Part shown: positions 1 through 64,000 of the stretch, one piece after another
Layout: every line of letters begins with the position of its first letter
How positions within the stretch are numbered: position 1 is the stretch's first letter
Source: Oryzisolibacter sp. LB2S
GTDB taxonomy: Bacteria > Pseudomonadota > Gammaproteobacteria > Burkholderiales > Burkholderiaceae_C
Direction: 5' to 3'
DNA length: 64,000 nucleotides
NCBI RefSeq assembly: GCF_040732315.1
Contig: NZ_CP160388.1
Location: 248,001 to 312,000 of the forward strand
Notes under the pieces: model-generated
The model's input: the letters and a program-made list of their open reading frames with translations, nothing else
The model's database searches: none
What the model was told of the DNA's origin: nothing
Position numbers and translations under genes: made by a program

Positions 1-315
1 AAGGACGGCGTGGTCTACACGCCCGACCTCTCGGCCGGCGCCTTGAATGGCATCACGCGCAACACCGTGCTGCACATCTGCAAGGACCTGGGCCTCGATC
101 TGGTGCAAAAGCGCATCACGCGCGACGAGGTCTACATCGCCGACGAGGCCTTCTTCAGCGGCACGGCCGCCGAGATCACGCCGATCCGCGAGCTCGACCG
201 TGTGCAGATCGGCAGCGGCAGCCGCGGCCCCATCACCGAGAAGATCCAGACGGCCTTCTTCGACATCGTCAACGGCCGCAATCCCAAGTACGCCCACTGG
301 CTCACCAAGGTCTGA
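1..315 (+). CDS. ilvE: Branched-chain amino acid aminotransferase, C-terminal part (truncated by window edge)
   Basis: The last 104 residues of a fold-type IV, PLP-dependent branched-chain aminotransferase, which interconverts Leu/Ile/Val and their 2-oxo acids in the cytoplasm. The visible segment carries family C-terminal landmarks: GITRNTVL, then EAFFSGTAAEITPI (the loop around the PLP phosphate), and the terminal KIQTAFFDIVNG helix. The frame is open to the first base, so the N-terminal part with the catalytic lysine lies upstream of the window. It is followed two bases later by a small zinc-finger gene, probably in the same transcript. Confidence 0.93.
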   Translation, partial: KDGVVYTPDLSAGALNGITRNTVLHICKDLGLDLVQKRITRDEVYIADEAFFSGTAAEITPIRELDRVQIGSGSRGPITEKIQTAFFDIVNGRNPKYAHWLTKV

Positions 316-317
316 AC

Positions 318-524
318 ATGCCCCAAGCAACTGTCGAACTGCTCGCCAAGGACCTGGACCGCAACGGCGGCGTGTACTGCCCCAACCCCAAGGCGGATAT
401 GAAGCTGTGGAACAGCCACCCGCGCATCTACCTGGAGATCGGCCACCAGGGGCATGCGCAATGCCCGTACTGCGGAACGCTGTATCGGCTCAAGGAGGGT
501 GAGGTGGTCGGCAGCGGGCATTGA
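318..524 (+). CDS. Small zinc-finger domain protein (zf-CHCC type)
   Basis: A 68-residue protein with one Cys near residue 21, a His-rich middle and a CPYC knuckle near the C-terminus, followed by a tyrosine and a basic stretch. This Cys/His pattern resembles the zf-CHCC domain related to the NDUFS6 accessory subunit of complex I, and small bacterial proteins of this kind are common in Burkholderiales. The biochemical role is not established. It starts 2 bases after the ilvE stop and its own stop sits just ahead of the glycosyltransferase gene, so it is likely co-transcribed with both. Family assignment is from the motif only. Confidence 0.75.
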   Translation: MPQATVELLAKDLDRNGGVYCPNPKADMKLWNSHPRIYLEIGHQGHAQCPYCGTLYRLKEGEVVGSGH

Positions 525-535
525 GCCCGGGCGGC

Positions 536-1690
536 ATGGCCGCCGGCTTGCTGCTTTCACCCATGCAGGAGTCCAGCAAGAGTCAGCGCCCGCTGCGGGT
601 GCTGCATTTCGTCACGGGCGGCTTTTCCGGCGCCACCCAGGTGGCCGTCGATCTGTGCCTGGCCGCGCAGCGCGAGCCCGACATGCAGACCCTGCTGGTG
701 CTCAGGCGCAAGCGCAACACCTCGGCCGCGCGTGTGCAGGCGCTGCGTGACCAGGGCCTGCAGGTGCAGGTGGTGTCCAACTGGCTGCACGCGTTCACCG
801 TCTGGGAACTGCGCAAGATCATCCGCGCCTGGCGCCCCGACGTGGTCTTTGCCCATGGCTTCAGCGACCATATCTGGGGCCGGCGCGCCGCCGTGGCCGA
901 GCATGTGCCGCGCATCTACCATGTGGAGCACAACGCGCGCGAGCGCTACACGCCCAGGCGCCTGCGCCAGGCCCTGGCGCTGCAGCCCTTCACCCAGGCC
1001 AGCATAGGCGTATCCGAGGGCGTGCGCACGGCCCTGGTGGAGCGCGGCTTTGCGCCCGACAAATGCCTGGCCATTCCCAACGGCATCGCCCTGCAGCGCT
1101 TTCCCGACAGCCTGCTGCCGCAGCGCTGGGAGCAGCGCGAGCCCGCCATCCTCATGGCCTCGCGCTTTGCGCGCCAGAAGGACCACGCCACGCTGATCCA
1201 GGCCCTGGCCCTGCTGCGCGATCGGGGCCTCACGCCGCGGCTTGATCTTGCCGGCGCCGGCAGCGCGCGCCTGCGCCGCAAGGCCGAGGCGCTGGTGGCC
1301 CGCCTGGGCCTGCAGCAGCAGGTGCGCTTTCTCGGCAATGTGGCCGACCTGCCGCAGCGCCTGGCCGCGACCCAGGTGTTCGTGCTGTCCACCCACTGGG
1401 AGGGCATGCCGCTGGCCCTGGTCGAGGCCATGGCCGCGGGCTGCGCCTGCATCGCCTCGGACGTGGTGGGCGCGCGCGAGCTGCTCGAGGATGGCCGCAC
1501 GGGCCTGCTCGTGGCCCATGCCGATGCCGTGGCACTGGCCAGTGCGCTCGGGCGGTTGCTGCAGGACGCGCAGCTGGCCGAGCGCCTGGGCCGCGCGGCG
1601 CGCGCGCAGGCCTTGCTGACGGGTGGGCACGAACATATGTGGCGACGCTACCGCGCGCTGCTCGATGGAACGGTTACCGGGATCTCATGA
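536..1690 (+). CDS. Glycosyltransferase family 4 (GT-B fold)
   Basis: A protein of about 384 residues that transfers a sugar from a nucleotide-sugar donor, probably to LPS core or O-antigen at the inner membrane. The N-terminal Rossmann domain begins RVLHFVTGGFSGATQ. The C-terminal donor domain has ASRFARQKDH, IPNGIALQRF and the EGMPLALVEA motif (E-x7-E) typical of GT4. Possible starts are TTG 521, ATG 536 and ATG 563, and none has a clear Shine-Dalgarno; 536 is chosen because 521 overlaps the upstream stop and needs a TTG. The stop overlaps the next start (ATGA), so it is coupled to an O-antigen ligase gene. Acceptor and sugar cannot be read from sequence. Confidence 0.88.
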   Translation: MAAGLLLSPMQESSKSQRPLRVLHFVTGGFSGATQVAVDLCLAAQREPDMQTLLVLRRKRNTSAARVQALRDQGLQVQVVSNWLHAFTVWELRKIIRAWRPDVVFAHGFSDHIWGRRAAVAEHVPRIYHVEHNARERYTPRRLRQALALQPFTQASIGVSEGVRTALVERGFAPDKCLAIPNGIALQRFPDSLLPQRWEQREPAILMASRFARQKDHATLIQALALLRDRGLTPRLDLAGAGSARLRRKAEALVARLGLQQQVRFLGNVADLPQRLAATQVFVLSTHWEGMPLALVEAMAAGCACIASDVVGARELLEDGRTGLLVAHADAVALASALGRLLQDAQLAERLGRAARAQALLTGGHEHMWRRYRALLDGTVTGIS

Positions 1691-2937
1691 ATTCGACGAT
1701 TGCGTTCAGGCTGGCGTCGCTGGCGGCGTTTCTGTTGCCGGCGCTGGCGCTCTGGGTTCCTTCGGGCTACTCCTATGCCGCCGTGCTTCTGCTCCTCGGG
1801 GCGCTGTGTCTGGCGCCGCGCTGGTTGCGCCGGCGCCCGGAGCCGGAAGTCCTGTGGCTCGCGGCGTTGTTTGCCGGCATGGGTTGCATGTGGTTCCTGT
1901 TGTCGCTCGATCCCGGTGTAGCGCGCTGGGACAAGGGCAGCAAGTGGCTGCTGGCCTTGCCCTGCCTGTTCTTTCTTGCCGCGTATCCGCCCCGGCCGCG
2001 CGCGTTCATGGCAGGCCTGCCCATAGGCTGCCTGGGCATGGGGGCGCTCGCCGCATGGCAGACCTGGGGTCAGCACTTGCCGCGCGCGGAGGGCTTCACC
2101 AATGCCATCCAGTGGGGCAACACGGCCCTGCTGCTGGCCTGCATGACCGTGGTCTGCGTGGTCGTGTTCTGGCGTGTGCGCCCATGGCCATGGCGGTTGG
2201 GAATGGTTCTGGCGGCCCTAGCGGGGCTGGGGGGCTCGCTGTTGTCGCAGTCGCGCGGCGGATGGCTGGCGTTGCTTGTGGTGCTTCCCGTGTGGCTGCT
2301 GTGGGTGGCTAGGCTGCGCCCCCATCGGCTGCGGCACGCTTTGACCACGCTGGCCGCGCTGGCCCTCATGCTGGTCCTGGTATTGGGGCTGACGCCCAGG
2401 TTCCATGGACGCATTGCGCTGGCGGTCAGCGAGATTTCCGGCTACCTGAACACGGGACAGGGCGAGACGTCACTGGGCGTGCGATTGCAGCAGTACGAGT
2501 TGGCCGCCGACATGATTGCCCACAAGCCTTGGCTGGGGTGGGGCGCCCACGGCTTTGTGGCAGAGATGCACCGCCGCGTGGAGGCTGGAAGCTATGGTCC
2601 TGCGATGCTGGGTTACCCCGAAATCCACAACATCTTTCTCGATGCCTGGGTCAAGGTCGGCATCCTCGGGTTGCTGCTGCAGCTGGCATTGCTGGGCTAT
2701 GTGCTGTATCTGTTCTGGCCCAGCCCCGGGCGCCTGCAGCATTGGCGTGAAGACTCGGACGCATGGCGCGACGCCCTGGCCCTGCGCGCCATGGGCTGTC
2801 TGGTACCTGTGTGCTATCTGATGTTCGGCATGTCCCAGCCCTTCTTCAACCACAACAGCGGCATCATGGTGTTCGCCTTCTACACCATGGTGCTGTGGGC
2901 GGCGCTGCGCGGGCTGGAGCGGGGTGCGCGCGCATGA
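1687..2937 (+). CDS. O-antigen ligase family membrane protein (WaaL/Wzy-like)
   Basis: A 416-residue polytopic inner-membrane protein with about 10-12 hydrophobic segments and the Wzy_C/O-antigen ligase domain in the second half. Landmarks are SQSRGGWLAL before the large periplasmic loop, then LGVRLQQYELA, KPWLGWGAHGF and PEIHNIFLDAWV, which holds the conserved loop histidine. Members join undecaprenyl-linked O-polysaccharide to lipid A-core (WaaL) or polymerise repeats (Wzy); sequence alone does not decide which. The start is the ATG of an ATGA overlap with the glycosyltransferase upstream, and the stop makes the same overlap with the GT2 downstream. The three genes form a tightly coupled surface-glycan operon. 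Confidence 0.85.
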   Translation: MNSTIAFRLASLAAFLLPALALWVPSGYSYAAVLLLLGALCLAPRWLRRRPEPEVLWLAALFAGMGCMWFLLSLDPGVARWDKGSKWLLALPCLFFLAAYPPRPRAFMAGLPIGCLGMGALAAWQTWGQHLPRAEGFTNAIQWGNTALLLACMTVVCVVVFWRVRPWPWRLGMVLAALAGLGGSLLSQSRGGWLALLVVLPVWLLWVARLRPHRLRHALTTLAALALMLVLVLGLTPRFHGRIALAVSEISGYLNTGQGETSLGVRLQQYELAADMIAHKPWLGWGAHGFVAEMHRRVEAGSYGPAMLGYPEIHNIFLDAWVKVGILGLLLQLALLGYVLYLFWPSPGRLQHWREDSDAWRDALALRAMGCLVPVCYLMFGMSQPFFNHNSGIMVFAFYTMVLWAALRGLERGARA

Positions 2938-3962
2938 CCTGGCTCAGCATCCTGGTGCCGGTCTACAACGTCGAGCCCTATCTCGAGGAATGCCTGGCCT
3001 CGGTGATCGCACAGCTGCCGGCCGAGGGCGGTGTGCAGCTGCTGGTGCTCGACGACTGCTCCACCGATGGCTCCTGGGCGCTGATGCAGCGGCTTGACGC
3101 GCGCTGGCCCGGGCGCCTGCAGCTGCTGCGCCACGCGCGCAACGGCGGCCTGAGCGCGGCGCGCAACACCATGATCGATGCCGCCACGGGCGACTACCTG
3201 TGGTTTCTCGACTCCGACGACAAGCTGCTGCCCGGCGCCATCGCCGGCCTGCGTGCCATCGTGCAGGCCCATGGGCCCGATGTGGTGCTGTGCGACTTCG
3301 AGGTCTGGCGCGAGCGCATGCGGCTCAAGCACCGGCTGCGCGGCGAGCGCCACCGGCGCAGCTTCGACGGCCCGGCCGGCCGCCTGGTGCGCGATCGCGG
3401 CGCATTGCTCGCGGGCATGCTCATGACCGGCGAGCTCCATGCCTGGTCCAAGATCTCGCGCCGCGCGCTCTGGGGCGATGCCGATGCGGGCGGCCTTCGC
3501 TTTCCCGTGGGGCGCTACTTCGAGGACATGGCGACCATGCCGCTGATGGCCCTGCGCGCGGACAGTTTCTTCTACGAGCCCCGCCCCTGGGTGGCCTACC
3601 GCCAGCGCGGCAGCAGCATTCTGGCCACCATGACCGTGCCCAAGGCGCTGGACCAGTCCGCCGCGCTGCTGCCCCTGGCGCGCGCCCTGCAGGGCCGGCC
3701 CGAGCTGCAGCAGGGCGCGCTGCGCCTGGCCCTGGCGCACCAGGCCGCGCGCGCCCTGACGGGCGCCATGCGCCATGTCAGCCAACGCCGGCCCGAGGTG
3801 GGGCAGCCCCGGCCGCAGGAGCTGGCCGAACGCCTGCGCCAGGACTTTCGCGCGGCCTCGCCCCTGGCGCCCGAGGAGCTCGCGCGCGCCTATCTGCGCC
3901 GCGGCTGGTGGCTGCGCCGGCGCAAGTTTCTGCGCTGGTTCCACGCCTTGCCAGCCGCGTGA
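2934..3962 (+). CDS. Glycosyltransferase family 2 (GT-A fold)
   Basis: A 342-residue inverting glycosyltransferase. The N-terminus SILVPVYNVEPYLEECL is the standard GT2 nucleotide-binding start, followed by VLDDCSTDGSW and the FLDSDDKLLPGA metal-binding region (DXD type). The C-terminal part is Arg-rich and may sit at the membrane surface. The start is the ATG overlapping the ligase stop; an upstream in-frame extension to 2763 is rejected because it lies fully within the ligase gene. It is the last gene of the glycan operon, ending near a dispersed repeat and the converging nitronate monooxygenase. The sugar specificity is unknown. Confidence 0.87.
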   Translation: MTWLSILVPVYNVEPYLEECLASVIAQLPAEGGVQLLVLDDCSTDGSWALMQRLDARWPGRLQLLRHARNGGLSAARNTMIDAATGDYLWFLDSDDKLLPGAIAGLRAIVQAHGPDVVLCDFEVWRERMRLKHRLRGERHRRSFDGPAGRLVRDRGALLAGMLMTGELHAWSKISRRALWGDADAGGLRFPVGRYFEDMATMPLMALRADSFFYEPRPWVAYRQRGSSILATMTVPKALDQSAALLPLARALQGRPELQQGALRLALAHQAARALTGAMRHVSQRRPEVGQPRPQELAERLRQDFRAASPLAPEELARAYLRRGWWLRRRKFLRWFHALPAA

Positions 3963-3989
3963 GCGCGCGCAGAGGGGCGTTTTTTTGGG

Positions 3990-4044
3990 TCAAACAGGCC
4001 TGTAGCGCCCTGTTGGTAAGCGTCAGAAGCTATTGATTTGATAG
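3990..4044. repeat. Dispersed gene-end palindromic repeat, copy A
   Basis: On the minus strand it reads ATAGCTTCTGACGCTTACC, a variable loop, GGCGCT, then AGGCCTGTTTGA. It matches the other copies listed here in the ATAGCT start, the GCGCTT/AGCGC arms and the AGGC..TTTTGA end. The TAG stop codon of the nitronate monooxygenase gene is the TAG of its ATAGCT start. Confidence 0.6.
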
Positions 4045-5094
4045 TCCGCCGCAGGTCTCGCGCCATTCCCGCGCCAGCAGCGCCACCAGTTCCCCGGCAG
4101 CCATGGCCCGCGCCGCGCCCACGCCCTGGCCGGCCCAGAGTGCGATGTGGCCCGCGTCGCCCGCCTGGGCTGCGGCGCGGCGGATCGGGCCCATGAGGGC
4201 GTTCTGCACCGGGTAGGCGGGGATTTGCGTCTCCTGCGGCTGCAGCGCGCGCATGGCATCGTTTTGAATGCCGCGCGCCGGTCGGCCCGAGAAGATGCGC
4301 GTGAGCCGCGTGTCGGTGGCCCGGGCGGCGGCCATGGCGGCGCGCTGGGCGGGGACTATGGCCGATTCGGGACAGGCCAGGAAGGCCGTGCCCATCTGCA
4401 CCGCCTGGGCGCCCAGGGCCTGGGCGGCGGCGATGCCGCGCCCGTCCATGATGGCGCCGGCGGCGATGACGGGAATGTCGAGCGCATCCACGCAGGCCGG
4501 CACCAAGGCCAGGGTGCCGATCTGGCTGCCCTCCCAGTCGCCCAGAAAGGTGCCGCGGTGGCCGCCGGCCTCCATGCCGCTGGCGACGACCGCGTCCGCG
4601 CCCACCTGCTGCCAGGCCAGGGCCTCGGCCACGGTGGTGGCGGTGCCGATCACGAGGCTGCCGGCCTCGGCCTTGAGGCGCCGCACCTGGGTGGCAGACA
4701 GAATGCCGAAGGTGAAGCTGGCCACGGCCGGGCGGGCGGCGATCAGCGCCTCGAACTGCGCGGCAAAGTCCTCGCACCAGCGCGTGGGTACGGTGGGCGC
4801 GAGGCCGAAGCGCGCATACAGCGGCGCGAGCCGCTCCAGGGCCGCGGCGACCTCGGCGGCGTCGGGCTGGGGGGTGTCCAGCACGAACAGATTCATGCCG
4901 AACGGCCTGTCGGTGGCGGCGCGCACGGCGGCCGCGGCCTGGGCCATGGCCTCGGGCGCGCGCATGCCGCAGCCCAGAAAGCCCAGGCCCCCGGCGTTGG
5001 AGACGGCGGCCGCGAGCTCGGGCGTGTCCGAGCCCGTCATCGGCCCCTGGATGATGGGCAGGTGGATGTTCAGGCGTTGCAGAAGGGTGGTCAC
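4030..5094 (-). CDS. Nitronate monooxygenase / 2-nitropropane dioxygenase-like FMN enzyme
   Basis: A 354-residue TIM-barrel flavoprotein that oxidises alkyl nitronates such as propionate 3-nitronate to carbonyl compounds and nitrite. Family signs are the start PIIQGPMTGSDTPELAAAVSNAG, the EAGGHRGTF stretch of class I enzymes around the FMN phosphate site, PVIAAGAIMDG, and the QMGTAFLACPES segment. Length fits the family. It overlaps by 4 bases the LysR gene encoded just upstream on the same strand, so regulator and enzyme share a transcript. The stop codon lies in a dispersed palindromic repeat (copy A). Related TIM-barrel flavoenzymes such as enoyl-ACP reductase II are a less likely alternative. 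Confidence 0.88.
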   Translation of the reverse strand: MTTLLQRLNIHLPIIQGPMTGSDTPELAAAVSNAGGLGFLGCGMRAPEAMAQAAAAVRAATDRPFGMNLFVLDTPQPDAAEVAAALERLAPLYARFGLAPTVPTRWCEDFAAQFEALIAARPAVASFTFGILSATQVRRLKAEAGSLVIGTATTVAEALAWQQVGADAVVASGMEAGGHRGTFLGDWEGSQIGTLALVPACVDALDIPVIAAGAIMDGRGIAAAQALGAQAVQMGTAFLACPESAIVPAQRAAMAAARATDTRLTRIFSGRPARGIQNDAMRALQPQETQIPAYPVQNALMGPIRRAAAQAGDAGHIALWAGQGVGAARAMAAGELVALLAREWRETCGGLSNQ

Positions 5095-5972
5095 GGTTCA
5101 GCTCCTTGAATAGGTGAGTCCACGCCGCCCAGAGCCTCCTGCAGTGCGGCGAGCGCCGGCGTGGCATAGCCCGGGCGGTGCACCAGCATGGTGTCGCAGG
5201 GGCCCAGCGCCACCCATTGCAGCGCCGGCGGCTCGTGCAGCAGCGCGCGCATGGACTGCGGCAGCACGCCGGCGCAGCGGCCCGCGGCCACGCAGGCCAG
5301 GATGGCGGGGTAGGAGGCGAGCTCCAGCACCTCCACCGGCCGGCCGCCCTGGCCCATCCAGTCCTCGCCGATGCGCCGGTAGCTGCAGCCCTGGGCAAAC
5401 GCCGCCAGCTGGTGCAGGCGCAGGTCGGCGGGCGTTTTCACGGGTGGGTGGCTCGCGGGCAGGGCCAGCAGCAAATCCTCGGTGTAGACCCTGTGGCGCG
5501 CCACGGGCGTGTCCTCGTCCAGCCCCGGCGGGGGCCAGGCCACCAGGGCGCAGTCGAGCTGATGGGCCAGCACCTGCTCCACCAGCGGGCGCGATGCGCC
5601 CGTGCGCAGCTCCAGCACCAGGGCCGGCCAGCGCGCGTGGATTGCGGCAAGCGGCGCGGGCAGGCGGGTTGCGGCCGTGCTCTCCATCGAGCCCATGCGC
5701 AGCCGGCCCGTGGGCTCCCCTGGCCGCAGCGCCTGGCGGGCCTCCTCGGCCAGGGCCAGCAGGCGCTCGGCATAGGTCAGCAGGGTCTGGCCCGCATCCG
5801 TGAGCTGCATGCCCCGGCCCTCGCGCAGGAACAGCGCGCATCCGAGCTGCTCCTCGAGCTGCTGCAGGCGCGTGCTCACGTTGGACTGGGCGCGGCCCAG
5901 CCGCTCGGCGGCGCGCGTCACGCTGCCCTCCTGGGCCACGGTGCGAAAGATGTCCAGTGCGAGCAGGTCCAT
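5091..5972 (-). CDS. LysR-family transcriptional regulator
   Basis: A 293-residue regulator with the N-terminal winged helix-turn-helix (residues 1-60; GSVTRAAERLGRAQSNVSTRL is the recognition region) and a periplasmic-binding-protein-like effector domain from about residue 90. It is divergently oriented from an MFS transporter with only 52 bp between the start codons, and lies 4 bases over the nitronate monooxygenase gene. By the usual LysR arrangement it probably controls the transporter, itself and the enzyme. An inverted repeat in the intergenic region is a plausible operator. The inducer is unknown. Confidence 0.9.
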   Translation of the reverse strand: MDLLALDIFRTVAQEGSVTRAAERLGRAQSNVSTRLQQLEEQLGCALFLREGRGMQLTDAGQTLLTYAERLLALAEEARQALRPGEPTGRLRMGSMESTAATRLPAPLAAIHARWPALVLELRTGASRPLVEQVLAHQLDCALVAWPPPGLDEDTPVARHRVYTEDLLLALPASHPPVKTPADLRLHQLAAFAQGCSYRRIGEDWMGQGGRPVEVLELASYPAILACVAAGRCAGVLPQSMRALLHEPPALQWVALGPCDTMLVHRPGYATPALAALQEALGGVDSPIQGAEP

Positions 5973-5973
5973 G

Positions 5974-6024
5974 AAATCTGCTTATGCGATGATTCGCCAA
6001 AAATCAATATCAAAATCAGATTTT
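5974..6024. promoter_or_regulatory. Divergent promoter with LysR-type inverted repeats
   Basis: The short A/T-rich gap between lysR and the MFS gene holds AAATCTG (5974-5980) mirrored by CAGATTT (6017-6023), and the right side is itself a perfect 13-bp palindrome AAAATCAGATTTT (6012-6024) abutting the MFS start codon. This fits an operator for the adjacent LysR protein; binding is inferred. Confidence 0.45.
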
Positions 6025-7269
6025 ATGATCGCCACCCCCGACGCGCCCACCCCCTGGTCCGAGCGGCCCGCGGCCATTGCCCTGGCCGGCATGCTGGCGC
6101 TGGCCGTGGCCATGGGCGTGGGGCGCTTTGCCTTCACGCCGCTCCTGCCCATGATGCTGCACGACGGCGTGGTCACGCTGGCCGCGGGCAGCTGGCTGGC
6201 CACGGCCAACTACATCGGCTATCTGGTGGGGGCGCTGGCCTGCATGGCCCTGCCCTGGGTGACGCCCGCGCTGTACCAGCGCTGGCACCCGGCGCGGCTG
6301 GCACGCGCGGGGCTTGTGGCCACGGTGCTGCTGACCGTGGCCATGGCGCTGCCGCTGCCCGCCAGCTGGCCCACGCTGCGCTTTGCCGCGGGCGTGGCCA
6401 GCGCCTTTGTGCTGCTCAATGTGTCGGCCTGGTGCATGGTGCGCCTGGCGGTGCTCGGGCGCCCGTCCATGGGCGGGCTGATCTTCTGCGGGCCGGGCGT
6501 GGGCATTGCGCTCACGGGCCTGGCGGCCGGCGCCATGGTGGCGGCGGAATGGCGCGCGGCCTCGGGCTGGGTGGTGTTCGGGCTGCTGTCGGTGCTGTTG
6601 TGCGCGCTGGTCTGGCCCGTGGTGCGCGGGCGTGCGGCCAGGGCGGGCGCGGCGCAGCCGGCCGCGGCGGGGAAGGCGCAGGGCGGCGGCACGGCGGCGG
6701 CGCGCGGCGTGCATGCGCTGGCCTATGGCCTGGCGGGGCTGGGCTACATCGTCACGGCCACGTTTCTGCCCGTGATCGCGCGCGGCGCGCTGCCCGCGGG
6801 CTCGCCCTGGCCCGATTGGTTCTGGCCCATCTTCGGCGCCGGCGTGGCCGTGGGCGCGGCGCTGAGCACGCGCGCGCCGGCCGCATGGGACCGGCGCTGG
6901 CTGCTCGTGGCCGCCTATGCCATGCAGGCGCTGGGCATAGGCCTGGGCCTGTGGTGGCCCACGCCGGCGGGCTTTGCCGCGAGCAGCCTGCTGCTGGGCC
7001 TGCCGTTCACGGCCATCACCTTCTACGGCCTGCAGGAGGCGCGGCGCCTGTGGCCGCGCTCGGCCGACAGCTTTGCCAGCCTGATCACTGCCGTCTACGG
7101 CCTGGGCCAGATCATGGGCCCGCCCATGGTGGCCTGGCTGCTTGCGCGCGGCGGCCAGGCCCAGGGCTTTGCCCAGGGGCTGGCGCTGGCGGCGCTCGCC
7201 TTGGTGGCGGGCGGCGTGATGTATGCGGCGTCGGCCTGGCGCTGGCCGTTGGTGAAGGGTGAACGATGA
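6025..7269 (+). CDS. YbfB/YjiJ family MFS transporter
   Basis: A 414-residue polytopic inner-membrane protein with about 12 hydrophobic segments. The first reads AIALAGMLALAVAMGVGRFA followed by FTPLLPMM, the hallmark of the YbfB/YjiJ branch of the major facilitator superfamily. The substrate is not known for this branch; export of a small metabolite is likely. The start ATG at 6025 follows the 13-bp palindrome directly, and an upstream in-frame extension crosses the divergent lysR gene and is rejected. The gene pairs with the divergent LysR and nitronate monooxygenase, suggesting handling of a nitro compound or its product. Confidence 0.85.
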   Translation: MIATPDAPTPWSERPAAIALAGMLALAVAMGVGRFAFTPLLPMMLHDGVVTLAAGSWLATANYIGYLVGALACMALPWVTPALYQRWHPARLARAGLVATVLLTVAMALPLPASWPTLRFAAGVASAFVLLNVSAWCMVRLAVLGRPSMGGLIFCGPGVGIALTGLAAGAMVAAEWRAASGWVVFGLLSVLLCALVWPVVRGRAARAGAAQPAAAGKAQGGGTAAARGVHALAYGLAGLGYIVTATFLPVIARGALPAGSPWPDWFWPIFGAGVAVGAALSTRAPAAWDRRWLLVAAYAMQALGIGLGLWWPTPAGFAASSLLLGLPFTAITFYGLQEARRLWPRSADSFASLITAVYGLGQIMGPPMVAWLLARGGQAQGFAQGLALAALALVAGGVMYAASAWRWPLVKGER

Positions 7270-7307
7270 GGAGCCGGGACTTGACATGAACGGTCTTGCG
7301 GTTGTTT

Positions 7308-7335
7308 CTCCCTCTCCCCCAAGGGGGCGAGGGAG
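7308..7335. repeat. REP-like palindrome (CCCTC..CCCCC type), copy 1
   Basis: CTCCCTC-t-CCCCC paired with GGGGG-c-GAGGGAG around a 2-base loop. It lies between two converging genes (MFS and MOSC). The same palindrome type recurs at 31542-31565 and as a doublet at 37966-38058. Confidence 0.7.
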
Positions 7336-7336
7336 T

Positions 7337-7385
7337 CAAAACCGGCGCCAGACAAACGCTGTGCGCTATCAAAATCGCTGTGTAG
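7337..7385. repeat. Dispersed gene-end palindromic repeat, copy K
   Basis: On the minus strand it reads ATTTTGATAGC, AGCGTTTGTCTGGCGC, then GGTTTTGAC. This is a degenerate member of the ATAGCT...TTTTGA family, placed between converging genes. Confidence 0.45.
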
Positions 7386-7418
7386 ATACCTTTGCCGTAG
7401 CACCGGGGGTCGGACGGC

Positions 7419-8147
7419 TCAGGACGGCCTGCCGTCCAGGCGTGCGCTCCAGTCCTCGGCGCTGGCGTGCTCGAGCCGGCGCGTGAACAGCCGCTGCCAG
7501 GAGGGCGGCAGCGGCAGCGCGAGGATGGCGCGCAGCGTATCGGGCGTGCAGTCGCGCTCGGCGATCACGCGCAGCAGCCGGGTGATGGGCCATTGCGGGA
7601 AGGGGCGCTCCAGCAGCGTGACGCCGTCGCCCTGCTGCACCCGGCCGGGCTGCAGCACGCGCAGGTACCAGCCGGTGCGCAGGCTGTCCTGCACGCGCCG
7701 CGCCATGTCGGGCACGTCGAAGCGGTCGCTGAGCTTCCAGCAGGGCTGGCGGCCCTGGCTGACCTCGAAGCGAGCGCTGCCGATCTGCCATTGGTCGGCC
7801 AGGCAGACCTGGCTTTCGTCGATGCCGTCGAGGCAGAAGTTCTCGCCAAACGCGCCGGGCCGCGCGAGCAGCGCCTGGGCCTGGGCGTTGCCGGCCAGTT
7901 CCTCGCGCCAGGGCGCGTACTGCGCCCAGGCGTAGCAGTGCACGGCCTTGTCGGGGCCGCCATGCACGCGCGGGTCGCCCTGCTCGTCGCCCGCGAGGCC
8001 CAGGGGGCCAACCTCGACGGGGCCGTGGCGCTCCTGCTTGGCGATGGCGCTGCGGCTGCCCGGGCGGGTGTAGGGCCGGGCGTGGCCCGTGAGCAGGGCG
8101 CGCAGCCGGCCGATGGGTGCAGTGGAATGCGGGGGCGTGGTGATCAT
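7419..8147 (-). CDS. MOSC domain-containing protein (YiiM-like)
   Basis: A 242-residue protein made of a MOSC domain, the C-terminal module of molybdenum cofactor sulfurases that also occurs alone. Visible signatures are GPLGLAGDEQGDPRVHGGPDKAVHCY in the first half (given here for its GDEQGD and HGGPDKAV motifs), FGENFCLDG, and the cysteine in GRQPCWKL, the conserved sulfur-carrying position. YiiM-type proteins act in molybdenum-dependent reduction of N-hydroxylated compounds. It starts inside the end of the thioredoxin-like gene (4-base overlap), so they are co-transcribed. Substrate not determined. Confidence 0.86.
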   Translation of the reverse strand: MITTPPHSTAPIGRLRALLTGHARPYTRPGSRSAIAKQERHGPVEVGPLGLAGDEQGDPRVHGGPDKAVHCYAWAQYAPWREELAGNAQAQALLARPGAFGENFCLDGIDESQVCLADQWQIGSARFEVSQGRQPCWKLSDRFDVPDMARRVQDSLRTGWYLRVLQPGRVQQGDGVTLLERPFPQWPITRLLRVIAERDCTPDTLRAILALPLPPSWQRLFTRRLEHASAEDWSARLDGRPS

Positions 8148-8743
8148 GGGCGGGGCATGTCCGGGCGTGGACAGCCATTGTCGTCGCAGGCGCCGCCCTC
8201 GGCGCCCTCAGCGCCCTCCGCACCGGCGGTGGGCGGGTCGGCGGGGGCGCGTGCCGGGGGCTCGGGCTCGCCGAGCAGTTGCCCGAGCAGCGCGCCCAGG
8301 CGCAGGTCGTCCAGGCGGCCGAAGTGGTGCAGGCGCATGCGGCCCTCGCGGTCGAGCACCACCAGGCTGGGCGTGCCCTGCAGCATCAGCGCCTCCATGG
8401 TCTGTGGAACGGCGCGCGTGGCATGCGGCCGGTCGAGCGCAATCGGAAAGCGCAGCCGGTACTCGTGGATGAAGGCCGCCAGCGCCTCGGGCCGGCCCTG
8501 GACCGCGTGGTGCTCGAACACCGTGTGCAGGCCGATGACGACGAGCCGGTCCTGCGCGAAGGCCTCGTCCACGCGCCGCGCCTGGGGGATGCCATGCTCC
8601 ACGCAGCCCGGGCACAGCATCTGGAACGCGTGCAGCACCACGACGCGCCCGCGCAGCGCCTCGAGCGTGAGCGGCGTGCGCGTGTTGAACCATTGCGCCA
8701 CCTGCAGTTCGGGCGCTTGGGGGTGGTAGGCGTCGCTGTGCAT
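8144..8743 (-). CDS. TlpA/AhpC-type thioredoxin-fold protein
   Basis: A 199-residue protein with a redoxin fold: LRGRVVVLHAFQMLCPGCVEHG holds a CPGC active site, and GTPSLVVLDREG holds the cis-proline. The start ATG at 8743 is chosen because GGAG lies about 8 bases upstream and homologues begin near the APELQVAQWFN stretch; a longer frame to 8875 lacks such support. The C-terminal 35 residues are a low-complexity tail rich in Ala, Gly, Glu and Pro ending with CDDNGC. No signal peptide is seen, so it is probably cytoplasmic. It may support the overlapping MOSC protein with thiol chemistry, which is inference. Confidence 0.78.
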   Translation of the reverse strand: MHSDAYHPQAPELQVAQWFNTRTPLTLEALRGRVVVLHAFQMLCPGCVEHGIPQARRVDEAFAQDRLVVIGLHTVFEHHAVQGRPEALAAFIHEYRLRFPIALDRPHATRAVPQTMEALMLQGTPSLVVLDREGRMRLHHFGRLDDLRLGALLGQLLGEPEPPARAPADPPTAGAEGAEGAEGGACDDNGCPRPDMPRP

Positions 8744-8890
8744 GGAACGGACTCCGGCAGACCAGGGCAGACGCCACCTTAGCGCGCCAGGCCCGGGCGC
8801 GTCCGCAATGCGGTCTTGCCAGGCGCTGGGCAACGGCGCCCCGGCGTCGCCGGGCGGGCCGGGCTTTTCCGTCACAATGCAGCAGCCTGC

Positions 8891-8940
8891 GGCCAGGTTT
8901 TGAACAAAACAATAGCTGCCAGGGCTTTGCCTGCAACGAT
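8891..8940. repeat. Dispersed gene-end palindromic repeat, copy B
   Basis: Reads ATAGCTGCCAGGGCTTTGCC followed by a decayed right arm, in the 5' leader of the DUF808 gene. The left half matches the other copies well, the right half poorly. Confidence 0.4.
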
Positions 8941-8972
8941 TTCACGCCTTTTTCATTGAAAGAACCTCTGCC

Positions 8973-9950
8973 ATGGCCGGAGCCAGTCTGCTGACCCTGC
9001 TCGACGATATCGCCGCCATCCTCGACGATGTGGCGCTGATGACCAAGGTGGCCGCCAAGAAGAGCGCCGCCGTGGCCGACGACGTGGGCGCCATGACCAA
9101 GGTGGCCACGCAGAAGACGGCCGGCGTGCTCGGCGACGACCTGGCGCTCAACGCCCAGCAGGTGGCCGGCGTGCGCGCCGAGCGCGAGCTGCCCGTGGTC
9201 TGGGCGGTGGCGCGCGGCTCCATGGTGAACAAGGCCATCCTCGTGCCCGCGGCGCTGGCCATCAGCGCGCTGCTGCCCATGCTGATCACGCCGCTGCTCA
9301 TGCTCGGCGGCGCCTTTCTGTGCTTCGAGGGCGTGGAGAAGCTCGCGCACAAGCTGCTGCACCGCGGCGAGGACGATGCCGCCGCGCATGAGCGCCATGC
9401 CCAGGCCAATGCCGACCCGGCCGTGGACCTGGTGGCCTTCGAGCGCGAGAAGATCCGCGGCGCCGTGCGCACCGACTTCATCCTGTCGGCCGAGATCATC
9501 GTCATCGCCCTGGGCACGGTGGCGCTGGCGCCGTTTGCGCAGCAGGTGGCGGTGCTCGTGGGCATTGCCATCCTCATGACCGTGGGCGTCTATGGCCTCG
9601 TGGGCGCGATCGTGAAGATAGACGACCTGGGCCTGTGGCTCAGCCGCCGCGGCGCGCATCCGGCCCGGGCGCTGGGCACCCTGCTGCTGGCGGCCGCGCC
9701 CTGGCTGATGAAGTTCCTCTCGGTGGCCGGCACGGCGGCGATGTTCCTCGTGGGCGGCGGCATCGTCGTGCATGGCATCGCGCCGCTGCACCACGCCGTC
9801 GAGGCCGCGGCGCAGGCCGTCGCCCAGGGGGCGCTCGCCGGACTGTGGCAGGCCTTGGTCGGCAACGGGCTCAACGCCCTCGCGGGCATCGTGGTGGGCG
9901 CGCTGGTGCTGGGCGTGGTCAGCGCGGTGCAGCGCCTGCGCGCGCGTTGA
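8973..9950 (+). CDS. DUF808 family inner-membrane protein (YedI-like)
   Basis: A 325-residue protein of the DUF808/YedI family. It begins [20 protein letters not shown], has two near-repeats of the DDV..MTKVA type (residues 18-48), then several hydrophobic segments (about 85-110, 160-200, 225-265, 280-320) with the family motif [11 protein letters not shown] between them. The molecular role is unknown. It is convergent with the histidine kinase gene and the two coding regions overlap by about 32 bases at their 3' ends. Confidence 0.88.
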
Positions 9951-11175
9951 CCGCGGGCGCCGTCAGCGGCAGGCGCAGCACGAAGCAGGCGCCGCCCGCG
10001 CCGTCGGGCCGGTCCTCGCAGTGCACGCTGCCGCCGTGGCGCTGGGCGATGGAGCGCACCAGCGCCAGCCCCAGGCCCACGCCGCCCGAGCGCTCGCTGG
10101 CGCCGGGCAGGCGGTAGAAGGGCTCGAAGATGCGCTCGCGCTGCGCGGGCGGCACGCCCGGGCCCTGGTCGCACACGCGCAACACGGCCTGGGCGCCCTC
10201 GCGCGTGATGGCGAGCGTGATCTCGCCCTGGCTGTAGCGGCGCGCGTTCTCCAGCAGGTTGCGCACGGCGCGGCGCAGCAGCTTGGCCACGCCAGGCACC
10301 TCGATGGCGGCGCCGTCGCCCCACAGCCGCTCGGCATCGAGCAGCTCGGCGTCCACGCGCGCGCCTTCCTCCACGGCCAGGCCGACGAGGTCCACGGGCT
10401 CCACCGTGCCCACATCGGCCGCGCCCGCGTCCAGGCGGCTGGCCAGCAGGATCTCGTCGACGAGCTGGTCGAGCTCGGCGATGTTGCGCTCGATCTCGGA
10501 GCGAAACGCCGGCGAGGGCGCGCCGCCCTGCATGAGCTCGAGCCCCATGCGGATGCGCGCCAGCGGCGAGCGCAGCTCGTGCGAGGCATTGGCCAGCAGC
10601 GACTTGTGCGACTGCACCAGCGCCTCGATGCGCGCCGCCGCGGCGTTGAACTGGCGCGCCAGTGCCGCCACCTCGTCCTGGCCCTGCTCGGCCACGCGCA
10701 CCGACAGGTCGCCCTCGCCAAAGCGCTGCACGCTCGCCTGCAGCTGCTCCAGGCGCTGCAGCAGCCGGCGGATGATGGGAAACACGCCCACGGTCACGGC
10801 CAGGCCCACGAGGGCCAGCATCCACAGAAAGCCCAGGGGAGGGCGCAGCCAGGACGCGGGCCCGTGGTCGTCGGGACGCATGCGCGGGGTGCGCGGCGAC
10901 AGGTGCATCTCGTACACGGCGCCGTTGTCGCCCTCGATGCGGTAGCGCACGCCCTCCCTGGGGTCGCCGCGCTGGCGCACGCCCGTGCCGTCCACCAGCG
11001 TGCGGCCCTGGGCGTCGGTGATCACGATCTCGCGCGTGGGCGGCTGCTGCTGGTTCTGCTCGGCCGCCCAGCGCCAGGCCAGGCCCACGGCCAGCGCGAA
11101 CACCAGCACGCCGCCGGCCATGGCCAGCCAGATGCGCAGGTACAGGCGCCGGGAGAGGGGGCTGAGCAGCGACAT
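9919..11175 (-). CDS. HAMP-domain sensor histidine kinase
   Basis: A 418-residue membrane kinase of the EnvZ/RstB type. Two transmembrane helices (about 14-36 and 115-136) flank a short periplasmic sensor domain. Then come HAMP, the dimerisation helix with [13 protein letters not shown] (phospho-acceptor His199), the N box [10 protein letters not shown], and the ATP-lid motifs CDQGPGVP and GVGLGLALV. Its start codon shares one base with the stop of the response regulator gene (TGATG), so the pair is translationally coupled. The stimulus is unknown; the small sensor domain suggests an envelope signal. Confidence 0.93.
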
Positions 11176-11885
11176 CAGTCTTGCTGCCTGGCAAACACAT
11201 AACCCACGCCGCGCACCGTGAGGATGCGCCGCGGGGTCTTGGGGTCGGCCTCGATGGCCGCGCGGATGCGGCCCATGTGCACGTCGATGCTGCGGTCGAA
11301 GGCCTCGAGCTCGCGCCCGCGCACGGCCTCCATGATCTGGTCGCGCGTGAGCACGCGGCCCGCGCGCTCGGCCATGGCCACGAGCAGGTCGAACTGGTAG
11401 GAGGTGAGCTCGGCCGGCTCGCCCGCCACGCTCACCGTGCGCGCGTCGCGGTCGATCTCCAGGCTGCCAAAGCGCAGCACATGGTTGGCGGCCGGCTGGG
11501 CCCCGGCCTCGCGCCGGCGCAATATGGCGCGTATGCGCGCGAGCAGCTCGCGCGGCTCGAAGGGCTTGGGCAGGTAGTCGTCGGCGCCTATCTCCAGGCC
11601 GATCACGCGGTCCATGGGGTCGCCCTTGGCGGTCAGCATCAGCACCGCCACCTGCGCCGCGGGGCCGGGCAGGGCACGTATGCGCCGGCAGACCTCCAGG
11701 CCGTCCATGTCGGGCAGCATCAGGTCCAGGATCACCAGGTCGGGCAGATCACTGCCCTGCAGCCGCGCCAGACCGCTCGCGCCATCGGCCATGTGCGTGA
11801 CCTGCAGGCCCGACTGGCCCAGGTACTCGCCCACCATCTGCGCCAGGCGGTGGTCGTCTTCGATCATCAGGAGTTGCGAGTTCAT
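11175..11885 (-). CDS. OmpR/PhoB-family response regulator
   Basis: A 236-residue regulator. The receiver domain has the acidic pair EDD (9-11), phospho-acceptor Asp54 in LVILDLMLPD, and Lys107 in LPKPFEPREL. The C-terminal winged-helix DNA-binding domain ends with RTVRGVGYVF-type sequence. The start at 11885 gives MNSQLLMIEDD, the expected receiver N-terminus; a longer frame to 11996 adds about 37 residues with no homology. It is the first gene of the two-gene operon with the histidine kinase. Confidence 0.92.
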   Translation of the reverse strand: MNSQLLMIEDDHRLAQMVGEYLGQSGLQVTHMADGASGLARLQGSDLPDLVILDLMLPDMDGLEVCRRIRALPGPAAQVAVLMLTAKGDPMDRVIGLEIGADDYLPKPFEPRELLARIRAILRRREAGAQPAANHVLRFGSLEIDRDARTVSVAGEPAELTSYQFDLLVAMAERAGRVLTRDQIMEAVRGRELEAFDRSIDVHMGRIRAAIEADPKTPRRILTVRGVGYVFARQQD

Positions 11886-11990
11886 GGCGGGCATCTTGGC
11901 GCGGGGCTGTCGGCCTGTGTTGAAGCGCGGGTAAAGCTGTGTAAACACATCGTGGGCTCGGGCGGCCATTTCCGTTGATGGGTCAACCAC

Positions 11991-12050
11991 CGCCATCCAC
12001 CGTCATCCACCGTCATCCACCGTCATCCACCGTCATCCACCGTCATCCCC
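11991..12050. repeat. 10-bp tandem repeat, six units
   Basis: Four perfect copies of CGTCATCCAC (12001-12040) flanked by one diverged unit on each side (CGCCATCCAC, CGTCATCCCC). The unit matches the outer edge of the adjacent 28-bp inverted repeat, so the array probably arose by slippage from that edge. It lies upstream of the response regulator gene. Confidence 0.9.
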
Positions 12051-12128
12051 GCGCAAGCGGGGATCCACTGGAGTGACGAACCAACTGCTCGTGTGGCACC
12101 TGGATCCCCGCTTGCGCGGGGATGACGG
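12040..12128. repeat. 28-bp perfect inverted repeat (REP/REPIN-like)
   Basis: The left arm at 12040-12067 (CCGTCATCCCCGCGCAAGCG and eight more bases) and the right arm at 12101-12128 are exact reverse complements across 28 bp with a 33-bp spacer. Each arm also contains its own small palindrome ATCCCCGCGCAAGCGGGGAT. Such GC-rich palindrome pairs are typical of REPINs spread by RAYT transposases; no transposase is in the window. Confidence 0.9.
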
Positions 12129-12163
12129 GGTCAATAGGCATCGCTCTTGAAGTATAAAAAAAC

Positions 12164-12206
12164 ATAGCTGCCAGCGCTTTCCCATCAAGCGCTGGAGGTC
12201 ATTTTG
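12164..12206. repeat. Dispersed gene-end palindromic repeat, copy C (best preserved)
   Basis: ATAGCTGCCAGCGCTT, loop CCCATC region, AAGCGCTGGAGGTCATTTTG. The stem CCAGCGCTT/AAGCGCTGG is a perfect 9-bp match. The last residues (KMTSSA) and TGA stop of ampG are encoded by this element. Confidence 0.7.
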
Positions 12207-13522
12207 GCTCTTGAGGTCAGCCACACCAGCAGCAGCACCGGCAAGCCCAGCAGCGCCGTGCCCGTGAAGAATGCGCCATAGCCATGAGCGTCCACGAACT
12301 GGCCCGAGAAGCCCGCGAGCCACTTGGGCGCGAGCAGCATCATGGAGCTGAACAGCGCGTACTGCGTGGCCGAGTACTGCACATTCGTCAGGCCCGACAG
12401 ATAGGCGATGAAGGCCGCCGAGGCGATGCCGCCGGCCAGGTTGTCGGCGCTCACGACCAGCACCAGCGCGCGCACGTCGTGGCCATGCTGGCCGAGCCAG
12501 GCAAACAGCAGGTTGCTGCAGGCCGAGAGCAGCGCGCCCAGCATCAGCACGCGCATCACGCCCAGGCGCATGGAGAGCACGCCGCCCACAAAAGCGCCGG
12601 CCAGCGTCATGACCACGCCGAAGACCTTGGTGACCGCGGCCACCTCGTCCTTGGTGTAGCCCATGTCCACGTAGAACGGGTTGGCCATGATGCCCATGAC
12701 GACGTCGCTGATGCGGTAGACAGCGATGAGTGCGAGGATCAGCGCCGCCTGCCAGCGGTAGCGCCCGATGAAGTCGGCAAACGGATCGACCACCGCGCCG
12801 CGCAGCCATTCGCCCAGGCCGCGCGCGGGCGGCAATGGGCGGGGCAGGGGCTCGGGCGAGAGCAGCACCGTCGCCGTGCCGACCAGCATGGACGCGGCCA
12901 TGGCCAGATAGGCCGTGGCCCAGGCGCCGGCCTGGTAGCCGGAGGCGCCGTCGACCTCGGCGCGCGCGGCGATCCACAGCACGCCCGCGCCGGCCCAGAT
13001 CATGGCCAGGCGGTAGCCGGTCTGGTAGGTGGCGGCCAGGGCGGCCTGGCGCTCGGTGTCGGCGGATTCGATGCGAAAGGCGTCGAGCGCAATGTCCTGC
13101 GTGGCCGAGCCAAAGGCCACGAGCAGCGCGCACCAGACCATGGCGTCGAGCCCCTGGCGCGGGTCGGCCAGCGCCATGCCGATGAGGCCCGCGATGACCA
13201 GCGCCTGCGCCAGCAGCAGCCAGCTGCGCCGCCGCCCGAGCCAGCGCGTGATGAGCGGCAGCGGCAGCCGGTCGACCAGCGGCGACCAGACCCACTTGAA
13301 CGCATAGGCCAGGCCCACCCAGCTCAGATAGCCGATGGTCGTGCGGTCTATGCCCGCCTCGCGCAGGCGAAACGAGAGCGTGCCCAGCACCAGCAACAGC
13401 GGCAGGCCGGCCGAAAAACCCAGCGCCAGCATGCGCAGGCTGGCCGGCTCCAGGTAGACGCGCCAGGCGGCAAGCCAGGGGTGGCGGGGGGCGGGTGGGG
13501 CTGTGGTGGCTTTGTCGGACAT
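12185..13522 (-). CDS. ampG: AmpG-family muropeptide permease
   Basis: A 445-residue major facilitator protein with about 12-14 hydrophobic segments. AmpG imports anhydro-muropeptides released from murein into the cytoplasm for recycling and in many bacteria thereby controls beta-lactamase induction. Family features include GFSAGLPLLLVLGTLSFRL, WVGLAYAFKWVWSPLVDR and SATQDIALDAFRIE. Its last residues and stop codon fall in a dispersed palindromic repeat, suggesting the original C-terminus was replaced or trimmed. It is divergent from an AraC-type regulator 50 bp away. No ampR or beta-lactamase is in the window. Confidence 0.92.
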   Translation of the reverse strand: MSDKATTAPPAPRHPWLAAWRVYLEPASLRMLALGFSAGLPLLLVLGTLSFRLREAGIDRTTIGYLSWVGLAYAFKWVWSPLVDRLPLPLITRWLGRRRSWLLLAQALVIAGLIGMALADPRQGLDAMVWCALLVAFGSATQDIALDAFRIESADTERQAALAATYQTGYRLAMIWAGAGVLWIAARAEVDGASGYQAGAWATAYLAMAASMLVGTATVLLSPEPLPRPLPPARGLGEWLRGAVVDPFADFIGRYRWQAALILALIAVYRISDVVMGIMANPFYVDMGYTKDEVAAVTKVFGVVMTLAGAFVGGVLSMRLGVMRVLMLGALLSACSNLLFAWLGQHGHDVRALVLVVSADNLAGGIASAAFIAYLSGLTNVQYSATQYALFSSMMLLAPKWLAGFSGQFVDAHGYGAFFTGTALLGLPVLLLVWLTSRAKMTSSA

Positions 13523-13572
13523 GAGGATGGGCGCACTGGGGCGGGTGCATTATCCGGCCCTACCATTGCGCC

Positions 13573-14268
13573 ATGGCCTCTGCCTCACCGTCCCATTTCG
13601 AGCCGAGCTGCTCCGTGCGCCGCTACAGCGGCGAGCACAGTGCGCACGAGCATGGCTTTGCGCAGATCCTCTATGCGCTCGAGGGTTCGATGGAGCTCGA
13701 TATCGCCGGGCGCGCGGCCTTTGTCGACTGCGCGAGCGGCATCGTCATCCCGGCCGGCGCGGGTCATGGCTACGCGGCCGAGCGCAGCGCGCGCATCCTG
13801 GTGATCGACGCGCCCGACCAGCCGGCGCTCGCGCGCATGCGCCGCTTTGCCGTGCCCGCGGCCTGGCGGGGGGACGCCGCGGCGCCCCGGGCCGTGGCCG
13901 AGCGCGTGGCCCAGGTGCTGCAGGCGCCGGCCCTGCTCGCGCGCCGGCGCATGGATCTGGCGCGGCTCACGCAGGCCGTGCAGGCCGCCCTGCACGAGGA
14001 CTGGCCCACGGCCCGCCTGGCCGCCCTGTGCCATTTGAGCCCGCAGCGCTTTCACGCGCGCCTCATGGAGCTCACGGGCCGCACGCCCCAGGCCTGGCTG
14101 CGCGCGCTGCGCCTGGATCGCGCGGCGCGGCTGCTCGCGCGCGGCCAGCCGCTCGAGACCACGGCCCTGGCCTGCGGCTACGCCAGCGCCAGCGCCCTGG
14201 CCTACGCGCTCAGGCGTGAGCGCGGCGTGGGCGCGCGCGAGCTGCGTCGCTCAAATACTATCGAATAA
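13573..14268 (+). CDS. AraC-family transcriptional regulator with cupin N-terminus
   Basis: A 231-residue regulator. Residues 10-95 form a cupin-like sensing domain (EHSAHEHGFAQILYALEG, metal- or ligand-binding histidines). The C-terminal part from about 135 has two helix-turn-helix motifs of the AraC/XylS type, ending with ETTALACGYASASALAYALRR. It is divergent from ampG. The last codons (SNTIE) and TAA stop abut and probably derive from a dispersed repeat. Target genes are unknown; the divergent ampG or the downstream EamA transporter are candidates. Confidence 0.88.
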   Translation: MASASPSHFEPSCSVRRYSGEHSAHEHGFAQILYALEGSMELDIAGRAAFVDCASGIVIPAGAGHGYAAERSARILVIDAPDQPALARMRRFAVPAAWRGDAAAPRAVAERVAQVLQAPALLARRRMDLARLTQAVQAALHEDWPTARLAALCHLSPQRFHARLMELTGRTPQAWLRALRLDRAARLLARGQPLETTALACGYASASALAYALRRERGVGARELRRSNTIE

Positions 14269-14310
14269 ATAGCATTTTGCGCTGACAGGGCGGGCGTTAG
14301 AGGCTGTTTT
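14252..14310. repeat. Dispersed gene-end palindromic repeat, copy D
   Basis: Reads ACTATCGAATAAATAGCATT, GCGCT, GGGCGTTAGAGGCTGTTTT, matching the family in its start, GCGC core and AGGC..TTTT end. It overlaps the 3' end and TAA stop of the AraC gene. Confidence 0.55.
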
Positions 14311-14325
14311 CCATGTTGGCTTCAT

Positions 14326-14374
14326 GGGCTGGAGCGCCGGCATCTTGCCGGCAGGATGCCGGCGCTCCCAGCCC
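14326..14374. repeat. GC-rich hairpin repeat (GGAGCGCCGGCATC type)
   Basis: GGGCTGGAGCGCCGGCATC (14326-14344) and its near-exact reverse complement (14355-14374, one extra base) flank a 10-base loop that itself contains GCCGGC. It looks like a REP-class intergenic palindrome just ahead of the EamA gene. Confidence 0.8.
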
Positions 14375-14433
14375 CTGTGCACCATGCGCGTTGCTCGATA
14401 GTTGCCCGCCCGGCAAGGCGCAGCATCGTCGGC

Positions 14434-15327
14434 ATGACCGATTCACGACATTCCGCGCGCGGCATCGCGCTGGTGCTGCTGGCCGCCATGCTCTGGGGCA
14501 CGACGGGCACGGCGCAAAGCCTGGCGCCGGCCCAGCTCTCGCCCTACTGGGTGGGGGCGCTGCGCCTGGTCATCGCCAGCGCCTTCTTTGCGCTGCTGGC
14601 CTGGCATGCGCCCCGGCCCGCCGGCCGCAGGCCCTGGGCGCGCGTGCTGCTCGCGGGCGCCTGCATTGCCGCCTACAACCTGAGCTTCTTCGCCGGCGTG
14701 CGCGCCAGCGGCGTGGCCCTGGGCACGGCGATCGCCATCGGCAGCGGCCCCATCTGGGCCGGGCTGCTGCAGACGGCGATGACGCGCCGCCTGCCGCCGG
14801 CCCTGTGGTGGCTGGGCACGCTGGTGAGCGTGGCCGGCGGCGCGGCCATGGCGCTGGGCCAGGGCGACGGCCTGCGCCTGAGTGCCGCGGGCGTGGCCCT
14901 GTGTCTGCTCGCTGGCCTGGCCTATGCCACCTACACCCTGGTCAACAAGGGCCTGGTGCTGGCGCTGGGTCCGGCGCGCGCCAATCTGGCGGTGTTCGCC
15001 AGCGCGGCGCTGCTGTCCGTGCCCTGGGCCTGGGCGCTGGGCGGGGCGCTGCAGGCCGGCGCCGGTGCCTGGGCCGTGGTGCTGTTCCTCGGGCTGGTCA
15101 GCACGGGCCTGGCCTACCTGCTGTTCTCCAGCGGGCTGCGCCATATCTCGGGCACCACCGGCGTCACGCTGGCGCTGGGCGAGCCCGTGACGGCCTTTGT
15201 GCTCGCGGTGTGGGTCGTGGGCGAGTCGCAGCAGGCCCTGGCCTGGCTGGGCCTGGGCGCGGTGCTGGCCGGTCTGCTGCTGGTGGTATGGGCGGAGCTG
15301 CGCGCGCAATCGCCGGCGCGGTCGTAG
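14434..15327 (+). CDS. EamA/DMT-family transporter
   Basis: A 297-residue inner-membrane protein with ten predicted helices built from two EamA repeats (about residues 5-140 and 150-290). Typical signs are LLAAMLWGTTGTAQ at the start, YNLSFFAGVRASGVALGTAI in repeat 1, and GTTGVTLALGEPVTAF in repeat 2. Family members export amino acids or other small metabolites; the substrate is not predictable. The start at 14434 is chosen because it opens directly into helix 1; a longer frame runs back through the hairpin repeat. It is followed 11 bases later by the M48 protease gene. Confidence 0.87.
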   Translation: MTDSRHSARGIALVLLAAMLWGTTGTAQSLAPAQLSPYWVGALRLVIASAFFALLAWHAPRPAGRRPWARVLLAGACIAAYNLSFFAGVRASGVALGTAIAIGSGPIWAGLLQTAMTRRLPPALWWLGTLVSVAGGAAMALGQGDGLRLSAAGVALCLLAGLAYATYTLVNKGLVLALGPARANLAVFASAALLSVPWAWALGGALQAGAGAWAVVLFLGLVSTGLAYLLFSSGLRHISGTTGVTLALGEPVTAFVLAVWVVGESQQALAWLGLGAVLAGLLLVVWAELRAQSPARS

Positions 15328-15338
15328 ACTTCCCGTCC

Positions 15339-16199
15339 ATGACCCAAGCCCTGCCTGATAGCCCCTCTGCATCCGCTTGCCGCTGCTGCGCCGCCAGCCC
15401 CTGGCAGGCGCGGCGCGCCTTTGTGCTCGCCGCAGCGGCCACCGTGGCGCTGCCGGCCGCGGCGCAGGTGGACGTGGGCTCGGCCTCGGGCCTGCGCCGG
15501 CTCGTGCCGGCCGAGCAGCTCGAGAGCGCGGCCACCCAGCAGTACGGCCAGATGCTGGCCCAGGCCAAGGCCCAGCGCGCGCTCGCGCCGGACAACCACC
15601 CGCAGCTCGTCAAGCTGCGCGCCATCGCCCGGCGCATCATCCCGTTTGCCGTGCAGTGGAACCCGCGCGCCGCGCAGTGGCGCTGGGAGGTGAACCTGAT
15701 CGGCAGCAAGGAGATCAACGCCTTCTGCATGCCCGGCGGCAAGATCGCCTTCTACACGGGCATCCTGGACCGGCTCAAGCTGACCGACGATGAGATCGCC
15801 ATGGTCATGGGCCACGAGATGGCGCATGCGCTGCGCGAGCACGCGCGCGAGCGCGTGGCCAAGACCCAGGCCACCAGCATCGGCCTGTCGCTGGGCGCGC
15901 AGCTCCTGGGCCTGGGTGAGCTGGGCAATGTGGCGGCCAATCTGGGCACGCAGCTGCTCACGCTCAAGTTCAGCCGCAGCGACGAGACCGAGGCCGACCT
16001 CGTCGGCCTGGAACTGGCCGCGCGCGCCGGCTACAACCCCCAGGCCGCCGTGAGCCTGTGGCGCAAGATGGGCGAGGCCACGGGCAATGGCGGCATAGGC
16101 TTTCTGTCCACCCACCCCACGGGGCCGGACCGCATCCGCGAGCTCGAGCGCAACGTGCCCAAGGTAGAGGGGCTGTACCAGCAGGCGCGCGGCCGGTGA
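15339..16199 (+). CDS. M48-family zinc metalloprotease, exported
   Basis: A 286-residue periplasmic protease of the LoiP/YggG type. The N-terminus has a signal peptide (basic QARR, hydrophobic FVLAAAATVALPAAAQ). The catalytic helix reads VMGHEMAHALREHARER (HExxH), and the third zinc ligand lies in SRSDETEADLVGLEL. The C-terminal STHPTGPDRI is the conserved substrate-site histidine region. Such proteases act in envelope protein quality control. The start at 15339 gives a proper signal peptide; a much longer overlapping frame lies in the EamA gene and is a shadow. Confidence 0.9.
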   Translation: MTQALPDSPSASACRCCAASPWQARRAFVLAAAATVALPAAAQVDVGSASGLRRLVPAEQLESAATQQYGQMLAQAKAQRALAPDNHPQLVKLRAIARRIIPFAVQWNPRAAQWRWEVNLIGSKEINAFCMPGGKIAFYTGILDRLKLTDDEIAMVMGHEMAHALREHARERVAKTQATSIGLSLGAQLLGLGELGNVAANLGTQLLTLKFSRSDETEADLVGLELAARAGYNPQAAVSLWRKMGEATGNGGIGFLSTHPTGPDRIRELERNVPKVEGLYQQARGR

Positions 16200-16207
16200 T
16201 GCTGCAC

Positions 16208-16255
16208 TATTGATAGCTTTTGGCGCTTACTGGGTAAGCGCTACAGCCTGTTTTT
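16208..16255. repeat. Dispersed gene-end palindromic repeat, copy E
   Basis: ATAGCTTTTGGCGCTTACTG, GTAAGCGCTACAGCCTGTTTTT. The GCGCTTAC/GTAAGCGC stem is a perfect 8 bp. It separates converging genes and encodes the C-terminal KQAVALTQ and TAA stop of the PepSY protein on the other strand. With the T-run it could work as a terminator for the protease gene. Confidence 0.65.
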
Positions 16256-17888
16256 CCTCTGATTTTGTTGTGGCGTTCCCGGCAGACCACACGCTGTCCT
16301 GCGCGCCGCCCTGCACGCGCCGCGCCGTGGCGCGCGCCATCCAGGCCAGGGCCAGGGCGCCGGCCGTGGCCGTGAGGTCCACGCCCAGCGACGCGCCATC
16401 GGCCCAGGCGCCGCTGGCCGGCAGCAGCCAGCCCAGCAGGCTGGAAGCGGGCACGGCCAGGGTGCAGGCCGCGGCCAGCCACAGCAGGGGGGCGGCCGCG
16501 CGTGCCGCGCCGCGCCAGAAGGCGAAGACCAGGCTGGCGAAGAACACCGTGTAGTACACGCCCATGTGCCACGCCGCCATGTCGGAGACGCGGCCCGGCA
16601 GCCATTTGGCGGCGGCCAGCGTCAGCGAGATGCCGGCCATGCAGCCCACGCACACGCCCACCGTGGCGGCGGCCATGAGGGCCGTGTCGCGCCGCTGCAC
16701 GGGCAGGGCGCCGCCCTTGCGCTGGGCCTTGCGCCGCGACTCCACCCACAGCAGGTTGCCGCTGTAGAACAGCCAGGCGCCGGCCAGCCCGAGCAGAAAG
16801 TAAAGCCAGGGCACGACCGCGCCGCCGAAGGACGCCATGTGCAGCGCGAAGAAGCTGCTGATGACGAGGTTGGGCGTGTTCTGCGCCCCGGGCAGGAAGT
16901 CGGTGGACTGCACATCGCCCGTGTACGGGTCGATGGCGGCAAAGCCGCCGAGCGCGCGCGGCGCGATGCCCTGGGGGTTCTGGCCCCAGACGCGCACCAC
17001 GGGCCGCAGGCCCGTGACCTGCAGGTATTGCAGCCCCGTGGGCTCGAAGCCCGGCGCCGCGGCCCGGGCCGCCTGCACCAGGCGCGAGGGCGGCAGCATG
17101 CGCGCGGGGTCGCGCTCGGGCATGAAGCCGCGCATGAAGTCCGGCCCGCCCTGGGGGCGCGCGAGCCCCTGGCTCCACTGGCCCTGGTGGATCAGCCTGT
17201 CCTGCACGGCGTAGATCTGGTCGTGCCAGGCGAACACCACGGCCGAGAGCGCCATGACGATGTGAAACGGCAGGCTCACGATGCCCACGACGTTGTGCGC
17301 GTCCAGCCACATGCGCTTCTTGTTCCTGCCCACGCGCAGCGCGAAGAAGTCCTTGACCAGCGAGGGCAGCAGCACCACCACGCCCGACACCAGGGCCACG
17401 AGGTAGAGCACGCAGATCACGCCCATGATCCAGCGGTGCGGGTCGGAGTCCGTGGGCAGGCCGACGACGCGGTGCAGCACGTCGATGAACTCGACGAGCC
17501 GCGAGGGCGGGGCCTCGCGCACCTGCACGCCGCCGTCCGCGGCCAGCATGGCGCTGTAGTGGCGCGTGGCGCTGGCGTCATGGTCGTCGGCGCCGGCCGC
17601 GCGCACCTGCCAGTCCAGCCGCGGTATGGCCTGCCCGCCCTCGAGCCTCAGGGTGACGCCGCGCCTGACCGCCTCCGGCGTGGTCTTGAGCGTCTGCACG
17701 ATGAGCGGCTGCACATCGTCCAGGGGGATGGGCTGCACCAGTGCCGCGGGCGGCGTGGACCAGCGGCGCAGCGGCTCCTTGAACACCGTGAGCGCGCCCG
17801 CGTAGAACGCGATGAACAGCGCCATGCCGGCGAGGATGCCCGTCCAGGTGTGGACGGACTTGTAGATGCGGATGTAGTCGGCCCTCAT
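16227..17888 (-). CDS. PepSY-associated transmembrane protein (PiuB-like, iron uptake)
   Basis: A 553-residue inner-membrane protein of the PepSY_TM family. The first helix reads VHTWTGILAGMALFIAFYAG; then come PepSY-containing periplasmic loops with HRVVGLPTD, helices near 195-215 and 240-265 with LDAHNVVGIVSLPFHI, and four to five C-terminal helices. Members are found next to TonB receptors and are proposed to reduce ferric siderophores or support their transport. It is the last gene of a minus-strand operon starting with an esterase and a TonB receptor. GGGGCAAG precedes the chosen start. The C-terminus is encoded by a dispersed repeat. Confidence 0.87.
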   Translation of the reverse strand: MRADYIRIYKSVHTWTGILAGMALFIAFYAGALTVFKEPLRRWSTPPAALVQPIPLDDVQPLIVQTLKTTPEAVRRGVTLRLEGGQAIPRLDWQVRAAGADDHDASATRHYSAMLAADGGVQVREAPPSRLVEFIDVLHRVVGLPTDSDPHRWIMGVICVLYLVALVSGVVVLLPSLVKDFFALRVGRNKKRMWLDAHNVVGIVSLPFHIVMALSAVVFAWHDQIYAVQDRLIHQGQWSQGLARPQGGPDFMRGFMPERDPARMLPPSRLVQAARAAAPGFEPTGLQYLQVTGLRPVVRVWGQNPQGIAPRALGGFAAIDPYTGDVQSTDFLPGAQNTPNLVISSFFALHMASFGGAVVPWLYFLLGLAGAWLFYSGNLLWVESRRKAQRKGGALPVQRRDTALMAAATVGVCVGCMAGISLTLAAAKWLPGRVSDMAAWHMGVYYTVFFASLVFAFWRGAARAAAPLLWLAAACTLAVPASSLLGWLLPASGAWADGASLGVDLTATAGALALAWMARATARRVQGGAQDSVWSAGNATTKSEEKQAVALTQ

Positions 17889-17904
17889 GTCTTGCCCCCT
17901 GGGT

Positions 17905-18204
17905 CTACCGCAGCCACCACCACAGGCCCAGCGCCAGCGCATTGGCCGCGAGCAGCCAGGCCCAGGCGCGCAGGCCGCTCCTGAAGAAATACACCAGCGA
18001 CAGCACCAGCAGCCACACGGGCGGCACCAGCCACATGGCGAGCTGGCCGCTCACGGGCAGCGGCATGCCGTCGAGCCGCGCCATCAGCAGTCCCGAGGCG
18101 ATCAGGGCCAGCGACAGCCCCAGCAGCAGGCCGGCCAGGGTCTTGGACAGCCAGTCCGTGCGGATGGCGGGCTTGTCTGCCGTGGGCTTAGTGGCGGCGG
18201 GCAT
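17905..18204 (-). CDS. Small membrane protein, DUF3649-like (iron-uptake associated)
   Basis: A 99-residue protein with three hydrophobic segments (about 24-43, 56-76 and 80-97) ending with WWWLR. Position between a PepSY_TM protein and a DUF3325-like gene, size and topology fit the DUF3649 family of iron-uptake-associated membrane proteins; this is a resemblance from context. The start at 18204 is preferred over 18222 because CAGGAG lies about 9 bases upstream. It overlaps the 3' end of the DUF3325-like gene by 17 bases, indicating tight coupling. Confidence 0.7.
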   Translation of the reverse strand: MPAATKPTADKPAIRTDWLSKTLAGLLLGLSLALIASGLLMARLDGMPLPVSGQLAMWLVPPVWLLVLSLVYFFRSGLRAWAWLLAANALALGLWWWLR

Positions 18205-18457
18205 GGACGAAGGCTCCTGCATAGGGAAGAAGGGCCAGCACCAGCATCAGCGCCGTGCCGAGCACGAAGGCCGCCGTCAGCCGCTGCATGTTCTGCACCA
18301 GCGCCAGCCAGGACAGCACCAGCAGCACCAGGCTGGCCGCGCGCGCCCTCCAGCGCGGCCAGGGTGCGGCCCAGAGGCGCTGGTGGGGCGAGGCCGCGTA
18401 CAGGCACAGACAGGCCAGCGTGGCGGCGGCGAGGCCCAGAAGGGTGAACAGGGGCAT
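18188..18457 (-). CDS. Small membrane protein, DUF3325-like
   Basis: An 89-residue protein with a helix at about 3-20 (FTLLGLAAATLACLCLYAAS), a short basic loop containing HQRLW, a helix at 38-55 and another at 62-80. This matches the size and topology of DUF3325 proteins, which sit with DUF3649 and PepSY_TM genes downstream of siderophore receptors. A function has not been shown. It lies 97 bp downstream of the TonB receptor gene on the same strand. Confidence 0.7.
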   Translation of the reverse strand: MPLFTLLGLAAATLACLCLYAASPHQRLWAAPWPRWRARAASLVLLVLSWLALVQNMQRLTAAFVLGTALMLVLALLPYAGAFVHARRH

Positions 18458-18554
18458 GGGCGGTGTCCAGGCGGGGGCGGGTGATGTGAGTGGTGCGGGC
18501 CGTGGTGGATTCTCACTCCCTCTGCCGCGGCCGGCGAGGGAGCATAGAGCGGCA

Positions 18555-20720
18555 TCAGAACGACATGGTGGCCGACAGCTTGAAGGTGCGCGGCGCGCCG
18601 GGCATGATGAAACCGTCGGTGAACATGCCGATCCAGTACTTCTTGTCGGTCACGTTCTCCACGCTGGCGTTGAAGCGCACGGGCCTGGCGGCGATCTGCG
18701 TGGCGTAGCTGGCGTTCAGGTCCAGGCGGCGCCATGCGGGCACGCGGATGCGGTTGCCCGAGTCGGCCCATTGCGTGCCGGTGTAGATCACGCGCCCGCC
18801 GACCTTCAGGCCCTGCACGGGCGTCTGCCAGTCGAGGCCGATGCGCGCGCGCCATTCGGGCACGCCAAAGGTGTCACGGCCGGTGTTGCGCTGCTCGGAC
18901 TGGATGTGGGTGATGCCGCCGAGCAGCGACAGGTCGCGGGTCAGCATGCCGAACATGCTCCACTCCAGGCCCTTGAGGCGCTGCTCGCCGCCTTCCACGA
19001 GGGCCGCGGGGGCCGTGCCGGTGTAGGACGGGCGCTTGATCTGGAAGGCGCTGACGGTGTGCGTGAGCGCGCCGCTTTGCAGCTTTGCGCCGAGCTCCAT
19101 CTGCTTGGTGCGCTTCGGGGGCAGGGATTCCCCCGCGTTGGCATAGCCCACGCCGACGACCTGGCCGGGCTCCAGCCCTTCGGTGTAGTTGCCGAACAGC
19201 GAGACGCTCTCGCCCCAGGGGCGCACCACGGCGGCCACCATCGGCGAGAAGCGGCTTTCGCTGTAGTTCGATGCCTTGCCGCTCACCAGCGGGGTCTTCA
19301 CGGTCTGGTGGCGCCCGCCCACCGTGAGCAGCACCCTGTCGCCCGCCAGGGCCATGGTGTCGGCAATGGCGAAGGAGCGGAACTCGTTCTCCACGGTGTA
19401 GCCCTTCCAGGTCGGCGCAGCCGGCAGCGGCGGGTTGACCGGGTTGTACATATTGGTGGTGTAGCAGTAGTTGCAGGCGGTGTTCACCGTCCCTTCCTTG
19501 TGCTTGAGGATGTTGGCCGACAGCTGCAGGCGGTGCTGCACGTTGCCCGTGGCGAACTTGCCGATCACGCCGGCCTCGGCCGTGCGGCGCTCGGACTGGG
19601 TGTGCACGTTGTAGATGGCGCCGCGAGTCGTGCCGTCCGCGCCGGTCACGAAGGAGCGGGTGCCGAACAGCAGGCCCTGGCCCTCGGCCTCGGAGCCGCC
19701 GAACGCGAGGTAGCCCTGCCAGTCCTGCGTGAAGTCGAACTCCGCGCGCGCCAGCACGCCGCTGTTGTCGTACTTGCCATGGGTGCCGCGGAACATGTTG
19801 GTGTCGCCCTCGGGCGGGGCCAGCAGGTAGCCCACGCCGGGGATGGCAGCGTTGCCGAGGAAGTTGAACATGCCCGGGCTGCCGTTGTCGATCTTGTTGA
19901 CGCTGTTGTACAGATCGAGCGAGAAGCGCGCGCGGTCGCCCACATAGTCCAGCCCCAGCGCGGCCACGCGGCGCTGCTGGCTCTCGTCCTTGGCGCCCAT
20001 CTCGCCGTCGCCATAGACGCCGTTGAAGCGCAGCCCCAGGCGCTTTTCCTCGCCGAAGCGCTTGCCCAGGTCCACATGGGCCTGGTAGTAGGAATGCGTG
20101 CCGTAGGTCAGCGTCAGATCGGCAATCGGCTGGGACAGCGCGCGCTTGGTCACCATGTTCACCGTGCCCGCCACGCTGGAGGCCGGCGGCATGCCCGACA
20201 GCAGCACATTGGGGCCGCGCAGCACCTCGACGCGCTCGAACATCTCTATGGGCACCGAGTTGGCCGGGGCAATGCCGTACAGACCATTGGTGGCGATGTC
20301 CATGGCCGTCATGTCCAGGCCGCGCAGGTTGAAGTTCTGCAGCAGATGGTTCTTGTTGGTCGTGAAGACCACGGCGGAGTCGTTCTCCAGCACGTCCTGC
20401 AGCGTCAGGGCCGACCAGTCCTCGGCCAGTTCGCGCGTGTAGGCGTTCACGTGCACCGGGGCATCGACGATGGCCGTGGCGCCCAGAATGCCCAGGCGCG
20501 CGCCCGATGCGGCCTTGTTGCCGGGGGCGCGCACGGGCAGGTCCTCGCGCTCGTACTTGCTGCGCACGGTGACTTGGGGCAGGGCCGCGGCCTCGCCACC
20601 GGTGGCCGTCACGGCCGGGGCTGCGGTCTGCGCCAGGGCGGCAGGGCCTGCGCCCAGGGCCAGCAGGGCCAGTGCGATGGCATGAAGCCGTGGTGTGCCG
20701 GTGCGGGAGGAAGGATGCAT
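18555..20720 (-). CDS. TonB-dependent siderophore receptor
   Basis: A 721-residue outer-membrane receptor. The signal peptide (LHAIALALLALGAGPAALAQ) is followed by a plug domain with LQDVLENDSAVVFTTNKN, NFNLRGLDMT and ERVEVLRGPNVLLSGM, then a 22-strand barrel ending in an aromatic residue (KLSATMSF), the usual BAM signal. It imports a ferric siderophore with TonB energy. The start at 20720 has AAGGA upstream; an upstream in-frame stretch reaching 21494 lies in the esterase gene. It is the second gene of a Fur-box-controlled operon with an esterase, two small membrane proteins and a PepSY protein. Siderophore identity is unknown. Confidence 0.93.
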   Translation of the reverse strand: MHPSSRTGTPRLHAIALALLALGAGPAALAQTAAPAVTATGGEAAALPQVTVRSKYEREDLPVRAPGNKAASGARLGILGATAIVDAPVHVNAYTRELAEDWSALTLQDVLENDSAVVFTTNKNHLLQNFNLRGLDMTAMDIATNGLYGIAPANSVPIEMFERVEVLRGPNVLLSGMPPASSVAGTVNMVTKRALSQPIADLTLTYGTHSYYQAHVDLGKRFGEEKRLGLRFNGVYGDGEMGAKDESQQRRVAALGLDYVGDRARFSLDLYNSVNKIDNGSPGMFNFLGNAAIPGVGYLLAPPEGDTNMFRGTHGKYDNSGVLARAEFDFTQDWQGYLAFGGSEAEGQGLLFGTRSFVTGADGTTRGAIYNVHTQSERRTAEAGVIGKFATGNVQHRLQLSANILKHKEGTVNTACNYCYTTNMYNPVNPPLPAAPTWKGYTVENEFRSFAIADTMALAGDRVLLTVGGRHQTVKTPLVSGKASNYSESRFSPMVAAVVRPWGESVSLFGNYTEGLEPGQVVGVGYANAGESLPPKRTKQMELGAKLQSGALTHTVSAFQIKRPSYTGTAPAALVEGGEQRLKGLEWSMFGMLTRDLSLLGGITHIQSEQRNTGRDTFGVPEWRARIGLDWQTPVQGLKVGGRVIYTGTQWADSGNRIRVPAWRRLDLNASYATQIAARPVRFNASVENVTDKKYWIGMFTDGFIMPGAPRTFKLSATMSF

Positions 20721-20769
20721 GGAATCGTCCTTGGGTGATGTGGTGAAAGAGAACGGATGGGCTGCGGCC

Positions 20770-21819
20770 TCATGCGCGCCCTTGCAGTGCCAGCTCCAGC
20801 GCGAGCTGCGCGGCGGGCAGCATGCTCGCGCCATGGTCGGCGCCGGGGATGCGGACATGACGCAGGTCCAGGCCCGGCACGCCGCGCAGGCCGGCGAGCA
20901 GCGCATGCAGGCGTTCGCCACCGCGGCGCTCGCGCACCAGGGCGGCGCGGGCCGGGTCGGCCGGTGGCAGGGCCTCGCGCTCGCCCTCGGTGATGAGCAG
21001 GCGCAGCGGCGCGGCGTCGCCGCGTCGGCCGGCCACGAAACGTGCCTGGGTCTGCAGGATGGCACCGTCGCGCCACCAGACGGAGGGGCTGGCCGCCACG
21101 TAGTTCTGAAAGCCACCGGGCCGCGTGAACAGCGCATGCAGCACGCACAGGCCGCCATAGGAATGACCCAGCAGCGTCTGGCGTGCCCTGTCCACGGGCG
21201 CGCTGCGCTCGACCAGCGGGCGCACCACGGTGTCGACGAAGTCGAGGAAGGCATCGGCCCCACCCTCGCGGCGCCCGCGTGTGTCGTGGGTGGGCCCGGG
21301 GGACATCCCGGGAATGGGCGGCGTGTAGTCCAGGCTGCGCGCATCGAGGTCCAGCACCCGATCGCCCGCTGGGTCGGCCGCATAGCCCAGGCCCACGACC
21401 AGCGCGCCCTCGGCGGGCACATTCGGCCCGCGCGCGAAGCGGTTGCGCATGAGCTGGGCCGTGGGCGCAAACAGCAGGTCGCCGTCGAGCACATAGAGCA
21501 CGGGCCAGCCCCCGGCCGGAGGCGCGGCGGGCGGCACGGCCAGCATGATGCGGTGCAGGTGGCTGCCGGCCTGCAGCTCGATCTGCCGCGTGCCGGGCAG
21601 CGCCACCGGGGGCGCGCCGTCGAGCGTGGGCGCGGTAGCGGGCGAGGGCGAGGGCGAGAGCCGCAGCGCGCAGCCGGGCACGGCCAGTGCCGCGCCGAAT
21701 GTGAGCAGGGCGCGGCGCCGCGCCGAGCCGGCCATGGCCTCGGGGGCCATCACCCGGCGGGTGTCTGCCGCGGCCGTGAGCTGCGGGGGTATTGCGTGCG
21801 GAGAACGGGGCGAGGGCAT
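20770..21819 (-). CDS. Exported alpha/beta-hydrolase, siderophore-esterase-like
   Basis: A 349-residue alpha/beta-hydrolase of the esterase D/IroE-like group that hydrolyses enterobactin-type esters. The nucleophile elbow is LLGHSYGGL, and PGADHGAS near the C-terminus offers the catalytic histidine. The N-terminal region has ARRRALLTFGAALAVPGC, a twin-arginine-like signal ending in a lipobox cysteine, so it is probably a lipoprotein. Internal ATG codons at 21750 and 21735 are alternative starts. It lies 49 bp upstream of the siderophore receptor on the same strand, with a Fur box about 65 bp upstream. A role in releasing iron from the imported siderophore is inference. Confidence 0.82.
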   Translation of the reverse strand: MPSPRSPHAIPPQLTAAADTRRVMAPEAMAGSARRRALLTFGAALAVPGCALRLSPSPSPATAPTLDGAPPVALPGTRQIELQAGSHLHRIMLAVPPAAPPAGGWPVLYVLDGDLLFAPTAQLMRNRFARGPNVPAEGALVVGLGYAADPAGDRVLDLDARSLDYTPPIPGMSPGPTHDTRGRREGGADAFLDFVDTVVRPLVERSAPVDRARQTLLGHSYGGLCVLHALFTRPGGFQNYVAASPSVWWRDGAILQTQARFVAGRRGDAAPLRLLITEGEREALPPADPARAALVRERRGGERLHALLAGLRGVPGLDLRHVRIPGADHGASMLPAAQLALELALQGRA

Positions 21820-21883
21820 GGCGGCCAGACAAAAAGGCGCGGCCCTTGCGGCCGACGCATCACGGCGCTTGAGCGGCGATGTT

Positions 21884-21902
21884 GAGAATGATTGTCATTT
21901 CT
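21884..21902. promoter_or_regulatory. Fur box, divergent iron-regulated promoter
   Basis: GAGAATGATTGTCATTTCT matches about 13 of 19 positions of the classical Fur box (GATAATGATAATCATTATC). It lies between the esterase-receptor operon and the AraC gene, so iron-bound Fur probably represses both. Overlapping TATAATGAC just to the right may extend the site. Confidence 0.75.
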
Positions 21903-22019
21903 TATAATGACCGTGAAGCATCCCACATCCCCGTGCGGCCTTTGTTTGCGCGCCCAAGAAAGATGTTTGTCGCGCGTTGCGGGCGCCGGGTTTCCGCGGG
22001 TTCCTCACCAGTTTTTTCC

Positions 22020-22973
22020 ATGCAAGACGCTCACTTTTCAGCAAGGCCCTTGGTGGGCCTGCCCAGACGGTGCGAGGTCGCGCCGGGCTGCCCGCCGGCC
22101 GAGCCCGCGCTGCGCGCGCACATGGAGCGCACGCGCCTGTTGCGCCCGGGCCTGCTGCTGCACTGGGAGGATGCGCGGGAGGCGCGCGATCTGATCGCGC
22201 AGACCGAGATCGGCGCGGGCCTGCGCATCGTGGTGCTGCTCGAGGGAGCGGTCGATGTCTCCTACGGGGCGCAGCGCGTGGCGCTCGCCAGCACGCAGGG
22301 ACGCGCGAGCGCCGCGCTCGTGGCCTTGACCGAGCGCGACCGGCTCACGCGCAGGGCGCGCCAGGGCGTGTATTCGCGCCGCGTCAACGTCAGCCTGGGG
22401 TGGGAGTGGCTTGCCCAGTGCGGCGCCGCGCCCGACATGCTGGACGACCTCATGCTCCGCCACCTGACCGCCAGGCGCTGGCAGGTGAGCGCGCGCGCCG
22501 CGGCGCTGGCCGAGCAGATCGTGCATCCGCCACCGCTTGCGCCGCTGCTGCAGCACATGTACCTGGAGAGCCGCGCACTCGATCTGGTGGGCGAGGCCCT
22601 GGGCGCGCTCTGCCCGCAGCCGCCGGCCGAGGCGGCGCAGCGCCTGCGTCCGCGCGAGCACCAGCGCCTGCGCGAGCTCCACGCATTCCTGGCCTCGGGC
22701 CGGGCCGATGACATGTCGCTCGACGAGATCGCGCGCCAGGCGGGCGTCAATCCCACCACCCTGCAGCGCCAGTTTCGCGCCGTCTATGGCACGACGGTGT
22801 TCGACTACCTGCGCGACGCGCGCCTGCAGCGCGCGCGCCAGGCGCTCGAGCGCGACGGCGTCACCGTAGGCCAGGCCGCGCAGCTGGCCGGCTACACCAG
22901 CGCCGCCAACTTCGCCACCGCCTACAAGCGGCGCTTCGGCACCCCGCCCAAGCTGGCGCGCGCGCGGGTGTAG
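22020..22973 (+). CDS. AraC-family regulator of siderophore uptake (PchR-like)
   Basis: A regulator of about 317 residues. The N-terminal 200 residues include VVLLEGAVDVSYG and a VYSRRVNVSLGWEWL segment found in PchR-like proteins that sense ferric siderophores inside the cell. The C-terminal domain has two helix-turn-helix motifs (SLDEIARQAGVNPTTLQRQF and TVGQAAQLAGYTSAANFATA). ATG 21963 is an alternative start adding 19 residues. It is divergent from the esterase-receptor operon across a Fur box and upstream of a second TonB receptor, so it likely activates one or both when the siderophore is present. Confidence 0.85.
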   Translation: MQDAHFSARPLVGLPRRCEVAPGCPPAEPALRAHMERTRLLRPGLLLHWEDAREARDLIAQTEIGAGLRIVVLLEGAVDVSYGAQRVALASTQGRASAALVALTERDRLTRRARQGVYSRRVNVSLGWEWLAQCGAAPDMLDDLMLRHLTARRWQVSARAAALAEQIVHPPPLAPLLQHMYLESRALDLVGEALGALCPQPPAEAAQRLRPREHQRLRELHAFLASGRADDMSLDEIARQAGVNPTTLQRQFRAVYGTTVFDYLRDARLQRARQALERDGVTVGQAAQLAGYTSAANFATAYKRRFGTPPKLARARV

Positions 22974-23128
22974 TGCAAAAAAGAGAGCGCGTGCCGCCCA
23001 TCCATGCTTGGTTTGATGATTGAAATGGCGCAATGACGCCATCTGGCGGACGACGGCAGCTATCTTTTTGAAGAGTGCGGCGCGCAAACATCTTTCTTGA
23101 TCCCGCACAGGTCGCGCTCGACAAGAAG

Positions 23129-23147
23129 TGGAATGATTCTCATTTTT
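23129..23147 (+). promoter_or_regulatory. Fur box upstream of second TonB receptor
   Basis: TGGAATGATTCTCATTTTT keeps the AATGAT..TCATT core of the Fur consensus and lies about 15 bp before the receptor start codon. Confidence 0.65.
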
Positions 23148-23161
23148 TATCCTGTCACGCC

Positions 23162-25147
23162 ATGAAACCGTTCCCACCCAATACCCTGTGCGCCGCGCTG
23201 GCGCTGGTTCTGAGCGCGCCGCTGTGGGCGCAGGAGAACCGCCTTCAGCAGGTCACCGTCATCGAAAACGGTGAGGAGCAGGTGGAGGCCACGGGCGGCG
23301 CCGTGGTCACGCGCGAAGACCTGGAGCGCCTGCAGCCGCGCGACACGGCAGGCATCTTCCAGCGCGAATCGGGCGTGTCGGTCAGCGGCGGCTCACAGGT
23401 GGCGCAGCGCGTGTACGTGCAGGGCTTCGAGCAGTCCATGCTGGCCGTGACCATCGACGGCGCGCGCCAGCCCGGCACCACCTGGCACCATGCGGGCAAC
23501 ATCCTGGTGGACCCGAGCTTCCTCAAGCGTGTCGAGGTAGAGGCCGGCGCCGCCGCTGCCGACGCGGGCTTTGCCGCCGCCGTGGGCGCGGTGCGCTACG
23601 AGACCGTGAACGCGCTCGACCTGCTGCAGCCCGGCCAGACCCTGGGCGGCCGCGTGCGCCTGGGCTACGGCAGCAACGGCACGGGCTTCACGACCAACCT
23701 CTCGGCCTATGGCAAGAGCGGCCAGGTCGACTGGCTGGTGATGGGCGCGCGCCAGAACGGCAGCGACTACGAGGACGGCAATGGAGCGACCGTGCTCGGC
23801 ACGGCGCCGAAGCTGACCTCGGGCCTGGCCAAGCTGGGCCTGCAGCAGCCCCAGGGACACCGCTACGAGCTGACGCTGGAGCAGAACCGCGACGACACGC
23901 TGCGCACCACGCGCATGAACATGGACAGCGCAGGCGGCCGCGTCAACACGCCGTATCCGCTCAAGCTCGTGCGCAGCACCGCCACGCTGCGCTACACCAC
24001 CACGCAGCCCACGGCCGTATACGACCCCGAGGTCGTGCTCTGGCACAACCGCAGCGACATGGAGCGCCCCAACGCCTTCCCCAATGCCAACAGCACCGAC
24101 TTCAACGTCTGGGACAAGTCCTGGGGCATGAAGGCGCAGAACAGCTTCCGGATCGATTCGGGCAAGGTCACCGTGGGTGTGGATGCGAGCCACACCGGCG
24201 TCGATGTCGAGCGCTATGACGACGGCGTGAACGCGCCCAAGGGCCATATCCGCGAGCACGACAGCCAGCAGGGCCTGTACGGCCAGGCGCGCCTGCGCTT
24301 TGGCGCCCTCGGCCTGTCCGCCGGCGCGCGCTACGACCGCCACGCCATGAGCCTGCAGGACGGCGCCAAGGTCAGCGACGGCGGCCTGAGCGGCAACGCC
24401 ACGCTGACCTACCTGCTGGGCGACCATGCCGAGGCTTATGTGGCCGCGTCGCGCACCTTCCTGGGCTATCAGTGGTCGCAGACCGGCTATTACCACGCGC
24501 GCAACTACGCCACGGCCGCCGGCTACGAGACCTCCACCGCGCACAACCGCAAGCTGGGTGTGAACTTCTTCGGCGAGCGCTGGAAGGCCGGCATCGGCTA
24601 CTTCGACACGCGCCTGCTCGCCCCCACGGTGCTCGCGGTGGGCGCGGCCAACCAGGGCCTGCGCACCAATGGTCCGCGCCTGCGCAGCCACGGCTGGATG
24701 CTGCATGCGCTGCAGCAGTTCGACCGCACCACCGTGGGCATGAACGCCACGCTGGTCAAGGTGAGCAAGGGCGTGCCCGACATCCTGGAGCCGGACGGCG
24801 GCGATCTCATGCCCGTGGGCGACACCGCCACGTTCTACGTCGAACACCAGATTCCGTCCTGGAACACCCGTCTGGGCGCCAACCTGCGCTACGCCGGCAA
24901 GCAAAGCTATTCCAGCGCAGTGACCAGCGCCGGCTATGTGGAGCAGCCGAGCTACACCGTGGTCGGCCTGTCGGCCGACTGGAACCCCGCGGGGCGCAAG
25001 GATCTGACCGTGCGTCTGGCCGTGGACAACCTGTTCGATCGCCAGTACTACTACCGCGGCAGCTACCCGCAGAACCTGGGCCGCAGGGTCGTGCCCATCC
25101 CGGCCGCGGGCCGCAGCCTGCAGGTGGGCGTGACCTGGACGTTCTGA
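23162..25147 (+). CDS. TonB-dependent outer-membrane receptor
   Basis: A 661-residue receptor: signal peptide (AALALVLSAPLWAQ), a TonB-box-like QQVTVIENG, a plug with TREDLERLQPRDTAGIFQ, QRVYVQGFEQ and FLKRVEVEAG, and a beta-barrel ending with LQVGVTWTF. The HHAGNILVDPS segment and the lack of the classic ERVEVLRGP form resemble haem/catechol receptor branches more than ferrichrome receptors; the ligand is not decided. The start at 23162 gives the full signal peptide. A Fur box lies just upstream and the PchR-like gene precedes it in the same orientation. A terminator follows. Confidence 0.9.
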   Translation: MKPFPPNTLCAALALVLSAPLWAQENRLQQVTVIENGEEQVEATGGAVVTREDLERLQPRDTAGIFQRESGVSVSGGSQVAQRVYVQGFEQSMLAVTIDGARQPGTTWHHAGNILVDPSFLKRVEVEAGAAAADAGFAAAVGAVRYETVNALDLLQPGQTLGGRVRLGYGSNGTGFTTNLSAYGKSGQVDWLVMGARQNGSDYEDGNGATVLGTAPKLTSGLAKLGLQQPQGHRYELTLEQNRDDTLRTTRMNMDSAGGRVNTPYPLKLVRSTATLRYTTTQPTAVYDPEVVLWHNRSDMERPNAFPNANSTDFNVWDKSWGMKAQNSFRIDSGKVTVGVDASHTGVDVERYDDGVNAPKGHIREHDSQQGLYGQARLRFGALGLSAGARYDRHAMSLQDGAKVSDGGLSGNATLTYLLGDHAEAYVAASRTFLGYQWSQTGYYHARNYATAAGYETSTAHNRKLGVNFFGERWKAGIGYFDTRLLAPTVLAVGAANQGLRTNGPRLRSHGWMLHALQQFDRTTVGMNATLVKVSKGVPDILEPDGGDLMPVGDTATFYVEHQIPSWNTRLGANLRYAGKQSYSSAVTSAGYVEQPSYTVVGLSADWNPAGRKDLTVRLAVDNLFDRQYYYRGSYPQNLGRRVVPIPAAGRSLQVGVTWTF

Positions 25148-25177
25148 GCCACCGCCGACCATCGCTTCCAAGGTATT

Positions 25178-25203
25178 GGCCTGCCCTGTGCCGGCCTTTT
25201 TTT
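25178..25203 (+). terminator. Rho-independent terminator after TonB receptor
   Basis: GGCCTGC (25178-25184) pairs with GCCGGCC (25190-25196) with one mismatch around a 5-base loop, followed by seven T. It lies 30 bases after the receptor stop. Confidence 0.65.
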
Positions 25204-25267
25204 CGGCCGGCCGGCATGACGCAGCGCGGCCCGTGGCGCATGGCAGCGCCGCGGCCGGGCCGGTGGA

Positions 25268-26002
25268 TCAGTCCTCCTGTGCGGTGATGCAGCCGGGCAG
25301 CGACGCCCGGCCCTCGCGCAGGGCCTTGATCAACAGATCGGGCGTGCTGCGGATATGCGCCTCCAGGGCCAGGGCGGCGCGCGCGTCCTGGCCGCTCATG
25401 GCGTACTCGAAGATGGCCTGATGCTCGGCATGCACGTCGCGCACGCTGCCCGGCACCTGCATGGCGTAGCTGCGGTAGCGTTCGCTGTGGCGCGTGAGCA
25501 GCCGCAGCACGCGCAGCGTCCAGGGCGATGCGCAGCCGCCCAGCAGCGCCTCGTGAAAGCGCAGGTTGAGCTGCTCCCAGGCGCTGCGCCGCTCGGGGGC
25601 GATGGGCTCCTCTGCCGAGAGCGCGGCCCAGGCCTGCTCCAGCGCGGCGCGCCAGGCCGCATCCCCGGCGCGGATGGAGCGGCGCAGCGCCTCAGTCTCG
25701 ATCTGCACGCGCAGGTTGGTCACGTCCTCCAGCTCTTCGAGCGCGATCGGCGCGACGCGAAAGCCGCGCTGCCCCTCGGTTACCACCAGCGCATCGCTGG
25801 CCAGGCGGGTGATCGCCTCGCGCAGCGTGCCGGCGCCCACGCCGTAGCGGTCCTTGAGGTGCTCCACGCGCAGCTTCTCGCCGGGCAGCAGCAGGCCTTC
25901 GATGATGTCGTCGCGCAGCCGCTCATAGGCCTGCTCGATGAGGGTGCGCACAATGGGCTGGGCGTCGTCGTCCAGCGCCTGGAGCAGGGCACGCTTGGCC
26001 AT
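25268..26002 (-). CDS. aphS: GntR/FadR-type regulator of the phenol cluster (AphS/PhcS-like)
   Basis: A 244-residue GntR regulator. The winged helix-turn-helix covers residues 15-85 (AYERLRDDIIEGLLLPGEKL then GAGTLREAITRLASDALV) and an FCD all-helical effector domain follows (LRVQIETEALRRSIRAG, FHEALLGGCAS, HAEHQAIFEYAM with metal-binding histidines). In Comamonas phenol clusters a GntR repressor (AphS/PhcS) is encoded beside the sigma-54 activator and silences the phenol genes; position and size here match, so the symbol is by analogy. Its start codon shares one base with the stop of the activator gene (TGATG), so the two regulators are made together. Confidence 0.85.
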   Translation of the reverse strand: MAKRALLQALDDDAQPIVRTLIEQAYERLRDDIIEGLLLPGEKLRVEHLKDRYGVGAGTLREAITRLASDALVVTEGQRGFRVAPIALEELEDVTNLRVQIETEALRRSIRAGDAAWRAALEQAWAALSAEEPIAPERRSAWEQLNLRFHEALLGGCASPWTLRVLRLLTRHSERYRSYAMQVPGSVRDVHAEHQAIFEYAMSGQDARAALALEAHIRSTPDLLIKALREGRASLPGCITAQED

Positions 26003-27693
26003 CAGAACTCCCGGATCTTGTTCAGGCGGTAGCTCAGCTGCGGGCGCGTCAGGCCCAGCAGGCGCGCGGCCGCGGCCAGGTTGCCGTGGTGGCGTGCCAC
26101 GGCCTCCTCGATGAGCTGAGCCTCCAGCGCCGCCAGATCGAGCGGCTGGGCCAGCAGCTGATCCACCAGCCCCGTGTGGCAGGCGGGTGCCTGTACCTGG
26201 CCCAGGCGCCCGCTGGGCTGCAGCTGGTGCGTGGGTGCGGCGAGGGCGCTGTCGGGGAACAGATGCTCCACATCTACCGCGCCGCCCGCGTCGGCCAGGA
26301 TCACGCTGCGCTCCACCAGGTTCTCCAGCTCGCGCACATTGCCGGGCCAGGCGTGGCTGCGCAGTGCATGCAGTGCGCGGTCTGTCAGCCCGCTGATGTG
26401 CTTGTCATGCGCAAGGGCAAAGCGCTCCAGCAGATGGCGCGCAAAGGGCTCGATGTCGTCCGGGCGCTCGCGCAGTGGCGGAATGCGTATCGGGTAGACG
26501 TGGATGCGGTAGTACAGGTCCTGTCTGAAGCGCCCGGCGCGCACCGCCTCCATCAGGTCCACATGGGTGGCGCAGACCAGGCGCACGTCCACCTGGCGCG
26601 GCTGCGTGGCGCCCAGGCGCTCGATCTGCCCGTCCTGCAACACGCGCAGCAGCTTGGCTTGCGCGGGCAGGGGCAACTCGCCGAGCTCGTCGAGGAACAG
26701 CGTGCCGCCGTGGGCGCGCTCGAAGCGCCCGGCACGCGCCGCGTCGGCGCCGGTGAAGGCGCCCTTTTCTGTGCCGAAAAGTTCGGACTCGACCAGCTCA
26801 CCGGGCAGCGCTGCGCAGTTGACGGCCACGAAGGGCTTGGTCGAGCGCGCGCTGAGCGCATGCAGCGCGCGCGCAAAGCGCTCCTTGCCCACGCCCGTCT
26901 CGCCCGTGAGCAGCACCGTCACCTGCGTGGCCGCGGCCTTGCGCAGCAGGGCCGTGGCGGCGGCAAAGCCGGCGGAGCGGCCGATCAGCGGGCCCAGCGC
27001 ATCGGCCGGGGGCTCGGGGCGGTCTTCGGCGGCCATCGGTGCGGGCCAGGCCGGCAGGAGGCTGAGGCTGGCATGGTCGGGCAGGGCGTCGGGGGCGTAG
27101 TCGCGCGCGAGCTCGGCGGCATCGGGCCAGGCATCGAGCAGCCGGCCCTCGATGCGGCAATGCGCCTGGCCGCAGCCGGCGCAGGCCACCTCCTTGTAGA
27201 GCACGGGCCGGCCCATGAAGGCGCTGGTGTAGCCCGAGGCATAGCCCAGCAGGGTCCAGCACACGGGCTCACCTTGCGGGCCAAAGTCGCGCAGATGCGT
27301 CTCCACCTCCCAGGAATGCTGCCAGTCGAAGATGCCGTGAAAGTGACCGCCCGCAAGGTCTATCTCCAGCTGCACGGGCGTCACATGCACGGCGCCCTGC
27401 AGCATGTGCAGCTGCGGGCCCACGCCGAACATGGCAAAGGCATCGGCCTGCGGGCGCAGCTGGCGTGCCAGTGCCGCGTCGCGCTCGCCCGAGGCGTAGC
27501 CCACGCGCATCATCAACCGGCGCGCGGCCGTGGGCCCCAGGGTGTGCATGAGCTCGCTGCGCAATATGCCCAGCGAGCCCGCATGCATCAGCACCATGCG
27601 CTGGCCCGCCAGCCAGATGCGCCCGTCGGCGGCGGAGAACTGGATCTGGCGCCGCAGATCGGCGTCCGAAGGCAGGGCGGGCAGGGCAGGCAT
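26002..27693 (-). CDS. dmpR: DmpR/XylR-type sigma-54-dependent activator of phenol degradation
   Basis: A 563-residue enhancer-binding protein. The N-terminal XylR_N aromatic-sensing domain ([19 protein letters not shown]) leads into a V4R domain with [13 protein letters not shown]. The AAA+ domain has Walker A GETGVGKE, the sigma-54 contact loop GAFTGA, and [11 protein letters not shown] Fis-type helix-turn-helix ends the protein ([20 protein letters not shown]). It should bind phenols directly and switch on the divergent hydroxylase operon. ATG 27693 is chosen: it gives the same length as DmpR and leaves the enhancer-like palindromes (27749-27788) in non-coding DNA. ATG 27723 and 27807 are alternatives whose extra codons are A/T-rich. 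Confidence 0.9.
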
Positions 27694-27748
27694 AGCCAAA
27701 TTATCGAGAACGTTGCGAATCATCGCAAGGCTTTCACCATCCTGAAAT

Positions 27749-27788
27749 TCATCAAATGATGAGTTTTGCAGATTTTCAATGAATGAAA
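27749..27788 (+). promoter_or_regulatory. Two candidate upstream activator sites for the DmpR-type protein
   Basis: TCATCAAATGATGA (27749-27762) and TTTCAATGAATGAAA (27774-27788) are two near-palindromes with centres about 26 bp apart, 150-195 bp upstream of the predicted sigma-54 transcription start. This is the usual distance and arrangement of XylR/DmpR enhancer sites. AATCATCATGTTG at 27787-27799 resembles an IHF site. Confidence 0.55.
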
Positions 27789-27848
27789 TCATCATGTTGC
27801 ATTGCAATATCTGCGAATAAGCGGTTGTCTTTCATCTCGGAATCACGG

Positions 27849-27863
27849 ATGTTCCGGCAACAT
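27849..27863. promoter_or_regulatory. Candidate repressor operator in phenol promoter region
   Basis: ATGTTCCGGCAACAT has 5-bp inverted arms (ATGTT/AACAT) between the enhancer sites and the sigma-54 promoter; GGTATTAACC lies 7 bp downstream. Either could bind the GntR protein; it is a weak call. Confidence 0.25.
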
Positions 27864-27915
27864 TCTTAGGTATTAACCATGAATTATCGAGATTTTCCGA
27901 GGTCTTCCGGTTTTT

Positions 27916-27931
27916 TGGCATGGCCTGTGCA
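27916..27931 (+). promoter_or_regulatory. Sigma-54 (-24/-12) promoter of the phenol operon
   Basis: TGGCATGGCCTGTGCA fits the consensus TGGCACG-N4-TTGCW with the invariant GG and GC at the right spacing. The start of transcription would fall near 27942, one base before the dmpK start codon. Confidence 0.85.
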
Positions 27932-27942
27932 ACAGCGTTGGC

Positions 27943-28233
27943 ATGAGCAGCACCCCCCAATCTTCCGACGACCGCTGGGATGTCCAGCGCCGCTACATCC
28001 GCATCGTGCAGGAGCACGCGAGCGGCATGGTCGAGTTCGAGTTCGCCGTGGGCGAGCCGGGCCTGTTTGTCGAGATGGTGATGCCGCGCGCCCAGTTCGA
28101 GGACTTCTGCACCACCCAGGGCGTGCAGCCCACCCATGGCGCGCTGCCCGAGCAGGAGCAGGGCAGTGCCGAGCACGAATGGGACTGGAGCCTGCGCAGC
28201 GCGCGCGAACGGCATTTCCGCCACGAGCCCTGA
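27943..28233 (+). CDS. dmpK: Phenol hydroxylase assembly subunit P0 (DmpK)
   Basis: A 96-residue protein that matches DmpK/PhK, the small subunit needed to assemble active phenol hydroxylase, probably by helping iron enter the oxygenase, but absent from the final complex. The core VQRRYIRIVQ, FVEMVMPRAQFEDFC is typical. It opens the twelve-plus-gene phenol operon. Unlike dmpL, M, N, O and B there is no Shine-Dalgarno before this ATG, and the sigma-54 promoter predicts transcription starting about one base upstream, so the message appears leaderless for this gene. The next ATG (residue 29) would remove conserved sequence. Confidence 0.88.
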   Translation: MSSTPQSSDDRWDVQRRYIRIVQEHASGMVEFEFAVGEPGLFVEMVMPRAQFEDFCTTQGVQPTHGALPEQEQGSAEHEWDWSLRSARERHFRHEP

Positions 28234-28283
28234 CTCCCCCCTTGCCCCCTTCCCTCAGATAGACCACCACAGGAGACGACCCC

Positions 28284-29276
28284 ATGCAAATCGACCTGCG
28301 CACCGTCAGCATCGAGCCGCTGCGCCAGACCTACAACCACATTGCCGAGCGGCTGGGGGCGGACAAGCCGGCCTCACGCTACATCGAGGGCACGATGAAC
28401 GTGCAGCCCGATGCCAACTTCCACTACCGCCCCACCTGGGACCCGGAGCATGAGCTGTTCGACCCGAGCCGCACCCGCCTGGTGATGAAGGACTGGTACG
28501 CGCTCAAGGATCCGCGCCAGTTCTACTACGGCGCCTACACCCAGGCGCGCGCGCGCATGCAGGAGGTGGCCGAGGCGGACTTTGACTTCGTCGAGTCGCG
28601 CGGCCTGGCCGACAGCTACGACGACGCCGCGCGCCGCACGGCCATCGACTTCTACGTGCCGCTGCGCCATGTGGCCTGGGGCGCGAACATGAATGGCGCC
28701 TTCCAATGCGCCTACGGCTACGGCACGGCCATCACCCAACCCTGCCTGTATGCGGGCATGGACCAGCTGGGCATTGCGCAGTACCTCACGCGTCTGGGGT
28801 TGCTGCTGGGCACACCCGCCGACCTGGAGGCCGGCAAGCATGCCTGGCTCAATGCCCCCGCCTGGCAGGGCCTGCGCCGCCTGGTCGAGGACAGCTGGGT
28901 GCTCAAGGACTGGTTCGAGCTGTTCGTGGCGCAGAACGTCGTGCTCGACGGCGTGCTGTTCGGCCTGGCCTACAAGGAGGTGGACCAGGCGCTGACCGAG
29001 AAGGCCGGCCCCACGGTGTCCATGCTCACGCGCTTCCAGGCCGAGTGGGCCCAGGACGCCAACAAGTGGGTGGACGCCGTGATCAAGGTCGCCGCCGCCG
29101 AGAGCCCCGCCAACCGTGACCTGCTGTGCACCTGGTACGCACAGTGGCGTGGCCGCGTGCAGGAGGCCCTGGCCCCCGTGGCCGAGCTGGCCCTGGGCGC
29201 CGATGGCGCAGCCGCCCTGGAGCGCAGCGTGGCCGCCGTCGATGCACGCATGGCCAAGGCCGGCCTGACTGTGTGA
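28284..29276 (+). CDS. dmpL: Phenol hydroxylase P1, oxygenase beta subunit (DmpL)
   Basis: A 330-residue ferritin-like beta subunit of the multicomponent phenol hydroxylase oxygenase (alpha2beta2gamma2). It has the fold of the alpha subunit but no diiron ligands. Typical stretches are IEPLRQTYNHIAERLG, RPTWDPEHELFD, FYYGAYTQARARMQEVAE and KDWFELFVAQNVVLDGVLF. CAGGAGA lies 9 bases upstream of the ATG. It sits between dmpK and dmpM as in all known operons of this type. Confidence 0.95.
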   Translation: MQIDLRTVSIEPLRQTYNHIAERLGADKPASRYIEGTMNVQPDANFHYRPTWDPEHELFDPSRTRLVMKDWYALKDPRQFYYGAYTQARARMQEVAEADFDFVESRGLADSYDDAARRTAIDFYVPLRHVAWGANMNGAFQCAYGYGTAITQPCLYAGMDQLGIAQYLTRLGLLLGTPADLEAGKHAWLNAPAWQGLRRLVEDSWVLKDWFELFVAQNVVLDGVLFGLAYKEVDQALTEKAGPTVSMLTRFQAEWAQDANKWVDAVIKVAAAESPANRDLLCTWYAQWRGRVQEALAPVAELALGADGAAALERSVAAVDARMAKAGLTV

Positions 29277-29301
29277 ACGCCCCGAATCAGGAGACCCACA
29301 G

Positions 29302-29571
29302 ATGTCCAACGTATTCATTGCATTCCAGAAGAACGAAGACTCGCGCGCCATCGTCAACGCCATCCTGGCCGACAACCCCGGCGCCATCGTGAGCGACCAG
29401 CCGGCCATGGTGAAGATCGACGTGCCGCACCGCCTGGTGGTGCGCCGGGCCACCGTCGAGGAAGAGCTCGGGCGCGAGTTCGACCTGCAGGAGATGCAGG
29501 TGCACCTCATCACCATGAGCGGCAACGTCGACGAAACCGACGACGAGTTCTCGCTCACCTGGAACCAGTAA
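29302..29571 (+). CDS. dmpM: Phenol hydroxylase P2, regulatory/effector protein (DmpM)
   Basis: An 89-residue cofactorless effector protein (MmoB/DmpM family) that docks on the oxygenase and couples electron transfer to oxygen activation. It begins NVFIAFQKNEDSRAIVNAIL and contains VVRRATVEEELGREFDLQEM. Length equals that of known DmpM proteins. AGGAGA lies upstream; it is followed by dmpN after 32 bases. Confidence 0.95.
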   Translation: MSNVFIAFQKNEDSRAIVNAILADNPGAIVSDQPAMVKIDVPHRLVVRRATVEEELGREFDLQEMQVHLITMSGNVDETDDEFSLTWNQ

Positions 29572-29603
29572 TCCGCCGCGCAAGACCCAAGGAGAGACAC
29601 ATC

Positions 29604-31151
29604 ATGGACATGAAAGCCAACAAGAAGCTCGGCCTGAAAGAGCGCTACAACCTCATGACGCGCGACCTGGCCTGGACGCCCACCTACCAGGCGGTGAAGG
29701 ACGTGTTCCCGTACATGGAGTACGAGGGCATCAAGATCCATGACTGGGACAAGTTCGAGGACCCGTTCCGCATGACGATGGACTCGTACTGGAAGTACCA
29801 GGCCGAGAAGGAGCGCAAGCTCTACGCCATCATCGACGCCTTCACGCAGAACAACGGTCACCTGGGCGTGACGGACGGGCGCTACATCAACGCGCTCAAG
29901 CTGTTCCTGACGGGCGTCTCGCCGCTCGAATACATGGCGCACCGCGGTTTTGCCCATGTGGGCCGCCAGTACCCCGGCGCCGGCCCGCGCGTGGCCTGCA
30001 TGATGCAGAGCCTGGACGAGATCCGCCATTCGCAGACGCAGATCCACAGCCTGTCCAACTACAACAAGCACTACAACGGCTTTGCCAACTGGCGCCACCA
30101 GCACGACCGCGTGTGGTACCTGTCGGTGCCCAAGAGCTTCTTTGACGACGCCGTGAGCGCCGGGCCGTTCGAGTTCATCGTGGCCATCGGCTTTGCGTTC
30201 GAATACGTGCTCACCAACCTGCTGTTCGTGCCCTTCATCTCGGGCGCGGCCTACAACGGCGACATGGGCGCCATGGCGTTCGGTTTCTCGGCGCAGAGCG
30301 ACGAGTCGCGCCACATGACGCTGGGGCTGGAGATCATCAAGTTCATCCTGGAACAAGACCCGGACAATCTGCCCATCGTGCAGGCCTGGCTCGACAAGTG
30401 GTTCTGGCGCGGCTACCGCGTGCTGACCCTGGTGGCCATGATGATGGACTACATGCTGCCCAAGCGCGTGATGAGCTGGAAGGAGGCCTGGGAGGTCTAC
30501 GCCGAGCAGAACGGTGCGGCCCTGTTCAACGACCTGGCGCGCTACGGCATCAAGGTGCCCAAGGGCTGGGAACAGGCCTGCAAGGACAAGGATCACCTGT
30601 CGCACCAGGCCTGGAACGTGTTCTACAACTACGGCGCCGCCGCCCCCTTCCACACCTGGGCGCCGAGCGAGAAGGACATGGAGTGGCTCTCGGCCAAGTA
30701 CCCCGAGACCTTCGACAAGTACTACCGCCCGCTGTGGACGCACTACGCCAAGGAGCAGGCCGAGGGCCGGCGCTTCTACAACGGCACGCTGCCCATGCTG
30801 TGCCAGGTGTGCCAGGTGCCGATGTTCTTCACCGAGCCGGACGACCCGACCAAGATTGCCTACCGCGAGAGCGAGTACAAGGGCATGAAGTACCACTGCT
30901 GCTCCGACGGCTGCAAGCACATCTTCGACAACGAGCCCGAGAAGTACGCACAGAGCTGGCTGCCCGTGCACCAGATCTACCAGGGCAACTGCTTCCCCGC
31001 GGACGTGGACCCGAGCAAGCCCGACTTCGACCCGCTGATGGAGGTGCTGCGCTACTACAAGATGGAGTTCGGCCGCGACAACCTCGACTATGCCGATTCC
31101 GAGGACAAGAAGAACTTCGAGGCCTGGCGTGCCCAGGCCACGAGCAACTAA
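29604..31151 (+). CDS. dmpN: Phenol hydroxylase P3, diiron oxygenase alpha subunit (DmpN)
   Basis: A 515-residue catalytic alpha subunit of the bacterial multicomponent monooxygenase family; it hydroxylates phenol to catechol with O2. All six diiron ligands are visible: Glu109 in SPLEYM, Glu139 and His142 in DEIRH, Glu200 in FAFEYV, Glu234 and His237 in DESRH. The C-terminal part holds CQVCQVPMF and YHCCSDGCKHIF, the Cys-rich YHS-like zinc module of phenol hydroxylases. AAGGAGA precedes the start. Confidence 0.97.
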   Translation: MDMKANKKLGLKERYNLMTRDLAWTPTYQAVKDVFPYMEYEGIKIHDWDKFEDPFRMTMDSYWKYQAEKERKLYAIIDAFTQNNGHLGVTDGRYINALKLFLTGVSPLEYMAHRGFAHVGRQYPGAGPRVACMMQSLDEIRHSQTQIHSLSNYNKHYNGFANWRHQHDRVWYLSVPKSFFDDAVSAGPFEFIVAIGFAFEYVLTNLLFVPFISGAAYNGDMGAMAFGFSAQSDESRHMTLGLEIIKFILEQDPDNLPIVQAWLDKWFWRGYRVLTLVAMMMDYMLPKRVMSWKEAWEVYAEQNGAALFNDLARYGIKVPKGWEQACKDKDHLSHQAWNVFYNYGAAAPFHTWAPSEKDMEWLSAKYPETFDKYYRPLWTHYAKEQAEGRRFYNGTLPMLCQVCQVPMFFTEPDDPTKIAYRESEYKGMKYHCCSDGCKHIFDNEPEKYAQSWLPVHQIYQGNCFPADVDPSKPDFDPLMEVLRYYKMEFGRDNLDYADSEDKKNFEAWRAQATSN

Positions 31152-31170
31152 CAGCACAGGAGACACAGCC

Positions 31171-31527
31171 ATGGCCGTCAAATCCATAGCCCCCTACGAG
31201 TTCGCGCAGAAAGACACGGTGGACAAGTTCCCGGCGCCGCTGCTCTACATCGCCTGGGAAGACCACAAGATGTTCTGCGCCCCGTTCTGCGCCCCCATGC
31301 CGCCGACCATGAAATTTGGCGAGCTGGTCCAGGGCGCGCTGCCCGGCATGTTCGGCGCGCATCCCGAGTTTGCGCAGATCGACTGGGACAAGGCCGAGTG
31401 GTTCATGTCCGGCAAGCCCTTCACGCCCGACATGGACAAGAGCCTGGCCGACCACGGCATAGGCCACAAGAGCGTGATCCGCTTTCGCACGCCGGGGTTG
31501 ACGGGGCTGCAGGGCTCCTGCTTCTGA
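31171..31527 (+). CDS. dmpO: Phenol hydroxylase P4, oxygenase gamma subunit (DmpO)
   Basis: A 118-residue gamma subunit of the oxygenase. The sequence PYEFAQKDTVDKFPAPLLYI, FCAPFCAPMP and GIGHKSVIRFRTPGL is typical. The ATG at 31171 has CAGGAGA upstream; an in-frame extension to 31090 lies within dmpN and is rejected. Two repeats separate it from dmpP. Confidence 0.94.
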   Translation: MAVKSIAPYEFAQKDTVDKFPAPLLYIAWEDHKMFCAPFCAPMPPTMKFGELVQGALPGMFGAHPEFAQIDWDKAEWFMSGKPFTPDMDKSLADHGIGHKSVIRFRTPGLTGLQGSCF

Positions 31528-31541
31528 CGCGCCCCGTCACC

Positions 31542-31565
31542 CCCTCTCCCGCCAGCGGGAGAGGG
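31542..31565. repeat. REP-like palindrome, copy 2, between dmpO and dmpP
   Basis: CCCTCTCCCGC and GCGGGAGAGGG form a perfect 11-bp stem with a 2-base loop inside the phenol operon. It would make a strong hairpin in the mRNA but lacks a T-run after it, so it is not a classical terminator. Confidence 0.8.
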
Positions 31566-31620
31566 AAAAAAGAGGTCGAAGCGTTATCCATAAAGCGCAA
31601 GCAGCTCTAGTTTTTATAGT
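31566..31620. repeat. Dispersed gene-end palindromic repeat, copy F
   Basis: On the minus strand: CTAGAGCTGCTTGCGCTTTATGG, AACGCTTCGACCTCTTTTTT. It is a degenerate family member inserted between dmpO and dmpP directly next to the REP-like palindrome. Confidence 0.45.
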
Positions 31621-31634
31621 TAGTGAGACAAGCC

Positions 31635-32699
31635 ATGAGCCACCAGCTCACCATTGAACCGCTGGGCCAGACCATAGACGTCGAGGAAGGCCAGACCATT
31701 CTGGACGCCGCGCTGCGCGCCGGCATCTACCTGCCCCATGCCTGCGGCCATGGCCTGTGCGGCACATGCAAGGTCCAGGTCAGCGACGGCGAGATCGAGC
31801 ATGGCGAGGCCAGCGGCTTTGCCCTGATGGACTACGAGCGCGACGAGGGCCTGTGCCTGGCCTGCTGCGCCACGCTGGAGTCCGATGTCGTCGTCGAGGC
31901 CGAGATCGACGAGGAGCCCGATGCGCTCAACCTGCAGGTGCAGGACTACGCGGGCCGCGTCACGCGCATCGAAGACCTCACGCCCACCATCAAGGGCGTG
32001 TGGATCGCGCTCGACGCGCCCATCACCTTCCAGGCCGGGCAGTACATCAACCTGCATGTGCCGGGCGAGGGCACGCGCGCCTTCTCCATCGCCAGCGCGC
32101 CGGGCGAGAGCCGCGAGATCGAGCTCAACATCCGCCGCGTGCCCGGCGGCATGGGCACGGCCTGGGTGCACGACAGGCTCCAGGCCGGCGACGCCGTCAA
32201 GGTCACCGGCCCCTACGGGCGCTTCTTCATCCGCGCCAGCGCCCACGCCAAGGAGAACCTGGGCTACCTGTTCCTGGCCGGCGGCTCGGGCTTGTCGAGC
32301 CCGCGCTCCATGGTGCTGGAGCTGCTGGCAGCGGGCGAGGACAGGCCCATCACCCTGGTCAACGGCGCGCGCAATCGGAGCGAGCTCTACCACCACGACG
32401 AGTTCGTGCGGCTCGCGCAGCAGCACCCGCATTTCACCTACGTGGCCGCCCTGTCCGACGAGCCCGAGGGCAGCGACTGGGACGGCGCGCGCGGCTTCGT
32501 GCACGAGGCCGCCAAGGCACATTTCAGCAACGACTTCCGCGGCCACAAGGCCTATCTGTGCGGCCCGCCGCTGATGATCGACGCCTGCATCACCACGCTG
32601 ATGCAGGGCCGGCTGTTCGAGCGCGACATCTACACCGAGAAATTCATCTCGGCCGCCGACGCGCAGCAGGTGCGCAGCCCGCTGTTCAAGAAGATCTGA
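31635..32699 (+). CDS. dmpP: Phenol hydroxylase P5, NADH-dependent FAD/2Fe-2S reductase (DmpP)
   Basis: A 354-residue reductase that passes electrons from NADH to the oxygenase. The N-terminal plant-type ferredoxin domain has CGHGLCGTCKV plus a fourth Cys in CLACCATLES. The FAD domain has RAFSIAS, and the NAD domain has FLAGGSGLSSPRS and LCGPPLMIDACI. ATG 31635 is preferred to an upstream GTG at 31623. No good Shine-Dalgarno is seen, in contrast to dmpL-O, and two palindromic repeats lie between dmpO and this gene, so its expression may be set separately. Confidence 0.95.
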   Translation: MSHQLTIEPLGQTIDVEEGQTILDAALRAGIYLPHACGHGLCGTCKVQVSDGEIEHGEASGFALMDYERDEGLCLACCATLESDVVVEAEIDEEPDALNLQVQDYAGRVTRIEDLTPTIKGVWIALDAPITFQAGQYINLHVPGEGTRAFSIASAPGESREIELNIRRVPGGMGTAWVHDRLQAGDAVKVTGPYGRFFIRASAHAKENLGYLFLAGGSGLSSPRSMVLELLAAGEDRPITLVNGARNRSELYHHDEFVRLAQQHPHFTYVAALSDEPEGSDWDGARGFVHEAAKAHFSNDFRGHKAYLCGPPLMIDACITTLMQGRLFERDIYTEKFISAADAQQVRSPLFKKI

Positions 32700-32717
32700 C
32701 GAGGCTGACGCAGCGCC

Positions 32718-33074
32718 ATGGCCTACCACACCATCACCATTGCCGACACCGGCGAGAGCTACCGCTGTCTCGACCAGCGCACCGTGCTCGAAGGCATGGA
32801 GGCCCTGGGCAAGAAGGGCATACCCGTGGGCTGCCGCCAGGGCGGCTGCGGCGTGTGCAAGGTGCAGGTGCTCGAAGGCGAATACACGCGCCGCGTGATG
32901 AGTCGCGCCCATGTGAGCGCCGAAGAGGAGTCAAGCGGCTGCGTGCTGTCCTGCCGAATCAAACCCACCAGCGACCTGCGCCTGCACGTCATAGGCGCGA
33001 TGAAGAAGAACGTCTGCCGCCCCGCAGCCGAGGCAGCGGCGCACACCACCCCACATCCATCACCCCAACCCTGA
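32718..33074 (+). CDS. dmpQ: Plant-type ferredoxin for catechol dioxygenase reactivation (DmpQ)
   Basis: A 118-residue 2Fe-2S ferredoxin of the XylT/DmpQ family, which re-reduces the iron of catechol 2,3-dioxygenase after it is oxidised during turnover of substituted catechols. Cluster ligands are in CRQGGCGVCKVQV and in GCVLSC. It stands directly ahead of dmpB, its partner. The C-terminal 20 residues are an extra Ala/Pro/His-rich tail. Confidence 0.92.
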   Translation: MAYHTITIADTGESYRCLDQRTVLEGMEALGKKGIPVGCRQGGCGVCKVQVLEGEYTRRVMSRAHVSAEEESSGCVLSCRIKPTSDLRLHVIGAMKKNVCRPAAEAAAHTTPHPSPQP

Positions 33075-33092
33075 AACAAAAGGAGACTCCCC

Positions 33093-34019
33093 ATGGCAAT
33101 GACTGGCGTTCTGCGACCTGGCCACGCCCAGATCCGCGTGCTTGACCTGGAAGAATCGGTCAAGTGGTACACCGAAGTAATGGGCTTGAAGCCCATGGGC
33201 CGCGATGCCCAGGGCCGCGCCTACTTCAAGACCCGTGCCGAGCGGGACCACCACAGCATCATCCTGCGCCAGGCCGATCAGGCCGGCATGGACTTCTTCG
33301 GCTACAAGGTGCTGGACAAGGCCACGCTGGACAACTTCGAGCGCCGCCTCAAGGAATACGGCGTGGCCACCGAGCGCATCCCCGCCGGTGACCTGCTGGA
33401 GACGGGCGAGCGCGTGCGCTTTCGGATCCCCACGGGCCACGCCATCGAGCTCTACGCCGAGAAAACCGCCGTCGGCAGCGCCGTGGGCACGAACAGCCCG
33501 GACATGGACATCATCGACCAGCCCGGCATCACTCCCATCCGCATGGACCATGCGCTGATCTACGGCACCGACCTGGATGGCGCGACCGACCTGTTCACCA
33601 AGGTGCTGGGCTTCACGCTGGTCGAGCGCGTCAAGCTCGAGGACGGCCAGACCGACCTGGGCGTGTGGCTGACCTGCAGCGCCAAGGCGCATGACATCGC
33701 CATCGTGCGCCACGCCGAGGCCGACAAGCTGCACCATGTGTCGTTCCAGCTCGGCAGCTGGGAGCAGGTGCTGCGCGCGGCCGACATCATGAGCAAGAAC
33801 CGTGTCTCCATCGACATCGGCCCCACGCGCCACGGCATCACCAACGGCACCACCATCTACTTCTTCGATCCCTCGGGCAACCGCCTGGAGACCTTTGCCG
33901 GCGGCTACGACCATTACCCCGACATGGAGCCCATCACCTGGAGCTGGGAAGAGGTGGGCCGCGGCATCTTCTACCACGACCGCAAGCTCAACGACGCCTT
34001 CCTGAGCGTGGTGACCTGA
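33093..34019 (+). CDS. dmpB: Catechol 2,3-dioxygenase (DmpB)
   Basis: A 308-residue extradiol dioxygenase of the vicinal oxygen chelate superfamily. It cleaves catechol to 2-hydroxymuconic semialdehyde. Fe(II) ligands are His153 (RMDHALI), His214 (LHHVSF) and Glu266 (NRLETFAGG). The two-domain structure and length match XylE/DmpB. AAAAGGAGA lies 6 bases before the ATG. Confidence 0.97.
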   Translation: MAMTGVLRPGHAQIRVLDLEESVKWYTEVMGLKPMGRDAQGRAYFKTRAERDHHSIILRQADQAGMDFFGYKVLDKATLDNFERRLKEYGVATERIPAGDLLETGERVRFRIPTGHAIELYAEKTAVGSAVGTNSPDMDIIDQPGITPIRMDHALIYGTDLDGATDLFTKVLGFTLVERVKLEDGQTDLGVWLTCSAKAHDIAIVRHAEADKLHHVSFQLGSWEQVLRAADIMSKNRVSIDIGPTRHGITNGTTIYFFDPSGNRLETFAGGYDHYPDMEPITWSWEEVGRGIFYHDRKLNDAFLSVVT

Positions 34020-34028
34020 GGCGCGCAC

Positions 34029-34472
34029 ATGTCGCAACACAGGGCACAACACAGCGTCGAACAACGCGCCATCACCGCCGAAGCGGCGCTCGCCGCCGTG
34101 GCGGCGGCCGTGGCCCGAGCCGGTGAGCTGGGCATACGCGTCAATGTTGCCGTGACCGACGCCTCGGGCGTGCTCGCGGCCTTTCTGCGCATGCCCGGGG
34201 CCTTTCTGCACTCGGTGGACATCGCCATCGACAAGGCCTACACCGCGGCCGGCTTTGGCTTTGCCACCTCGCAGTGGGCCGGCATCCTGCAGGGCGACGA
34301 GGCGCTGCGCTTAGGCATGCCCCAGCGCCCGCGCAACGTCGTCTTCGGCGGCGGCCTGCCGCTGCGCGAGGGCGGGGTGCTGATTGGCGGCATCGGCGTC
34401 TCGGGCGGCAGCGCCGAGCAGGACGAGCTTTGCGCCCGCGCGGCCATTGACGCGCTGGGCCTGGACAGTTGA
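34029..34472 (+). CDS. GlcG/HbpS-family protein
   Basis: A 147-residue protein of the GlcG/HbpS (heme-degrading-like) fold family: ITAEAALAAVAAAVARAGEL, VNVAVTDASGVLAAFLRMPG, DIAIDKAYTAAGFG and GGIGVSGGSAEQDELCA are standard. Such genes recur in aromatic meta-pathway operons, where the role is not settled; a cofactor or stress function for the dioxygenase has been suggested. It follows dmpB by 9 bases. Confidence 0.85.
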   Translation: MSQHRAQHSVEQRAITAEAALAAVAAAVARAGELGIRVNVAVTDASGVLAAFLRMPGAFLHSVDIAIDKAYTAAGFGFATSQWAGILQGDEALRLGMPQRPRNVVFGGGLPLREGGVLIGGIGVSGGSAEQDELCARAAIDALGLDS

Positions 34473-34510
34473 GCCGTTCACAAATCACAAATTGCATAGA
34501 GAGACAAACC

Positions 34511-35404
34511 ATGAAGAAAACCTCCATCGCCGCTGCGGCGCTCGCCCTGTGCGGGCTGTGGGCCGCAGGCGGCGCCCAGGCCGAGGGCCACTACGTCGCC
34601 GGCGTCGAAGGCCTGCAGGCGGCCAGCGTGCCGCCACCGGGCATGTACTACCTGGGCTATCTGGTGAACTACCAGATCGACGACTTCCGCGCCCCTGGCA
34701 CCAGCAGCAACCTGCCCGGCCACAACCGCGGCACCGTCACGGCCCTGGCCAACCGCTTCGTCTGGATGACCGGGCACAAGCTGCTGGGGGCCGACTATGG
34801 CGTGGAGGCCATCGTGCCCGTGCTGCGCACCTCGCTGACCATCAACGCCGCCGGCATTTCCGACTCGCGCAGCGGCGTGGGCGACATCTACCTCGGCCCC
34901 CTGGTGCTCGGCTGGCACGGCCCGCAGTGGGACGCCGTGGCGGCCGCCGGCCTGTGGCTGGACAACGCCAGCACCAGCTCCCCAGCCTCGCCCGGCAAGG
35001 GCTTCAAGAGCACCATGCTCACGGGCGGGCTGACGTACTACTTCGACGGCGCCAAGACCATCTCCGGCGCGGCCCTGGCGCGCTATGAGTTCAACGGCAG
35101 AAACGACGCGGGCCGTCGCCCCGGCGACCAGCTGACCGTGGAGTGGAGCCTGGGCAAGTCCTTCGGCGCCGTCTCGGCCGGCCTCGTCGGCTACAGCCAG
35201 TGGCAGACCACGAACGACAGCGGCGCGGGCGCCAGCACCCACAAGTCCGCGCGCCACGCCGTGGGCGCCGAGCTGGTCTACCCCGTGCCGGGCGCGGGCC
35301 TGTTCCTCAAGGGCGCGCTGTACAAGGAGGTGAGCGCCAAGGCCGGCACCGGCCCCGAGTCCAAGGGCTCGCTGCTGCGCTTCTCGCTCGTCAAGGCGTT
35401 TTAA
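34511..35404 (+). CDS. MetA-pathway outer-membrane protein (phenol-degradation type)
   Basis: A 297-residue protein with a signal peptide (SIAAAALALCGLWAAGGAQA) and a beta-strand-rich mature part, matching the Phenol_MetA_deg/SphA outer-membrane family often found in aromatic operons. It likely helps aromatic substrate cross the outer membrane. The ATG at 34511 opens the signal peptide. The TAA stop lies inside the left end of the 169-bp palindromic element that follows (TTAAGGC), so insertion of the element may have set the present C-terminus (KAF). Confidence 0.83.
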   Translation: MKKTSIAAAALALCGLWAAGGAQAEGHYVAGVEGLQAASVPPPGMYYLGYLVNYQIDDFRAPGTSSNLPGHNRGTVTALANRFVWMTGHKLLGADYGVEAIVPVLRTSLTINAAGISDSRSGVGDIYLGPLVLGWHGPQWDAVAAAGLWLDNASTSSPASPGKGFKSTMLTGGLTYYFDGAKTISGAALARYEFNGRNDAGRRPGDQLTVEWSLGKSFGAVSAGLVGYSQWQTTNDSGAGASTHKSARHAVGAELVYPVPGAGLFLKGALYKEVSAKAGTGPESKGSLLRFSLVKAF

Positions 35405-35569
35405 GGCAACGCTGAACAAGTCCCTCGCGTGCCGCGCATCCCTGCTGTGGGCTGTCTGCTGCGTTGCAAATCCTCGCCATAGCGCTGGCTATGGCTGCGG
35501 TTTGCGCCTTGCATCCCATCCCACATCAGGGCGCGCGCCGTCGCGGTGACTTATTCAGCGTCGCCTTAA
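35401..35569. repeat. 169-bp full-length imperfect palindrome (MITE-like)
   Basis: The ends TTAAGGCAACGCTGAACAAG (35401-) and its mirror at 35548-35569 match in 20 of 22 positions, and the match continues with gaps to the centre, where CGCCATAGC meets GCTATGGC. The arms are about 83 bp each. No coding capacity. It looks like a non-autonomous mobile element, or a hairpin-forming processing element, between the hydroxylase half and the lower-pathway half of the operon. Confidence 0.85.
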
Positions 35570-35653
35570 GCCGACTGCAAGTCGTCTTCAAGTCGCCTTC
35601 AAGTCGTCCGCAGGCCGCACAGGTGTTCAACATTTCCACAGCAAAGCAATGAC

Positions 35654-37114
35654 ATGAAAGAGTTTCTCAACTTCATCAACGGCGAATATGTTCGCAACAC
35701 CAGCGGCAAGACGTTCGACAACATCAACCCCGTCAACGGCCAGGTCATCGGCCGCATACACGAGGCCGGCCAGGCCGAGGTCGATGCGGCCGTGACTGCG
35801 GCGCGCGCCGCGCTCAAGGGCGACTGGGGCCGGCTGTCGGTGGTCCAGCGCTGCAAGCTGCTGGACGCCGTGGCGCTCGAGATCAACCGGCGCTTCGACG
35901 ACTTCCTGCAGGCCGAGATTGCCGACACCGGCAAGCCCCACCACCTGGCCTCGCACGTGGACATTCCGCGCGGCGCGGCCAATTTCCAGATCTTCATCGA
36001 CACCATCAAGAGCACGGCCACCGAGTCGTTCAACATGCGCACGCCCGACGGCAAGACGGCGCTTTCCTACGGCGTGCGCGTGCCGCGCGGCGTGATTGCC
36101 GTGGTCTGCCCCTGGAACCTGCCGCTCTTGCTCATGACGTGGAAGGTCGGCCCGGCGCTGGCCTGCGGCAACACCGTGGTCGTCAAGCCCAGCGAGGAAA
36201 CCCCGGCCACGGCCACGCTGCTAGGCGAAGTCATGAACGCAGTCGGCATGCCCCGGGGGGTGTACAACGTCGTGCATGGCTTTGGCCCGGGCTCGGCGGG
36301 TGAATTCCTCACCAGGCACCCTGGTGTGAACGGCGTGACCTTCACCGGCGAAACGCGCACCGGCAGCGCCATCATGAAGGCCGCCGCCGACGGCGTGCGC
36401 CCCGTGTCGCTGGAGATGGGCGGCAAGAACGCCGCCGTGGTGTTTGCCGACTGCGACTTCCAGGTGACGATAGACACGCTCACGCGCTCGTGCTTCGAGA
36501 ACGCCGGCCAAGTCTGCCTGGGCACCGAGCGCGTCTACGTCGAGCGCCCGATCTTCGAGAAGGTGGTCGCTGCCTTGAAGGAGCGTGCAGAGGCCATGAA
36601 GCCCGGCGACCCGTTCGACAAGGACACCAAGATCGGCCCGCTGATCAGCAAGAAGCACCAGGCCAAGGTGCTGGGCCTGTACAAGACCGCCAAGGACGAG
36701 GGCGCGCAGATTGTCACCGGCGGCGGCATCCCCGACATGCCCGAGCAGCTTCAGGACGGCTCCTGGATCCAGCCCACCATCTGGACCGGCCTGCCCGAGA
36801 CCGCCACCGTGGTGACGGAAGAAATCTTCGGCCCCTGCTGCCACATCAGCCCGTTCGACAGCGAGGAGGAGGTGCTCTCCAAGGTCAACGCCAACCGCTA
36901 CGGCCTGGCCACGGCCGTCTTCACGCAGGACATCGGCCGCGCCAACCGCCTGGCGCATCAGATCGAGGTCGGCCTGTGCTGGATCAACGCCTGGTTCCTG
37001 CGCGACCTGCGTACGCCGTTCGGCGGCTCCAAGCAATCCGGCATAGGCCGCGAGGGCGGCGTGCACTCGCTGGAGTTCTACACCGAGCTGCGCAATGTGA
37101 TGGTGAAGTTTTAG
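35654..37114 (+). CDS. dmpC: 2-Hydroxymuconic semialdehyde dehydrogenase (DmpC)
   Basis: A 486-residue NAD-dependent aldehyde dehydrogenase that oxidises 2-hydroxymuconic semialdehyde to the dienoate (4-oxalocrotonate enol). Motifs are PWNLPLLLMTWKVGPALACG, VSLEMGGKNAAVVF with the general-base Glu, and ENAGQVCLG with the catalytic Cys. Length fits DmpC/XylG. It is the first gene after the palindromic element and lacks a clear Shine-Dalgarno. Confidence 0.95.
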   Translation: MKEFLNFINGEYVRNTSGKTFDNINPVNGQVIGRIHEAGQAEVDAAVTAARAALKGDWGRLSVVQRCKLLDAVALEINRRFDDFLQAEIADTGKPHHLASHVDIPRGAANFQIFIDTIKSTATESFNMRTPDGKTALSYGVRVPRGVIAVVCPWNLPLLLMTWKVGPALACGNTVVVKPSEETPATATLLGEVMNAVGMPRGVYNVVHGFGPGSAGEFLTRHPGVNGVTFTGETRTGSAIMKAAADGVRPVSLEMGGKNAAVVFADCDFQVTIDTLTRSCFENAGQVCLGTERVYVERPIFEKVVAALKERAEAMKPGDPFDKDTKIGPLISKKHQAKVLGLYKTAKDEGAQIVTGGGIPDMPEQLQDGSWIQPTIWTGLPETATVVTEEIFGPCCHISPFDSEEEVLSKVNANRYGLATAVFTQDIGRANRLAHQIEVGLCWINAWFLRDLRTPFGGSKQSGIGREGGVHSLEFYTELRNVMVKF

Positions 37115-37117
37115 GCC

Positions 37118-37164
37118 TAATCGGCCTCAAGCGCTTGCGGGGCAAGCGCGGTCAGCTATTGAAA
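37118..37164. repeat. Dispersed gene-end palindromic repeat, copy G
   Basis: On the minus strand: AATAGCTGACCGCGCTTGCC, GCAAGCGCTTGAGGCCGATT. The stem GCGCTTGC/GCAAGCGC is perfect. It sits between dmpC and dmpE inside the operon. Confidence 0.6.
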
Positions 37165-37175
37165 GCATAGTAAAC

Positions 37176-37958
37176 ATGGAACACACGCAAATCGACCAAC
37201 TGGGCGCCGAGCTCTACGAGGCGCTGACGCAGCGACGCATGCTCGAGCCCCTGACCAACCGCCACCCCGGCATCACCATAGAGGACGCCTACGCCATCCA
37301 GCAGCGCATGCTCGCGCGCCGCCTGGCCGCCGGCGAAAAGGTCGTGGGCAAGAAGATCGGCGTCACCAGCCAGGCCGTGATGGACATGCTCGGCGTGTTC
37401 CAGCCCGACTTCGGCTGGCTCACCGATGGCATGGTCTACAACGAGGGCCAGGCCATCCCCGCGGACACACTGATCCAGCCCAAGGCCGAGGGCGAGATCG
37501 CCTTCGTGCTGAAGAAAACCCTCAAGGGCCCGGGCGTCACCGCCGCCGACGTGCTCGCCGCCACCGAGGGCGTGATGGCCTGCTTCGAGATCGTCGATTC
37601 GCGCATCCGCGACTGGAAGATCAAGATCCAGGACACCGTGGCCGACAACGCCAGCTGCGGCGTGTTCGTGCTCGGCGACCGCCTGGTGGACCCGCGCGAC
37701 GTGGACCTTGGCACCTGCGGCATGGTGCTGGAGAAGAACGGCGACATCGTCGCCACCGGCGCGGGCGCCGCCGCCCTGGGTCACCCGGCCAATGCCGTGG
37801 CCTGGCTGGCCAACACGCTGGGCGCGCTGGGCATTGCGCTGGAGGCCGGCGAGGTCGTGCTCTCGGGCTCGCTCGGAATCATGGTGCCGGTCAAGGCCGG
37901 CGACAACCTGCGCGTGACCATCGGCGGCATCGGCGGCTGCTCGGTGCGTTTTGTATGA
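37176..37958 (+). CDS. dmpE: 2-Oxopent-4-enoate hydratase (DmpE)
   Basis: A 260-residue hydratase of the fumarylacetoacetase-like MhpD/XylJ family. It adds water to 2-hydroxypenta-2,4-dienoate to give 4-hydroxy-2-oxovalerate. VVGKKIGVTSQAVMDMLGV, KAEGEIAFVLKKTLKGPGVT and the metal-binding Glu residues of that stretch are typical. It is a paralogue of DmpH in the same operon and the two act as a complex in known pathways. Confidence 0.93.
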   Translation: MEHTQIDQLGAELYEALTQRRMLEPLTNRHPGITIEDAYAIQQRMLARRLAAGEKVVGKKIGVTSQAVMDMLGVFQPDFGWLTDGMVYNEGQAIPADTLIQPKAEGEIAFVLKKTLKGPGVTAADVLAATEGVMACFEIVDSRIRDWKIKIQDTVADNASCGVFVLGDRLVDPRDVDLGTCGMVLEKNGDIVATGAGAAALGHPANAVAWLANTLGALGIALEAGEVVLSGSLGIMVPVKAGDNLRVTIGGIGGCSVRFV

Positions 37959-37965
37959 ATTTGCT

Positions 37966-38058
37966 CCCTCGCCCCCTTGGGGGAGAGGGCAGGGGTGAGG
38001 GGGCACCCGGCTGTGACCAACACCCTCACCCCAACCCTCTCCCGCCAGCGGGAGAGGG
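37966..38058. repeat. REP-like palindrome doublet (REPIN-like), copy 3
   Basis: CCCTC-g-CCCCC/GGGGG-a-GAGGG (37966-37989) and CCCTCTCCCGC/GCGGGAGAGGG (38035-38058) are two palindromes; their inner flanks (GGGGTGAGGG and CCCTCACCCC) are also inverted copies. The doublet separates dmpE from dmpF. Confidence 0.8.
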
Positions 38059-38085
38059 AGGTGAACAGATCATGAAGGAGTTTGC

Positions 38086-38994
38086 ATGAGCAAGAAGATC
38101 AAATGCGCCCTGATAGGCCCGGGCAACATCGGCACCGACCTCTTGGCCAAGCTGCAGAGAAGCCCCGTGCTCGAGCCCGTATGGATGGTGGGCATAGACC
38201 CCGAGTCGGATGGCTTGAAGCGCGCGCGCGAGATGGGCATCAAGACCACGCATGAAGGCGTGGACGGCCTCGTGCCCCACATGAAGGCGGACGGCGTGCA
38301 AATCGTCTTCGACGCCACCAGCGCCTACGTGCACGCCGAGAACTCGCGCAAGGTCAACGAACAGGGCGCGATGATGATCGACCTCACGCCCGCGGCCATC
38401 GGCCCCTACTGCGTGCCGCCGGTGAACCTGCCCGAACATGTGGGCCGGCGCGAGATGAACGTCAACATGGTCACCTGCGGCGGCCAGGCCACGATCCCTA
38501 TGGTGGCGGCCGTCTCGCGCGTGCAGGCCGTCTCCTACGCCGAAATCGTCGCCACGGTATCGAGCCGCTCGGCCGGCCCCGGCACCAGGAAGAACATCGA
38601 CGAATTCACCCGCACCACGGCCGGCGCCATCGAGCGCGTGGGCGGCGCCAAAAAGGGCAAGGCCATCATCATCATCAACCCGGCCGAGCCCCCGCTCATC
38701 ATGCGCGACACCGTGCACTGCCTGGTCGAGGGCGAGCCCGACCAGGCCGCCATCACCGAGAGCATTCACGCCATGCTGCGTGAGGTGCAGAAATACGTGC
38801 CCGGCTACAAACTCGTCAACGGCCCGGTGTTCGACGGCCAGCGCGTCAGCGTGTACCTGGAGGTCGAAGGCCTGGGCGACTACCTGCCCAAGTACGCCGG
38901 CAACCTGGACATCATGACGGCCGCCGCCGCCCGCACCGCCGAGATGTTTGCCGAGGAAATCCTCGCCGGCAAGCTCACCCTGCAAGCCGCCTGA
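38086..38994 (+). CDS. dmpF: Acylating acetaldehyde dehydrogenase (DmpF)
   Basis: A 302-residue enzyme converting acetaldehyde, NAD+ and CoA to acetyl-CoA. The Rossmann start is [14 protein letters not shown]; the catalytic Cys131 lies in [10 protein letters not shown]. It works in a channelling complex with the aldolase DmpG encoded 15 bases downstream. GAAGGAG precedes the start. Length and sequence fit the DmpF/BphJ family. Confidence 0.96.
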
Positions 38995-39009
38995 GCAAGG
39001 ACACACACC

Positions 39010-40035
39010 ATGACAAAGACAATCACCCTGCACGACATGACGCTGCGCGACGGCATGCACCCCAAGCGCCACCTCATGACGCTCGAGCAAATGAAGTCCG
39101 TGGCCCAGGGCCTCGACCAAGCGGGCATGCCGCTGATCGAGGTCACCCACGGCGACGGCCTGGGCGGCAGCTCGGTCAACTACGGCTTTCCGGCCCACAG
39201 CGACGAGGAATACCTGGGCGCCGTGATTCCGCTGATGAAGCAGGCCAAGGTCTCGGCCCTGCTGCTGCCGGGCATAGGCACCGTGGATCACCTCAAGATG
39301 GCCCACGAGCTCGGCGTCGCCACCATCCGCGTGGCCACGCACTGCACCGAGGCGGACGTCTCCGAGCAGCACATCACCATGGCCCGCAAGCTGAACATGG
39401 ACACCGTCGGCTTCCTCATGATGGCGCACATGAACAACGCCGAGGGCCTGGTGAAACAGGCCAAGCTGATGGAAGGCTACGGCGCCAACTGCATCTACGT
39501 CACCGACTCGGCCGGCTACCTGCTGCCCGACCAGGTCAAGGAGCGCATCGCCGCCGTGCGTGCAGCGCTCAAGCCCGAGACGGAGCTGGGCTTTCATGGC
39601 CACCACAACCTGGCCATGGGCGTGGCCAACAGCGTGGCGGCGATTGAGGCCGGCGCCAACCGCATCGACGCCGCGGCCGCGGGCCTGGGCGCGGGCGCGG
39701 GCAACACGCCCATGGAGGTGCTGGTGGCCGTGCTCGACCGCATGGGCATTCAAACCGGCGTGGATGTCTGGAAGATCCAGGACGTGGCCGAGGACCTGGT
39801 GGTGCCGCTGATGGACTTCCCGATTCGCATCGACCGCGACGCGCTCACCCTGGGCTACGCCGGGGTGTACGGCAGCTTCCTGCTGTTTGCCAAGCGCGCC
39901 GAGAAGAAGTACGGCGTGCCCGCGCGCGAGCTGCTGCTGGAGCTGGGCCGGCGCGGCATGGTCGGCGGCCAGGAGGACATGATCGAAGACACGGCCATCA
40001 CCATGGCGCGTGCGCGTGGGCTGAACGTGGCTTGA
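39010..40035 (+). CDS. dmpG: 4-Hydroxy-2-oxovalerate aldolase (DmpG)
   Basis: A 341-residue class II (Mn-dependent) aldolase that splits 4-hydroxy-2-oxovalerate to pyruvate and acetaldehyde. [15 protein letters not shown] holds the first Asp metal ligand and catalytic Arg; [15 protein letters not shown] holds the two metal-binding His residues. It partners DmpF, with acetaldehyde passed through a tunnel. Confidence 0.96.
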
Positions 40036-40048
40036 ATCGGAGAACAAC

Positions 40049-40837
40049 ATGGCACTGAACCCTTCCACCATCGCCCAGCTCGCCGAGCATCTGGAGTCCT
40101 GCCAGCTCGAGGCGCGGGACACGCCCAAGATCACCGACGACCATCCCGACATGGACTGGGATGACGCCTACGCCATCCAGGACGCCATCCTGCAGCGCAA
40201 GCTCGCGCGCGGCGCGCGCATCGTGGGCCTGAAGGCTGGCCTGACCTCACACGCCAAGATGCAGCAGATGGGCGTGACCGACCCGGTGTTCGGCTTTCTC
40301 GTCGACGAGTTCGTCGTGCCCGAGGGCGCGACCATCCAGACCAGCGAGCTCATCCACCCCAAGGTCGAGCCCGAGATCGCCTTCGTGCTCAAGACCGCGC
40401 TCAAGGGCCCGGGCTGCCACATCGGCGCCGTGCTGGCCGCCACCGACTATGTGCTGCCCGGCATCGAGGTCATCGACAGCCGCTACCGCGACTTCAAGTT
40501 CGACCTCAAGAGCGTGGTGGCCGACAACACCTCGGCCGCGCGTTTCGTCGTCGGTGGCCGCGCGCTGCGCCCGCAGGACGTGGACCTGCGCACCGTGGGC
40601 CTGGTGCTCGAGAAGAGCGGCCAGCCCGTGGCCCTGGGCGCGGGCGCTGCCGTGCTCGGCCACCCGGCCGCGGCCATTGCCGCGCTGGCCAACCACCTGG
40701 GCCGCAGGGGCCAGGAGATTCCGGCCGGCACGCTGATCCTCTCGGGCGGCGCCACCGAGGCCGTGTCCGTGGCAGCGGGCGACAACGTCTGCCTGCGCGT
40801 GCAGGGCATGGGCAGCGTGGGCCTGCGCTTTGCGTGA
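40049..40837 (+). CDS. dmpH: 4-Oxalocrotonate decarboxylase (DmpH)
   Basis: A 262-residue Mg-dependent decarboxylase of the same fold as DmpE. It turns 4-oxalocrotonate (2-oxo-3-hexenedioate) into 2-hydroxypentadienoate. RIVGLKAGLTSHAKMQQMGV and KVEPEIAFVLKTALKGPGCH distinguish it from the hydratase. GGAG lies upstream of the ATG. It completes the oxalocrotonate branch with DmpC and DmpI. Confidence 0.94.
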   Translation: MALNPSTIAQLAEHLESCQLEARDTPKITDDHPDMDWDDAYAIQDAILQRKLARGARIVGLKAGLTSHAKMQQMGVTDPVFGFLVDEFVVPEGATIQTSELIHPKVEPEIAFVLKTALKGPGCHIGAVLAATDYVLPGIEVIDSRYRDFKFDLKSVVADNTSAARFVVGGRALRPQDVDLRTVGLVLEKSGQPVALGAGAAVLGHPAAAIAALANHLGRRGQEIPAGTLILSGGATEAVSVAAGDNVCLRVQGMGSVGLRFA

Positions 40838-40858
40838 TCAACGGCAGAGGAGACAGGC

Positions 40859-41842
40859 ATGCAGCGACGTGATTTCATGGCCGCCGGCGTGCTGGCCGCG
40901 CTCGGCGCCGGCCTGCCTGGCGCAGCCAGGGCACAGGCCGCCTACCCGACCCGGCCGGTGCGCCTGGTCGTGCCCTTCCCGCCAGGCGGGCCCACCGACA
41001 TCATGGGCCGCACGGCAGCCAAGGCCATGGGCGACCGGCTGGGCCAGCAGTTTGTGGTCGAGAACAAGGCCGGCGCGGGCGGCAACATCGGCACCGACGC
41101 CGTGGCCAAGGCCGCGCCCGACGGCTACACCATAGGCCTGTCGGCCATCAGCAGCCTGGCGATTGCGCCGCACCTCTACGCCAGCCTGCCGTTCAACGTC
41201 GAGAAGGATCTGGTGCCGATCTCGCTCGTCGGTACCACGCCCTGCGCGCTGGTCGTGCACCCCAGTGCGCCGTTTACCGACCTCCAGGGCATGGTGGCCT
41301 ACGCCAAGGCCAATCCCGGCAAACTCAGCTACGCGACATCGGGCGTGGGCACCAGCAACCATCTGGCGGCCGAGCTGCTGCAATCCGTGGCCGGCATACA
41401 GCTGACCAGCGTGCCCTACAAGGGCTCGAGCCAGATCGTGCCCGATCTGCTCTCGGGCACGGTGATGATGAGCATGGAAAGCTCGCTCGCCACCACCCTG
41501 CAGCATGTGCGCGCCGGCAGGCTCAAGGCGATTGCCGTGACCTCGCCGCAGCGCGCCAAGGCCCTGCCCGACGTGCCCACCGTGGCCGAAGCGGGTTACC
41601 CCGGCTTTGCGGTAGAGACCTGGTTTGGACTGATCGCGCCGGCCGGCACGCCGCCCGCCATCGTCAACAGGCTGCACGACGCCTGGGCAGCAGGCGCCAA
41701 CCTGCCCGAGGCGCAGATCGCCTTCGACAACATCTCGGCCAACCTGCGCGTGACCACGCCGCAGCAGTTTGCCGACTTCATGGCCGCCGAGAGCCACCGC
41801 TGGGGCGAGCTGATCCGCAGGCTGGGCCTCAAGGCCGGCTGA
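40859..41842 (+). CDS. Bug-family periplasmic solute-binding protein (AphJ-position)
   Basis: A 327-residue tripartite-tricarboxylate-type binding protein. The signal peptide begins MQRRDFMAAGVLAALGAGL (a possible Tat signal), then PTRPVRLVVPFPPGGPTDIM and NKAGAGGNIGTDAVAKAAPDG are the family ligand-binding loops. These proteins bind carboxylates; no TctA/TctB membrane partners are nearby. Its position between dmpH and dmpI equals that of aphJ in the Comamonas order C-E-F-G-H-J-I, recalled from memory. An aromatic or carboxylate ligand is plausible. Confidence 0.88.
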   Translation: MQRRDFMAAGVLAALGAGLPGAARAQAAYPTRPVRLVVPFPPGGPTDIMGRTAAKAMGDRLGQQFVVENKAGAGGNIGTDAVAKAAPDGYTIGLSAISSLAIAPHLYASLPFNVEKDLVPISLVGTTPCALVVHPSAPFTDLQGMVAYAKANPGKLSYATSGVGTSNHLAAELLQSVAGIQLTSVPYKGSSQIVPDLLSGTVMMSMESSLATTLQHVRAGRLKAIAVTSPQRAKALPDVPTVAEAGYPGFAVETWFGLIAPAGTPPAIVNRLHDAWAAGANLPEAQIAFDNISANLRVTTPQQFADFMAAESHRWGELIRRLGLKAG

Positions 41843-41869
41843 ACCTTTTGACTACCACCGCGAGACACC

Positions 41870-42061
41870 ATGCCATTTGCACAGATCTACATGCTCGAAG
41901 GCCGCACCGAGGAGCAGAAAAAGGCCGTCATCGAAAAGGTCACCCAGGCCCTCGTCGAGGCCGTGGGCGCGCCGCAGGCCAATGTGCGCGTCTGGATCCA
42001 CGACGTGCCCAAGGAAAACTGGGGCATCGCCGGGGTCAGCGCCAAGGACTTGGGGCGCTGA
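41870..42061 (+). CDS. dmpI: 4-Oxalocrotonate tautomerase (DmpI)
   Basis: A 63-residue tautomerase (62 after Met removal) that isomerises 2-hydroxymuconate to 2-oxo-3-hexenedioate. All catalytic residues are present counting from the processed N-terminus: Pro1, Arg11, Arg39 and an aromatic Trp50 where many have Trp/Phe. It is the last gene of the phenol operon, and a dispersed repeat follows. Confidence 0.94.
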   Translation: MPFAQIYMLEGRTEEQKKAVIEKVTQALVEAVGAPQANVRVWIHDVPKENWGIAGVSAKDLGR

Positions 42062-42070
42062 CCATTCATT

Positions 42071-42124
42071 GGTCAAAATGCCTCCTGTCCCTTGCTGGGA
42101 AAGCGCGATAAGCTATCAAAAATA
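42071..42124. repeat. Dispersed gene-end palindromic repeat, copy H
   Basis: On the minus strand: TTTTTGATAGCTTATCGCGC, TTTCCCAGCAAGGGACAGGA, GGCATTTTGACC. It lies between the converging dmpI and MBL hydrolase genes at the end of the phenol operon. Confidence 0.6.
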
Positions 42125-42134
42125 AAGCGTGGCC

Positions 42135-42773
42135 TCAGGTGCCGCCCACATAGGGATTGCTGCGCCGCTCGCGCCCGAAGGTGCTCTCGGGGCCGTGGCC
42201 GGGAATGAATACCGTCTGGTCGCCCATGGGCCACAGGCGGCCGGTGATGCTGTCGATGAGCTGCTGGTGGTTGCCCTGCGGAAAGTCCGTGCGGCCTATG
42301 CTGCCCGCGAACAGCACGTCACCCACGAAGCAGCGGTCGATCTGCGGCGCGTGGAACACCACATGGCCGGGAGTGTGGCCCGGGCAGTGGCGCACGTTCA
42401 GGGCCTCGCGGCCAATCGTGACCTGATCGCCGTCATGCAGCCAGCGCGTGGGCGCAAACGCCAGCGCGGGCGGAAAGCCGAACATCGCGCTTTGCTGCGG
42501 CAGGCCGTCGATCCAGAACTGGTCGCCCTCGTGCGGGCCGATGACGGGCAGCTTCAGGCGCTCGGCCAGCTCGCCCGTGCCGCCCGCATGGTCGATGTGC
42601 GCGTGCGTGAGCCAGATCGCCTTGAGCGAGAGGCCCAGGCGCTGCACCTCGGCGAGCAGCCGATCCAGGTCTCCGCCCGGGTCGATGACGGCGGCCTCCA
42701 TGGTCTGGTCGCACCAGACGAGGGAGCAATTCTGCTGGAAGGCGGTGACGGGGATGGTGAGGTAGTGGAGCAT
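42135..42773 (-). CDS. MBL-fold hydrolase (YcbL/glyoxalase II-like)
   Basis: A 212-residue metallo-beta-lactamase-fold hydrolase. Metal ligands are in THAHIDHAGG (HxHxDH), RHCPGHTPGHVVF, FVGDVLFAGSIGR and FIPGHGPES. It is the YcbL-type short form of glyoxalase II, probably hydrolysing a glutathione or other thioester. The start at 42773 gives the standard MLHYLTIPVTAFQQN; a longer frame to 43091 has no homology. It converges with the phenol operon and is probably an independent housekeeping gene. Confidence 0.9.
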   Translation of the reverse strand: MLHYLTIPVTAFQQNCSLVWCDQTMEAAVIDPGGDLDRLLAEVQRLGLSLKAIWLTHAHIDHAGGTGELAERLKLPVIGPHEGDQFWIDGLPQQSAMFGFPPALAFAPTRWLHDGDQVTIGREALNVRHCPGHTPGHVVFHAPQIDRCFVGDVLFAGSIGRTDFPQGNHQQLIDSITGRLWPMGDQTVFIPGHGPESTFGRERRSNPYVGGT

Positions 42774-42802
42774 GGGGAGGGATTGTCTCAGGCCCGCGCC
42801 GG

Positions 42803-42850
42803 CCGCCGTCAGCCGTGCAGTTTGGACAGAATGGCAGCGCGCGAGGCAAT
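42803..42850 (-). pseudogene. Remnant of a GntR gene 3' end (left boundary repeat of island)
   Basis: On the minus strand this encodes IASRAAILSKLHG-stop, nearly the same as the C-terminus VRTAILSRLHG-stop of the intact GntR gene at 47257. 42803-42840 matches 47251-47288 in 33 of 38 positions, same orientation. No upstream part of such a gene remains. Confidence 0.7.
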
Positions 42851-43029
42851 TCAGATTGCGGATTCCCATCGGTACACTGGTAGGATCGTCGCGCAAAAGG
42901 TGCATCGGTCGGTCGAAGCTGGCGTGCTGGTTTACCCCCGCCATGACAATATGAAACGTTCCATCGGAACGGCGCTGCAACGGCTGCGTTCCGACCGCAA
43001 AAGGAATGGGAGTGGGTTTGAAACCGTCG

Positions 43030-44142
43030 ATGGAAAGCACATGGGTCTGCGACATTGTCACTGACGATGTCCTGGCCCAGGAAAAGGACACCCCTCTTCA
43101 CGGCCATGCGAGCGGTGATCAGGCATTCTGCACACCCCACGCCCTGCGGGCCTGGGCCCAGGCCTTTCTGCCGGGACGCGGCTGGAGTGGGCCCTTGCGC
43201 TATGTACGCCTGCGGCGCAACGGCCAGTCGCAGGCCCTGATCCCATTCGCACGGCAGCAGATCGCCTGCTTCCGCATCGACTCCCTGGCCGGGTACTACT
43301 GGCCGTTTCGCAGCCTTCGTCTGGCGGCGCAGCCCGTAGGGGCCATGGACGTGGCTGGCGCCCTAGGGCATGCGCTGGCCCGTAGACCGCCGGGGGCGGT
43401 GCTGCGCTTCGGGCCGATTTCCAGCCGGGACGACGCCATGCACGCCGTGCTGCGCCAGCTGGTGGCCGCGGGTTGGCGCTATCGGGCCAAGGCGACCGGC
43501 GCGGTGTTCGAGCTCGATCTGTCCGCAGGACTTGATGCCCTCAAGCAAAAGTGCAGCGATTCCCTGCTCAAGCATATCGAATACTCGCGCAGGCGCCTGA
43601 CCCGGACGATGGGCGAGGTGCGCTGCGAGCGCCACGAGCTGAGCGGCGATGATCAGGCGCTGCTAGACATCCTGGCGGGCATCGAGTCACGCTCCTGGCT
43701 GGCCAGGAAGGGCGGCGATCTCAAGTTCATGGGTTCGGCAAATCAGTGTTTCTGGACTCAGATGGGTCGGGAGCCCGACCCTCATGCCCGCTCCGTGTGC
43801 TGGGTGCTGTACTGCGGTGAGCAGCCGGTAGCGTTCTCGGCCCATGTGGAAACCGACACGGCGCTGTACGTTCTGGCCAACTCCTATGACGAACAATGGA
43901 AGAGTCACAGCCCCGGCTCCGTCCTGACCTACGAGGTGTTGCGCGATGCAATCGCCCGTCGCAAGCGCCTGTTCGACTGGGGGCAGGGGGACTCTGGCTA
44001 CAAGCAACGCTGGGGCGCACAGGATGCGTCCCTGCTATACGATGTCATAGCGTTCCGGCCCGGTCTGTTCGGCGGGCTGCTGGCCTGGGTTGCTGGCAAG
44101 GCCCTGCGCGGCTGGGATGCTCGTCTGGACATGTCGCGTTGA
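43030..44142 (+). CDS. GNAT/FemAB-like acyltransferase (BioF2/CelD-type)
   Basis: A protein of about 370 residues with a GNAT_acetyltransferase-6 (BioF2-like) domain in the C-terminal half: SLLKHIEYSRRRLTRTM, then LYCGEQPVAFSAHVET, SPGSVLTYEVLRDAIARR and FDWGQGDSGYKQRWG. Such proteins are encoded in exopolysaccharide and exosortase gene sets and are thought to modify sugars or peptidoglycan-linked peptides. ATG 43006 is an alternative start but has AGGA immediately adjacent. It heads a cluster with another GNAT and a deacetylase. Substrate unknown. Confidence 0.8.
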   Translation: MESTWVCDIVTDDVLAQEKDTPLHGHASGDQAFCTPHALRAWAQAFLPGRGWSGPLRYVRLRRNGQSQALIPFARQQIACFRIDSLAGYYWPFRSLRLAAQPVGAMDVAGALGHALARRPPGAVLRFGPISSRDDAMHAVLRQLVAAGWRYRAKATGAVFELDLSAGLDALKQKCSDSLLKHIEYSRRRLTRTMGEVRCERHELSGDDQALLDILAGIESRSWLARKGGDLKFMGSANQCFWTQMGREPDPHARSVCWVLYCGEQPVAFSAHVETDTALYVLANSYDEQWKSHSPGSVLTYEVLRDAIARRKRLFDWGQGDSGYKQRWGAQDASLLYDVIAFRPGLFGGLLAWVAGKALRGWDARLDMSR

Positions 44143-44184
44143 GCGGCTTGCGCCGGGACGATTTCCTTGATCATCCTTGAACGC

Positions 44185-44841
44185 ATGAATCAGAAGCTGT
44201 CATTTCTTCTCGGACCGGGGGGGGGCACGGCCGCCTTGTTCTTTGGCTTCAAGTCCTTGACCGGAGCCGAGGTTTTCCGCTTCGCCGCCAAGACCCTGGT
44301 GCCGGGCGTCGTGCCTGCCTTGCCACCCGACTGGCGCTACGTGGAGTTGCGCACCCCGGCCGACGTGGCAGCACTTGAGCCGGGCGTGCGGGCGCAGTTG
44401 GGGGCTCAGTCGGGGGCCGGGCCGGAGCAGCTGGTGCGACGCGGTGCCAGCTTGCATGCCCTGCTGTGCGGCGACGCCGTGGTGGCTCAGCTCAACATAG
44501 AGACGAGTCCGGCCTGTGAAGTGGATGACCCCAAGCTCACTCTGCATCTGGCCGAGGGCGACAGCTTCCTCGGCTTCCTGCACACTTGGCCGGAGTTTCG
44601 CCGCCGCGGCGCGGCGCAGCTGCTGATTGCGGCCACCGAGCAAGTCCTGCGTGAGCGAGGGCTGAAGCGCCTCGTGACCCATGTGCGCGCCACCAATGTG
44701 CCGTCGATGGCTGCATTCAAGAACCTGGGCTACCGTTTCAATGCCCTGGTGTTCAGCAAGACCTCGGGAATGTTGCTTGGTGCATTGGGTATGCGACGCT
44801 TGGGTTTGCAGGCTTTGCCAGTACGCCAAGGCGGGCGTTGA
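44185..44841 (+). CDS. GNAT-family N-acetyltransferase
   Basis: A protein of about 218 residues. Residues 95-195 carry the GNAT core: LLCGDAVVAQLNIE, FLGFLHTWPEFRRRGAAQLL (acetyl-CoA loop R/Q-x-x-G-x-A equivalent RRRGAA), and THVRATNVPSMAAFKNLGYR. The N-terminus is hydrophobic and partly glycine-rich. TTG 44167 is an alternative start. It follows the FemAB-like gene after 42 bases and probably acts on the same glycan or peptide. Confidence 0.78.
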   Translation: MNQKLSFLLGPGGGTAALFFGFKSLTGAEVFRFAAKTLVPGVVPALPPDWRYVELRTPADVAALEPGVRAQLGAQSGAGPEQLVRRGASLHALLCGDAVVAQLNIETSPACEVDDPKLTLHLAEGDSFLGFLHTWPEFRRRGAAQLLIAATEQVLRERGLKRLVTHVRATNVPSMAAFKNLGYRFNALVFSKTSGMLLGALGMRRLGLQALPVRQGGR

Positions 44842-45100
44842 TCTCATTGTCCCGCTCAACGGTGCGGAGGGCGTTCACTCTGTATCCGCGGTTACTTTGT
44901 CGATTGGATGGCTGCACCTGAGAATAGGCGTGCGCAGTCTTGTTGCCAAAGGACGGATTTTTACCGCGCCGCCGCGCGGCGCTGGTCGAGCTTCATCGGG
45001 CTAAGATGCTCCATCCTGAAAAATCAACAAGCCGGTGGCGACAGGCCCAATGGCATGCAGATCTCTCCCACCATTGCGATGCGTCCAGGACTGGTCAAAG

Positions 45101-46075
45101 ATGACAACTTGCTATATCACCGTTGATGTTGAGTATGACTTCGGATTTGCTCGTCGTTTTGGGGCGACTACACACGAAATAGATTTCATCCGATCCATCA
45201 ATTGCGTAACTCCACATGGGGCAGCCGGGGTTGAATACCAGATGGATGTGCTGGATCACCATGGATTGAAGGCGGTGTTCTTCGTCGATCCTATGCCCGA
45301 ACTCATCTGGGGTGTTGCCGCCATAGAAGATGTCGTCCGTCCAATTGTGGCGCGAGGTCATGATGTGCAACTGCATCTCCATACTGAGTGGTTGTCGCTT
45401 GCTGGATCCAGGAACCCCTTGGGCGAGCGCGTCGGAAACAATATGAGGGACTTCACCGTCGACGAACAATGTGCGTTGCTCGACTATGCAAAGAATGTCC
45501 TGGTCTCCGCAGGCGCACCCGAGCCTGTCGCATTCCGTGCGGGAAGCTATGGAGCAAATGACGATACCTTGCGATCGCTCTCAATGCTGGGCATGCGCTA
45601 TGACTCGAGTCATTGCCCGGGCATTGCGTCATCGCTGTGCGATATTGGCCTGTCATCGGACATTCAAGCGCCTGTCGAGCATTGCGGTGTGATCGAGGTG
45701 CCGATCGGTTGTATTTCCGACGGTGTCAATCGCTTGCGGCACGCTCAAGTAACCGCTCTGTCATCTGCGGAAATGCTATCCGCATTGCGTCATGCACGAG
45801 ACAAGGGTATGGATTGCTTTACCATGGTTTCGCACAGCTTCGAGTTGATGAGCAGGGACCGGTCGCGAATAAACAAGATAGTGAGACGCCGTTTTGAAAA
45901 AATATGCGCAGGCTTGGCGCAGATGAGCGGCGTGGAAACCGGGGGGTATATTTCGCATCCGCCACGCGTCGCGTCGCGCCGGGAAAGTATTGCCGTTCCG
46001 CCTGCCAGTTCGCTTCGCAAGGGCTTGCGTATTGTTGAGCAAGGTGTTGCGAATCTGTTTTATGGCTATCGATGA
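45101..46075 (+). CDS. Polysaccharide deacetylase-family protein
   Basis: A 324-residue protein with a NodB-type fold of the WalW/PuuE-like branch. The start CYITVDVEYDFG gives the catalytic/metal Asp, DHHGLKAVFFVDPMPEL the second strand, GHDVQLHLHTEW the metal-binding H-x3-H, and FRAGSYGANDDTL the third motif. It removes acetyl groups from a glycan. Codon use and base composition are visibly more A/T-rich than in genes outside the island. No signal peptide is seen. The preceding 259 bp hold no gene and probably its promoter. Confidence 0.8.
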   Translation: MTTCYITVDVEYDFGFARRFGATTHEIDFIRSINCVTPHGAAGVEYQMDVLDHHGLKAVFFVDPMPELIWGVAAIEDVVRPIVARGHDVQLHLHTEWLSLAGSRNPLGERVGNNMRDFTVDEQCALLDYAKNVLVSAGAPEPVAFRAGSYGANDDTLRSLSMLGMRYDSSHCPGIASSLCDIGLSSDIQAPVEHCGVIEVPIGCISDGVNRLRHAQVTALSSAEMLSALRHARDKGMDCFTMVSHSFELMSRDRSRINKIVRRRFEKICAGLAQMSGVETGGYISHPPRVASRRESIAVPPASSLRKGLRIVEQGVANLFYGYR

Positions 46076-46144
46076 GTTGTCTGGCCTGCAGAACATGGGG
46101 TGCCTGCGCAACCCCGCTGTTCAGCTGGACTCCGGTGTGCCGGG

Positions 46145-47215
46145 TTATTCCGTTCGCAGTTTTTGTGCGCTCTTGCGCATCCACTGGCGGATTTTTTTCT
46201 TCAGGCCTATTCGATCCAGCATGCTGCCCACTGCCGTTGAAAAGCACTCGGTCTTCCAGAGTAGCCACAATTTCCATCGATTTTCCAGGGTGGGGTGCAG
46301 CAGATAGCTGTCGGCGAACTCCAGTTTGCCTGTGGCAAAGGCTTCTTTGTAGAATGCGCTGCCAGGGCCAAAATCGAGCATGCGGTATTTCTCAAGAGAA
46401 AACAGGTCTTGAAGAATCAAATATAGCAATACGGTTCCCGGTGACGATTCCGCATACTCGGGTAGATAGCCTATGACCTGATAGGTCATGGCATCTCCCT
46501 TGGCTGTACACCAGGCAAATGCGATGGGTTTTTCCTGTGTGCGCAGCAGATAGCCCCTGGCCTCGCCCTTTGAGGCTTTTTCGCGCATCGCGCGCAAGAA
46601 TTCTGGCGAATCGGGCAACCCCGCTTTCAGCATCAATGTCTGATAGGTCTGGCTGGAAATGGACACCGCGTCTCGGTGGAATTCTTCCATGGACTCGGGT
46701 TCGGTGTAGATCCTGAAAGCCTCCGGATTTTTTTCCAGGAATTTCTTGACGGAGCGTTTGAGATTCTGCCGGCTTTTGGGAGATCTGAGCTTCAGATACT
46801 CATCGAAGCTGCCACGAAGGCTCACAAAATAGAGATACTCCCGGCGCGGGCTGTAGCATAGCCATGGCCCCTGGCGTGATACCCCTCGTGGAAAGCGCGT
46901 GACGAAGGTGCGCCTGAGCTGGTAACCCGCCACATTCGGAGGCACATTGGACGGCGGCAGCCTATCCAGAGCGGGCCACTCAGGCAGTTCTTCAGAGCCC
47001 TCGAACACCACAGGTATGAAGGTCGGGCGCCACTCGCCGAGTACCAACTCGCCCAGCAGGAACTTGAAACGCACACGCAGCGGCGATCCCTCGCCGGAAA
47101 CAGCTGAACTGCCTGAAATATCGCCTATCAAACCTACCTCCTTTTGCTCGCTGGGGCGAAGCTTAAGCCACTGCTCGGTGTCTCGGACCGCCGCGCGTAT
47201 CCAGTTGTAGGTCAT
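46145..47215 (-). CDS. GNAT/FemAB-like acyltransferase (second BioF2-type protein)
   Basis: A 356-residue protein. The C-terminal half shows the BioF2/FemAB pattern: FDEYLKLRSPKSRQNLKRSVKKFL, then LLRTQEKPIAFAWCTAKGD, MTYQVIGYLPEYAESSPGTVLLYLILQDLF and YRMLDFGPGSAFYKEAFA. It is encoded opposite to the deacetylase and convergent with it (69-bp gap). A/T-rich composition as in the deacetylase. ATG at 47215 is the only sensible start (MTYNWIRAAVRD); the reading frame continues upstream only as a shadow of the GntR gene. Substrate unknown. Confidence 0.8.
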   Translation of the reverse strand: MTYNWIRAAVRDTEQWLKLRPSEQKEVGLIGDISGSSAVSGEGSPLRVRFKFLLGELVLGEWRPTFIPVVFEGSEELPEWPALDRLPPSNVPPNVAGYQLRRTFVTRFPRGVSRQGPWLCYSPRREYLYFVSLRGSFDEYLKLRSPKSRQNLKRSVKKFLEKNPEAFRIYTEPESMEEFHRDAVSISSQTYQTLMLKAGLPDSPEFLRAMREKASKGEARGYLLRTQEKPIAFAWCTAKGDAMTYQVIGYLPEYAESSPGTVLLYLILQDLFSLEKYRMLDFGPGSAFYKEAFATGKLEFADSYLLHPTLENRWKLWLLWKTECFSTAVGSMLDRIGLKKKIRQWMRKSAQKLRTE

Positions 47216-47256
47216 GGTGGGCACGCCCGTGCTACCGCGGTGACGCAGCGCGGCCG

Positions 47257-47925
47257 TCAGCCGTGCAGTCTGGACAGGATGGCCGTGCGCACATGGCGCA
47301 CATGGTCCATGCCCGCGCGGTCGGCAGCCTCCTCGTCTCCGGCCAGGACGGCCTGGCACATGGCCTGGTAGTCGCGCATGCGCACCTGCTGCAGCGTGGC
47401 GGGGCGATGCTGGGCATAGACGATGGGCATGTGAATCGAGGGCAGCAGGCGGCGCAGCTCGCGGCTGCCGCTGGTGGCCAGCAGCGCGCGATACATGCCG
47501 CGGCGCGCGCTGGCGAAGGCGTCGGCATCCGCGGCGGCGTCGGCCGCGTGCAGGCGCGCCAGGGCCGCATCGATCGGTGCGCGCGGCGCGCCCGTGGCCA
47601 CGGCGCGCGCGGCGCTGCGTGCGAGCAGGCCGGTCATGCGCTCGGCCACGTCCAGCACGTCCAGCGTCTCCTGCGCCGACAGCGTGCGTATGGCAGCCCC
47701 CTTGTTGCGAAACAGCTCCACCAGCCCCTGAGCGGCGAGCCGCTGCAGCGCCTCGCGCACCGAGGCGCGGCTGACGCCGAACTGTGCGGCCAGATCCACC
47801 TCCACCAGACGCTGACCCGGCACGAGGCGCTGCTCGGCCAACCCCTGCACGATGCCGTGAAACACCGTGTCGGCGGCGGACTCGGGGTGCTCGGCTGCGG
47901 GTTCGGGGGGCGGCGTGGAAGGCAT
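47257..47925 (-). CDS. GntR/FadR-type transcriptional regulator
   Basis: A 222-residue regulator with the GntR winged helix-turn-helix (FGVSRASVREALQRLAAQGLVEL) and an FCD domain (IDAALARLHAADAAADA, FASARRGMYRALLATSGS). It is divergent from an acyl-CoA dehydrogenase gene with a perfect 19-bp palindrome in between, a strong candidate for its operator. Its 3' end is duplicated as a remnant at 42803-42850, at the far side of the acyltransferase island. Confidence 0.88.
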   Translation of the reverse strand: MPSTPPPEPAAEHPESAADTVFHGIVQGLAEQRLVPGQRLVEVDLAAQFGVSRASVREALQRLAAQGLVELFRNKGAAIRTLSAQETLDVLDVAERMTGLLARSAARAVATGAPRAPIDAALARLHAADAAADADAFASARRGMYRALLATSGSRELRRLLPSIHMPIVYAQHRPATLQQVRMRDYQAMCQAVLAGDEEAADRAGMDHVRHVRTAILSRLHG

Positions 47926-47983
47926 GGGCGGCAGATCGGTACGGGACGGTGAACGTTAGCACAGCGCCAGGGTGCTTGCTTTC

Positions 47984-48002
47984 AATATTGTCCGACAATA
48001 TT
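47984..48002. promoter_or_regulatory. Perfect 19-bp palindrome, GntR-type operator
   Basis: AATATTGTCCGACAATATT is fully symmetric about its central C, and its core TTGTCCGACAA fits the FadR-subfamily operator TNGTNNNACNA. It lies between the divergent GntR and acyl-CoA dehydrogenase genes, 50 bp before the latter. Confidence 0.75.
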
Positions 48003-48051
48003 ATCTGCAATGTGCCGGGCGTTCCGGCCGACCGAATTCACGAGGTGCTGC

Positions 48052-49248
48052 ATGGACTTTTCCCTTTCGCCCGAACTGTGCGCGCTGCGCGACAAGGTGC
48101 GGCAATTCATCGCCGAGCAGGTGATTCCGCTGGAGGGCGACGCGCGCCAGTCGCTCCACGGCCCCGGCGAGGCACTGCGCGACGAGCTGGTGGCGCGCGC
48201 CAGGGAGGCCGGCCTGCTCACGCCGCACGCCTCGCGCGCCATGGGCGGACTGGGTCTGTCGCATGTCGAGAAGGCGGTGGTGTTCGAGGAGGCGGGCTAC
48301 TCCTGGCTGGGCCCGACGGCGCTCAACATCCACGCGCCCGACGAGGGCAATATTCACCTCATGGAGGAGGTGGCCACACCCGCGCAGAAGGAGCGCTGGC
48401 TGCGCGGCCAGGTGGCGGGCCAGTGGCGCTCCTGCTTTGCCATGACCGAGCCCGCGCCCGGCGCGGGGGCCGACCCCTCGATGCTGCAGACCACGGCCGT
48501 GCGCGACGGTGACGACTACGTGATCAACGGCCACAAGTGGTTCATCACCGGCGCCGAGGGCGCGCGCTACGCCATCATCATGGCGCGCATGGAGGACGGC
48601 TCGGCCACCATGTTCCTCGCCGACATGGACAGCCCCGGCATCCGGCTCGAGCGCAACATGGACGCCATGGACGCCTGCTTCACCGGCGGCCACGGCGTGC
48701 TGCGCTTCGATAACCTGCGCGTGCCAGCAAGCGACGTGCTCGGTGAGGTCGGCAAGGGCTTTCGCTACGCCCAGGTGCGCCTGGCGCCCGCGCGCCTGAC
48801 GCACTGCATGCGCTGGCTCGGCCAGGCGCGCCGCGCGCACGACCAGGCGCTGGCCTACGCGCGCCGCCGCCAGGCCTTTGGCCGGCCACTGGCCGAGCAC
48901 GAGGGCGTGGGCTTCATGCTGGCCGACAACGACATGGACCTGCACACCGCGCGCCTGCACATCTGGCACACGGCCTGGTTGCTGGACCGGGGCGAAAAGG
49001 GCAACTTCGAGTCGAGCCGCGCCAAGGTCGTGTGCTCCGAGGCCCAGTGGCGCGTGGTGGACCGCTGCGTGCAGATCCTGGGCGGCCAGGGCGTGACGGG
49101 CGAGACCCCGGTGATGCGCATCTTCACCGACATGCGCGCGTTTCGCATCTACGACGGCCCGAGCGAGGTGCACCGCTGGAGCATGGCCAGAAAGCTCGTG
49201 CACATGGCCGAGCGGGCCGAGGCCGAGCTGCTGCGCGAAGGGGGCTGA
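48052..49248 (+). CDS. Acyl-CoA dehydrogenase family protein
   Basis: A 398-residue FAD-dependent acyl-CoA dehydrogenase. Family motifs: CFAMTEPAPGAGADPS (FAD and substrate loop), INGHKWFITGAEGA, RQAFGRPLAEHEGV, and GGQGVTGETPVMRIFTDMRAFRIYDGPSEVHR at the C-terminus (see its IYDGPSEVH). GAGGTG lies 6 bases before the chosen ATG; a frame from 48010 is longer by 14 codons without homology. It is probably controlled by the divergent GntR protein. Substrate chain is not predictable. Confidence 0.9.
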   Translation: MDFSLSPELCALRDKVRQFIAEQVIPLEGDARQSLHGPGEALRDELVARAREAGLLTPHASRAMGGLGLSHVEKAVVFEEAGYSWLGPTALNIHAPDEGNIHLMEEVATPAQKERWLRGQVAGQWRSCFAMTEPAPGAGADPSMLQTTAVRDGDDYVINGHKWFITGAEGARYAIIMARMEDGSATMFLADMDSPGIRLERNMDAMDACFTGGHGVLRFDNLRVPASDVLGEVGKGFRYAQVRLAPARLTHCMRWLGQARRAHDQALAYARRRQAFGRPLAEHEGVGFMLADNDMDLHTARLHIWHTAWLLDRGEKGNFESSRAKVVCSEAQWRVVDRCVQILGGQGVTGETPVMRIFTDMRAFRIYDGPSEVHRWSMARKLVHMAERAEAELLREGG

Positions 49249-49281
49249 GCGCTGGGCGCTGCGACGGCGCCTCCCAGGCTC

Positions 49282-50094
49282 TCAAAGTTCCAGCGCGTAA
49301 TCGATCGTCAGCGGCGCATGGTCGCTGAACTTCACATCCTTGTAGATCGCCGCCTTGCGCGCCGCCTCGGCCAGGGTCGGGGAGGCCAGGTGATAGTCCA
49401 GCCGCCACCCCACGTTGTTCGCATAGGCCTGGCCGCGGTTGCTCCACCATGTGTAGCAGGCGTCCGTCGTGTCGGGCTGCAGGCGGCGGTACACGTCGAT
49501 CAGGCCGCCGTCGGCATCATCGCCCAGCAGCTTCGTCATCCAGGCGCGCTCCTCGGGCAGGAAGCCGCTGTTCTTCTGGTTGCTGCGCCAGTTCTTCAGG
49601 TCGATCTGCTGGTGCGCGATGTTGATGTCGCCGCAGAGGATGAATTCGCGCTCGGCCTTGAGCCGCATGAGGTGGGGGTGGAACTCGTCGAGGAAGCGGT
49701 ACTTGGCAAGCTGCCGTTCCTCGCCCGAGGAGCCGCTAGGGAAATAGGCGCTGATGATGGACAGCCGGCGCCCCGGGCGGTCAAAGCGCAGTTCCACGTA
49801 GCGGCCCTCGGCGTCGAACTCCGCCGAGCCATAGCCGGTGATGACGTCGCTCGGTTCGTGGCGCGTGTAGATGCCCACACCGGAATAGCCCTTTTTCTCG
49901 GCATAGTGAAAATGCCCCTTCAGGCCCGCCAGCTCCTCGAAGCGGCCCGCCATGTCCGGGCCTTGGGCCTTGAGTTCCTGCACGCAAATACAATCCGGGC
50001 GGCTTTGCTCCATCCACGCCTGAACGCCCTTGGTCGTGGCCGAGCGGATACCGTTGAGGTTGAGACTGGTTAATTTGAACAAGGATGCATCCAT
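49282..50094 (-). CDS. xthA: Exodeoxyribonuclease III
   Basis: A 270-residue ExoIII/AP endonuclease acting in base-excision repair. It has [12 protein letters not shown], the metal-binding Glu in [16 protein letters not shown], and the C-terminal RLDYHLAS and [11 protein letters not shown] with the catalytic Asp-His. Its ATG (50094-50092, minus strand) overlaps by two bases the ATG of pyrE on the plus strand, so the two genes have no intergenic region at all. Conserved sequence begins five residues in, so this start is well placed. Confidence 0.95.
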
Positions 50095-50791
50095 GGTGAA
50101 AGACAGCGCACAAGACCCCGGGCGGGATGCACTGGCGCAGGACTTTGTGCGTTTCGCGGTCGAATCCGGCGTGCTGCGCTTTGGTGAGTTCAAGACCAAG
50201 GCGGGGCGCATGAGCCCGTATTTCTTCAACGCCGGGCTGTTTGACGACGGCGCCAAGATGGGCCGGCTCGCGCAATTCTATGCACAGGCGCTGCTGGCCA
50301 GCGGCATGGAGTTCGACATGGTGTTCGGCCCGGCCTACAAGGGCATACCGCTCGCCGCCACGGTGGCGGTGGAGCTCGCGCGGCTGGGCAAGAACGTGCC
50401 CTTTGCCTACAACCGCAAGGAGGCCAAGGACCATGGCGAGGGCGGCACGCTCGTGGGCGCGCCGCTTGCGGGCCGGGTGCTCATCGTCGACGATGTGATG
50501 AGCGCGGGCACGGCCGCGCGCGAGTCGATTGCGCTCATCCGCGCCGCGGGTGCCACACCGCATGCCATCGCGATTGCGCTCGATCGCCAGGAAATGGCCA
50601 CCGAGGACGGCAAGGATGTCGCGCACAGCGCGGTGCAATATGTGCAGCGCACCCTTGGCATGCAGGTTTGTGCCATCGCCAAACTCGCCGACCTGCTGCA
50701 ATATCTGGCTGCCGATGGGGGCGACGCGCAGATGCATGCCCACCACGAGCGCGTGCTGGCCTATCGCCAGCGCTATGGCGTGGAAGACTGA
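50093..50791 (+). CDS. pyrE: Orotate phosphoribosyltransferase
   Basis: A 232-residue enzyme of de novo pyrimidine synthesis (orotate + PRPP to OMP). It has the family [39 protein letters not shown] and the PRPP loop [18 protein letters not shown] lies 9 bases upstream, inside the xthA reading frame. Its start codon overlaps the xthA start codon in the palindrome CATG. Confidence 0.96.
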
Positions 50792-50824
50792 CGGCGCCGA
50801 CAACGGGGCGCAACGGGAGGGGAC

Positions 50825-51532
50825 TTGACGGTGGGAGCAAGACAGATCTGGGGGCGGGTGGCCTGTGCGGCCGGCCTGCTGGCCGTTGGCCTGCCTGAGA
50901 CCTGGGCGCAGCCGGCCAAGTCGCCGCAGGAGGTCTATACCTGCATCGACCGCCAAGGCAGGCGCATCACCTCGGACCGGCCGATTGCCGAATGCACGGA
51001 CCGCGAGCAGCGCGTGCTGGACCACACGGGCACGGAACGCCGTCGCCTCGGCCCCACGCTCACCGAACACGAGCGCGCGGCGCAGGAGGTGCAGCGCCGC
51101 AGGGAGGCCGAGGAGCGCGCGCGCATCGCCGAGGAGCGTCGGCGCGAACGCGTGCTCATGGCGCGCTATCCCGACGAGGCCACGCACCAGGCCGAGCGCG
51201 ATGCGGCGATCGACCAGGTCGAAGAGGTCATCGTGGTCGCGCACAAGCGCATACAGGCGCTGAAGGCCGAGCGCAGGCGTCTGGACCAGGAGCTTGAGTT
51301 CTACCGGGGCGATACGAACAAGGCGCCCGTGAAGCTGCAGCGCCAGTTCGCGGACAACGACCGCGACATCGCCGAGCAGCAGCGCTTTCTGACCATGCAG
51401 GATCTGGAGAAGCGCCGCATCCACCAACGCTTCGATGCCGAACTGGCCCAGCTGCGTCAGCTCTGGGCGGCGCAGCGCGCCTCGTCCCAGCAATGGGGCC
51501 CAAGCCCCATCGCGGCGCCGCCGCAAAAGTAA
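50825..51532 (+). CDS. DUF4124 domain-containing exported protein
   Basis: A 235-residue protein with a signal peptide (VACAAGLLAVGLPETWAQ), a DUF4124 domain (VYTCIDRQGRRITSDRPI with paired cysteines), and a long highly charged helical region (residues 80-215; Arg/Glu-rich, probable coiled coil). The start is TTG 50825 or GTG 50831, both served by GGGAGG. It follows pyrE by 33 bases. Role unknown; an envelope structural or assembly function fits the composition. Confidence 0.8.
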   Translation: MTVGARQIWGRVACAAGLLAVGLPETWAQPAKSPQEVYTCIDRQGRRITSDRPIAECTDREQRVLDHTGTERRRLGPTLTEHERAAQEVQRRREAEERARIAEERRRERVLMARYPDEATHQAERDAAIDQVEEVIVVAHKRIQALKAERRRLDQELEFYRGDTNKAPVKLQRQFADNDRDIAEQQRFLTMQDLEKRRIHQRFDAELAQLRQLWAAQRASSQQWGPSPIAAPPQK

Positions 51533-51550
51533 AGGCCCCGCAGGGCCCTC
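51533..51550 (-). terminator. Possible terminator of gatCAB operon
   Basis: On the minus strand GGGCCCTGCGGGGCC followed by TTTACTTTT forms a short GC stem with a T-rich tail, 38 bases after the gatB stop and at the end of the opposing DUF4124 gene. Confidence 0.4.
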
Positions 51551-51554
51551 ACTT

Positions 51555-51603
51555 ATTGATAGCTGCCAGCGCTTTGCTGTAGCGGGTTTAGGCCAGTTTT
51601 GCC
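51555..51603. repeat. Dispersed gene-end palindromic repeat, copy I
   Basis: ATTGATAGCTGCCAGCGCTT, TGCTGTAGCGGGTTTAGGCC, AGTTTTGCC. It encodes the last residues (KLA) and TAA stop of gatB on the minus strand. Confidence 0.6.
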
Positions 51604-53033
51604 TTCAAAAGCTCGTTGACCTGCTGGGGGTTGGCCTTGCCCTTGGAGGCCTTCATGACCTGGCCGACCAGGGCGTTGAAGGCCTTGTCCTTGCCGGCCT
51701 TGTACTGCTCGACATTGGCCGGGTTGGCGGCAATCACCTCGTCGATGATCTTCTCGAGCGCGCCCGTGTCGTTCATCTGCTTGAGGCCCTTGGCCGTGAT
51801 GATCGCGTCCACGTCCTGGCCCTCGCCGGTCCACAGCGCCTCGAACACCTGGCGTGCGGCGTTGTTGGAGATGGTGCCGTCCTGGATGCGGCCGATCAGC
51901 GCCGCGAGCTGCGCGCTTGTGACCTTGACGGCCTCCATGCCGATCTCCTCGGCGTTCAGGCGCCGCGAGATCTCGCCCATGACCCAGTTGCTCGCCAACT
52001 TGGGTTGGCTGCAGCCCTTGGCCGCATCCTCGAAGTAGGCCGCCATGGCCTGGCTCTGCGTGAGCGTGGTGGCGTCGTACTCGGGCAGGCCGTATTGCTC
52101 AACAAAGCGTGCGGCCATGGCCTGCGGCAGCTCGGGCATCTCGGCCTTGACGCGCTCTATCCACTCGGGCGCGACGACCAGCGGCGGCAGATCCGGGTCG
52201 GGGAAGTAGCGGTAGTCGGCCGCGTCCTCCTTGGTACGCATGGCGCGCGTCTCGCCCGTGTCGGGGTCGAACAGTACCGTGGCCTGCTGGATGGCGTAGC
52301 CGTCCTCGAGCTGCTCGATCTGCCAGCGGATCTCGTAGTCGATCGCCTGCTGCATGTAGCGGAAGCTGTTGAGGTTCTTGATCTCGCGGCGCGTGCCCAG
52401 CGGCTGGCCGGGTTTGCGCACCGAGACGTTGGCGTCGCAGCGAAAGCTCCCTTCCTGCATGTTGCCGTCGCAGATGCCTATCCAGGTGACGATCTGGTGC
52501 AGCGCCTTGGCGTAGGCCACGGCTTCCTCGGTCGAGCGCATGTCGGGCTCGGTCACGATCTCCAGGAGCGGCGTGCCGGCGCGGTTCAGGTCGATGCCGC
52601 TCATGCCGTGGAATTCCTCATGCAGGCTTTTGCCCGCATCCTCCTCGAGGTGGGCGCGCACCAGGCGTACGGTCTTCTTCTCCTCGCCCAGGAAGAAGCT
52701 CACCTCGCCGCCCTGCACCACGGGGATCTCGAACTGGCTGATCTGGTAGCCCTTGGGCAGGTCCGGATAGAAGTAGTTCTTGCGCGCAAAAACGCTCGCC
52801 GGCGCAATGTGGGAGCCGAGTGCCAATCCTAATTTGATAGCGCAGGCGACGGCCGCGCGGTTCATCACCGGCAGCGTGCCGGGCAGGGCCAGGTCCACGG
52901 CGCAGGCCTGGGTGTTGGGCTCGGCGCCAAAGGCGGTGCTGGCGCGGCTGAAGATCTTGGACTGGGTGGCCAGCTGGGCGTGGGTCTCGAAGCCGATGAC
53001 GACCTCGTAGCCATGGATGAGTTTCGCGGTCAT
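51588..53033 (-). CDS. gatB: Aspartyl/glutamyl-tRNA amidotransferase subunit B
   Basis: A 481-residue GatB. It phosphorylates the tRNA-bound Glu or Asp and transfers ammonia from GatA, giving Gln-tRNA or Asn-tRNA. It has [43 protein letters not shown] and [14 protein letters not shown], then a YqeY-like tail domain ([28 protein letters not shown]). The start at 53033 is the standard one; the reading frame upstream lies in gatA. Third gene of gatC-gatA-gatB. Confidence 0.96.
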
Positions 53034-53035
53034 GG

Positions 53036-54526
53036 TCAGATGCCCTCCGGTGCCCGGAGGTGGAAGTCGGTGGCCTGCTGCAGGCGGTGGGCGGCATTGA
53101 GCAGGCGCGCCTCGTCGAAGTAGTTGCCGATGAGCTGCAGGCCCACGGGCATGCCGCCGGCGCCAAAGCCCGCGGGCACGCTCATGCCGGGCAGGCCGGC
53201 GAGCGAGGCGGGCAGGGTGTAGATGTCGGCCAGGTAGTTGGTCACCGGGTCGGTCTGGCTGCCCAGGCGCCAGGCCGTGGTCGGCGCCACGGGGCCGGCG
53301 ATCAGGTCGCATTGCCGGAAGGCGGCCTGAAAGTCGTCGGCGATCATGCGGCGGATCTTCTGCGCCTGCAGGTAATAGGCGTCGTAATAGCCCTCGGACA
53401 GCACATAGGTGCCGATCATGATGCGGCGCTTGACCTCGTCGCCAAAGCCCTGGCTCCTGGTCTTCTTGTACATGTCGAGCAGATCGGTGTACTGCGTGGC
53501 GCGGTGGCCGTAGCGCACGCCGTCAAAGCGTGAGAGGTTGGAGCTGGCCTCGGCCGGCGCCAGGATGTAGTACACGGGCACCGACAGCTCGGTGCGCGGC
53601 AGGTGGATGGGCACGAGCCTGGCGCCGAGCTTCTCGTACTCCTTGAGCGCCGCGTCCACGGCGGCGCGCACGTCGCCCGCCAGGCCCTCGCCGAAGAACT
53701 CCGTGGGCACGCCGATGCGCAGGCCGTCCAGGCTGTCGTTCAGGCGCGCCGTGAAGTCCTCGGCCGGACGGTCCAGGCTGGTCGAGTCACGCTCGGGGTC
53801 GGGGCCGCAGATCTGGCTGAGCAGCAGCGCGCAGTCCTCGGCCGAGCGCGCCATGGGCCCGGCCTGGTCCAGGCTGGAGGCGAACGCGATCATGCCGTAG
53901 CGGCTCGCGCGGCCATAGGTGGGCTTGATGCCCGTGATGCCGCAGAAGCTCGCGGGCTGGCGGATCGAGCCACCTGTGTCCGTGCCGGTTGCGGCCGGCA
54001 CCAGGCGCGCGGCGACGGCCGCGGCCGAGCCGCCCGAGGAGCCGCCGGGCACATGCTCGGTATTCCAGGGGTTGCGCACGGGCTGGGCTGCGTCATGGCC
54101 GACGGGGGCGATGGCGGCGTTCTCGTTGCTCGCACCCATGGCGAATTCGTCGCAGCTGAGCTTGCCCAGCGTCACGCAGCCGGCCTGGGTCAGGCGCGCG
54201 ACCACGGTGGCGTCGAACGGCGAGCGGTAGCCCGCGAGGATGCGGCTCGCGGCCGTGGTGGGAAAGTCGCGCGTGACGAAGATGTCCTTGTGCGCAATGG
54301 GTACGCCGGCCAGTGGGGCGGCGGCGCCGGCGGCAATGCCCGCGTCCTGGGCGCGCGCCTGGGCCAGCGTCACGTCTTCGTCGATCGCCAGATAGGCGCC
54401 CAGGTGCTGGTGCGCACGGGCGCGGGTCAGGAAATGCTGGGCGGCCTCGACGGCCGACACCTGTTTGCCGCGCAGCAGGGCGGCCAGCTGGGCCACGCCC
54501 AGGTTGTGCAGATCGGTGTTGCTCAT
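53036..54526 (-). CDS. gatA: Glutamyl-tRNA(Gln)/aspartyl-tRNA amidotransferase subunit A
   Basis: A 496-residue amidase-signature enzyme releasing ammonia from glutamine. The Ser-cis-Ser-Lys triad is visible: Lys in IAHKDIF, the cis-Ser in [12 protein letters not shown], and the nucleophile Ser in [12 protein letters not shown]. It is followed two bases later by gatB. Confidence 0.97.
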
Positions 54527-54536
54527 GGCCCGGCCC

Positions 54537-54836
54537 TTATTCGATCACCCGGGGCACCAGGTACAGGCCGCGCTCGACGGCCGGCGCGCTCTGCTGGTTG
54601 GCCTCGCGCTGGTTTGTCTCGCTGGCGACATCGTCGGCCAGGCGCAGCTGCACGTTCTGGATGGCCGCGACCGGATGGGGCAGGGGGGCGACGCCGTTGG
54701 TGTCCACCGCCTGCATCTTGTCCACGATGCCGAAGAATCCGTTGAGCTGCGCGAGCATGCGCTCGCTCTCGGCAGGGCTGAGTTCCAGCCGCGCCAGATG
54801 GGCGATGCGCCCGATATCCTGGGGTGTCAGTGCCAT
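54537..54836 (-). CDS. gatC: Glutamyl-tRNA(Gln)/aspartyl-tRNA amidotransferase subunit C
   Basis: A 99-residue GatC that wraps GatA and GatB together. It starts [20 protein letters not shown] and contains [19 protein letters not shown], both standard. It is the first gene of the operon and is divergent from mreB with a 208-bp region between. Confidence 0.95.
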
Positions 54837-56088
<1,252 letters not shown>

Positions 56089-56115
56089 GCGCGCAGGCTC
56101 AGGCGGGCCGCCCTC

Positions 56116-57033
56116 ATGCCCCTGGGAACCCTGGATCGTTCGGCGCCCACGCTGTTCAAGCATGGGCCGTCGCCCCTGTCCCGCCTCGCCCTCTACAGCG
56201 CCCTGGCGCTGTTTTTGATGGTGGCGGACGCGCGCTTTCACGTCACGGAACCGCTGCGCAAGGCCGTGGCCACGGTGCTCTATCCGCTGCAATGGCTGAT
56301 GCTGCAGCCCGTGGAGCTGGCCGGCCGTGGCGCGCAGTATTTCCAGTCCCTGCAGGCGGCGCAGCAGGGGGCGGACGAGGCGCAGAAGCAGATGGCGCGG
56401 ATGTCGGTGCGCGCGGGCGAGGCCGACCAGCTGCTGCGCGAGAACGCCGAGCTGCGTCAGCTGCTCGAGCTGCGCGCACGCCTTGACACGCCGGGCCAGG
56501 CAGCACAGGTGGTCTATGACACGGCAGACCCCTACACGCGCCGCGTGATGCTCGATCGCGGCCGGCTCGCGGGCATAGCGCCGGGCTCGCCCGTGGTCGA
56601 TGCCGGCGGCGTGCTCGGGCAGGTCACGCGCGTCTACCCCATGCTCAGCGAGGTCACGCTGGTCGTCGACCGCGACCAGGCCATTCCCGTGCTCAACCTG
56701 CGCACCGGCGCGCGCAGCGTCGCCTACGGTGACCCGATGGCGGGCCTGGGCGGGGGCATGGAGCTGCGCTTCACACCGGGCAATGCCGATGTGCAGGAGG
56801 GCGACATGCTGACCACCAGCGGCGTGGACGGCGTGTACCCTCCGGGCCTGCCCGTCGCGCGCGTGGTGCGTGTGGAGCGCCGTGCCGACTCCACCTTTGC
56901 GCGCATCTTTTGCACACCGCTGGCCCAGGTCTATGGCGCACGCCATGTGATGGTGCTCAAGCCCATTGCCAACGAGCTGCCGCCACGGCCCGAGCCCGAG
57001 GCCACCCTCCAGAAGCGCGGGGTGCGCCAATGA
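56116..57033 (+). CDS. mreC: Rod-shape determining protein MreC
   Basis: A 305-residue bitopic inner-membrane protein with one helix at about 18-38 (SRLALYSALALFLMVADARF), a coiled coil at about 75-118 (QQGADEAQKQMARM to LRQLLEL), and the periplasmic two-barrel core (VMLDRGRLAGIAPGSPVVDAGGVLG). It scaffolds the elongasome and activates PBP2. Its stop overlaps the mreD start (ATGA). Confidence 0.95.
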   Translation: MPLGTLDRSAPTLFKHGPSPLSRLALYSALALFLMVADARFHVTEPLRKAVATVLYPLQWLMLQPVELAGRGAQYFQSLQAAQQGADEAQKQMARMSVRAGEADQLLRENAELRQLLELRARLDTPGQAAQVVYDTADPYTRRVMLDRGRLAGIAPGSPVVDAGGVLGQVTRVYPMLSEVTLVVDRDQAIPVLNLRTGARSVAYGDPMAGLGGGMELRFTPGNADVQEGDMLTTSGVDGVYPPGLPVARVVRVERRADSTFARIFCTPLAQVYGARHVMVLKPIANELPPRPEPEATLQKRGVRQ

Positions 57034-57551
57034 TCATGCCCAAGGGCCAGCAGTTGCTGCTGCCCGTGAATCCCGTCTTCATCGCCGCCAGCCTGGTGGT
57101 CGCGCTGGCGCTCAACATGCTGCCGCTGGGCCGTGTGGTCTGGACGCCCGACTGGGTCATGGTGCTGCTGGCCTTCTGGGGCATACACCAGCCCCAGCGC
57201 GTGGGGCTGGGCGTGGCCTTTGCCATGGGCCTGTGCATCGACGTCAGCCAGTCGGCACTGCTGGGTCAGCATGCGCTGGTGTACTGTGGCCTGATGTTCG
57301 GTGCGCAGCTCGCACATCGGCGGCTGCTGTGGTTCGGTCCGCTCCTGCAGGCCCTGCAGCTGCTGCCGCTGTTCATCGCCGCCCATGTCGTGGCCCTGGC
57401 GCTGCGCGCGCTCGCCAGCGGTGGCCTGCTGCCCGGCCTCGAGGCGGCGCTGGCGCCGCTGCTGGAGGCCGCGATCTGGCCCCTGGTGAGCTGGATCCTG
57501 CTGGCGCCGCAGCGCCGCCCGCCGGACCAGGACGACAATCGCCCCCTGTGA
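57030..57551 (+). CDS. mreD: Rod-shape determining protein MreD
   Basis: A 173-residue integral membrane protein with about five to six helices (for example NPVFIAASLVVALALNMLPL and VMVLLAFWGIHQP). It partners MreC in the elongation complex. The start ATG at 57030 overlaps the mreC stop; a second ATG at 57036 is possible. Confidence 0.93.
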   Translation: MIMPKGQQLLLPVNPVFIAASLVVALALNMLPLGRVVWTPDWVMVLLAFWGIHQPQRVGLGVAFAMGLCIDVSQSALLGQHALVYCGLMFGAQLAHRRLLWFGPLLQALQLLPLFIAAHVVALALRALASGGLLPGLEAALAPLLEAAIWPLVSWILLAPQRRPPDQDDNRPL

Positions 57552-57578
57552 CCGGGCGCACATGAGGGGCTGTCGCGA

Positions 57579-59522
57579 ATGACCGAGCTGCGCAACGTCG
57601 AGGCCGATGCCTGGCGGTTCCGCCTGCGCGTCTTCGTGCTCGGTCTCGTGGTGCTGCTGGCCTTCGGCCTCATCGTGGCACGCCTTCTGGTGCTGCAGGT
57701 GGCGCGCCACGACGATCTGGCCGCGCAGGCCGAGAGCAATCGCACGGCCATCGTGCCCATCGTGCCCAACCGCGGCCTGATCATGGACCGCAACGGCGTG
57801 GTGCTGGCCACCAACTATTCGGCCTACACGCTGGAGATCACGCCCTCGCGCGTCGTCGACCTGGAGGGCACCATCGACGAGCTGGCCGACATCGTCGACA
57901 TACAGGCGCGCGATCGACGCCGCTTCAAGCGCCTGCGCGAGGAGTCGCGCAGCTTTGACTCGCTGCCCATCCGCACGCGCCTGACCGACGAGGAGGTGGC
58001 GCGCTTTGCTGCACAGCGCTACCGTTTCCCCGGCGTGGAGATCAAGGCCCGGCTGTTTCGTACCTACCCGCTGGGCGAAGTGGGCAGCCATGCCATTGGC
58101 TACATAGGGCGCATCAACCAGCGCGAGAAGGAGCGCATCGAGGACTCCGACGAGGCGGCCAACTATCGCGGCACGGACTACATCGGCAAGCTCGGCGTGG
58201 AGCAGAGCTTCGAGTCCACGCTGCATGGCCAGACGGGCTTCGAGCGCATGGAGACCTCCGCGGGAGGGCATGCCGTGCGGCGCCTCAACAGCCACCCGGC
58301 GACGCCGGGCAACACGGTCATGCTGTCGCTGGACATCCGGCTGCAGAAGCTCGTCGAGGACATGTTCGGCAGTCGCCGCGGCGCGCTCGTCGCGCTCGAT
58401 CCGCGCAATGGCGAGGTGCTGGCGCTGGTGTCCAAGCCCACGTTCGACCCCAACCTGTTCGTCGAAGGCATAGACCACGAGAACTGGAAGGCGCTCAACG
58501 AGTCCATCAACAAGCCGCTTCTGAACCGGGCGCTGCGCGGCACCTACCCGCCGGGCTCCACCTACAAGCCCTTCATGGCACTCGCGGCGCTCGAGCTCAA
58601 GAAGCGCTCCGCCACGCAGGTCTTCAGCGACCCGGGCTATTTCAGCTATGGCGGCCGCATCTTCCGCAGTCACGAGGGCGGTCTGGGTGGCGTGGACATG
58701 CACCGCGCCATCCAGTATTCGAGCAACACCTATTTCTATTCGCTGGGCATCGAGATGGGCGTGGATGCCATCCATGACTTCATGAAGCCGCTGGGCTTCG
58801 GTCAGATCACCGGCATAGACCTGGGCGGAGAGGTGCGCGGCGTGCTGCCCAGCACCGAGTGGAAGCGCAACACCTACAAGCGACCCGAGATGAAGCGCTG
58901 GTACTCGGGCGAGACGGTGTCGCTCGGCATTGGCCAGGGCTACAACAACTTCACCATGCTGCAGCTGGCCGTGGCCGAGGCCACGCTGGCCAACGGGGGC
59001 ACGCGCTACCGCCCGCATCTGATCAAGGCCGTGAAGGATCAGGTCACGGGGCAGGTCACCGAGGTGCAGCAGCCTCCCGGCGAAAACCTGGGCTTCAACC
59101 CGAAGAACGTGGCCATCGTGAACAACGCCCTCATGGCCGTGAACCAGGCGGGAACGGGGCGGCGTGTTTTCCTGGGCGCGCCCTACACCTCGGCGGGCAA
59201 GACCGGCACGGCGCAGGCCGTGAGCCTGGGGCAGAACGTCAGGTACAACGCCCGGCTGCTGGAGGAGCACAAGCGCGACCATTCGCTGTTTGCCGCCTTC
59301 GCGCCCGTCGAGGATCCGCGCATCGCCGTGGCCGTGATCGTGGAAAACGCGGGCTTCGGTGCGGCCGCCGCCGCGCCCATCGTGCGCCGCGTGTTCGACT
59401 ACTGGCTGCTGGGCCAGTACCCGAACGAGCAGGACCTGGCCGCCGTCGCCAAGGGCCAGGCAGCCGCCCCGCTGGGTGTGCCGCGCCGCGCCGACGAGGT
59501 GCCGGTACTGCCCGAGCCCTGA
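57579..59522 (+). CDS. mrdA: Penicillin-binding protein 2 (elongation transpeptidase)
   Basis: A 647-residue class B PBP with an N-terminal membrane helix (VFVLGLVVLLAFGLIVARLL), a pedestal domain (NRGLIMDRNGVVLATNYSAY) and the transpeptidase domain with Ser327 in GSTYKPF (SxxK), YSSNTYFY (SxN) and SAGKTGTAQ (KTG). It cross-links lateral wall peptidoglycan and works with MreBCD and RodA. rodA is not seen before the converging arginase gene. Confidence 0.96.
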   Translation: MTELRNVEADAWRFRLRVFVLGLVVLLAFGLIVARLLVLQVARHDDLAAQAESNRTAIVPIVPNRGLIMDRNGVVLATNYSAYTLEITPSRVVDLEGTIDELADIVDIQARDRRRFKRLREESRSFDSLPIRTRLTDEEVARFAAQRYRFPGVEIKARLFRTYPLGEVGSHAIGYIGRINQREKERIEDSDEAANYRGTDYIGKLGVEQSFESTLHGQTGFERMETSAGGHAVRRLNSHPATPGNTVMLSLDIRLQKLVEDMFGSRRGALVALDPRNGEVLALVSKPTFDPNLFVEGIDHENWKALNESINKPLLNRALRGTYPPGSTYKPFMALAALELKKRSATQVFSDPGYFSYGGRIFRSHEGGLGGVDMHRAIQYSSNTYFYSLGIEMGVDAIHDFMKPLGFGQITGIDLGGEVRGVLPSTEWKRNTYKRPEMKRWYSGETVSLGIGQGYNNFTMLQLAVAEATLANGGTRYRPHLIKAVKDQVTGQVTEVQQPPGENLGFNPKNVAIVNNALMAVNQAGTGRRVFLGAPYTSAGKTGTAQAVSLGQNVRYNARLLEEHKRDHSLFAAFAPVEDPRIAVAVIVENAGFGAAAAAPIVRRVFDYWLLGQYPNEQDLAAVAKGQAAAPLGVPRRADEVPVLPEP

Positions 59523-59534
59523 AGCGCCGCCGCG

Positions 59535-60446
59535 CTAGGCGCGCATCAGCGTGGACTTGCCGAACAGGCTCTCGAGCAGGTCCACGGCCAGCTCGGCGGT
59601 CTGGTTGCGGATGTCCAGCGCCGGGTTCAGCTCCATGATGTCGACCGAACCCAGGGCGCCGCTGTCGGCCAGCATTTCCATGCACAGCTGGGTCTCGCGG
59701 TAGGTCGGCCCGCCGCGCACCGGCGTGCCCACACCGGGGGCGATGGCCGGGTCCAGGCCATCCATGTCGAAGCTCAGGTGCAGGTGCGTGCTCTCGTCCA
59801 CATCGTTGAGCACGGCCTGCATGACGGCGCGCATGCCCAGCTCGTCGATGCTGCGCATGTCATAGACCTCGATGCCCAGGGTGTTGACCAGGCGCTTCTC
59901 CACCGCGTCCACGCTGCGCACGCCGACCAGGGTGATCTGCCGGGCCTGCAGCGCCGGCCCGCTGCCCGCGAGCGTCGTGAGCTGCGCCGGCCCATGGCCC
60001 AGCAGGCAGGCCACGGGCATGCCGTGCAGATTGCCGCTGGGCGAGGAGGCGGGCGTGTTCGCATCGGCATGGGCGTCGAACCACAGCACCTTCAGGCGCC
60101 GGCCGTGCTGGCGGCAGTGCTGCGCGGCGGCGCTGATGGAGCCCATGGCCAGGCTGTGGTCGCCCCCCATGAGCAGCGGCAGCCGGCCGGCCTCCAATGT
60201 GGCCAGCGTGGCCGCATGGACGGCCCGGGTCCAGGCCGTGACCTCCGCCAGATGCCGAAAGCCCCCGCTGGGCGCGGCCTGCGGGTTGCCGGGGCCGCTG
60301 AGGTTGCCCAGGTCCTGCACGTCGGCCACCAGCGCCTGCAGCGCGCGCGCAACGCCCGCGATGCGCAGCGCATCGGGCCCCATGCTGGCGCCGAGCACGC
60401 TCGCGCCCACATCGGTGGGGGCGCCAATCAGGGTCAGGTCGGTCAT
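59535..60446 (-). CDS. rocF: Arginase
   Basis: A 303-residue binuclear manganese hydrolase converting arginine to ornithine and urea. Mn ligands lie in MGGDHSLAMGS, WFDAHADANTP and SFDMDGLDP; GGPTYRETQL and IMELNP are also typical. The sequence follows arginase rather than agmatinase in the SPSGNLHGMP loop. It is convergent with mrdA; the next minus-strand gene upstream is a TSUP permease 22 bp away, so the two may be co-transcribed. Confidence 0.92.
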   Translation of the reverse strand: MTDLTLIGAPTDVGASVLGASMGPDALRIAGVARALQALVADVQDLGNLSGPGNPQAAPSGGFRHLAEVTAWTRAVHAATLATLEAGRLPLLMGGDHSLAMGSISAAAQHCRQHGRRLKVLWFDAHADANTPASSPSGNLHGMPVACLLGHGPAQLTTLAGSGPALQARQITLVGVRSVDAVEKRLVNTLGIEVYDMRSIDELGMRAVMQAVLNDVDESTHLHLSFDMDGLDPAIAPGVGTPVRGGPTYRETQLCMEMLADSGALGSVDIMELNPALDIRNQTAELAVDLLESLFGKSTLMRA

Positions 60447-60468
60447 GGCGGAGCTCCCTGGCAGGGGT

Positions 60469-61227
60469 TCAACGCAGAAATGCGTCGTAGCCGGTCTTGA
60501 GTATGAGCGCGCCCACCACGAGGATGAAGATGGTGCGCACGAAGCCCGTGCCGTGGCGCAGCGCCATATAGGTGCCGAGCATGCTGCCCAGCACATTGGC
60601 CACGGCCAGCGGCAGTGTCAGATGCCACCAGATATGGCCCTTGGCGGCGAACAGCACCAGCGCCGAGATGTTGGTTGCCAGGTTCAGCAGCTTGGCCGAC
60701 ACCGAGGCGTTGAGAAAGTCATAGCCGAGCAGTCGCACGAAGGCAAACACGAGAAAGCTGCCCGTGCCGGGGCCGAAGAAGCCGTCGTAGAAGCCGATCA
60801 CGAGGCCGATGGCGCAGGCCACCAGGGCCTCGGCGCGACCGCTCCAGCGCGGCTGGTGGTGCATGCCCAGATCCTTTTTGGCCAGCGTGTAGACCAGCAC
60901 CGCCAGCATCACCAGCGGCAGCAGCTTGCGCAGAAAGTCGGGAGAGACCTGGGTCACGACCCACGCGCCCGCATACGAGCCGACGAGCCCGGCGGCCGCC
61001 GCCGGCAGCATGGTGCGCCACGGCACCTGCACGCGCCGGCTGTACTGCCAGGTGGCCATGGCCGTGCCCCAGACGGAGGCGCTCTTGTTGGTGCCCAGCA
61101 GCGTGGCGGGTGCCGCGCTGGCGAAGGTGGCGAACAGCGCGGGCAGCAGGATCAGGCCGCCCCCGCCCACGATCGCATCCACGAACCCGGCCAGCAGCGA
61201 GGCCGTTGAGACGATGATCCATTCCAT
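60469..61227 (-). CDS. TSUP (TauE/SafE) family membrane permease
   Basis: A 252-residue protein with about eight helices and two TSUP repeats: WIIVSTASLLAGFVDAIVGGGG with LILLPAL, GTNKSASVWGT, then GFYDGFFGPGTGSFLVFAF. Members move sulfite, sulfoacetate or similar small anions out of the cell. ATG 61227 gives the usual start. The leader DNA upstream contains a hairpin series ending in a terminator 40-70 bases before this start, raising the possibility of attenuation. It precedes arginase on the same strand. Confidence 0.88.
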   Translation of the reverse strand: MEWIIVSTASLLAGFVDAIVGGGGLILLPALFATFASAAPATLLGTNKSASVWGTAMATWQYSRRVQVPWRTMLPAAAAGLVGSYAGAWVVTQVSPDFLRKLLPLVMLAVLVYTLAKKDLGMHHQPRWSGRAEALVACAIGLVIGFYDGFFGPGTGSFLVFAFVRLLGYDFLNASVSAKLLNLATNISALVLFAAKGHIWWHLTLPLAVANVLGSMLGTYMALRHGTGFVRTIFILVVGALILKTGYDAFLR

Positions 61228-61265
61228 CGCCGCGATTGTCCTACGTCGGCCGGTGCGCGGCAGCG

Positions 61266-61299
61266 GGCAATAAAAAAGGCACCTGGGAACAGGTGCCTT
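61266..61299 (-). terminator. Rho-independent terminator upstream of TSUP gene
   Basis: On the minus strand AAGGCACCTG-ttcc-CAGGTGCCTT, a perfect 10-bp stem, runs into TTTTTTATT. It ends transcripts coming from the GMC gene or from a small RNA in 61300-61505, and could attenuate the TSUP gene. Confidence 0.9.
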
Positions 61300-61505
61300 G
61301 TGAGGTGGCATCTCGTTGTGGATGCCAGATTGATGTCGGTATTCTTGATTTCGGGGTTTGTCTCCTCGGTCCCCTCGCTTGGCGAGCCGAGGCTGCGCGT
61401 CGAGTGCGTGAACTTTAGTGCATCAGTCTCCTGAGAGACATTGGTGCTTACCCGCAACGCGCCATCGCGTGCCGGTTGGTCTGCCATCGCGGCACGCGAT
61501 GGCGA
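61300..61505 (-). ncRNA. Candidate structured RNA / leader (multi-hairpin, terminator-ended)
   Basis: A 206-bp non-coding region after the GMC gene holds three further stems on the minus strand: a perfect 15-bp inverted repeat (61460-61474 / 61490-61504), a two-part stem at 61364-61392 (CCTCGG..CCGAGG with CTCGC..GCGAG inside), and GGCATC/GATGCC at 61307-61326. These precede the strong terminator. No known RNA family was recognised. Confidence 0.35.
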
Positions 61506-63185
61506 TCAGCCCTTGCGAATCCACTGCGCGGCCATCTCGGCCATCATCAGCGTGGGCGAGTTGGTGTTGCCGCTGGTGATGGTGGGCATGGCACCCGCGT
61601 CCACCACACGCAGGCCGGCGACCACGCCGCCGCGTCCGTCGCGCAGACGCAGCTGCGGGTCGAGCACGGCCTCGGGGTCGTCCACGCGGCCCATGCGCGT
61701 CGTGCCCACGGGGTGGAAGATGGTGGTGGCGATGTCGCCGGCCAGGCGCGCCAGTTCCTCGTCGCTCTGGTACTGCGGGCCGGGCTTGTATTCCTCGGGC
61801 CGGTAGCGCGCGAGCGCCGGCTGGGCCACGATCTGGCGCGTGATGCGCAGACTGTCGGCGGCCACCTGGCGGTCCTCGGCCGTGCTGAGGTAGTTGGGGG
61901 CGATCGCAGGCGCGGCGCGAAAGTCCGGGCTCTTGATGCTCACCGTGCCGCGGCTCGTGGGATTCAGATTGCAGACGCTGGCCGTGAACGCGGGGAAGGC
62001 GTGCAGCGGCTCGCCGAAGGCCTCGAGCGACAGCGGCTGCACGTGGTATTCGAGGTTGGGGTGCGGCTGGTCCGGCCGGCTGCGCGTGAAGGCTCCGAGC
62101 TGCGAGGGCGCCATGCTCATGGGGCCGCTGCGCTTGAAGAGGTATTCCAGGCCAATCCTGGCCTTGCCCAGCAGGCTGCTGGCCAGGGTGTTGAGCGTGG
62201 GCACGCCCTGCACCTTGTAGACGGCGCGTATCTGCAGATGGTCCTGCAGGTTGGCGCCCACGCCGGGCAGGTCGATCTGCACGTCTAAGCCATGCTGCCG
62301 GAGCAGCGCCGCCGGGCCAATGCCCGACAGCTGCAGGAGCTGAGGCGAATTGACGGCTCCCGCGCTCAGGATCACCTCCTGCTGCGCATGGGCCGTGACC
62401 ATCTCCTCGCCCGTCCACACCTCGACGCCCGTGCAGCGCATGCGTGCGTCGCCCTGGCGCTCGAGGACGAGGCGCGATGCCAGGGCCGATGTCCACAGCT
62501 CGAAGTTCGTCCGCCCGTAGCAGGTGGGGCGCAGAAAGGCCTTGGCGGTGTTCCAGCGCCAGCCGCTCTTCTGGTTGACCTCGAAGTAGCCCACGCCCTC
62601 GTTGCTGCCGCGGTTGAAGTCGTCGGTGGCCGGTATGCCCGCCTGCTGCGCGGCGGCCGCGAAGGCGTCGAGGATGTCCCAGCGCAGGCGCTGGCGCTCC
62701 ACGCGCCATTCGCCGGTGCTGCCCGTGGCCCGGTTGCCGTGCAGCTGTGCGAAGGCCTCGTCCGCGCCGCCGGGCCGGTCCAGGCGCCAATGGTCCTCGT
62801 GGCGCTTGAAGGCCTGCAGCACATTGCCCCAGCGCCAGGCGTCCTCGCCCGTGATGTCGGCCCAATGGTCATAGTCGCGCGCCTGACCGCGCATGTAGAT
62901 CATGCCGTTGATGCTCGAGCAACCGCCCAGCGTCTTGCCGCGCGGGTAGCGCAGGCTGCGGCCGTTGAGGCCCGCGTCGGGTTCGGTCTGGTAGAGCCAG
63001 TCGGTGCGCGGATTGCCTATGCAGTACAGATAGCCCACGGGGATGTGGATCCAGTGGTAGTCATCCTTGCGGCCGGCCTCTATGAGCAGCACGCGCTTGT
63101 GCGCATCGGCGCTCAGGCGGTTGGCCAGCAGGGCGCCGGCCGTGCCGCCGCCGATGATGATGTAGTCGAAGGTGGTGTCGCTCAT
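61506..63185 (-). CDS. GMC-family FAD oxidoreductase (choline/alcohol dehydrogenase-like)
   Basis: A 559-residue glucose-methanol-choline oxidoreductase. The FAD-binding start is YIIIGGGTAGALLANRLS, with LLIEAGRKDDY, then RGKTLGGCSSINGMIYMRGQ (GMC signature 1), GAVNSPQLLQLSGIGP (signature 2), and the C-terminal FHPVGTTRMG with the catalytic His and TSGNTNSPTLM. It oxidises an alcohol; choline is only one option, and no betaine aldehyde dehydrogenase is adjacent. ATG 63185 fits the family start. Confidence 0.9.
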   Translation of the reverse strand: MSDTTFDYIIIGGGTAGALLANRLSADAHKRVLLIEAGRKDDYHWIHIPVGYLYCIGNPRTDWLYQTEPDAGLNGRSLRYPRGKTLGGCSSINGMIYMRGQARDYDHWADITGEDAWRWGNVLQAFKRHEDHWRLDRPGGADEAFAQLHGNRATGSTGEWRVERQRLRWDILDAFAAAAQQAGIPATDDFNRGSNEGVGYFEVNQKSGWRWNTAKAFLRPTCYGRTNFELWTSALASRLVLERQGDARMRCTGVEVWTGEEMVTAHAQQEVILSAGAVNSPQLLQLSGIGPAALLRQHGLDVQIDLPGVGANLQDHLQIRAVYKVQGVPTLNTLASSLLGKARIGLEYLFKRSGPMSMAPSQLGAFTRSRPDQPHPNLEYHVQPLSLEAFGEPLHAFPAFTASVCNLNPTSRGTVSIKSPDFRAAPAIAPNYLSTAEDRQVAADSLRITRQIVAQPALARYRPEEYKPGPQYQSDEELARLAGDIATTIFHPVGTTRMGRVDDPEAVLDPQLRLRDGRGGVVAGLRVVDAGAMPTITSGNTNSPTLMMAEMAAQWIRKG

Positions 63186-63387
63186 GAAGGGCCGTGGACT
63201 GTCGGGAAGGGACTGGCAAGCCGGTATCGGCTGCCGGCGCAGATTGTGCGCGGCGGCTTCGGGGTGTCGATAGGGAAACCGCGTGATGCTATGATTTTTG
63301 TTGCTCGCTGCGCGCCATGGGGGCGCGTCACCGGCCTGTTTTGATGTATTTTTGCACCGCGTCCCATGGGTGCGCGCATTGTGTGAA
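63186..63387. other. Intergenic region between GMC and MlaE-type genes
   Basis: About 200 bp of non-coding DNA between divergent genes. A/T-rich stretches near 63290-63350 probably hold promoters; no clear operator, terminator or repeat is seen. Confidence 0.4.
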
Positions 63388-64000
63388 ATGATGCGCCGCA
63401 TCGGTTTTTGGCATGCACTTGCAGATCTCGTGACCAGTTCCACGCCCACCATTTCCCCCCCCTCGGTCGTGCAGGACGGCCAGGCCCGGCCGCGCGCGCT
63501 GCTGCAGGGCGACTGGGTGGCCGCGGCGTTTGCCGAGCGCCAGGCCTGGCGGCGCCTGGCCGGCGAGCTCAAGGCCTGCGGCCCGGGGCACGGCTGGAGC
63601 CTTGCGGGCGTGGGGCGGCTCGACCATGTGGGCGCGCAGATCCTGTGGAACCACTGGGGCCGCAACTGGCCCGCTCAGATCGAGCTCAGCGCCGCACAGC
63701 GGGAGATGCTCGAGCGCGTGGCGCAGTTCACCGCGCCCGCCGCACCCGCGCCGCCCTGGCGCCTGAGCGATCAGATCGACCTGCTGGGCGCGCTCGTGGT
63801 CAACGCCCTGGGCCATCTGCTGCACATCGTGCAGCTCGTGGGCCAGCTGCTGCTCGATGTGCTGCGCCTTGTGCGCAATCCGCTGCGCGGGCCCTGGCGC
63901 GACATCTCGGGCCACATGTACCAGATGGGCACCAAGGCGTTGCCCATCACGGCGCTCGTGGGCTTTCTGATCGGCGTGGTGCTGGCCTACCTCATGAGCC
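63388..64000 (+). CDS. MlaE-family ABC transporter permease, N-terminal part (truncated by window edge)
   Basis: An open frame running off the window: about 204 residues of a permease of the MlaE (lipid transport) type. The first 110 residues form a STAS-like domain (LAGVGRLDHVGAQILW). The membrane domain then begins with LLGALVVNALGHLLHIVQLV and continues with HMYQMGTKALPITALVGFLIGVVLAY, the MlaE hallmark (seen here as GTKALPI and FLIGVVLA). Start candidates are ATG 63388, ATG 63391 and GTG 63430; none has a clear Shine-Dalgarno. The fused STAS-MlaE form resembles permeases of phospholipid or organic-solvent ABC systems; the ATPase and MCE genes should follow. Confidence 0.82.
   Translation, partial: MMRRIGFWHALADLVTSSTPTISPPSVVQDGQARPRALLQGDWVAAAFAERQAWRRLAGELKACGPGHGWSLAGVGRLDHVGAQILWNHWGRNWPAQIELSAAQREMLERVAQFTAPAAPAPPWRLSDQIDLLGALVVNALGHLLHIVQLVGQLLLDVLRLVRNPLRGPWRDISGHMYQMGTKALPITALVGFLIGVVLAYLMS

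Follow-up and report, generated by a model that had tools for sequence, protein, structure and literature searches.

A palindromic insertion of probable IS5-group origin at a stop codon of a phenol operon in Oryzisolibacter sp. LB2S, with a hairpin core shared by elements with different ends

The region considered here lies in a stretch of 64,000 bp of Oryzisolibacter sp. LB2S, referred to below as the window. It contains a phenol operon in which a near-full-length imperfect palindrome of 169 bp (35401-35569) separates two adjacent plus-strand genes. The upstream gene (34469..35404) encodes an outer-membrane protein of the Phenol_MetA_deg family (PF13557, E 1.9e-42), and the downstream gene (35654..37114) an aldehyde dehydrogenase (PF00171, E 7.7e-152), which we take, from its context, to be a 2-hydroxymuconic semialdehyde dehydrogenase. 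On the 5' side of the palindrome are found a phenol hydroxylase, a catechol 2,3-dioxygenase-like enzyme, an HbpS-like protein and the outer-membrane protein; on its 3' side the aldehyde dehydrogenase is accompanied by an FAA-hydrolase-type enzyme and an acetaldehyde dehydrogenase. Domain matches thus bear out the location proposed in an earlier note on this DNA, between the hydroxylase/dioxygenase block and the aldehyde dehydrogenase block, and the TAA stop codon of the outer-membrane gene (35402-35404) does lie within the left end of the palindrome.

The palindrome is bounded on each side by the tetranucleotide TTAA (35401..35404 and 35566..35569), and the 161 bp in between (35405..35565, plus strand) constitute what we call a type A element. 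Its terminal inverted repeats are GGCAACGCTGAACAAGTC on the left (35405..35422, plus strand), a close match to the ends of IS5-family elements, and GGCGACGCTGAATAAGTC on the right (35548..35565, read on the minus strand). Its centre is a hairpin core (35461..35512, plus strand) which is common to palindromes with other ends, and whose two arms are asymmetric (GCAAATCCTCG versus GCAAACCGCAG). The longest stop-free run within the 161 bp is 50 codons. A pattern built on the 22-bp end, with up to 3 mismatches allowed, matches the window twice, at the two ends of the palindrome, and gives no match in shuffled sequences. The RNA of positions 35390-35580 is predicted to fold at -100.2 kcal/mol, against a mean of -70.4 for shuffled sequences (z -7.5; none of 200 shuffles as good); the predicted values are -89 (z -7.8) for the RNA of the 161-bp element alone and -51.7 (z -6.7) for the 169 bp folded as DNA. 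The end-pattern matches and the fold show that the coordinates, the ends and the near-full-length palindromy had been described correctly. Rfam covariance models gave no match at E<=1 in eight loci, including the window copy, and a reading as a curated RNA family was dropped. Next to the palindrome, about four 11-bp tandem units resembling AAGTCGTCTTC occupy positions 35568-35611, starting where the element ends on the right; two 11-bp gaps fall in this stretch in the alignment to the same-genus locus described below.

To find related loci, the outer-membrane protein was searched in 250 genomes of the family (one genome per species), of which 36 matched, the host included. One of them, G006, belongs to the same genus; there the same two genes lie side by side, the palindrome is absent and the TAA stop is intact. 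When the element and one TTAA are removed from the window, 2580 of 2929 aligned columns are identical between the two genomes (88% over 2.9 kb), and the junction reads GCGTT-CTAA-GCC in G006 versus GCGTT-TTAA-GCC in the window. The CTAA present at the empty junction indicates that the stop codon TAA belongs to the target and was not supplied by the element. An empty site in a related phenol cluster, which had been suggested as a check, therefore exists, in clean form in this single genome. At the 15 strongest other outer-membrane loci, neither type A ends (up to 3 mismatches) nor the core occur within 1.5 kb downstream of the gene; an aldehyde dehydrogenase is seen downstream in 6 of the 15. 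The palindrome is accordingly not a constant companion of this gene restricted to this place: it is missing from 15 of 15 related loci, and copies are found elsewhere (see below). Another genome of the genus, G001, has these two genes about 770 bp apart (locus L149, about 2400-3173), and the intergenic stretch holds, by eye, unrelated sequence rich in partly inverted repeats. With such unrelated repeats in the G001 gap, the spacer between the outer-membrane and aldehyde dehydrogenase genes seems to tolerate insertions.

The earlier note had proposed to look for the 22-bp ends in the genome and in relatives, and they do recur. The end pattern is present in 73 stretches of genome_contigs, mostly in records named as Burkholderiales, and in 28 of these 73 loci a second end delimits a span of 164-179 bp. 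The exact end pattern has no match in viral_contigs. Two-ended elements were identified in 16 of the 250 family genomes, the host included, with none for the control pattern written backwards. They amount to 68 copies, G156 contributing 31 and G152 contributing 11; in the host genome the window copy is the sole full copy found. Flanks were read for 48 distinct copies out of the 68 counted (the first places in each genome); one copy, L227, was unmatched owing to masked bases, and four fetched stretches duplicate others. When the pattern places no condition on the flanks, the 4 bp on either side are identical in 22 of the 48 copies and differ in 26. The identical flanks are distributed as follows: TTAG in 8 cases, TTAA in 3, CTAA in 3, CTAG in 2, and six other tetranucleotides once each, so that 16 of the 22 conform to YTAR, which is the IS5 motif (PMC10359306). 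From these identical 4-bp flanks we infer that the element proper is 161 bp long (35405-35565). The outermost TTAA had been taken as part of the palindrome; the ends stand, and TTAA itself is better read as a duplicated target whose sequence is by chance its own reverse complement. For this reason the window copy, taken alone, does not tell whether the four bases are directly duplicated or form an inverted repeat.

The ends of type A elements are also carried by IS5-type sequences. At five loci (L043, L044, L049, L065 and L105, among which are Rhodoferax and Xylophilus contigs) an exact MITE end continues, by eye, into an IS5-type reading frame, which in L065 matches DUF772. Complete IS5-family elements were found whose ends differ from the MITE pattern by 1-2 substitutions in 16 (L127-L129 and L309-L312). 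Three of them lie on plasmids: L129, in Hydrogenophaga, is flanked by CTAA/CTAA, and the two from Acidovorax carolinensis by TTAA/TTAA (L127) and by the unequal pair CTAA/TTAA (L128). The flanks of the others are TTAA/TTAA (L309), CTAA/CTAA (L311), CTAG/CTAG (L312) and the unequal TTAG/CTAC (L310). The transposases of L127 and L129 match DDE_Tnp_1 and DUF772, and L309-L312 are 77-86% identical to L129. A transposase with matching ends is present in the MITE-bearing genomes G018, G030, G048 and G241; in total, a transposase match at E<=1e-40 is seen in only 5 of the 16 MITE-bearing genomes, that of G152 being in fragments. In G030 (L309 turned, 1431-1466), a full IS5-type element abuts a second matching end, with one TTAA in common. 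In the host genome, a transposase search gave no match to a 100-aa query and none at E<=1e-40 to a 320-aa query, and around none of the 14 DDE_Tnp_1 places could matching ends be paired convincingly within about 1.5 kb. An autonomous copy in the host is thus not supported, as no transposase with matching ends was found.

Taken together, sequence comparisons point very strongly to the palindrome being a 161-bp MITE of the IS5 group, built around a shared core, that would have been moved in trans into a TTAA site with preservation of the TAA stop codon. The possibility raised earlier of a non-autonomous element is supported by the recurring ends, the empty site and the matching group of autonomous IS. 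The mechanism may be pictured as follows. An IS5-type (DDE) transposase acting in trans would have recognized the ends of about 18 bp, as the matching ends of complete elements suggest. The comparisons themselves show the insertion into a TTAA (YTAR) target and the duplication of 4 bp. The outer-membrane gene was left intact because the target overlapped its TAA stop, and the spacer ahead of the lower-pathway genes grew by 165 bp, a change that is directly visible. A transposase supplied in the same genome is usual for a MITE and is unnecessary for a stranded copy; since the host has no transposase with matching ends, the window copy is presumably stranded, or was acquired by transfer or together with an IS since lost. 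If the operon mRNA reads through, it would carry a fold-back hairpin of 161 nt just past the stop codon, which could be cut by RNase III or could shield the upstream mRNA end; we see no sign of selection for such an effect.

A quite different explanation is that the palindrome is a selected RNA device, either an RNase III processing site, a stabilizer or a partial terminator, setting the balance between upper- and lower-pathway enzymes. Such a role would suit a hairpin of high stability that directly follows a stop codon and lies between two operon blocks, and the comparable neisserial CREE is reported to be bound and cleaved by RNase III when present in mRNA (PMC2649163). We nevertheless consider this explanation improbable, given the absence from the 15 strongest other loci, the presence of the same element at other sites in other genomes and the following results. 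In 19 of 41 type A copies, an open frame 100 codons or longer has its stop codon in the 4-bp flank (13 of the 26 copies that came from a scan requiring TTAA at one end, and 6 of the remaining 15). Control YTAR sites in the same loci have such a stop in 273 of 1403 cases per strand, from which about 35% would be expected for a two-sided element, the sides being taken as independent. Since TAA or TAG is part of YTAR, the observed overlap with stop codons is close to what is expected, and this property of the IS5 target also accounts for the fact that such palindromes can overlap stop codons at all. The orientation of type A copies relative to the open frames ending at them is unbiased (10 co-oriented, 9 opposed; 2 of the 41 copies could not be oriented). 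Finally, no intrinsic-terminator-like site (GC-rich stem followed by a U-tract) was found on either strand in 35300-35700, nor any sigma-70-type promoter in the same interval. The processing site or partial terminator suggested in the earlier note thus finds no positive support, and the idea of a site-specific regulatory device was set aside as unsupported. Cleavage by RNase III of so long a predicted hairpin is plausible, and the insertion may affect regulation incidentally; a role in regulation that was selected for finds no support. With the palindrome explained as a lineage-specific insertion, the phenol operon would lose a candidate regulatory element.

The arms of type A elements change together. 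In 40 distinct copies, 90.8% of the cells are paired, and 21 pairs have changed on both sides, in 120 cells. The corresponding means in shuffles are 86.1%, 12.2 pairs and 44.2 cells, and the maxima in slid controls 47.2%, 11 pairs and 29 cells. These counts leave aside 7 of the 48 copies, six that are not 161 bp long and L222, which is 161 bp long with offsetting indels; the structure used in the test has an advantage over its slid versions, having been computed from the window copy, and related copies inflate the numbers of cells. Such co-variation would be explained by selection on the hairpin as well as by arm-to-arm copying. Template switching in a quasi-palindrome can copy one arm onto the other, and would so produce co-variation. 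It is possible, if on balance doubtful, that the full-length hairpin is itself selected in the family, for instance because single-stranded DNA folds during movement or because the hairpin mutes effects on host genes. The excess of cells changed on both sides over the shuffled mean argues in this direction, as does the same asymmetry of the core arms, kept across several end groups; this lasting asymmetry is, we infer, somewhat against arm copying alone. Against selection are the equal ability of template switching to make arms co-vary, the inflation of the counts by related copies, the folding of the structure from one of the tested sequences, and the number of further pair types, 41 versus 37.7 in shuffles, a value reached in 35 of 500 shuffles.

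The core common to elements with different ends is the more unusual aspect of the palindrome. Elsewhere in the host genome, seven further loci match over positions 63-118 of the query alone, and all are palindromes with other ends. Core matches are present in all 7 genomes of the genus, 120 in total; 77 of these 120 were used in the survey, 5 of which scored too low, and 70 distinct loci were kept. They are distributed by end group as follows: B 21, C 5, D1 22, D2 4, D3 4, F 5 and unassigned 9. A comparison of type A (41 copies, mostly from other genera) with B, C and D1-D3 gives 88-91% identity for the core and 21-34% for the outer arms. Outer-arm identity is 57-58% among the D subtypes and 37-43% between C and D, so that a relationship between these groups is possible. 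Type F has, by eye, the same core base with a different tip (52-57% by ungapped count). Within one bacterial family the full core is therefore found in four end groups and its base only in a fifth. The flanks also depend on the group: of 30 C/D copies whose ends could be read, 22 have CTAG on each side, and of 24 B-like copies, 19 have TGA on each side. A search of 398 genomes sampled across the phylum with a strict core pattern gave 5 carriers, all from the family of the host (5 of the 12 sampled there); weaker core matches occur on four plasmid records, from Mitsuaria, Comamonas, Cupriavidus and Martelella.

When the B-like elements (L003-L008 in the host; L028, L033, L034, L040 and L284-L300 in the genus) are oriented by their core, the left side reads TGA or TAA in 23 of 24 copies, and the right side TGA in 23 of 24. 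All six host copies tested abut the stop codon of an open frame of the same orientation, 266-480 codons long; for four copies tested in other genomes the open frames are of 481, 98, 42 and 1 codons. The B-like elements may insert in a stop-codon-directed manner and in fixed orientation. As for the core, we tentatively envisage, with less than even confidence, that this asymmetric sequence of about 50 bp is a portable module, repeatedly mounted between different transposon ends, borrowing any available transposase and serving a function in its own right when folded as DNA or RNA. With the shared core, the possibility that miniature transposons exchange modules can be tested on a concrete case, and hairpins with the same core and different ends form a natural series for asking what the core does.

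Among the titles and abstract openings of the literature matches listed, no publication could be recognized as describing the element or its core, and we compared it with known repeats of related bacteria. The beta-proteobacterial repeat element (BRE) is reported in Bordetella, Polaromonas, Delftia and Acidovorax (PMC3110155). Like type A, it is a dispersed repeat of Comamonadaceae and relatives, and it is mostly intergenic. Membership of the palindrome in BRE is nonetheless very unlikely: the Bordetella copies are described in the same source as 75-91 bp long and often in tandem, versus 161 bp with terminal inverted repeats here, a comparison made by description only. The neisserial CREE/NEMIS, as described in PMC2649163 and PMC2229807, are also short, dispersed and MITE-like, with inverted-repeat ends, a directional conserved core and a long hairpin in transcripts. 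They belong to another host group and have 24-bp ends with TA termini, versus 18-bp ends and YTAR for type A; the two are likened by description and not by sequence, and the interactions with RNase III and IHF are those of CREE, the type A hairpin being a prediction. The remaining comparison is with the IS5 group and its derived MITEs, with which type A shares terminal repeats and a 4-bp YTAR duplication, near-identical ends being carried by complete IS5-type elements. Unlike the IS, type A measures 161 bp, too short for a transposase, and is palindromic over nearly its whole length; the resemblance is limited, by eye, to the outer 20-25 bp or so, and the inner core of type A also occurs in elements of other end groups.
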